A program made the translations under genes and the position numbers. A DNA stretch of 27,351 nt from a virus, in IMG/VR virus record IMGVR_UViG_3300025264_000087, positions 1 to 27,351 of that record. One strand, given 5' to 3'. The notes beneath the pieces are model-generated. The model did not search any database and was not told where the DNA came from. It saw only the letters and a list, made by a program, of their open reading frames with translations. Within the stretch, counting starts at the first letter, position 1, and every line of letters begins with the position of its first letter. Shown here piece after piece: positions 1 through 27,351 of this stretch.

Positions 1-27
1 GATCACCACCACCAACACCCCCACAAA

Positions 28-50
28 AACCCCCAAAACTAAACGGGGTT
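28..50 (-). terminator. Possible intrinsic terminator, minus strand
   Basis: AACCCC (28-33) and GGGGTT (45-50) form an inverted repeat. Read on the minus strand, the stem is followed by a run of five T (complement of 25-29). The loop and right arm share the 11-mer CTAAACGGGGT with the candidate terminator at 3356-3386. No minus-strand gene lies to its immediate right (the genes from 186 are plus strand), so its role here is unclear. Confidence 0.3.
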
Positions 51-130
51 GGGAGGGCGGAGCGATTCCCCCCCTAAATTTCTCTGATTTTCTGCCGCTT
101 CTGTGAATACTTCAGTACATCTCAATTCTG

Positions 131-157
131 TTACGCGCTCGTGATACGTGCTAAAAT
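131..157 (+). promoter_or_regulatory. Extended -10 promoter upstream of the GP88-like gene
   Basis: TG-C-TAAAAT at 149-157 fits an extended -10 element. The block from TTACGCGCTCGTG (131-143) through GCTTTTTCA (164-172) is repeated, with a 7-bp difference in length, before the gene at 992. No clear -35 box is seen. The start codon at 186 has AAGGA at 175-179 as ribosome binding site. Confidence 0.5.
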
Positions 158-185
158 CCTCTTGCTTTTTCACTAAGGACTAATC

Positions 186-806
186 ATGTCAGCATTAACT
201 GATGCACGCGCATATGTTGGGGGTTTATCAGCCCCAAGCAAGATGCCATGCCATTCATACAATCTTCCCGCACATAAGTGCAACGTAGGGTCACAGCTGT
301 CGAAGCTTTCCGGTTCGGTATGTTCCGATTGCTACGCGTTGAAGGGTCGTTATCTTTTTCCAATCGTACAGCGTGCGCTGGAACGCAGGCTTGCAACGAT
401 CCGCAAAAAAAATTGGGCTTCGAACATGGCGCGCAGCATTAACAACGCACCATTTTTTCGTTGGCACGATAGCGGAGATATTCAAAGCTTACGCCATTTG
501 CACAACATCGTTGACGTAGCCAAGCGCACACCTGACACCTTGCATTGGTTACCAACTCGTGAGGTTGGAATCGTTCGCGATTTCCTACGCAATCAATCAG
601 CACCGTCGAATCTAACCATCCGTGTTAGCGCTGCCATGATTGATGGACCACGTCCGAAACATTTTGCACACACCAGCACGGTACACGATAGGACCATACC
701 GACAGACTCGCATGTATGCCCAGCATCCACGCAAGCCAATCAGTGCGGAGACTGTCGCGCTTGTTGGTCTCAAGACGTTAGTAATGTTTCTTACCCACAC
801 CATTAA
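186..806 (+). CDS. GP88-family phage protein (cysteine-rich)
   Basis: The 206-aa product resembles the gene-product-88 family first named in mycobacteriophages. Visible family features are the N-terminal cysteine cluster with CSDCYALKG, the central WHDSGDIQS, the LPTREV stretch, NLTIRVSAAMIDG, and a C-terminal cluster CPAS...CGDCRACW followed by VSYPHH. The two Cys clusters suggest a bound metal or Fe-S centre, but the biochemical role of the family is not known to me. The start at 186 follows AAGGA with suitable spacing. It is the first gene of the left plus-strand block, has its own promoter, and is followed by a structured gap rather than an overlapping gene. Confidence 0.72.
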   Translation: MSALTDARAYVGGLSAPSKMPCHSYNLPAHKCNVGSQLSKLSGSVCSDCYALKGRYLFPIVQRALERRLATIRKKNWASNMARSINNAPFFRWHDSGDIQSLRHLHNIVDVAKRTPDTLHWLPTREVGIVRDFLRNQSAPSNLTIRVSAAMIDGPRPKHFAHTSTVHDRTIPTDSHVCPASTQANQCGDCRACWSQDVSNVSYPHH

Positions 807-897
807 ATCCCTGCGGGATTGACGGATTCATGACTCATGCATCCGTCTAGAGAAACCGATGCAAGCACCCTTGCGTCGGTCAATGGGGCGCAAGCCC
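806..897 (+). other. Run of four predicted hairpins in the gap between genes
   Basis: Directly after the stop codon are four consecutive inverted repeats: AATCCC/GGGATT (806-811/815-820, 3-nt loop); GACGGAT/ATCCGTC (821-827/841-847); an 11-bp stem with one U-G pair, 855-865/870-880, loop CACC; and GGGC-GCAA-GCCC (886-897), a GNRA tetraloop. The first could help end transcription of the preceding gene, though it has no T-run. Together they look like a structured 3' UTR or a small RNA. No known RNA family is recognised and it does not fold as a tRNA. Confidence 0.45.
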
Positions 898-938
898 GCA
901 TAAATACTAAGGCGCAAGCTGGCCGCAAGTGGATCTTG

Positions 939-958
939 TTACGCCCTCGTGCTAGAAT
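939..958 (+). promoter_or_regulatory. Second copy of the extended -10 promoter
   Basis: TG-C-TAGAAT at 950-958 is an extended -10 element, preceded by TTACGCCCTCG (939-949) and followed by GCTTTTTCA (965-973). The same words occur before the gene at 186. It would drive the five overlapping genes from 992 to 2499. Confidence 0.5.
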
Positions 959-991
959 CTTTCTGCTTTTTCATAAACTTGGGAATCAACT

Positions 992-1495
992 ATGCATAAG
1001 AGAATTACTCTTAAAAACCTGAAGCATGCAGCCTATGCATCTCATGAAACGCACTGCTTTAATGCCACCATCTACTTAGATGGCGAGCGTGCGTTCAAGG
1101 TATCTAACCAAGGTTCGGGTGGTCCGAACGAATACTTTCCATACCAACGGCAAGGTGAGCGTGACTTTCATTCTTACTATCGCTACGTCAGTGATGCTGC
1201 CATGAGTTGGATGAAAGAAACCAACCCTGATTTTCCTTACTTAGATGATGACTGGGCCTGTCTAGATTTTGTGATCACTCACCTCATCAATGACCATCTG
1301 CTCTTGAAAAACATGCGCGACATCATGAAACGCAAGGTCGTGTTCTTAGATCGTGATGACAGCAAGGTTTACACCATCACGGAGAAACCCACGCCAGATA
1401 AGATTGATTACTTACGTCGTCAACATCCTAAGTGGCAACTCTTTAACGACATTGAATCAGAAGATGAACGTGTTGCCTTATGGAGACGCACATGA
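992..1495 (+). CDS. Hypothetical phage protein, 167 aa
   Basis: Soluble 167-aa protein with no signal peptide or membrane segment. It has an aromatic and acidic middle (WMKETNPDFPYLDDDWACLDFV) and several His residues. I do not recognise a family. It is first in a chain of five genes joined by ATGA start/stop overlaps (992, 1492, 1806, 2105, 2248), so the five are almost certainly translated from one mRNA made from the promoter at about 950. Similar blocks of small genes in phages often carry early host-takeover functions, but nothing in this sequence shows that directly. Confidence 0.7.
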   Translation: MHKRITLKNLKHAAYASHETHCFNATIYLDGERAFKVSNQGSGGPNEYFPYQRQGERDFHSYYRYVSDAAMSWMKETNPDFPYLDDDWACLDFVITHLINDHLLLKNMRDIMKRKVVFLDRDDSKVYTITEKPTPDKIDYLRRQHPKWQLFNDIESEDERVALWRRT

Positions 1496-1809
1496 ACGAA
1501 ATCAAAATCATCAACAACGATGTAGAAGGCATCGTTACCATCGGTTCCATCATCACTTACCGCATTGTTCTGCATGAAAAGCAAGGTGATACCTATGTCA
1601 AGATCGTGGATGAGGAACGCACGGGTGAGGTCGTTGAAATCCGTAACGGATTCTTTCGGATCGTCACAGATGTTGAGTACTTACCTGAAGTGGAATACGT
1701 GGATTTCAATTTCGTTTTAGAGATTGGCCCATCACGACAAGACATCCTTGCGGATCTTAAGCCCAAGCTAAGCATCATGTCCTTACTGGATTGGAGGAAA
1801 AAATCATGA
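1492..1809 (+). CDS. Hypothetical phage protein, 105 aa
   Basis: ATG at 1492 overlaps the TGA of the previous gene (ATGA) and has GGAGA at 1482-1486 as ribosome binding site, so it is preferred over the in-frame ATG at 1480. The product begins MNEIKIINNDVEG and is rich in Val/Ile/Glu with alternating hydrophobic residues, suggesting a beta-rich small domain. It ends in a basic LLDWRKKS. No family recognised. Confidence 0.65.
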   Translation: MNEIKIINNDVEGIVTIGSIITYRIVLHEKQGDTYVKIVDEERTGEVVEIRNGFFRIVTDVEYLPEVEYVDFNFVLEIGPSRQDILADLKPKLSIMSLLDWRKKS

Positions 1810-2108
1810 TTAATCAAGTCAACACATATGCTGAGAAGCATGGCTTTGAAGAGATGTTAACTGGCGGTGGATGCACAGCATTCACCAACACATTTGAGAT
1901 GCCTGATAACTCTATGTTTCTTATCACTGAAGAGGATGGTTGCAATGTTCCAGAAGCAATGGACGAAGCATGTGTCGTAGGTCGTTACACAGATGGCATG
2001 GATGTTTGTCTTGCGACTCGCAAAGGCACCTTTGCTCAATGCATTGGGATTGCCTTAGAAGCTAAAGAGAATTGGGAACCATCACCTCCTCATGGAGATC
2101 TGTTATGA
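1806..2108 (+). CDS. Hypothetical phage protein, 100 aa
   Basis: ATG at 1806 overlaps the preceding TGA and follows GGAGGA at 1793-1798. This is preferred over an in-frame TTG at 1791 that would lie over the binding site. The protein begins MINQVNTYAEKHGF and contains GGGCTAF, ITEEDGCNVPEAMDE and a Gly-Arg-Tyr turn, with five cysteines and many acidic residues. I do not recognise a family. The next gene starts inside its stop codon. Confidence 0.65.
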   Translation: MINQVNTYAEKHGFEEMLTGGGCTAFTNTFEMPDNSMFLITEEDGCNVPEAMDEACVVGRYTDGMDVCLATRKGTFAQCIGIALEAKENWEPSPPHGDLL

Positions 2109-2251
2109 CTAAGTACGAAATTAAAGTACAAGACCACGACTCAGTCGTCATAGAAGCTAAAAATATTTTGGAGTTAGTTAACAAGCTTTACGCATGGATG
2201 AATGACCACTGTGCGTATGTAGATGAACTTCTATCTATTGAAACACTATGA
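2105..2251 (+). CDS. Small hypothetical protein, 48 aa
   Basis: A short gene fills the space between two others with ATGA overlaps at both ends (2105-2108 and 2248-2251) and GGAG at 2094-2097 as ribosome binding site. It begins MTKYEIKVQDHDSVV and ends ELLSIETL. It is acidic, with a probable beta-strand/helix start; it has no recognised family. The double overlap and the lack of any other gene in the interval are the evidence that it is real. Confidence 0.6.
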   Translation: MTKYEIKVQDHDSVVIEAKNILELVNKLYAWMNDHCAYVDELLSIETL

Positions 2252-2499
2252 ATGATCGCTCTGATGCAGGACGTTTGCTGAACTCATTCAAGAAACGCAG
2301 AGACTTTACGTGTCGTCTCTGCAAGAAACCTTTTCAAAGCATGAATGCGTACAGCATCTGGTGCTCAGTAGCATGTCGAGTCAAAGGCAATCGTTTAGAC
2401 AACGCCGCCGATGATCCTCACAAACTGACTGTCGCTGAACGTCGAGGCCCAGACTTGCGTGGTCCTCCCTCACGTAAAAAGAACCTGGTCTCAGACTAG
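2248..2499 (+). CDS. Small zinc-finger-like phage protein
   Basis: The 83-aa product has CRLCKKPF followed about 17 residues later by WCSVAC, a CxxC...CxxxC pattern typical of small treble-clef or zinc-ribbon folds, in a basic context (FKKRRDF, KGNR, PSRKKN) suited to nucleic-acid binding. It is the last gene of the left plus-strand operon. Its TAG stop shares the palindrome CTAG (2496-2499) with the stop of the converging small-terminase gene, so there is no room for a terminator between them. Confidence 0.62.
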   Translation: MNDRSDAGRLLNSFKKRRDFTCRLCKKPFQSMNAYSIWCSVACRVKGNRLDNAADDPHKLTVAERRGPDLRGPPSRKKNLVSD

Positions 2500-3068
2500 T
2501 CTTCCTCAACGAGCTCGGCATCATCGATGTCCTCGAGATCGTCGGGCGCAAGCTCGGTGCGTTTAACCCTGGCCTCTAGCACGGGCGCAAGTTGGTTCGA
2601 ATCAATGAGCTCACGTAGCCTGCTCTCAACTTCACTCCGATCCATCTGGCTGATCGATCCGTACTTCACTTCCTTCCTCTCCACCATAAGTCCTGCCAAC
2701 TTAGCCCTGCCTAACTCAGCCTGGACCGCAGGCCCATAGCTCCCATCTTCCAGCGCTGCATCACGGATTGTCTGCAGATCTCGAGCCACCTTCTCAAACG
2801 TGATCTCGTATTTCTGCTGTTGGATATGTTGCAACTCGTGAATCCGATCTTGTACGTAACGGAACTTGGGACTATTGAGTAGCTGAGTTGAAACCTCTTG
2901 AGGATGTTTGTAACCAGCACGGTGAGCACACTCGTAGTTGGGGAGATCGTGATACACATACAGCTGCACGAACTTCTGTTGCATCTTCGTAAGCTTGGGT
3001 TGTTTCTGATGGACTGGATACCGATGGTGATTGTCGGTGATGTCAGCCGCCTGAGTATTTTCAGCCAT
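2496..3068 (-). CDS. terS: Terminase small subunit
   Basis: The 190-aa protein has the small-terminase pattern near the N-terminus (about residues 25-80): LTKMQQKFVQLYVYH, then an Ala/Gly-Tyr helix-turn (CAHRAGYKHP) and LLNSPKFRYVQDRIHEL, the DNA-binding helix-turn-helix of the Terminase_2-type family. The middle is helical, for oligomerisation, and the tail is strongly acidic (DDLEDIDDAELVEED). The small subunit recognises the packaging site and hands DNA to the large subunit, which is not in this window. The gene is followed head-on by the zinc-finger gene, and its upstream 363 bp contain dyads and many TGACCC sites that could be its own binding sites. Confidence 0.8.
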   Translation of the reverse strand: MAENTQAADITDNHHRYPVHQKQPKLTKMQQKFVQLYVYHDLPNYECAHRAGYKHPQEVSTQLLNSPKFRYVQDRIHELQHIQQQKYEITFEKVARDLQTIRDAALEDGSYGPAVQAELGRAKLAGLMVERKEVKYGSISQMDRSEVESRLRELIDSNQLAPVLEARVKRTELAPDDLEDIDDAELVEED

Positions 3069-3096
3069 GCCTGTATTCTGACCTTAATCTTTCCCA

Positions 3097-3115
3097 TTTG
3101 AAAACCTCTTTCAAA
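3097..3115. promoter_or_regulatory. 7-5-7 dyad upstream of the small-terminase gene
   Basis: TTTGAAA (3097-3103), 5-nt gap, TTTCAAA (3109-3115) is a perfect hyphenated palindrome about 30 bp before the terminase start. The spacing matches the dyad at 8450-8468. It could be an operator or part of the minus-strand promoter. Confidence 0.35.
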
Positions 3116-3143
3116 ATTTTTTTTCTTCTACCTCTACAGTGAG

Positions 3144-3190
3144 AGAGAGGGTACCGAGGTGAGAAAATTTTAATTTTTCTCTCCCTCTCT
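3144..3190. repeat. AT-rich nested dyad
   Basis: Outer arms AGAGAGGG (3144-3151) and CCCTCTCT (3183-3190) enclose inner arms GAGAAAA (3161-3167) and TTTTCTC (3175-3181). The centre is pure A/T. It lies immediately before the TGACCC cluster, an arrangement seen at iteron-type origins, but it could also be a hairpin in the terminase leader region. Confidence 0.4.
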
Positions 3191-3198
3191 TTAGAGAG

Positions 3199-3377
3199 TG
3201 ACCCTATGACCCTATGACCCACCCTTATAGAATGCGGCCTCCAGAGGGGGTACAGTCAAGGGTCACGTAGGGTCAGCGTGACCCTATGACCCACCATGAC
3301 CCACCTATATAAATCAATGACTTAGCTCATTTTCACAGGGGGTAGGGTCAAATCGAAAAACCCCCCGTGACCCTACC
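3199..3377. repeat. Cluster of ten TGACCC sites, direct and inverted
   Basis: Forward TGACCC starts at 3199, 3207, 3215, 3279, 3287, 3297 and 3368; inverted GGGTCA starts at 3260, 3270 and 3345. Spacing is mostly 8 or 10 bp. Two pairs form longer palindromes: TAGGGTCA-GCG-TGACCCTA (3268-3286) and GGTAGGGTCA/TGACCCTACC (3341-3350/3368-3377). There is no open reading frame over the whole 3069-3431 gap that I would support. The cluster is a likely multi-site protein-binding region: packaging site, origin or operator. Confidence 0.7.
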
Positions 3378-3386
3378 TAAACGGGG
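3356..3386 (-). terminator. Probable intrinsic terminator after the 3432-3878 gene
   Basis: On the minus strand, CCCCGT and ACGGGG (complements of 3381-3386 and 3363-3368) form a 6-bp GC-rich stem with a 12-nt loop, followed by GG and five T (complement of 3356-3360). It lies 46 bp past the stop of the acetyltransferase-like gene and would separate the modification operon from the terminase gene. Confidence 0.5.
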
Positions 3387-3431
3387 TAGCGCCGCCCTAG
3401 AATTCACTTTAACTTTGTCTCCTAAGTTGAT

Positions 3432-3878
3432 TTAACTTGCCTCCCATTTGAGCTTGCCTTGAAGGGGATGTGTATCCACTCGGGGGCGGCTTGGAGTATT
3501 CCATCCACGACCTGCTGTTTGGGTTTGGCCTAGGCATTTCCAGCCTGCACCACGGAGGCTGTCACCGCTCTCACTTTCCAGGGTATAGGTGATGAGTTTT
3601 GTGTAGCCCATTGCTTTTGCAGCACGCCAGCAGGCACCGTACAACATTGAGCAGGCGTTCCTACTACCATCGGTAGCTACGCGGTTGACCTCCAAGGTCC
3701 AACCGTTATCCACTACCCGAGACACTGGCCTTCCAACAATAGCTACGCCTCTCACTTCATCCTTGTCATCAGCCACAGCGATTGAGAACTTGGAGCCAGG
3801 GACTGGCTTGTGATGACGATGATGTTGTTCCACGAAGGCGTTCGCTTCAGCTAGTGTTGTCGGTACGATTCGTAGCAT
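3432..3878 (-). CDS. XF1762/Mom-like GNAT-fold phage protein
   Basis: The ATG at 3878 follows AAGGAAA with good spacing and gives 148 aa beginning MLRIVPTTLAEANAFV; the longer frame from 4037 would only add overlap with the upstream gene. The HHRHHKPVPGSKFSIAV start, the middle GVAIVGRPVSR, the EVNRVATDGSRNACSMLYGA helix and the GYTKLITYTL strand match a widespread phage family annotated as XF1762, with a GNAT-like fold related in outline to the Mom DNA-modification proteins. Its partner genes here are a C5 methyltransferase and a PAPS-reductase-like protein, so a role in DNA modification is reasonable but inferred. It overlaps the upstream gene by 32 bp. Confidence 0.65.
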   Translation of the reverse strand: MLRIVPTTLAEANAFVEQHHRHHKPVPGSKFSIAVADDKDEVRGVAIVGRPVSRVVDNGWTLEVNRVATDGSRNACSMLYGACWRAAKAMGYTKLITYTLESESGDSLRGAGWKCLGQTQTAGRGWNTPSRPRVDTHPLQGKLKWEAS

Positions 3879-4131
3879 TAAACTTTCCTTCAAACCGCTT
3901 TCTTGTCTCATCTTCCCAATGTCCCATGCGTAGTCCTTCGTTATCAGCACGGCCTTCCATCGGGGTGTTGACACGTTGCACCTCGAGCTTCCGCACGTAG
4001 GCCCACTGCTTAATCCATGACTCATCCACCACGTCACCGCCCGGGATGTGATAGCGATTAAGATTGCTGATGTCCTGCACGAATTCGTACGGACCTACCA
4101 CTAGGTTATAGCGTGGCACTTGACGTTCCAT
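3847..4131 (-). CDS. Hypothetical protein, 94 aa, between methyltransferase and GNAT-like genes
   Basis: ATG at 4131 is preceded by GGAGGAG on the minus strand, a strong ribosome binding site, so it is preferred over the ATG at 4146. The start lies inside the end of the methyltransferase gene (26-bp overlap). The product begins MERQVPRYNLVVGPYEF, has WIKQWAYVRKLEVQRV in the middle and a charged C-terminus. No family recognised. Overlaps on both sides show it belongs to the same transcript. Confidence 0.6.
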   Translation of the reverse strand: MERQVPRYNLVVGPYEFVQDISNLNRYHIPGGDVVDESWIKQWAYVRKLEVQRVNTPMEGRADNEGLRMGHWEDETRKRFEGKFNATNRTDNTS

Positions 4132-5149
4132 GCATCTCCTCCTCAATGTCTAAGATCATACGACCTAAGCGCTCCACCACTTGGGGCACCACGGCATTAC
4201 CTAATCCTTTAAGTCGGTCCACCCGATGGGGAACCCCATTAGCCACTCGACCCACGTCGGGTTCAGGCTCCCAGTGTTGGGCGACTGGCCCACCACTCTG
4301 CTCAGGTTCGGCGTGTTGCGATCCCCAATCCCCTCCACTCTGCCATCCTTCCAATCTCTTGCCGCCGGGGTTGGCCACAGGGCGACTGCGCTCTCCAGAT
4401 CGCTGGGTTGCTTGCGCTTCTCTCGAATCAACTTCTTCGGATCGGCTCCGTACTTCGGACCTCTCGGTGTTGGCCACATCTTCACTGCTGTTGCCAGACC
4501 ATCCCCGCTGTTCTTGCTCAACCCCTTGCGATTGTAGTTGCCGTTCTGGGTGGGGGTCGGCCATAGGTTGTGACGTGCCATCGTGTCCAAGCTGGGCATC
4601 CCTGCTCCCTTGAACGTTGTGCCGTCCTTGCGTTGCCCATTCTGCCCCGTTCCGTAAGGCTGGGCCGTTGGCGTGGGCACAAATCCAGACTCGATTGCGA
4701 ATGTGGTGGGCATCTGCGGCACAAGCCGGAATAACAAACGCCCCTGCGGAGTAACCCGCTTCTTCCAGATCAGCGAGGCACTGGTCGAGTTCCATACTGA
4801 TGATTCCAGGCACGTTTTCGCCAAGCACCCAAGCTGGCTGAACCTCCCGTATAACTCGTAACATCTCCGGCCAGAGATGGCGGTCATCTTGCTTGCCTCG
4901 CTGCTCCCCAGCGTGGGAGAAAGGCTGGCAGGGGAACCCTCCGCAAACAAGCTCAACTGCCCCTTGGTATTGTCGTCCATCGATCTTCCTTATGTCCTCA
5001 TGGATGATGGCATCAGGCCAGTGCTTCTGCAGGATACGCCGACAGAACGGCTCAATCTCACAGAAGGCCACGGTCTCCATGCCTACCCGCTCGAGACCCA
5101 GGCTAAACCCCCCGATCCCGCTGAACAAATCAAGAACTCTCATGCCCAT
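4106..5149 (-). CDS. dcm: DNA (cytosine-5-)-methyltransferase
   Basis: Start at 5149 (GGGAG nine bases upstream) gives 347 aa beginning MGMRVLDLFSGIGG; the longer frame to 5275 would overlap the upstream gene. C5-methyltransferase motifs are in order: motif I DLFSGIGGFSLGLE, motif IV GGFPCQPFSHAG with catalytic Cys, motif VI ENVPG, motif VIII HIRNRVW, and motif X GLGNAVVPQVVERLG. The target-recognition region is odd: low complexity, rich in Gln/Ser/Arg/Glu, with recurring HAN, MADP, VANT and VANP words. That stretch also encodes a second protein in another frame (4201-4980), which probably explains its composition. It likely methylates phage DNA to evade restriction. Confidence 0.88.
   Translation of the reverse strand: MGMRVLDLFSGIGGFSLGLERVGMETVAFCEIEPFCRRILQKHWPDAIIHEDIRKIDGRQYQGAVELVCGGFPCQPFSHAGEQRGKQDDRHLWPEMLRVIREVQPAWVLGENVPGIISMELDQCLADLEEAGYSAGAFVIPACAADAHHIRNRVWICAHANGPALRNGAEWATQGRHNVQGSRDAQLGHDGTSQPMADPHPERQLQSQGVEQEQRGWSGNSSEDVANTERSEVRSRSEEVDSREAQATQRSGERSRPVANPGGKRLEGWQSGGDWGSQHAEPEQSGGPVAQHWEPEPDVGRVANGVPHRVDRLKGLGNAVVPQVVERLGRMILDIEEEMHGTSSATL
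4201..4980 (-). CDS. WPTP-repeat phage protein nested in the methyltransferase gene
   Basis: A 259-aa frame lies wholly inside the methyltransferase gene in a different frame on the same strand. It has its own ribosome binding site (AAGGAAG, complement of 4985-4991) before the ATG at 4980. The protein has recurring VPTPT/LWPTPT/MWPTP/LWPTP words and ends in SLNPTWVEWLMGFPIGW, a C-terminal signature I recognise from proteins found beside phage cytosine methyltransferases. The WPTP words and the VANT/ANP words of the methyltransferase are two readings of the same DNA. Function unknown; a role with the methyltransferase is inferred from the locus. Confidence 0.7.
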   Translation of the reverse strand: MDDNTKGQLSLFAEGSPASLSPTLGSSEASKMTAISGRRCYELYGRFSQLGCLAKTCLESSVWNSTSASLIWKKRVTPQGRLLFRLVPQMPTTFAIESGFVPTPTAQPYGTGQNGQRKDGTTFKGAGMPSLDTMARHNLWPTPTQNGNYNRKGLSKNSGDGLATAVKMWPTPRGPKYGADPKKLIREKRKQPSDLESAVALWPTPAARDWKDGRVEGIGDRNTPNLSRVVGQSPNTGSLNPTWVEWLMGFPIGWTDLKD

Positions 5150-5167
5150 TCCGTTATACTCCCAGTG

Positions 5168-5185
5168 TGCATCCACCCCGATGCA
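5168..5185. promoter_or_regulatory. Dyad upstream of the methyltransferase start
   Basis: TGCATC (5168-5173) and GATGCA (5180-5185) form a perfect 6-bp dyad with a 6-nt gap, ending 19 bp before the start codon at 5149. It could be an operator or a leader hairpin. Confidence 0.3.
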
Positions 5186-5246
5186 TGAGTGAAAAAGCAC
5201 GGGGATAAGCGGTTCTTGTTTCCCAAGGCAGGGATCGCCTCCCCTT

Positions 5247-6092
5247 TCATACCCCACACATCCCGTCGCATTCATCCATAAAGCTAAACGTTGCTTGGCC
5301 CTCTGCCGGATCGGCTAGGTCAGCATCACGTAAGGGTGTGAGGGTTCGATGAATGTACAGTTGTTGAGATGTCCCTCGCACACCTTCTCGCACGGCTTCA
5401 TCCACCATGCAGGCATCTTCCCAAGATTCAGGGTCACTGCTCTTCATCTCCCGCCATGTCGCATTGTCATGATAGGGACAGAAAGTGCATGCTGATTTGC
5501 TAGGCAACTGGTTGTACCCATGATCTTGTAACCACTCCAGGCATTGCAGCCGAGTCATATGCTCCTCAATGAGGGGCCATCGATGACGTTGCCATGCTTC
5601 TCTTGGTTCTTTCATGCGCTGCATTTCATCCCAAGAGATACCAATCCATTGTTCAGCAAGGATCTTCACCTTCCCTGCCTCATCTTTAGGTGCGCGTTGC
5701 CTAGGCTTTAGACCTACCAGATCCCTAACCTTCTTGTTGATAGGTTGGATCTTGTATTCATTGGTACATTGCCGCCGAAGCATGCCTTCACGCTGTCCTA
5801 GTTCGGAGGTCGTGTAAAAGGGAGACCCAGCGAAGCGTCCTACAAAAGAACCATCTTCGTTTGCGGTCGTGGATTCCAAGATGGACTCACGTAAAGAACC
5901 TTTGGTTACCTTGTGTACAGGGAAAGGCAGCTGCGTTTCCAGCCAACTCAACCATTCATAGACACGGGTAGGCTCAGCCTGAGTATCAGCAAAAATTGCA
6001 CAGTCAGGCATGGGTGTAATCTCACCATGAGCTGCCATCAATGCCATCGTTGAAGACTGCACGCCCGCACCTAATGAGATAACAGTTAACAT
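5247..6092 (-). CDS. PAPS-reductase-like / adenine nucleotide alpha-hydrolase family protein
   Basis: The 281-aa protein opens with MLTVISLGAGVQSSTMAL, a variant of the PP-loop SGGxDS nucleotide-binding motif, followed by an Asp-rich strand ending ADTQAEP as in PAPS reductase folds. Later are RRQCTNEYKIQPI and SKSACTFCPYHDNATW, cysteine motifs typical of the phage members, and a CDGMCGV tail. Such proteins are common next to phage methyltransferases. Relatives act in sulfate activation, phosphorothioation (DndC-like) or base modification, but the substrate here cannot be read from sequence. Start overlaps the stop of the upstream gene (TAATG). Confidence 0.78.
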   Translation of the reverse strand: MLTVISLGAGVQSSTMALMAAHGEITPMPDCAIFADTQAEPTRVYEWLSWLETQLPFPVHKVTKGSLRESILESTTANEDGSFVGRFAGSPFYTTSELGQREGMLRRQCTNEYKIQPINKKVRDLVGLKPRQRAPKDEAGKVKILAEQWIGISWDEMQRMKEPREAWQRHRWPLIEEHMTRLQCLEWLQDHGYNQLPSKSACTFCPYHDNATWREMKSSDPESWEDACMVDEAVREGVRGTSQQLYIHRTLTPLRDADLADPAEGQATFSFMDECDGMCGV

Positions 6093-8113
6093 TACTCAAC
6101 CTCCCATGGTTTTTGCATATCATTCGATGCTAGGTAATGCCACACCGCTTTACCAGGTTCAGCATACGTCTTGACCTTATCTCCCAAGTACTTCTGTACG
6201 TAGGTGACAGCATTTCGGCAAGCCTTATTACCACTTGAAAGCTCCGCTTTCTTTAATGCTTGACGTGCCAAGATCTCTAGTTCCTTGCGTCGGTAGAAGG
6301 TGACGCTATCCATTGCCCCCATAAGCACACGACCAATCGCAACCTGATCTTCCTCTGAATGTTGTTTGCCTGGAGTGATCGGTGTGAACGCATTGACCTT
6401 CCACTCACCTTCATCAAAGTCGAATGCCGCCAGATGTTCGTTGGGTTCCTGTGCATTACGTGCCTCATAGAAGAGATTCACGTCAGGCTTCTCGCCCAAT
6501 AGCTTGATGCCGCTATCGAACCAGCCTGCGAAGGCGCTGCCTCCCCGTGCTGACATGAAGCTCTTGTCATCAGCACGTTCTTTGCCGGTGTGATGGGCAA
6601 CAATCACGCAGATATTGTGCGCCTCAATCAAGAGATCGATGCGATCCAATAGCTTGTGAATCTCAGCGTTGTTGTTCTCTTCTCCATCAAAGAAGTTAAT
6701 GATGGGGTCGATCATGACGAGGTCGGGTTCGTGATAAGCGATCTCATCGCTGATCATCTGGATGTCACCGTCTCGCATCAGATTCTTACGTAGGCGCCCA
6801 CTCGGAATCAGGTTGCCATACCCCATCTGCAGGAGATCAGGGTCGGATTCAAACTTCCGATAGTACATTTCAACTCGGCTCTTGATGAACTCACGGATGA
6901 TCTCCGCTTGTAACCACACCACCTTAAGCGGTCGGCTGAATGGTACCCCCATGAATTCAGTGCCCGTTGTAGCAGCGGCGGCAAAGCCACCAAGCCAGTT
7001 CGACTTGCCGATCTTGGGCTTACCTAACAGCAGCACCCTTGAGCGTTGAAAGACAAAGCGATCACCCCAGTACTGCTCAACCGCGGAATCATCTAACTCA
7101 GTCCAACTCTCGTGGGTGAATACCTCTAACCCCAGCGGGTGCTTTACTTCTGCAGGCTCCGCTTCAATGGGATCTTCCTGGCTCTGGATTTCCTTGAGCT
7201 CTTCAGTGAGATCGACATGCCAGTTACTTGTCTGCCACCTCAACGCACCACCATCAACATCTTCAGGGTGCCGTTGGATATGACCATGGATAATGCTGAC
7301 CGTTGTCTGCGTGACTTCGATCAGTCCCATGGGTGGGGCTAAGGTTTGATTCCAATCCTGGGCTTTGATCAGCACTTCACGCTGACCCCAGCCTTCCTTG
7401 ATCCACCGGCCAACCAGCCGTGCCAAGGTATCGTTGCGTTCACCCATCTTGACTGGGTCTTCAGTCAGATGCTGCGTGATCTTCTGGACTTTGCCTTCGT
7501 TGTTGAACGCTAAGATGTTCTCAAGATCGGTTTGGTTGAGGGCAGGTAGATCGTCCATGTCTTCAGCAATGAAGTGTTCATCGATCTTCCATTCGTATCC
7601 TTTGCTGGGTGTGATCAGGACGTAGCCGCCTTCACCACGGACATCCAGTTTGTTGGAGCCAGTGGAGTTACGAACGTTGACTCCACCAATGGAGTAGAAG
7701 AAATGGGAGCCACCTCGAGGCGTCTTCTGCCTTAACGGGGTACGACTGACACCTCCCTGACTAATCCATTCGACTGCCTGATCCGAGTCAGCGTCCAAGA
7801 CAGCGAAGGTAATGCCTGTGATCGCTGCCCAGTTGGCATTGGGATACATCTGGTGCCATGTCTTGACCTCTTCCCACGTAGGTTGAGCACGTTGGTAGTG
7901 CTTCCAGCTAACCCGTGGGGTCTTAGCCCAGCGTGCGCTCAGGGTGGGTTCATCATCAAAGGGATGGCGGCTGCGAAAGAACTTAGGGACCACGTCGGTA
8001 GGACTACCGCATGGGATAAGGTGGAACCTGTGTTGCCACAGATTCTCTAGGATCTCTAAAGCTGCCTCTGGTGATAGGTCTTCCCCACCACCCGTTGGCA
8101 GAAGCAAAGCCAT
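6092..8113 (-). CDS. Bifunctional primase-polymerase/RecA-like helicase fusion
   Basis: The ATG at 8113 overlaps the previous stop (TGATG) and gives 673 aa. The N-terminal third (about 20-180) is a prim-pol domain: FAVLDADSD with paired acidic residues near 107-109, TPRGGSHFFYS with the His near 137, and LDVRGEGGYVLITPS. The C-terminal half (about 330-610) is a RecA-like/AAA_25 ATPase similar to RepA-type helicases: Walker A LGKPKIGKSN (about 364-372), Walker B DLVMIDPI (about 465-471), a VIVAHHTGK strand and a SARGGSAFAGW segment. The combination serves as primase plus replicative helicase in phages and plasmids. It heads the minus-strand operon just after a small regulator-like gene. Confidence 0.85.
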   Translation of the reverse strand: MALLLPTGGGEDLSPEAALEILENLWQHRFHLIPCGSPTDVVPKFFRSRHPFDDEPTLSARWAKTPRVSWKHYQRAQPTWEEVKTWHQMYPNANWAAITGITFAVLDADSDQAVEWISQGGVSRTPLRQKTPRGGSHFFYSIGGVNVRNSTGSNKLDVRGEGGYVLITPSKGYEWKIDEHFIAEDMDDLPALNQTDLENILAFNNEGKVQKITQHLTEDPVKMGERNDTLARLVGRWIKEGWGQREVLIKAQDWNQTLAPPMGLIEVTQTTVSIIHGHIQRHPEDVDGGALRWQTSNWHVDLTEELKEIQSQEDPIEAEPAEVKHPLGLEVFTHESWTELDDSAVEQYWGDRFVFQRSRVLLLGKPKIGKSNWLGGFAAAATTGTEFMGVPFSRPLKVVWLQAEIIREFIKSRVEMYYRKFESDPDLLQMGYGNLIPSGRLRKNLMRDGDIQMISDEIAYHEPDLVMIDPIINFFDGEENNNAEIHKLLDRIDLLIEAHNICVIVAHHTGKERADDKSFMSARGGSAFAGWFDSGIKLLGEKPDVNLFYEARNAQEPNEHLAAFDFDEGEWKVNAFTPITPGKQHSEEDQVAIGRVLMGAMDSVTFYRRKELEILARQALKKAELSSGNKACRNAVTYVQKYLGDKVKTYAEPGKAVWHYLASNDMQKPWEVE

Positions 8114-8412
8114 CAACTTCTCACATGTTCAACCCCCAGCCTGACTTGCATCGCAGGACTACGTGTCTTGCTGATGTCATCAGGCTGAGCGATTTTTGAA
8201 TTGATCTCCTCGGCAGGACCAAATATCGATTCCCAATCTAGCTCCCCATTGGAAGCCACAATGAATTTCTTAGCTTGCTTCACTGCTGGTGAGCGAGTGA
8301 GGTAACGGTACTGCCTGATGGACGACGGATTGATGCCTGTTCGACGCACAACCTCGTCGTCTCCAAGCTTCCAAATCCATTCAGCTAAAGTAATCTTTTT
8401 CTTCGTAGCCAT
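8113..8412 (-). CDS. Small HTH DNA-binding protein
   Basis: 99-aa basic protein. ITLAEWIWKLGDDEVVRRTGINPSSIRQYRYLT-type spacing (residues 7-39) fits a Cro-like helix-turn-helix: a Gly-Asn/Ser turn, then a recognition helix, followed by an ELDWESIF segment common after such HTHs. It is the first gene of the minus-strand replication/modification block, is divergent from the plus-strand block, and faces two operator-like dyads at 8450-8485. It is therefore a good candidate for the regulator of both promoters. No strong ribosome binding site is visible before its ATG. Confidence 0.6.
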   Translation of the reverse strand: MATKKKITLAEWIWKLGDDEVVRRTGINPSSIRQYRYLTRSPAVKQAKKFIVASNGELDWESIFGPAEEINSKIAQPDDISKTRSPAMQVRLGVEHVRS

Positions 8413-8449
8413 TTTTTGAAAACGTACTCTGCTCTATAGACCGCCAATA

Positions 8450-8498
8450 GAAAAAGTGTATCTTTTTCCTTGACTCCCCGTCAAGCGCATGCGATAAA
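8450..8498. promoter_or_regulatory. Divergent promoter/operator region
   Basis: Two adjacent hyphenated palindromes with 5-nt gaps: GAAAAAG/CTTTTTC (8450-8456/8462-8468) and CTTGAC/GTCAAG (8469-8474/8480-8485), centred 18 bp apart. The second supplies a -35-like TTGACT on the plus strand, 17 bp before GATAAA (8493-8498), and TTGACG on the minus strand, 18 bp before TACACT. A single dyad could thus control both divergent operons. Confidence 0.55.
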
Positions 8499-8545
8499 TG
8501 CTCTGTGATGTGGTGTGTGTGTATAGAGAGAATAGGAAAATTGCT

Positions 8546-8956
8546 ATGGAGATTGCGGCTTTAAAAGCTCTGCATTTGCAGTTCACGACGAAGATAAAGA
8601 AGTTAGAACGTGTGCTTGCTGGGGTCGAACGTGACCTTCTAGACCATCCCGAAATTCAAGAAGCTATCCTTCCCCTTCACAACGCTGGCGGCAGTAAGAC
8701 TGTCGATGGTGTTTGTGTGGAACTGCGTCGAACGCATCATTGGGATCAGGAAACGCTGACCGATATCTGCGACCGGATCGAACGTCCTCATTGGCCTCAC
8801 TTCATCAAGGAAGTCATTACCTTAAAGGTAGACAACCGAGAGTGGATGAAGTGGGCGGCTGCTAATTTAGATGCTGCTGACATGTTCACTCCAGCCTATG
8901 GCTTGGAGGTGAGTCAGCCGAGGGTGAAGGGAGTGAAGGAGGATGAGGATGACTGA
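8546..8956 (+). CDS. Hypothetical phage protein (possibly DUF7173-like), 136 aa
   Basis: Start at 8546 is preferred because AGGA lies eight bases upstream; the ATG at 8498 falls in the -10 region of the promoter. The first 40 residues form a helical Leu/Lys/Glu-rich stretch, followed by GGSKTVDGVCVELRRTHHWDQETL and a C-terminal AADMFTPAYGLEVSQPRVKGV. The WDQ-then-helix layout and the final beta-rich tail recall a small phage family found next to recombination genes, but I hold that loosely. First gene of the Sak4/SSB/Tas operon. Confidence 0.6.
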   Translation: MEIAALKALHLQFTTKIKKLERVLAGVERDLLDHPEIQEAILPLHNAGGSKTVDGVCVELRRTHHWDQETLTDICDRIERPHWPHFIKEVITLKVDNREWMKWAAANLDAADMFTPAYGLEVSQPRVKGVKEDEDD

Positions 8957-9248
8957 AGCCACAAAGCTTGAGCTTTCCTTCACCCCGAAACAAATTTCCT
9001 ATCTGGCTCACACGAGTTGCAAGTCGTTTATTCATGACCAATACGAACGTTTTGAATTTGATGACTCGGATGACAATGTGAACCACATGGTTCTAGGCTG
9101 GCTGCACTGGCTTGAGAACGACTCATACCTCTCGGCCCTGATCATGCAGCAATTTTGTATTGCACGGGGTTACCGCGCATCCATCCTGACCGATGAACAC
9201 AGAGGGGAATGGGTAGTGTGGACCGATGATCCACTTGATATGGAATGA
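8949..9248 (+). CDS. Hypothetical phage protein, 99 aa
   Basis: ATG at 8949 lies six bases after AAGGAGG (8936-8942), so it is chosen over ATG 8943, which abuts the binding site. It overlaps the upstream stop by 8 bp. The product is acidic and aromatic (FEFDDSDDN, GWLHWLEND, GEWVVWTDDPLDME). No family recognised. Confidence 0.6.
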   Translation: MTEATKLELSFTPKQISYLAHTSCKSFIHDQYERFEFDDSDDNVNHMVLGWLHWLENDSYLSALIMQQFCIARGYRASILTDEHRGEWVVWTDDPLDME

Positions 9249-9251
9249 CAC

Positions 9252-9800
9252 ATGAAGATTAAAAAGAACAAAATCTATGAAGAGGGTGCTTCCCCGATAA
9301 ACAAACTTGCTGTACGGATGCTCTGGCGTGGAGAAAAGTACGAACCGCCCCATAAGTTTCTTAATTGTTTTAAGACTCAACCCTCGCTCTATCAACTTCC
9401 TTCAGATCAAGGAAGCAACGTTACATTGGTAAATCATTTAAGAACTATGACTGGAAAGCGATTTGGCAGGCTTGTCGTACTTGGTAAGCATCAACCAGAT
9501 AAAAACTATCTTGCCGTTGTAAAGAACGCAAAACTCCATAACTTTCTTACAAAACCCCCAAAGAAAACAGCCTCCGATATTTTAGCCTTCGAAGAGAAGT
9601 ATAAAAAAAGGCAGCACAACGGGGGTCACGCTAAATGGGTCTGCCGTTGTGACTGTGGTAATTACTGTCTTCAGTACACAAGATCTCTAAAGAACGGCCG
9701 TGGAAATCTCTGTTCTGAATGTGAGCATTTAGAATACATGAAAGGCAAGACATCACAAAAATCAACCAACCAAAAGGAGGACATAAATGTCACTACTTGA
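9252..9800 (+). CDS. Zinc-ribbon phage protein
   Basis: 182-aa basic protein. MTGKRFGRLVVLG at about residue 66, then WVCRCDCGN and, after a SLKNGRGN turn, LCSECEHLEY: this is the zinc-ribbon module often seen in phage proteins and at the N-terminus of AP2/HNH homing endonucleases. No HNH or AP2 domain follows here. Lys-rich N-terminus (MKIKKNKIY). It is more A/T-rich than its neighbours, a weak hint of separate origin. The last 14 bp contain the start and strong ribosome binding site of the Sak4-like gene. Confidence 0.62.
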   Translation: MKIKKNKIYEEGASPINKLAVRMLWRGEKYEPPHKFLNCFKTQPSLYQLPSDQGSNVTLVNHLRTMTGKRFGRLVVLGKHQPDKNYLAVVKNAKLHNFLTKPPKKTASDILAFEEKYKKRQHNGGHAKWVCRCDCGNYCLQYTRSLKNGRGNLCSECEHLEYMKGKTSQKSTNQKEDINVTT

Positions 9801-10545
9801 AGCTGTCTCTCGTCAAGGAGAGATCCCGCCCCTACGAATGAACATTCAAGGGACGGATGGAATTGGTAAGAGCACGTTTGGAACGGGTGCTCCTGACCCG
9901 ATCTTCATCCAAGCAGAGGATGGCCTTAGCTACTTAGATGTTGATCGCTTCCCTCTATGTAATACATGGAGCGACCTGATGGATCAGGTTGAGACGTTGT
10001 TCAAGGACGACCACAAATTCAAGACCGTCGTGCTTGATACCACGGACGCCGCCGGGAATCTTTGCGAACAGCATGTTTGTGAAGATAACTCATGGAAATC
10101 TATCCAAGCACCTGGCTGGGGCAAAGGGCCAGCTGAACTGCGCCTTGTGTGGGCACATCTTCTTGATGGACTCAACGCACTGCGAGTGGATCGCCAGATG
10201 AATGTGATCTTACTCTCGCATGTCGAGGCAAAGATCTTCAGTGATCCGAGTGAAGGAGACTACAACCGCTGGGAAATGCGTTGCGATAAGAACGTCAATG
10301 CGTTGATCAAGGATTGGGTGGACTTCAATTTCTTTGCCAACTACGAGCTCAACAAGATCTCTGACAAGCAAGAGAGAAAGAACCGTGCCATTGCGTATGG
10401 AAAGCGCAAGTTGTTCACGAGCTTCAATGCTTCGTTCGATGCGAAGTCACGCTTGGAACTTCCCAAGGAACTTGAATTCACTTGGGAATCTTTCGCTGAT
10501 GCCTACACCAAGGCGCTATCTAATCAACAATCTAAAGCCGCGTAA
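9787..10545 (+). CDS. Sak4-like RecA-fold recombinase (AAA_24 ATPase)
   Basis: 252-aa ATPase with Walker A GTDGIGKST (22-30) and Walker B KTVVLDT (Asp near 84), the short RecA core of the phage AAA_24/Sak4 family. ILLSHVEAK in the middle corresponds to the sensor strand after Walker B. Sak4 proteins are single-strand annealing/recombination ATPases helped by a phage SSB, and the next gene is an SSB-like DUF669 protein, as expected. AAGGAGG at 9774-9780 gives a strong ribosome binding site. Downstream helicase and exonuclease genes complete a recombination module. Confidence 0.82.
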   Translation: MSLLEAVSRQGEIPPLRMNIQGTDGIGKSTFGTGAPDPIFIQAEDGLSYLDVDRFPLCNTWSDLMDQVETLFKDDHKFKTVVLDTTDAAGNLCEQHVCEDNSWKSIQAPGWGKGPAELRLVWAHLLDGLNALRVDRQMNVILLSHVEAKIFSDPSEGDYNRWEMRCDKNVNALIKDWVDFNFFANYELNKISDKQERKNRAIAYGKRKLFTSFNASFDAKSRLELPKELEFTWESFADAYTKALSNQQSKAA

Positions 10546-10557
10546 GGAGAACGAACG

Positions 10558-11028
10558 ATGGCATTTGACAAGCTAGACCTGACCCAAGTTGAAGACACCA
10601 GTGGTGACTTCGAGCCTATCCCTGATGGGAAGTACATGTTGCAAGCAGTTCATTGGAAGGATGATCCGTCAAGCACAGGAAGACCCATGCTGACTGTTCA
10701 GTTCTCAGTGGCAGAAGGTAATTATCATAACCGCATAATCTTTGAGAACTTTGTCTTAACGGAACCCGTTGCCTTGGGACGCTTGAAGTCTTGGGTCGCT
10801 TCTTGTGGGTTGGAATCGGAGATTAAAGACTTCAACTCTTCGCACATGAATGACTTGATGAACAAGAAGTTCCGAGCCAACGTCAAGATTCAGCCGCCAA
10901 AGGATGGTTACGGGGCATCCAATGGAGTGAAGTCTTTCCTACGTCCAAGCAATGGTGATCAAGCTCAAGAGGCCGAGACACCTGCTGCTGAGGCACCGGC
11001 TCAATCTAAACCCAAGTGGAGCAAGTGA
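10558..11028 (+). CDS. DUF669-family SSB-like protein
   Basis: 156-aa protein. FEPIPDGKYMLQAVHWKD, a GRPMLTVQFSVAEG strand and the NRIIFENFVL, LGRLKSWVASCGL and FRANVKIQPPKDGYGASNGVKSFL blocks match the DUF669 family, which serves as single-stranded DNA-binding partner of phage recombinases. The C-terminus is Ala/Glu/Pro-rich and flexible, ending KPKWSK instead of the usual acidic SSB tip. AAGGAGA upstream. Directly follows the Sak4-like gene. Confidence 0.78.
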   Translation: MAFDKLDLTQVEDTSGDFEPIPDGKYMLQAVHWKDDPSSTGRPMLTVQFSVAEGNYHNRIIFENFVLTEPVALGRLKSWVASCGLESEIKDFNSSHMNDLMNKKFRANVKIQPPKDGYGASNGVKSFLRPSNGDQAQEAETPAAEAPAQSKPKWSK

Positions 11029-11043
11029 TTGGAGGAAGACGAT

Positions 11044-11304
11044 ATGTATCGCATGTTATTTGAAGATCCAAATAACCCAGAGCGGGAAGAGATCCTCAAT
11101 ATCATCGCTGACTGTATCGATGACCTGAGTGATCAAGGGTTTGATGACAAGGATGTCATCGAATGCACAGTTAAATACGCGCTCACGTTAGCTTACTTAA
11201 TGACCACGGAAGAGAGCATGGATGAGCTAGTCGAATCCATTAAAACCAGCGCTCTAGAAGTCAGAGAGCAAGCCATGAAAGCAAATAAGAGGAATCTCAA
11301 TTGA
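11044..11304 (+). CDS. Hypothetical acidic protein, 86 aa
   Basis: ATG at 11044 follows GGAGGA (11031-11036) and is preferred over the TTG at 11029. The product is acidic and mostly helical (EREEILNIIADCIDDLSDQGF, DELVESIKTS), without motifs I know. Its stop overlaps the start of the Tas-like gene (TTGA), so the two are probably coupled in translation. Whether it has anything to do with the Tas system is open. Confidence 0.6.
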   Translation: MYRMLFEDPNNPEREEILNIIADCIDDLSDQGFDDKDVIECTVKYALTLAYLMTTEESMDELVESIKTSALEVREQAMKANKRNLN

Positions 11305-12164
11305 TTAATACGCAAAAACTTTCGCTGCGTGCTGCTGTTAAAGGCATGTATGCCATTCAAAAAACACGGATCAAGGTAGGCAACAACATCGTTGCAAACT
11401 TTAAGGTGAAGCTAGGGCAAGAACCTGGCAAGCCGGAAGAGGAGTTGGATGCTGATGCCAAGATGTTGCTGAGCCAGCTGCGACTCTCTTTCAAAAAGAT
11501 CACCGAAGGGGTGGTGTCCATGACGCCAAAGAAGTTTAAGGCCGATGGCATTATCTCAGACTACACCGAGTACGCTTTGATCCAGCAGTACATCCAGCTT
11601 GAAGAAGCTGAGAGTACTTCGTTACGTAACATTCACTATGCGGTACGTAACTTCCCCATCTACTACACCTTCCTTGAAGAAGTTAAAGGATGTGGTCCGT
11701 TGATGGCGGCAGTCATCATCAGTGAGTACGACATTCACAAGGCCGAGTACCCGAGCTCACTGCATAAGTATGCTGGGCTGGACGTGGTCAAAGGTGAGGG
11801 GCGATCCCGTAAGGCGCATCACCTTGAGGACGATACCTACCTTGATGCCAATGGTAAGGAACAGACCAAGAAGTCGATCACTTTCAATCCTTTCCTGAAG
11901 ACCAAGTTGATCGGTGTCTTAGGTAGCTCCTTCATTAAAACGGGGGGGTATTACCGCACGGTTTATGACAACTACAAAGAGCGACTTGCCCACATGCCTG
12001 CTCATGAAGAGAAGAGCAAGGGCCATCGTCACAACATGGCCGTGAGGTACATGGTCAAGAGATTCCTCGTGGATCTTTATGTGGCATGGCGGAAGCTTGA
12101 AGGATTGCCAGTGGCATCTGAATACAGTGAGGGGAAGTTAGGGATTAAACACAAGGCGGCTTAA
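11301..12164 (+). CDS. tasA: Tas-like protein (Nop/IS110 C-terminal-like), nuclease-less, of a TIGR array
   Basis: 287 aa, TTG start overlapping the previous stop, AGAGGA seven bases upstream. Residues about 42-116 are helical; 126-258 resemble the Transposase_20 region of IS110 elements and, by extension, the Nop domain of Nop5/Nop56: VKGCGPLMAAVIISEYD, LHKYAGL, NPFLKTKLIGVLGSSFIK, YYRTVYDNYKERL and AVRYMVKRFLVDLYVAWRKLEG. There is no IS110 N-terminal DEDD/RuvC domain and no HNH motif, so it is not a transposase. A 36-bp-period dual-repeat array starts at its stop codon. In TIGR-Tas systems a Nop-domain protein binds 36-nt guide RNAs; the nuclease-free form is TasA. It would be an RNA-guided DNA-binding protein. 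Function is inferred from family and array. Confidence 0.8.
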   Translation: MINTQKLSLRAAVKGMYAIQKTRIKVGNNIVANFKVKLGQEPGKPEEELDADAKMLLSQLRLSFKKITEGVVSMTPKKFKADGIISDYTEYALIQQYIQLEEAESTSLRNIHYAVRNFPIYYTFLEEVKGCGPLMAAVIISEYDIHKAEYPSSLHKYAGLDVVKGEGRSRKAHHLEDDTYLDANGKEQTKKSITFNPFLKTKLIGVLGSSFIKTGGYYRTVYDNYKERLAHMPAHEEKSKGHRHNMAVRYMVKRFLVDLYVAWRKLEGLPVASEYSEGKLGIKHKAA

Positions 12165-13033
12165 GCCAAAAAAGACTAGACAACCAGAAAATTCGAGCGA
12201 GCCACATGACCCAAGACAACCAAATTCCTCGAGCGAGTCATTGTAACGAAGACAACCAATGGATATCAGCGAGCCAGATGGTCCAAAGACAACCATGGGA
12301 GAAAAGCGAGCCATGAGCAACGAGACAACCACCGAAAGGGAGCGAGCCATCTGCAAGGAGACAACCAGAAGAAAAAAGCGAGCCATGGGAAAATAGGAAC
12401 CCATTAACCTGAAATGAGCCAGAAAACGGGAGACAACCACACATCGTTAGCGAGCCAGAAAACAGCAGTCAACCAATATGTAAAAGCGGGCCAACTGTAT
12501 ATAGAAACCCAACTGACGTTAGCGAGCCAGAAATGGGGAGACAACCACTGTGCACGAGCGAGCCATTGGGTGAGAGACAACCACTGAGCATGAGCGAGCC
12601 AGCTGAACGAAGAAAACCAATGTTGTGCAGCGAGCCATGGAACACAAGAAAACCACGCTTCCTTAGCGAGCCATTGGGTGAGAGACAACCACTGAGCATG
12701 AGCGAGCCATCGGTAAGGAGACAACCAGCGGTGTAGAGCGAGCCACGGAAATCAAGACAACCAGCAATGAAAAGCGAGCCATATGCAATGAGACAACCAC
12801 CGAATGGAAGCGAGCCAGAGAAGAAAAGACAACCAGTGGCAGCAAGCGAGCCAATCCGCCTGAGACAACCACGATCACAGAGCGAGCCATTGCGGATGAG
12901 ACAACCAAAACTGCCAAGCGAGCCATGAGGATCAAGACAACCAATCTTACGGAGCGAGCCATTGCCCAGAAGACAACCAACGAACAAGAGCGAGCCGAAA
13001 TCAGGAAATCACCCTATGGATAAGAGCGAAACA
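12160..13033. repeat. TIGR-like array: two alternating 9-bp repeats with 9-bp spacers
   Basis: Core 12178-12997 has 23 copies of R2 (AGACAACCA, 18 exact) alternating with 23 copies of R1 (AGCGAGCCA, 19 exact), separated by 45 spacers, all 9 bp except one of 10 bp at 12277-12286. Period is 36 bp. R1 and R2 share A-G-x-x-A-x-C-C-A. Degenerate units extend to both edges: CTTAAGCCA at 12160-12168 overlaps the tas stop codon and AGCGAAACA at 13025-13033 touches the helicase start. Poorly conserved repeats lie in the middle (12395, 12413, 12467, 12485, 12503). It is not a CRISPR: repeats are far too short, two kinds alternate, spacers are 9 bp and no cas gene is near. The layout equals that of TIGR arrays processed to 36-nt tigRNAs. 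Transcription is probably plus strand with the operon. Confidence 0.92.
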
Positions 13034-14700
13034 TGAAGTTACGTTACTACCAACAAGAAGCCCTTGACGGTCTAAACCATTGGTTTGCCACGCAGTCTCG
13101 TGATGCGTACCCACTCCTTGTGTTACCCACGGGGAGTGGGAAAACCATTGTGTTTGTCTCGTTGATCAAAGAGATCCTCGAGATCGCACCCGAGAACCGC
13201 ATCCTCATCTTGGCTCACCGCCAAGAGTTGATTGCTCAGGCTAAAGATAAACTGCTCATGGTCTGGCCCGATGCACCATGCAGCATCATGGCGGCAGGAC
13301 TTAAAGAGTTCGATGCCAGTGCCTCCATTGTGATTGCCAGTCGAGACACCTTGGCCTCCAAGAAACGTCTTGAAGCAGCACCTCCCTTTGATTTCATTGT
13401 GGTGGATGAAGCCCACCATGTGTCACTTCAAACCGAAACTCAGTACCGCAAGATACTGGATCACTTCAGGGAGTTGGGCGATCCGTGGATCATGGGCTGC
13501 ACGGCTACGCCTTATCGCATGGGCCAGGGCTACATCTATGGATTACAAGATCAGTTCTTTCGAGGAGTGGCTTATCAAGCAGGCATCCCCGAGCTCATTA
13601 AACACGGTCATCTTTCTCGTTTGTCTGCGTTTGCTGTGAACAAGCAGGCCGTCATCGATGCATCCAAAGTACGGCTTAAATTTAAGGGCGGTGACTATCG
13701 GGAAGGCGAGCTTGCAGAACTGGCTATGCATGAAGAAACCATCTTGGCCATCATCGCTGATTGGATTGATAAGGCTTACACCAAAGGTCGTCTTAGCACG
13801 GTGTTCTTTTGCGTGACCATTGCTCATGCCGAGAAGATGACGCACTTCTTGAGAGAAGCAAAGATATCAGCTGCACTTATTACTGCTGAAACTCCCAACG
13901 ATGAGCGAGCTCAGATCCTTAAGGACTTTGAGAACGGTAAGATTAATGCGCTATGCAACGTTGCTGTGCTGACCGAAGGTTGGGATGCACCACGCACTGA
14001 CTGCATTGCTATCCTACGTCCCACTAAATCACTGGGCCTTTATGTCCAGATCTGTGGCCGTGGCATGCGTCCATGGGGAGAGAAAGAGAACTGCCTACTT
14101 CTAGACTATGGTGAGAATATGGAACGTCATGGCTGCATTGATGTGGCGAAACCGCCCACACCTGAAGATGAAGAGAAGGAAAAGATCTGGATTTGTGATG
14201 CATGCCTGCATGTGAATCCCATCGATGCACCCCTATGTGGAGAGTGCAAGGCGCCGAAGCCCCTTCCTGAGATCGTGGAGTCCGATGTGATTCCTTTTGA
14301 GGAAGCAGAAGAAGATGCAGCGGCTGCTCGTATTGCCGCCAAAGGCAATGTGCTTTCGGATGAACTGAAAGAAGCACCGATTCAAGAGAAGGTGCATGAC
14401 ATAAAGAATGTCACGGCCGAAGTGAAGGTGTCAAAAAAAGGCAACACGTACTGTGGGATCTCTTTCTTTACTGAAGATAGTTTCTATCCCTACAGCATGG
14501 CTCTGATGATCGGCATGTATGGGCGTGTGGGTGTTAGATCCATGGCGCAATGGCGCAACTTAACTCAATGGCCTCATGACTTACCGCTGGATGTGGATGA
14601 AGCCGTTAGGCAAATAAATCTGGGGGCTTTCAACAAAATCTCCTCTATCACGGTACGTAAGGAAGGAAAATACTGGAATGTTGTTGGAACTGGATTCTGA
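13033..14700 (+). CDS. SF2 DEAD/DEAH-type helicase with zinc finger
   Basis: 555 aa. Motif I LPTGSGKT (31-38), motif II VVDEAHH (DEAH 125-128), motif III TATP (157-160), and C-terminal motifs including LTEGWDAP (313-320) and QICGRGMRP (339-347) identify an SF2 helicase of the SSL2/COG1061 or type III restriction-subunit-like group, common in phages for recombination or replication restart. A four-cysteine zinc finger follows (C388, C391, C402, C405), then a charged linker and a small C-terminal domain with VTAEVKVSKKGNTYCGI. The start codon touches the last degenerate array unit and has only a weak ribosome binding site, so translation may depend on read-through of the array-containing transcript. 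Overlaps the exonuclease gene by 23 bp. Confidence 0.85.
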   Translation: MKLRYYQQEALDGLNHWFATQSRDAYPLLVLPTGSGKTIVFVSLIKEILEIAPENRILILAHRQELIAQAKDKLLMVWPDAPCSIMAAGLKEFDASASIVIASRDTLASKKRLEAAPPFDFIVVDEAHHVSLQTETQYRKILDHFRELGDPWIMGCTATPYRMGQGYIYGLQDQFFRGVAYQAGIPELIKHGHLSRLSAFAVNKQAVIDASKVRLKFKGGDYREGELAELAMHEETILAIIADWIDKAYTKGRLSTVFFCVTIAHAEKMTHFLREAKISAALITAETPNDERAQILKDFENGKINALCNVAVLTEGWDAPRTDCIAILRPTKSLGLYVQICGRGMRPWGEKENCLLLDYGENMERHGCIDVAKPPTPEDEEKEKIWICDACLHVNPIDAPLCGECKAPKPLPEIVESDVIPFEEAEEDAAAARIAAKGNVLSDELKEAPIQEKVHDIKNVTAEVKVSKKGNTYCGISFFTEDSFYPYSMALMIGMYGRVGVRSMAQWRNLTQWPHDLPLDVDEAVRQINLGAFNKISSITVRKEGKYWNVVGTGF

Positions 14701-15784
14701 AGAGTACTGTCAGGCGCTGGTTACGCGCATTGATGACAAGGTTAAGGAGCTAGATCAACGCTATCGGGGGCACCTGGGGTTCAGTGGCATTGGTGATTCG
14801 GATGAGCGCAAGCTCTGGCTGAACTTCCGCTGGTGCCTGCCGCCTACCTTTGAAGGCCGCATGCTACGTCTGTTCGATCTGGGCAATCACATTGAAGATC
14901 AGGTGATTGAACATCTAGGCAACGTCCTACCTGTTGCCGCCAAGGATGAGGATGGAGAACAGTTCAACACTTCTTTGCTAGGCGGCCACTTCGCTGGGTC
15001 CACGGATGGTCTAGTCAAAGATGTGTTCCCTGCTCCCAATGAAGACACCATGCTGCTCTTGGAAGTAAAGAGTGCTAATGACAAACGCTTTAAAGAACTG
15101 GCCAACAGTGAGGACTATGAGGGATGGTCAGAGACTTATCGATGGCAGATCCATTGCTACATGGGTGCTTTCAATCTGGAGTACGCCCTCGTGGTGGTCT
15201 ACAACAAAAACACCAGCCATCTGTACACCCAGATCATTCCGTTTAACGAGAAGATTTGGGAGAAAGCTCAAGAGAAAGCTCAACGGATCATTGAATCTTC
15301 TGTGCCTTTTACTGCAGGGAAATCTGAATCCGCATGGGAAATGAAGTACGAGGCTCAGATCTTCAAGGACATCTACTTTAAACGGCGTCTACCGCCCTCT
15401 GCCAACTGTCGTAACTGCCTGAGTAGTAAACCCTTAACCTCCTCAAACGGCGCTGTGTGGTTCTGTAGGAGGCATGAGGCGGCCCGTAGTATTGAAGACC
15501 AACGGGCTGGATGTGAAGACCATCTATGGATACCTGACCTGGTGAACGCCGATCACTTCCCAGAGCAGAGCACGGACGATGTGATTGCCTACACCAAGGA
15601 AGGGAAAACGTTTACCAACGCCATCAAGAAAGAAATAGGGGCCATGGCTTTCAGTAGCGTTGAGATGCGCGAGCTCTCAAAGATAGACTTCGATGCCAAC
15701 GTGATGGAACACATGGAACCTTTACGTACTGAGTTTAACGGCCACTACATAGAGGCCATGAATGAGGATGAAGACGCTTTTTAA
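14678..15784 (+). CDS. PD-(D/E)XK exonuclease, RecB/Cas4-like
   Basis: 368 aa. FSGIGDSDERKLW near the N-terminus, GNHIEDQVIEHL (69-80), AGSTDGLV with Asp 110, and LLLEVKSAND with the E-x-K pair (129-131), then YRWQIHCYMGA, form the catalytic core of the phage RecB/Cas4-type nuclease family. NCRNCLSS and a later Cys-x-x-x-His segment could bind a metal or an Fe-S cluster as in Cas4/AddB. Expected role: processing of double-strand ends for Sak4/SSB recombination. ATG lies inside the helicase gene after AAGGAAAA. Its stop shares TTAA (15781-15784) with the converging gene. Confidence 0.8.
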   Translation: MLLELDSEEYCQALVTRIDDKVKELDQRYRGHLGFSGIGDSDERKLWLNFRWCLPPTFEGRMLRLFDLGNHIEDQVIEHLGNVLPVAAKDEDGEQFNTSLLGGHFAGSTDGLVKDVFPAPNEDTMLLLEVKSANDKRFKELANSEDYEGWSETYRWQIHCYMGAFNLEYALVVVYNKNTSHLYTQIIPFNEKIWEKAQEKAQRIIESSVPFTAGKSESAWEMKYEAQIFKDIYFKRRLPPSANCRNCLSSKPLTSSNGAVWFCRRHEAARSIEDQRAGCEDHLWIPDLVNADHFPEQSTDDVIAYTKEGKTFTNAIKKEIGAMAFSSVEMRELSKIDFDANVMEHMEPLRTEFNGHYIEAMNEDEDAF

Positions 15785-15951
15785 GAAGAGATTTTTTCTT
15801 TTTCTTCGATAGGAACGTCTTTGGTTGTCCACGCCTCATCTTTTTTGGTGGTCGGATCATCTGCAACAAAGCGACCATCTTCATCGCGTGTGCGTACTTC
15901 AACTTCCTTGACCTTACGCACGTTGCGCTTCCACCAGCTACGTAAACTCAT
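15781..15951 (-). CDS. Small charged phage protein, 56 aa
   Basis: A short frame with a clear AGGAG ribosome binding site seven bases before ATG 15951. It begins MSLRSWWKRNVRKVKEVEV, contains DEDGRFVADDPTTKKDEAW, and ends KEKISS. Similar small proteins with a GR(F/Y)VADDP...EAW motif occur in marine phages as far as I recall; function unknown. It is the last gene of the right-hand minus-strand block, 9 bp after the SNase-like gene. Confidence 0.65.
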   Translation of the reverse strand: MSLRSWWKRNVRKVKEVEVRTRDEDGRFVADDPTTKKDEAWTTKDVPIEEKEKISS

Positions 15952-15960
15952 CGCTATCTC

Positions 15961-16323
15961 CTATGTCCAAGACTCTTTTTTGCCGCCCCAGTATTCTCGG
16001 GCATGGCCTTCCTCAATGAGTATCTTACAAATATCCTTACCCTCTTCGGTATGTGGGATACCTAAGATACGCCCGTACTTTCCCCGACCTAACGACTGCA
16101 CGGCCAGCTTCTCACCGCAAAGCTCCTTCAACCGTTCCTTTGCCGCTAGACCCAGTACCTTTTCTTCTTTGTTTCGGGTTCGGGATTCCGGTGTATCAAT
16201 GCCTGCCAAACGAATCCGTTGCTTGTTAAGCCACACAGAAAACCCCAGATCAATGTCCACATCAATGGTGTCACCATCTATTACCCGTACCAGCGTTGCG
16301 TTGTAATAAAAGGGGTCACTCAT
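15961..16323 (-). CDS. Staphylococcal-nuclease-like (thermonuclease) protein
   Basis: 120-aa SNase domain: VIDGDTIDVDIDLGF carries the Ca-binding Asp residues, RIRLAGIDTPESR holds the first catalytic Arg and the GIDTPE signature, and LGRGKYGRILG follows with the second. No signal peptide, so it probably acts in the cytoplasm, for example on host DNA or in DNA processing. Start overlaps the DUF1064 stop by 4 bp. Confidence 0.85.
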   Translation of the reverse strand: MSDPFYYNATLVRVIDGDTIDVDIDLGFSVWLNKQRIRLAGIDTPESRTRNKEEKVLGLAAKERLKELCGEKLAVQSLGRGKYGRILGIPHTEEGKDICKILIEEGHAREYWGGKKESWT

Positions 16324-16682
16324 GCTGCTTCCTTGGGTAGAACGTCAGCGTTTGGGTTGGTGACGATCTCAATGCTCACGTCAGGGTACAACGCCTCGAC
16401 TAGTTTCTTTTTGAGGTTGAAGACATGGGTGAGCACACCCTTGGTATCTTCCACGATCACACGCTCATTCACCTTGTAGCGAAAGTCAGCGTAGTAACGA
16501 CAGATCAACTTACCATTCACGTCACATCGATACGGCACCTGGGTCTCAAGATCACTGATCTCGCCTGCCTCCTGCAGCATCTTCAGAACTTTGTAACGTG
16601 CTCCCTCAAGCTTGGAATCAAATGTAATGCCATCGTAAGTTACCTTGATGGCTTTGTACTTGTTGCGGTAGCGGCGTCTCAT
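16320..16682 (-). CDS. DUF1064-family phage nuclease-like protein
   Basis: 120 aa. NKYKAIKVTYDGITFDSKLEGARYKVLK-type start (Asp/Ser-Lys-x-Glu), QVPYRCDVNGKLICRYYADFRY, then VIVEDTKGVLTHVFNLKKKL with the D/E-x-K pattern: this is the DUF1064 family, a PD-(D/E)XK-fold phage protein thought to act as a Holliday-junction-resolvase-like endonuclease. ATG at 16682 overlaps the stop of the giant virion-type gene by 4 bp. Confidence 0.82.
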   Translation of the reverse strand: MRRRYRNKYKAIKVTYDGITFDSKLEGARYKVLKMLQEAGEISDLETQVPYRCDVNGKLICRYYADFRYKVNERVIVEDTKGVLTHVFNLKKKLVEALYPDVSIEIVTNPNADVLPKEAA

Positions 16683-19600
16683 GGCTCACCAATACCAAGT
16701 AACTTATTGATCTCAGCTTGGCGTAGAGCCTGAGTGCCTTGGGTGGGTGCTGCTGGTTGTTGGGCCGCAGGTTGCTGATTGAATAGTGATAAGGGTGGTG
16801 CGCCAGGAGCAGTAGGTGCTGGAGGGCTAAAGCTCACCCCTCTTGCTGGCGTGAGGTCAGGGAATCGACGTTGCGCTTGCTGAGCGTACGCTTGAGAGAT
16901 AAGCCCCATATCAATTGGGTTTGAAACTTTATTGCGTCTAGCCAACTGAGCCTCGGCAATTGTTTCTTTGGAGGGGAAGAAAGGAACAAAGGTTCCATTC
17001 ATGATTGCTTGGTACTTAGGTGTCTTGGCACGCTTCAGTGGAGCAACGATGTCTGCATCAGAAATCCCCAACAGTCGAGCATCTTCCACCGCCATAGACA
17101 AATCGCGTAATCCTTTGAAGCGTTGCTCGTTACTTAAGACATACGCTTTAGTTATATCTTCAGCCGACTTAGCGTCTCGACTACGGGCCACCCTGTTAAA
17201 TATTCTGGCGGCTTCACGCACTTGTTGGCTTGCTTCAATACCTCGATAAAACAATGTGTTTTCTATCTGAGGCTTGATGGTTTTTGCACCGCTTAAAGAT
17301 TCCACCATTGTCCCAAGAGCATCTAAGCGTTCACCTGTACGTTTCCGATTGGTAGCAGGATCAGCACCAAACGCAAGGCCAATGGCTTTTGGAAAATCTC
17401 TTGCCTTTACATCCAGATACAGCAACCCGCCACCCAATGGGGAATCTGCACCCGCCCGAATCTCAATGGGAGAGATGCCAGGAGTAAGAGATTCCAGTAG
17501 GTGAGATAGTCTTTTCCCCCATTTCATGGACTCAGGGTCAGCTTCATTCCAAATGGGACGCCCAAACTCTGTTTGATTTCTTGCAACATCCAGCATCTTT
17601 TGCGTGATCATGGATTCCGAAACGAAGGGTGAAAGAAACTCACCGACACTTTCATTCAGAGAATCATAAACAATGCTAAGCATCTCCTCTTCGTTATCAA
17701 TGCCTTTATTAACGGTATTCCACAACGCCGTGATGGGCCTACGCATGTAGTCGTAAGGGTTGGTGTAAGAGAAATTATAAAACTCAGTGGGGTTGCCTTT
17801 TTTATCGGAAGCGATAGGAATCAATTCACTATGACGATCCCATGGTGCAGCAAAGGAGCGTTTGTATGCATCGACTTGCTCTCTATCACTACCTGTAAGC
17901 CACAACCCCATGTTGTAAAGCCCAGTATTCAATCCAAACTGAACTGCACTTAATCCTACGAGCCGACGCATCCCTATAGAGCGAATCTCTGGAGATTCAC
18001 TTGCCAGTTCTTTGACGGCTCGAGTCAGGATATTGCCACTGGTACGAAGAATTTCTGCAGGAAATGCAATGAAGTTACCTAAAGGCAACCGACGTAAAGC
18101 TTGGATAGCTGGAGGGATACGAGCGTAGTTAGGGACAGTGTCCCTAACGATGGCGGCAGCTTCTCGTTCCAGAGCCCTAGTTAGAGCTTTGTCAGTGAGT
18201 GCTGCAATATTTGCTCCTCGTCCAAACTCCAATATGTTCTGAGCATCTGTTGCTGGAATATTGAGCGGCCTTCTACTTTTAGCTGCTGTCTGAATAGCAT
18301 TTTCAAGACGCCCATATTCCATCTTGTAGCTATAGATCTTCCAGACATCATCAGAGCCTTGATAAAGTTTGTTAGCAAAAGAATCGCGGCGTCCTTTAAT
18401 AAAACGCATAGCATCCTTGCCTAACTTGGTTGAGCCTAAGAGCGAAGCTTGATTCGCTTCACGAATCAGTTGTTCCCACTCTCCTTTGCGTGCGCCTGTA
18501 TCTACTAAGCCTAAGTCCAAATACTTTTGGAACTCTGCGTCACGAACAGCTTTAATTTCCCCAGGTCTAATAGCCCCAGCTTTTTCAGCAAGCTTGTACT
18601 TATCAAAGATATCGTTGAATACAGTGAGCGCAGACTCAGTAAGTTCTTTTCCTCTGCCTAAATTGCCATTGGCGATAGCAAAAAAAGAGGCCGTGGTACC
18701 GTTACGTATTTGGGTAATGGGGCTATATACGGTCTTCGCCATCTGCGACATACCTTTTAAGCCCAAGAAAGTAGCGTAGTACTTGTTCTCTGCAAGACTT
18801 TGTAAAGCAGCAGGGACATCTTGAAACGCTCGAGCATGCTCTGTCTTTGCCCACTTATCAGCAAGAGGGCCAAACTTCAGACGTTCCGCATCGCTGTCAC
18901 CACCGATCTTGGTCCACCCTTGAATGTCGCCCGTTTCACCTACTTCATTTGCTGTTTTCAAAAACTTTTGTTCAGCAGGAAGCAAATCGTTAAAGCCAGT
19001 AATGTCTCGAAAGTATTTACCTTTCGTTAGGAGCTTAGCTTGCCCCTCAATGGTTTCTTTTGCCTTAGTCAGCAAGCCTTCTTTACGATCCTCAAATCCT
19101 CGTTTACCTGTTTTAATATCTTTAAAAGTCCCATCCGCTTGTCTTGCTCGCATGAACACATCGGCATCACCCGTGTACTCACCCATCCACTCACGGACAG
19201 CGTGTAAGTTATCTAAAGTACGTCCCTTCAACGGGCCTTGACCGGCGGCTCGAATAACATCCTCATCAAACTGCATTCGTGTTTCCATGCCAGCAGAATC
19301 AAAGGTAGTGCGTGAGCGCAATTGATCTAAGATATCAATGGCTTCTTTCTCTAGTGCAGCTTCTGAATCGTACTTTCCTGTATCTTGTAACGCTTCTTTC
19401 AATTCCTTCTTAGCGTTATCAAAACTTTTAGGGGGTGGTTTGTAATCAACATCATGCAGCATGCGATAAGCGCGTGTGCCATAGTACTGTCGTTGATTAT
19501 TAATCTGTTCAATCAATTGTGTATGCAACTCTGGGTTTAAAATACCTCGCTCACCACTCGTTAGAAGCTTGGATTGCTCGTCAATTAATTTGCGTATGTT

Positions 19601-20722
19601 TTGAGAAGCCTCAGCTAACTTGACGTGTTTAGTGCCTGCAAGAGAGACACGACCTGCAGCCAAATCCCCAATTTTTTCATCCAACTTTTTTAGTGCAGCT
19701 ATCGAATTCCCTGGATCTTCCTTAAAAAGACTGTTGTTCAGCGCTTCAATTGCATCATCCTGAAGACCCTTGTTGAGAGCACCTGACTTTGCCAAGATCC
19801 TAAAGCCACGGTCAATTTGATCGAACTGTTTGCCCATTAAGTTATCAACAGCATTAGCTGCAGCAACTTGCGTGGCTTTGATATCTGCCAGTTCCCTGAA
19901 AGGCATTTCTCCCTGAAACGTAAACCATTTCTTGCGTTGATTATTCGCTCTTTGAATAGCTCGCCTAAGCATGCTGGGACTTTCTAAATCTTCAGGACGA
20001 TTTAAAAATTTGAGAGGCGAGTCAGTTTCACGAATGTATTGAGCCGCTTGAGAATCAGAAATCTTCTGCATCGTCTTAGAAGTTGCCGCCCTATCCATGG
20101 CATACACACCCCCTTTGCCTATACCTTTAAGCAACTGAGGAATTCCAAGAATCAATGCAGCGCCTTCACCAGCTACCTTCAATCGATTACCAAGTTCTGC
20201 TGTAGCTTTCTCAATACCTTCAAGGTCTTCAGTTTTAGTGGCCTTCATCGGCTCAATGTCGAAGAAATCTCCCAAGAAAGACTCTACATCCTGTGTGGCC
20301 ACAGCAAAATCTGCACCCATCAATGCAGCAACTTGAGCCGTGTCTCCTAAATTTTTAGCTTTAGCAATTTTAGCAGCCGCTGTCCCTGGAACAGCAAATT
20401 GCGTGATCAACTTGGCAAATTGACCGCCTTGGGTATAGACCTTCGGCGTAATATTTTCATAGAACGCACGCACCCGATCTGTATAACCAGGGTCATCAAG
20501 TAAAAGTTCAATGGGAGCAGCAGCTAATGTAGAGACACCTTCGACAGCTTTAACAAGACCTGCCGCACCACCACGAACTAAATCGCCCGTGGTCATGAAA
20601 CTTTCAGATGCAGCGTCAACTCCGCCTATATCCCCCAATGAGCTTTCAATAATTCGCCGTGCTTCTTCGGGATCATCGGTGTCAACTTCAATGGAAGCAC
20701 CGCTTCCTAAGTCAACAAGCAT
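16679..20722 (-). CDS. Large virion-associated / DNA-ejection-type protein, 1347 aa
   Basis: The size and the place after a 316-aa and a 557-aa structural protein match the gp14-gp15-gp16 internal core order of T7-like phages (gp16 is about 1,300 aa). Sequence: acidic N-terminus, Ala/Gly-rich amphipathic segments, long helical middle, a TVYSPITQIRNGTTASFFA segment, and KLYQGSDDVWKIYSYKMEYGRLE as in marine phage large virion proteins, then a Pro/Gln/Ala-rich tail. No lytic transglycosylase or polymerase motif is visible. Expected role is in DNA ejection through the cell envelope. Function is by position and size, not by a catalytic signature. Confidence 0.6.
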   Translation of the reverse strand: MLVDLGSGASIEVDTDDPEEARRIIESSLGDIGGVDAASESFMTTGDLVRGGAAGLVKAVEGVSTLAAAPIELLLDDPGYTDRVRAFYENITPKVYTQGGQFAKLITQFAVPGTAAAKIAKAKNLGDTAQVAALMGADFAVATQDVESFLGDFFDIEPMKATKTEDLEGIEKATAELGNRLKVAGEGAALILGIPQLLKGIGKGGVYAMDRAATSKTMQKISDSQAAQYIRETDSPLKFLNRPEDLESPSMLRRAIQRANNQRKKWFTFQGEMPFRELADIKATQVAAANAVDNLMGKQFDQIDRGFRILAKSGALNKGLQDDAIEALNNSLFKEDPGNSIAALKKLDEKIGDLAAGRVSLAGTKHVKLAEASQNIRKLIDEQSKLLTSGERGILNPELHTQLIEQINNQRQYYGTRAYRMLHDVDYKPPPKSFDNAKKELKEALQDTGKYDSEAALEKEAIDILDQLRSRTTFDSAGMETRMQFDEDVIRAAGQGPLKGRTLDNLHAVREWMGEYTGDADVFMRARQADGTFKDIKTGKRGFEDRKEGLLTKAKETIEGQAKLLTKGKYFRDITGFNDLLPAEQKFLKTANEVGETGDIQGWTKIGGDSDAERLKFGPLADKWAKTEHARAFQDVPAALQSLAENKYYATFLGLKGMSQMAKTVYSPITQIRNGTTASFFAIANGNLGRGKELTESALTVFNDIFDKYKLAEKAGAIRPGEIKAVRDAEFQKYLDLGLVDTGARKGEWEQLIREANQASLLGSTKLGKDAMRFIKGRRDSFANKLYQGSDDVWKIYSYKMEYGRLENAIQTAAKSRRPLNIPATDAQNILEFGRGANIAALTDKALTRALEREAAAIVRDTVPNYARIPPAIQALRRLPLGNFIAFPAEILRTSGNILTRAVKELASESPEIRSIGMRRLVGLSAVQFGLNTGLYNMGLWLTGSDREQVDAYKRSFAAPWDRHSELIPIASDKKGNPTEFYNFSYTNPYDYMRRPITALWNTVNKGIDNEEEMLSIVYDSLNESVGEFLSPFVSESMITQKMLDVARNQTEFGRPIWNEADPESMKWGKRLSHLLESLTPGISPIEIRAGADSPLGGGLLYLDVKARDFPKAIGLAFGADPATNRKRTGERLDALGTMVESLSGAKTIKPQIENTLFYRGIEASQQVREAARIFNRVARSRDAKSAEDITKAYVLSNEQRFKGLRDLSMAVEDARLLGISDADIVAPLKRAKTPKYQAIMNGTFVPFFPSKETIAEAQLARRNKVSNPIDMGLISQAYAQQAQRRFPDLTPARGVSFSPPAPTAPGAPPLSLFNQQPAAQQPAAPTQGTQALRQAEINKLLGIGEP

Positions 20723-20725
20723 GAC

Positions 20726-22399
20726 TTACAAAACGCCTCTCTCTTGGAGAGCTATCGCGGTTTTTACAATCTCATCATAGGCACTAGATTGGATGGTTGT
20801 TTCTTTACCATCTGCATCAGTCACTATTCTTTCTTGTTTAACAAATAAGCTTTGGGCTGGAGTGCCACCCTTCACTAATGCAGTGAGTTGTTCTTTGATG
20901 TAATCGCTTTTGCTTTTACCCAAAGCCATCTTCACAAGTTCTTCTTCTGAAGCATCTGGATAAGCTACCGCCAGCGTTTCTATCATTTCTTCTGTTTTTG
21001 ATTTACCCGCTTTGATCTTATCCATTTCATCATGGAAAGCTTCAACACTTTTACCTAGAAAATTTACAGGGGCAGCACCCTCAACTGGTTGAGTCATTGC
21101 AGAGAAAGCTGCTTGCATCGCTCGACGATATTCAGGATCTGTCTTGATCCGATCCATAGAATTTATGATGGTTTGACCTGCCTCTAAGGGGAGATCTCCT
21201 ATGTTCTGAAGCAATGACCTCCAGAAGCTTGGATCATCATCTGGATCGTCTTTGGGAATAACTTCTTCAGTAATGACCTCTTCTTCTTCTCCTCCCCCTA
21301 AAAGAGCCGCTCCTAATCCAGCACCCGTAAGTCCCAACGCTGCAGATTTACCAGGGTTTCTTGCTAGAGCTCCAAGCACTGGTACTTTCTTTGCAGTTTC
21401 CGCACCCCCTTTAATTCCTTTCCCAGCTGCTTTAACTCCCTTCATAACTAAAGAACCTAGTCCGTATTTTTGAACTGGACCAAATCCTTTCTCAGCTGCA
21501 CCAGCACGACGCTCTGTAGAGATCTCACCACCTGCTGCAGCAAGCCAACGTTCGTCATCACCAATATCTTTAATGCCTTTCAGAATGTTCTTGCCTGGGA
21601 ACCACCCAGATTCTTTAGATAAATCTAAAGCCTTACGCTTTTTCTTCTTGGAATCTTTATCTTTCTTTGTGGTTGAACTGCGTGTCACTACTGGAGGCTT
21701 GGGCGGTTGAAGGACACCAGCTACAACAGCAGGCATTGTGGTTGCAGTAATAACATCCTTGTCTGTAATGACATCATCACCATCGGCGGTTGTTTGCTCT
21801 GATACTTTTTCTTGGACAGATACTTCATCCATATCAGGCTCACCCGCTAGTTCTTGAGCAAGCGCTGCAGCAGCAGGCATTTCTCTAGCTATTTGAGATT
21901 GGGCATACCCCGCTGTTCTTCCGGCCCCTTTTGCTACAGGTACTTTTTCTTGTACATCTGCAACTTTCTTTAAAACTTTTGCAACCTTAGATCCTTTGTA
22001 TCCAAGCGCTGCTAATCGAGCGGCTATAGCAGCAGGAGGAAATAACCATAAGGGAGCTGTCGCTGCTGCAATGGCCACATCTACAGGATCATTAGGATCA
22101 GCAATAAGGAAGTCAGTAATATCTCTAAGATTGACAGTGCCTTCAGCAGATTTATCTAATGAAAAGAAATCATCAGCCATTTCTAACCCGCTAGCGTAAT
22201 CAGCAATATCGCCTGCAAATTCACCGGCAGCACCACCCCAATCTTTTAATGCAGCAATACCCGATGAGGCCATATCACCTATGTCCTCCAGCCAACCACC
22301 CTCCTGCATATTGATGGGAGCTACACCACTCATGATGCCAGACCCAGCACGCTCACCAGGAGTTTGAAACATAGGCCGACTAAGAGCATCGTCGTACAT
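20726..22399 (-). CDS. Probable internal virion protein, 557 aa
   Basis: Ala/Gly-rich protein with hydrophobic stretches (APLWLFPPAAIAARLAALGY; SAALGLTGAGLGAALLGGG) that could cross a membrane, a strongly basic linker (TTKKDKDSKKKKRKAL), and a helical C-terminus (SEEELVKMALGKSKSDYIKE). No family domain recognised. It is 1 bp overlapped with the 316-aa gene upstream and 3 bp from the 1347-aa gene, so it is likely the middle member of an ejection-protein set. Confidence 0.55.
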   Translation of the reverse strand: MYDDALSRPMFQTPGERAGSGIMSGVAPINMQEGGWLEDIGDMASSGIAALKDWGGAAGEFAGDIADYASGLEMADDFFSLDKSAEGTVNLRDITDFLIADPNDPVDVAIAAATAPLWLFPPAAIAARLAALGYKGSKVAKVLKKVADVQEKVPVAKGAGRTAGYAQSQIAREMPAAAALAQELAGEPDMDEVSVQEKVSEQTTADGDDVITDKDVITATTMPAVVAGVLQPPKPPVVTRSSTTKKDKDSKKKKRKALDLSKESGWFPGKNILKGIKDIGDDERWLAAAGGEISTERRAGAAEKGFGPVQKYGLGSLVMKGVKAAGKGIKGGAETAKKVPVLGALARNPGKSAALGLTGAGLGAALLGGGEEEEVITEEVIPKDDPDDDPSFWRSLLQNIGDLPLEAGQTIINSMDRIKTDPEYRRAMQAAFSAMTQPVEGAAPVNFLGKSVEAFHDEMDKIKAGKSKTEEMIETLAVAYPDASEEELVKMALGKSKSDYIKEQLTALVKGGTPAQSLFVKQERIVTDADGKETTIQSSAYDEIVKTAIALQERGVL

Positions 22400-23349
22400 T
22401 AATCCCCTCCTCTGCCGCTAAAGAGGCTGTATATGTTGCCTATGTTCCCCAACGCTTGCATAAATCCAGAAGGCGTTTGGTTGTAACCCATGCCGCCAAG
22501 GCCAGTTGACATGCCTCGTGTAGTACGCGCCATGTACGGTTGAAGACCACCTAGCATTGTCATCCCACGTTGCATACGCATCCAAGGTTCATCAGCCATC
22601 TGTGTGGCAGCTTGATAACGATAAAGTTGATTTGCGTCTCCAATACCTCGACCTATTTCACCCAAGCCACCTAACGTACCAATCTGACCCGTCAACATGT
22701 TGTAACCTTGCTGGCCTAATCCTGCGATTCCTTGAGCCGCTGCACGCTCAGCACCTCGTGCGCGTCCAAATTCTCCCATGCCTGCCCGTTGGGCACCTTC
22801 ATAACCTCGTTGACGAATACCACCTAAAGTTTCGCCAAGACCTCTGCCAAATCCACGCTGAGCTTCTTCAGCAAGCATGCGCCCTCGAGAACCACCGAAA
22901 GCCCCAGAACTTAATGCTTGCTGGCGTCGTTGAATACCTGAACGTTGTTGTGCTTCCTGAGCATCGCGAATGGTTTGCTGGACAACATCTTGTTCATAGG
23001 GGTTGTAATACTGTTGCGTCATCCATGGGTTGTATTCCCCTGTGCTTCGACGCATGAGTCCTTGCGCTTCTGAAAGTTGACCGCCAAAACCACCTAACCC
23101 GCCAGCTAAGTTACGTGCTTGAATCTCAAGAGGGGAAAGTCCTCCTGCTCGACGAATAGGAATAGGGATCGGTTGGTTGATCATGCCAGAAGACTGGCCA
23201 GGTACCCCAAAATAAGCGCCACCCATCTGACGTGCTAATTTTTCACCCCATGGAGCCACGCCCGCCGTGGTGTATGAAGGCATGGGCATTGGCTGTGTCG
23301 TACTGGACTCTTGCTTTTTAGATCCAAAAAGATCAGTGAACCAACCCAT
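22399..23349 (-). CDS. Virion/ejection protein with FGGSRGR motif, 316 aa
   Basis: Gly/Gln/Arg-rich. NPYEQDVVQQTIRDAQEAQQ followed by RRQQALSSGAFGGSRGRMLAEEAQRGFG is a pattern I know from marine podovirus and pelagiphage structural proteins in the gp14-like position. The N-terminus MGWFTDLFGSKK is amphipathic. It overlaps both neighbours by 1 bp. Probably packaged in the virion; no enzyme motif. Confidence 0.6.
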   Translation of the reverse strand: MGWFTDLFGSKKQESSTTQPMPMPSYTTAGVAPWGEKLARQMGGAYFGVPGQSSGMINQPIPIPIRRAGGLSPLEIQARNLAGGLGGFGGQLSEAQGLMRRSTGEYNPWMTQQYYNPYEQDVVQQTIRDAQEAQQRSGIQRRQQALSSGAFGGSRGRMLAEEAQRGFGRGLGETLGGIRQRGYEGAQRAGMGEFGRARGAERAAAQGIAGLGQQGYNMLTGQIGTLGGLGEIGRGIGDANQLYRYQAATQMADEPWMRMQRGMTMLGGLQPYMARTTRGMSTGLGGMGYNQTPSGFMQALGNIGNIYSLFSGRGGD

Positions 23350-24632
23350 TACGTTGTGACTCCTGCGGCTTTTTCACCCGCTCGTTGAAGACGATACATT
23401 TCTCTAGCACCTATGCGGCGCTGCTCTGCCTTATCTTTAGGATCAGCCCCATTCAATCGACCAATGCCACGCAATGCTGCAGCATTCGTCACGAACTCGC
23501 CATCACTTAACATGGCTTTAATGTCATCACTTTTCTCTGTGCCTGGACCTTCAATGAGAGCATTAACACGAGGGTATCCAGCAATGCCACCCACTGCCAA
23601 ACTCACGTCTGTTTCTGGCTCTGGCTTATCTTCCTCTCTATCAAACAAATCTCTTAAGAACCCGCCAATGCCTCGGCCTGACCCTCCAAAAAATGGCAAG
23701 TTGCCTAAGCCTAAAAGATTTCCTATGCCTCCTCGAATATTCCCAAGAAAATCACCGCCTCGGTCAAGTAAATTAGCAATGCCCCCTTCAGGACCAAAGA
23801 GATCTCCAATGCCAGGGATGGCACCTAGTAAATTTTGTATGCCCCCAAGGCCACTGGTTACTAAGTTTCCAAGAAATTCACCACCTAACCCAGGTGGTAA
23901 CCCAGAAGTCTTTCCCAACCAATCTCCAAGCTTGGTCTTCCAATCTGCCTCATCTACACCTTCGAAAAGATCATCAGGAACATTAAGACCATTAGCAGCA
24001 AGGTCATCAATTAAAGCATCCAATGATTCTCTGTCAGTGGAGAAATCAGGAATAGATCCCTCCACATCATCAAGAATATTGGAAAAATCTGGCGTTAATT
24101 CAGGCAATTCAATATCAGAACCACCTCGTCTATTTCTCATCCAATTGAGAAGATTTCCAATAGCGCCTGGACCTGTCCCAGGAGGTACGTGATGTTGAAA
24201 ACCTGGGTCAGTTAAATCAATTTCACCAGCTAGAACTTTGTCCATAAGTTCAGGCGTCCAGAACCCTTCATCCCAGTTATAACCAGGGATAGAAGGTGGT
24301 CCAGTACCCCCCGCTGCAGGGGGAATACCATCACTTGGGGCAGAGCTTATGGGGCCAGGATCACTGGGGCCAGGATCAGTAACAACTTCTGGAGGTGGCT
24401 CAGGCCCACCCTTGGGTGGAGCAATGATGGGCGCTGTAGCCATGGTGGGGGCGTATTCCATCCCTGGCATTAGCGGGTAAATACCGCCTTCAGGGCCACC
24501 TGGTAAATTCCATGAAGGCGCCAATAAATCCGTGGCCCCAATGCTAAGTTGTTCTTCTAGACTAGGAGGGATCTGGAGAGAATTAATAATCTCCAGCAGC
24601 TTGTCATCATAGACTTGGGGATCAACCGCCAT
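23349..24632 (-). CDS. Pro/Gly-rich virion protein with MLSDGEFV C-terminal motif, 427 aa
   Basis: The first 150 residues are Pro/Gly-rich and disordered; the middle has repeated glycine-zipper-like segments (IGNLLGLGNLPFFGG, GIANLLDRGGDFLGN). The C-terminus has LIEGPGTEKSDDIKAMLSDGEFV, then NAAALRGIGRLNG, a motif widespread in marine phage virion proteins. Function unknown; position puts it with the tail/ejection genes. Confidence 0.6.
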   Translation of the reverse strand: MAVDPQVYDDKLLEIINSLQIPPSLEEQLSIGATDLLAPSWNLPGGPEGGIYPLMPGMEYAPTMATAPIIAPPKGGPEPPPEVVTDPGPSDPGPISSAPSDGIPPAAGGTGPPSIPGYNWDEGFWTPELMDKVLAGEIDLTDPGFQHHVPPGTGPGAIGNLLNWMRNRRGGSDIELPELTPDFSNILDDVEGSIPDFSTDRESLDALIDDLAANGLNVPDDLFEGVDEADWKTKLGDWLGKTSGLPPGLGGEFLGNLVTSGLGGIQNLLGAIPGIGDLFGPEGGIANLLDRGGDFLGNIRGGIGNLLGLGNLPFFGGSGRGIGGFLRDLFDREEDKPEPETDVSLAVGGIAGYPRVNALIEGPGTEKSDDIKAMLSDGEFVTNAAALRGIGRLNGADPKDKAEQRRIGAREMYRLQRAGEKAAGVTT

Positions 24633-24674
24633 TAATGCTTCATCCGCACGAAGTTACAGGCATCTCGTAGCATA

Positions 24675-25055
24675 TCACTCTTCATTCTGTCTCGCGTCAT
24701 CGGCCTTTCGATAGTACTCAATGACCGATATCACCTGCCGTATGTACCTTTTAACCTCTGCCATGTTATTCGACAAGTTCTCATAGCCCTTAGTGGTCAG
24801 GCCATACCATGCATGAGAGGGTGCTTCCCCCTCTCTCAGGTCATTTAAATATTCCTCCATGGTGTCCGGTGTCAAGACCTTCCACTCCACTGGAAGCGCT
24901 TTGATCTGGTTAGGAAGCGGCGGATGGTACATGGGTGCAGGTCTTTCAATGGTCACCACCTCCACAGGCTTGACCTCTGGCGGGGTAAAGCGCGAGCCAC
25001 CCATAAAGGAGCAGCCGCTACTCAGTAGCAGGAGTATCGGTAGTATCGTCTTCAT
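24675..25055 (-). CDS. Outer-membrane spanin lipoprotein (o-spanin)
   Basis: MKTILPILLLLSSGCSFMGG is a lipoprotein signal with a lipobox (LSSGC). A Pro-rich mature N-terminus follows (FTPPEVKPVEVVTIERPAP) and then a helical C-terminus. It starts inside the end of the i-spanin gene in another frame (38-bp overlap), the typical two-component spanin layout. Start 25055 is chosen for the signal peptide; a GTG at 25073 in the same frame is possible. It would fuse inner and outer membranes at lysis of a Gram-negative host. Confidence 0.72.
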   Translation of the reverse strand: MKTILPILLLLSSGCSFMGGSRFTPPEVKPVEVVTIERPAPMYHPPLPNQIKALPVEWKVLTPDTMEEYLNDLREGEAPSHAWYGLTTKGYENLSNNMAEVKRYIRQVISVIEYYRKADDARQNEE

Positions 25056-25458
25056 CAAATTGGTGTGGATCACTGATTCTTTCTAGGTCATCACCTACTC
25101 TTGCGGTCCCTCGATTGATCATTTTCTCCAGTAATTCAGGCTTGGTCATGCTCAGCATGTTGAGATCGTGCTTCGCAAACTTCCCACGGAGTTCAGTTAT
25201 CTCTTCTTGTGCTTCAGAACTGGCGGTAGAGAGTTGAGTAATACGAGCCTGACTCTCCTGCTGCTTCTGTAACTGCTCTTCTATTCGAGTGTTCTGGGTA
25301 GAGATGGTGCTTTCCAGTAGCTCTTGGTTGTTCATCGCCTGTTGCAACTGCGTAGCCATAGCCTCTTTCTCAGCTTCTGACTTGTCATAGTACAACTTGA
25401 AAGCCCCTCCCATCCCAGCGATGACAAGGAGCAAAACTGCGGATAACTTAAATCCCAT
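25018..25458 (-). CDS. Inner-membrane spanin (i-spanin)
   Basis: 146 aa: a single N-terminal membrane segment (FKLSAVLLLVIAGMGGAF, about 3-20), then a long Gln/Glu-rich periplasmic coiled coil (about 28-95) and an acidic tail. This is the form of an Rz-type i-spanin. It overlaps the o-spanin start by 38 bp and the cyclase stop by 11 bp. No holin or endolysin is seen in the window. Confidence 0.7.
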   Translation of the reverse strand: MGFKLSAVLLLVIAGMGGAFKLYYDKSEAEKEAMATQLQQAMNNQELLESTISTQNTRIEEQLQKQQESQARITQLSTASSEAQEEITELRGKFAKHDLNMLSMTKPELLEKMINRGTARVGDDLERISDPHQFDEDDTTDTPATE

Positions 25459-27229
25459 CTTTTAAGGTATACACTTTAAGTGGTTCCGATTTTCCCTTGA
25501 CCTGTATGGAATCCACATACTCGGCCCAATCGGGGCGATATTGTACCGTAGATTCCCCAATCAGAATCCAAGCTTCGTAATTGCGCGTCTGGCCCTCGAG
25601 CCTTGAACCTACGTTGACGGCATCCCCGAGCACAGAATAATCAAATCGACTCTGACTCCCCATGTTCCCCACCACGCATTGCCCTGTATTGATACCTACT
25701 CCGATGTTGAGATGAGGCAATCCTTCCGCATCCAGCTGAGCATTGAGATCATCCAAGATAAGTAACATGTCTCTAGCCGTCAGCATGGCTCGTTCAGCAT
25801 GATCCTCACAATCCAAGGGCGCACCCCAGAAAGCCATGATGCAATCGCCCATGAACTTATCCACAGTGCCTCCGTGACGGAGCACACAATCGGTTAACTG
25901 TGTTAACAATCGATTAATAAGTTCGACTAATGCTTGAGGGTCTTCCTGTAACTTTTCTGAGATCGGTGTGAATCCCACAATGTCAGAGAAAAGAAACGTC
26001 ATGGTCTTGGTTTCACCACCCAAGCGAAGAAGCGATGGGTCATTTTCTAACTGCTTCACCAAGTCAGGTGAAACATATGTACCGAACTGTCCTCGAATCT
26101 GTAGCTTGAGACGATATTCAGCGATCATTCGCTGGGCAATCCCTGTTCCACCCACCAAAAAGCTCGTTAACAGGGGAAATGCGCCATCAATGAGGATTCC
26201 TAAGCGAACATAGCCGTAGACCGACGCAGAGGCTGCTAGAGCACCGCTGCCAATAACTAATGCCCCAACCCAAGTTACAGCTAAGAATCGCGTGACGAGC
26301 GTTGTCGTAAGCCCAAAAATGAGCATCGCCAGAAATTCAGCACTTAATGCCCAATCGGGACGAACAGGTGCCGTTCCTTGGATTAATGTCTCAAAAAGTG
26401 CTGCTTGAATCCGATGCGGATGCAATTGACCCATCGGCGTTGGCACCATCGGACTAATTCCTGCCGCCGTCACCCCAACAAAAACAATTCGACCTTCTAC
26501 ATTAGAAGTCAGGGTGGTATTCCAATCTACCCACACCCGTCCGACGCTATCTGTTTCGATGGTATTAAAATTAGGAACACGCACAGCTTGGATACCTGCG
26601 TCACCTGCCTTCACTTGGTAACTAGGATCACCTGCTAATCCACGCAACACATCCAAACCTAATGCCGGATACAACGCATCGCCCACACGGATGACCATCG
26701 GCACCCTTCGAACAAGACCGTCTACTTCAGGAACTGAATTCACTACACCCGTACCCACAGCATTTTCTTGCAGCAATGCAACGTTAGGGAGAATGCCTGG
26801 ATACTGAAGCGTGTTTTCTTTAACAGGCCCAAGTGTAGCTACACCAATATGCCAACCTTCCTGACGCGTAGTGTCCGTGGTCGCCACTGCTGAAAGAAAC
26901 GTAGGCAACCGCTGCATGCTTTCGGCAAATGTCTGATCACCACCAAAGCGATCTGTCTCAGGGAAGAGCACCGTGTACACCACAGCCGATGCTCCTTTGG
27001 CCAGTAGCTCATCATTGAGCGCAGCCAACTGACTACGAGGCCACGGCCATTGACCATGGGTAGCTAACGCATCCTCATCGATGTCATGAACAGCCAAGTA
27101 CTCGCTGGGTCTTGGGTCGCCTAAAGAAAACAACGCATCAAAGTATTTAAGTCGAAGGGTTTCTACCGGCCATGGATCGAAAATGCGTAACGCTACCAAC
27201 CCAACAAGCACTACCAACGCATGTTTCAC
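25448..27229 (-). CDS. CHASE2-domain class III adenylyl cyclase
   Basis: 593 aa: TM1 (about 3-16), an extracytoplasmic CHASE2 sensor (about 25-290, with LAVHDIDEDALATHGQWPWPR), three TM helices (about 296-366), and a class III cyclase domain (about 405-590). Metal-binding Asp in LFSDIVG (D416) and FMGD (D462), substrate-selecting Lys in VDKF (K458) and Asp in LGDAVN (D536), and the Asn/Arg of VNVGSRLEG (N539, R543) are all present, so an active enzyme making cAMP is expected. The layout is that of bacterial sensory cyclases. The 11-bp overlap with the i-spanin gene ties it to the phage. The GTG start sits inside a parS-like site. Known in bacteria; unusual on a phage. Confidence 0.88.
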   Translation of the reverse strand: MKHALVVLVGLVALRIFDPWPVETLRLKYFDALFSLGDPRPSEYLAVHDIDEDALATHGQWPWPRSQLAALNDELLAKGASAVVYTVLFPETDRFGGDQTFAESMQRLPTFLSAVATTDTTRQEGWHIGVATLGPVKENTLQYPGILPNVALLQENAVGTGVVNSVPEVDGLVRRVPMVIRVGDALYPALGLDVLRGLAGDPSYQVKAGDAGIQAVRVPNFNTIETDSVGRVWVDWNTTLTSNVEGRIVFVGVTAAGISPMVPTPMGQLHPHRIQAALFETLIQGTAPVRPDWALSAEFLAMLIFGLTTTLVTRFLAVTWVGALVIGSGALAASASVYGYVRLGILIDGAFPLLTSFLVGGTGIAQRMIAEYRLKLQIRGQFGTYVSPDLVKQLENDPSLLRLGGETKTMTFLFSDIVGFTPISEKLQEDPQALVELINRLLTQLTDCVLRHGGTVDKFMGDCIMAFWGAPLDCEDHAERAMLTARDMLLILDDLNAQLDAEGLPHLNIGVGINTGQCVVGNMGSQSRFDYSVLGDAVNVGSRLEGQTRNYEAWILIGESTVQYRPDWAEYVDSIQVKGKSEPLKVYTLKDGI

Positions 27230-27237
27230 GTGAAACC
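27222..27237. promoter_or_regulatory. parS-like ParB-binding site
   Basis: TGTTTCACGTGAAACC matches the bacterial chromosomal parS consensus TGTTTCACGTGAAACA at 15 of 16 positions, with a perfect 14-bp palindrome at 27223-27236. It overlaps the GTG start codon of the cyclase gene (27227-27229). No parA or parB is visible in the window. Confidence 0.75.
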
Positions 27238-27351
27238 TTAGTTCTCTTGCATAATCGTGATGGTCTTATTGCAGTTGCTGCTGCAGTTAAAGGTGGCGCT
27301 ATAAGACTTGTTCGTTGTGCCCTTCTGTACCACGGTCACATCGTAGTCATC
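27238..27351 (-). CDS. C-terminal end of an unknown gene, cut by the window edge
   Basis: An open frame enters from the right edge and ends at TAA 27240-27238, giving the last 37 residues: DDYDVTVVQKGTTNKSYSAT, then an Asn/Cys/Ser-rich tail with two cysteines and the end TIMQEN. Too short to assign. The polar beta-type sequence would suit a virion or surface protein. The cyclase start codon follows after 8 bp, so both probably share a transcript. Confidence 0.5.
   Translation of the reverse strand, partial: DDYDVTVVQKGTTNKSYSATFNCSSNCNKTITIMQEN

What the first reader, a model, noticed from the sequence alone, without database searches (positions are those of the whole stretch)
11301..13033. 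A phage-borne TIGR-Tas-like RNA-guided system
A Nop/IS110-C-terminal-like protein without a nuclease is directly followed by 23 pairs of alternating 9-bp repeats with 9-bp spacers and a strict 36-bp period. The period equals the 36-nt length of tigRNAs, each carrying two short spacers. This is the expected form of a TasA-type TIGR system: programmable DNA binding without cutting. Possible uses are silencing competing phages or plasmids, regulating host genes, or marking phage loci during replication.
Basis: partly seen in the sequence, partly recalled or inferred. Interest (0 to 1): 0.97.

Follow-up and report, generated by a model that had tools for sequence, protein, structure and literature searches.

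The report
Phage TIGR-TasA guide-RNA array
A marine phage carries a nuclease-free member of the recently described TIGR-Tas family, a protein plus 24 tiny paired guides that should steer it to matching DNA without cutting; the kind is already published, but its many relatives show how such guide arrays mutate, shed units and swap their two halves.

Summary
The protein at 11301-12164 scores above NCBI's curated cut-off for TIGR-Tas proteins. A family profile finds solved TasR (E 7.5e-23) and TasH (3e-16), and the predicted fold matches them at Z 20-21. The N-terminal RuvC, HNH or DEDD nuclease is missing, so it is a TasA. The array (12160-13033) has edge repeat AGCGAGCCA, loop repeat AGACAACCA and 24 units of about 36 bp. 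[quoted passage not shown] Relatives in 91 distinct arrays keep the layout, and their edge repeats covary at exactly two base pairs. The kind, including phage-borne TasA, was published in 2025, so this is a new member of a known kind. New in detail: spacers diverge by point substitutions, units are lost whole, two unit pairs occur with A and B swapped, and the cassette sits in mostly unrelated phage contexts. I found no natural target: spacer pairs match neither their own phages nor about 1.5 Mb of other TIGR-phage DNA above chance. A weak three-base periodicity in spacer variation hints at coding targets, but two candidate target genes contradict each other.

The parts
11301..12164 (+). tasA: Nop-domain TIGR-associated protein without nuclease domain (287 aa, TTG start)
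   Evidence: NCBIfam NF052498 above cut-off; PDB profile hits to TasR and TasH; VIA-align Z 21.3 TasH, 20.1 TasR, 14.9 IS110-type recombinase
12160..12168 (+). 5'-truncated edge repeat (cttaAGCCA) that opens the array and overlaps the tasA stop codon
   Evidence: sequence read directly; register of the array
12169..13033 (+). TIGR dual-repeat array: 24 units of spacer A, loop AGACAACCA, spacer B, edge AGCGAGCCA
12277..12286 (+). the only 10-nt spacer (gatggtccaa); it shifts the frame, so no continuous reading frame runs through the array
12395..12421 (+). degenerate loop (aggaaccca) and edge (aatgagcca) copies inside the array
12557..12592 (+). unit 12 (ttgggtgag / ctgagcatg), first copy
12665..12700 (+). 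unit 12, second identical copy, 108 bp downstream
12989..13033 (+). decayed 3' end of the array (agcgagccg, aatcaccct, agcgaaaca) overlapping the ATG of the helicase gene; no terminator
9787..11304 (+). upstream same-strand genes: Sak4-like recombinase (9787-10545), DUF669 ssDNA-binding protein (10558-11028), small ORF (11029-11304, overlaps the tasA start)
13033..15784 (+). downstream same-strand genes: RadD/ResIII-type helicase (13033-14700), Cas4/PD-(D/E)XK exonuclease (14678-15784)

Best explanation
A phage TIGR-TasA system. The array is probably transcribed with the replication/recombination operon around it and cut in each edge repeat into 36-nt tigRNAs (24 units). Two TasA protomers hold one tigRNA by its edge and loop repeats; spacers A and B pair with opposite strands of two adjacent 9-bp sites. 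With no nuclease domain, the complex should open, bend and occupy the target without cutting. I think its most likely use is to repress or block genes or replication of other mobile elements, or of the host, sharing the cell. Shown here: gene, array, family membership, fold, absence of a nuclease domain, repeat covariation, spacer divergence and natural A/B swaps. Inferred from Faure et al. 2025: processing, RNP and strand-wise targeting. Inferred only: target identity and biological role.
For: NCBIfam NF052498 TIGR_Tas 126.4 bits against a cut-off of 100. Profile to PDB TasR 9mty 7.5e-23 and TasH 3.3e-16. Fold Z 21.3 (TasH) and 20.1 (TasR, rmsd 1.9 A over 196 residues), aligned to TasR residues 110-319 only, so the RuvC part is absent. 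tblastn to Salicola phage CGphi29, which carries the published TasH, 5e-8. Array anatomy against 0.01 expected by chance. The same cassette in 154 loci, 91 distinct arrays. Edge pairs 2-7 (G-C 28, A-U 50, G-U 12 of 91) and 3-6 (C-G 85, U-A 6) covary while loop G2 and C7 stay (nearly) fixed. Swapped A/B units: 2 at distance 2 against 0.02 expected.
Against: The literal 'UG' box D of TasR is 'AG' here, and no rho-independent terminator follows the array. No target found: spacer pairs do not match their own phages, other TIGR phages or AP2-HNH phage contigs above re-paired controls. No expression data.
Confidence: 0.93

Rival explanations
1. A truncated IS110-family transposase with a repeat region: a decayed transposon, not a guide system.
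For: Pfam Transposase_20 (E 7e-5), PHROG 4285 labelled transposase (1.9e-33), fold Z 14.9 to an IS110-type recombinase.
Against: No DEDD domain; NCBIfam IS110 model 17.5 bits against a cut-off of 140 while the TIGR-Tas model passes; TasR and TasH fit better in sequence and fold; the gene is intact and strongly conserved across about 90 arrays.
Confidence: 0.02
2. The array is a coding repeat, or a CRISPR-like array with an unrelated neighbour.
For: 36 is a multiple of 3, so long frames stay open on both strands.
Against: One 10-nt spacer breaks any frame; repeats are conserved at all codon positions and spacers are free; repeats are far shorter than CRISPR repeats and of two alternating kinds; the array accompanies Tas in nearly all relatives.
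Confidence: 0.02
3. Same system, but used on the phage's own DNA (for example replication or recombination, given the neighbouring Sak4, SSB, helicase and exonuclease genes) and not on foreign DNA.
For: The cassette lies inside a recombination/replication operon, a context shared by L040, L041, L043 and L044.
Against: No spacer pair matches its own or related phage DNA above re-paired controls; in most relatives the neighbouring genes are unrelated.
Confidence: 0.07

Closest known systems
TIGR-TasA, dual-repeat type (for example Flavonifractor plautii FpTIGR; Faure et al. 2025, PMC12045711)
   Same: Solo Nop protein next to an array of edge / spacer A / loop / spacer B with 9-nt spacers and 36-nt units; [quoted passage not shown]
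   Different: Repeats start AG, where TasR arrays have UG; no terminator, the array runs into the next gene; 24 units, above the usual 5-15; tas gene embedded in a recombination operon. FpTasA itself was not compared by sequence here
SpTIGR-TasH of Salicola phage CGphi29 and TaTasR (PDB 9w04, 9mty)
   Same: Homologous Nop domain (E 5e-8 by tblastn to the Salicola phage, fold Z 20-21); phage-borne in the case of SpTasH
   Different: Those carry an HNH or RuvC nuclease at the N terminus; here the protein begins directly with the helices that follow the nuclease in TasR and TasH
IS110 / IS621 bridge-RNA recombinases
   Same: Shared RNA-binding fold (Z about 14.5-15)
   Different: No DEDD domain; an array in place of a transposon-borne bridge RNA
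Box C/D snoRNP protein Nop5/Nop56/58
   Same: Distant Nop fold (Z about 7.5)
   Different: Middling Z, not decisive by itself; no fibrillarin or L7Ae partner seen in the window's annotated genes

Membership tests
TIGR-Tas (dual-repeat) | Nop-domain Tas protein of the TIGR family | tested here: met
   NF052498 126.4 bits, cut-off 100; PDB profile hits TasR and TasH; Z 20-21
TIGR-Tas (dual-repeat) | Adjacent array of two alternating 8-12-nt repeats with about 9-nt spacers | tested here: met
TIGR-Tas (dual-repeat) | 36-nt unit, with the edge repeat truncated at the start and end of the array | tested here: met
   cttaAGCCA at 12160 and agcgaaaca at 13025; 36-bp period with one 10-nt spacer. The 3' end is decayed more than cleanly truncated
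TIGR-Tas (dual-repeat) | Box C 'CCA' at the 3' end of both repeats | tested here: met
   CCA in both consensus repeats of the window; in the 91 arrays the loop always ends CCA and the edge CCA or TCA
TIGR-Tas (dual-repeat) | Edge-repeat pairs supported by covariation | tested here: met
   positions 2-7 and 3-6 covary
TIGR-Tas (dual-repeat) | Box D 'UG' at the 5' end of both repeats (stated for TasR; said to diverge in other arrays) | tested here: inconclusive
   here AG in both repeats
TIGR-Tas (dual-repeat) | Rho-independent terminator after the array (typical, not stated as universal) | tested here: not met
   none on the + strand between 9000 and 15000; a typical feature, not treated as defining
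TIGR-Tas (dual-repeat) | 36-nt tigRNAs bound by the Tas protein; tandem-spacer DNA targeting | not testable with these tools
   needs small-RNA sequencing and binding assays
TasA subtype | No N-terminal RuvC or HNH nuclease | tested here: met
   model residues 3-287 align to TasR 110-319 and 1-287 to TasH 63-302; only Transposase_20 found in Pfam
IS110 transposase | N-terminal DEDD domain plus C-terminal domain | tested here: not met
   no DEDD hit; aligns only to residues 123-321 of the IS110-type recombinase; IS110 model far below cut-off
CRISPR-Cas | Single repeat of about 25-36 nt with similar-sized spacers | tested here: not met
   9-nt repeats of two kinds and 9-nt spacers

The most novel reading that the evidence does not exclude
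Phage TIGR-TasA arrays follow the drift of conserved protein-coding targets in other elements: spacers change like codons (three-base spacing of changes, in one family fully synonymous), the same site is re-acquired in either orientation (A/B swaps), and the array is a mutable guide store aimed at core genes of competitors such as a recombination exonuclease.
Probability: 0.2. Interest if true: 0.82.

Novelty: new member of a known kind. Interest (0 to 1): 0.5.

Why it matters
TIGR systems were described in 2025 with their natural targets and the way arrays grow both unknown. This locus and its relatives in viral contigs give a comparative set (91 distinct arrays, about 1,300 unit pairs) in which array change can be watched: substitutions in spacers, loss of whole units, and A/B swaps that suggest, from natural sequences, that a unit is read symmetrically. 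The negative result, no targeting of own or sister TIGR phages, narrows where targets should be sought.

Tried and rejected
(1) Self or sister-phage targets: 351 to 1,289 spacer pairs scanned against own and related DNA, in both orders with gaps of 0-2 (0-5) and up to 2-3 mismatches; no excess over re-paired spacers. (2) AP2/HNH homing endonucleases as a general target: a codon-degenerate scan for one spacer family in order B-NN-rc(A) gave 10 hits, 2 of them in frame in AP2-HNH genes, but scoring all 913 units against an AP2-HNH profile showed no excess. (3) The same family in order rc(A)-N-B gave 24 hits, 4 of them in frame at AYCMAHD, following ..QLA or ..QIA, in what reads as a PD-(D/E)XK-type exonuclease gene of other phages (two distinct sequences; the family name is my reading, not a tool result); no other spacer hit those phages above controls. 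The two leads exclude each other, so neither is claimed. (4) Three-base periodicity of spacer changes: lag-3 44 against 31 expected (p 0.002) and A/B phase 70 against 53 (p 0.0013), but p 0.06 when A and B change sets are re-paired between families, and a synonymy test gave at most z 2.1 over 10 settings: suggestive only. (5) Exact scan for the duplicated unit 12: 5 hits in 2 unrelated sequences, as expected by chance. (6) One more swapped family gave 2 hits, not informative. (7) Rfam: no hit. (8) Host of the window phage: not resolved. (9) A first structure model from 13 sequences was poor (pLDDT 69) and was replaced by one from 58 (pLDDT 85).

Full report
Observation. The window is a 27,351-bp virus record with phage genes: a terminase small subunit, a virion structural protein, a Mom-like DNA modification gene, a primase-polymerase, a Sak4-like recombinase, an SSB, a helicase and a Cas4-type exonuclease. 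The composite repeat pattern occurs 21 times against 0.01 expected.

Identity. The protein passes NCBI's curated TIGR-Tas model (126.4 bits, cut-off 100) and is far below the IS110 cut-off. Profiles of its family find solved TasR (7.5e-23) and TasH (3.3e-16) and nothing else in the PDB. A model built from 58 relatives (pLDDT 85) matches TasH (Z 21.3, 2.8 A over 220 residues) and TasR (Z 20.1, 1.9 A over 196), then IS110-type recombinases (Z about 14.5-15), then Nop56/58 (Z about 7.5, middling). The alignment begins at TasR residue 110, TasH residue 63 and IS621 residue 124, so the RuvC, HNH and DEDD parts are missing: TasA. By tblastn the protein is related to a protein of Salicola phage CGphi29, the phage that carries the published TasH, and to one of Acidianus tailed spindle virus.

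Array anatomy against the published rules (PMC12045711). The A-rich AGACAACCA is the loop repeat and AGCGAGCCA the edge repeat; both end in the box C motif CCA. Across 91 distinct arrays the edge repeat covaries at positions 2-7 (G-C, A-U, G-U) and 3-6 (C-G, U-A), while G2 is nearly always kept in the loop repeat and C7 always. This matches the published edge pairs (box C/D pair plus one more). Differences: the repeats begin AG and not UG, and there is no terminator; the array ends on the ATG of the helicase gene.

Relatives. brought in viral and three genome-derived loci; 154 loci carry a parsable array next to tas, up- or downstream. The neighbouring genes of the window are shared as a block only by near-identical contigs and by L040, L041, L043 and L044; elsewhere the Tas cassette has mostly unrelated neighbours, which points to a transferable module.

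How arrays change. Among 1,199 units with two 9-nt spacers, 63 pairs differ by one base and 40 by two, against 0 and 0.02 in column-shuffled controls. One near-identical contig (L003) has lost unit 8 as a 36-bp deletion between like sequences. Two unit pairs at distance 2 (and one at 3, where 0.7 is expected) have A and B exchanged: taataaaga|gtggtacgt with gtcgtacgt|tgataaaga, and cagatttgt|cacggagca with cacggagca|gagatttga; 0.02 expected at distance 2. This fits the reported equivalence of swapped tigRNAs in vitro. Spacers are purine-rich (60%), with C rare (7%) at the ninth base.

Targets. No spacer pair matches own, related or other TIGR-phage DNA (about 1.5 Mb) above re-paired controls. 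Variation within spacer families shows an excess of three-base spacing that is suggestive but not robust. One family decodes without amino-acid change to AHxAYC or AYCxAH depending on target order; viral scans give an AP2-HNH lead for one order and an exonuclease lead for the other, with no second spacer to support either. I do not claim a target.

Mechanism. By homology to systems tested by Faure et al.: processing in the edge repeat, a TasA dimer on one 36-nt tigRNA, tandem pairing of A and B to opposite strands, and DNA opening and bending without cleavage. The role (repression or blocking of a co-resident element or the host) is inferred.

Verdict. A sound new member of a known kind. The interest lies in the comparative set of arrays, which makes questions of array change and targeting approachable, more than in the locus alone.

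Noticed in passing
window 4201-4980 (-) inside 4106-5275 (-): A second long ORF (259 aa) lies in another frame inside the C5-methyltransferase gene; both frames match phage protein families (phrog_1008 E 1.8e-29; phrog_363 8e-84) and the inner one has relatives in 80 phage records, often under a methyltransferase or hypothetical-protein annotation. It may be a true overlapping gene.
   Followed up: partly
window 25448-27229 (-): CHASE2-guanylate/adenylate cyclase gene in a phage fragment (Pfam CHASE2 2e-36, cyclase 8e-21; phrog_35576 5e-183); unusual phage cargo or host flank.
   Followed up: no
window 3432-4037 and 5247-6092 (-): Mom-like DNA modification gene and a PAPS-reductase-like gene that also hits SspD, next to a C5-methylase: a possible DNA modification cluster.
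   Followed up: no
all arrays in the loci fetched (L002-L278): Spacers are purine-rich (60%) with C depleted (7%) at position 9, just before the next repeat, in both A and B.
   Followed up: partly
L261, L263, L269 (records G039, G041, G044): Tas relatives with longer open frames (345-361 codons) and the match split in two pieces, suggesting an insertion in the protein.
   Followed up: no
L370 2154-2852 (-), L385 4733-4751 (-): A site coding AYCMAHD in an exonuclease-like gene of other phages lies within one to two mismatches of the spacer pair acaatatgc/tggcgcatg of L018; a weak target lead.
   Followed up: partly
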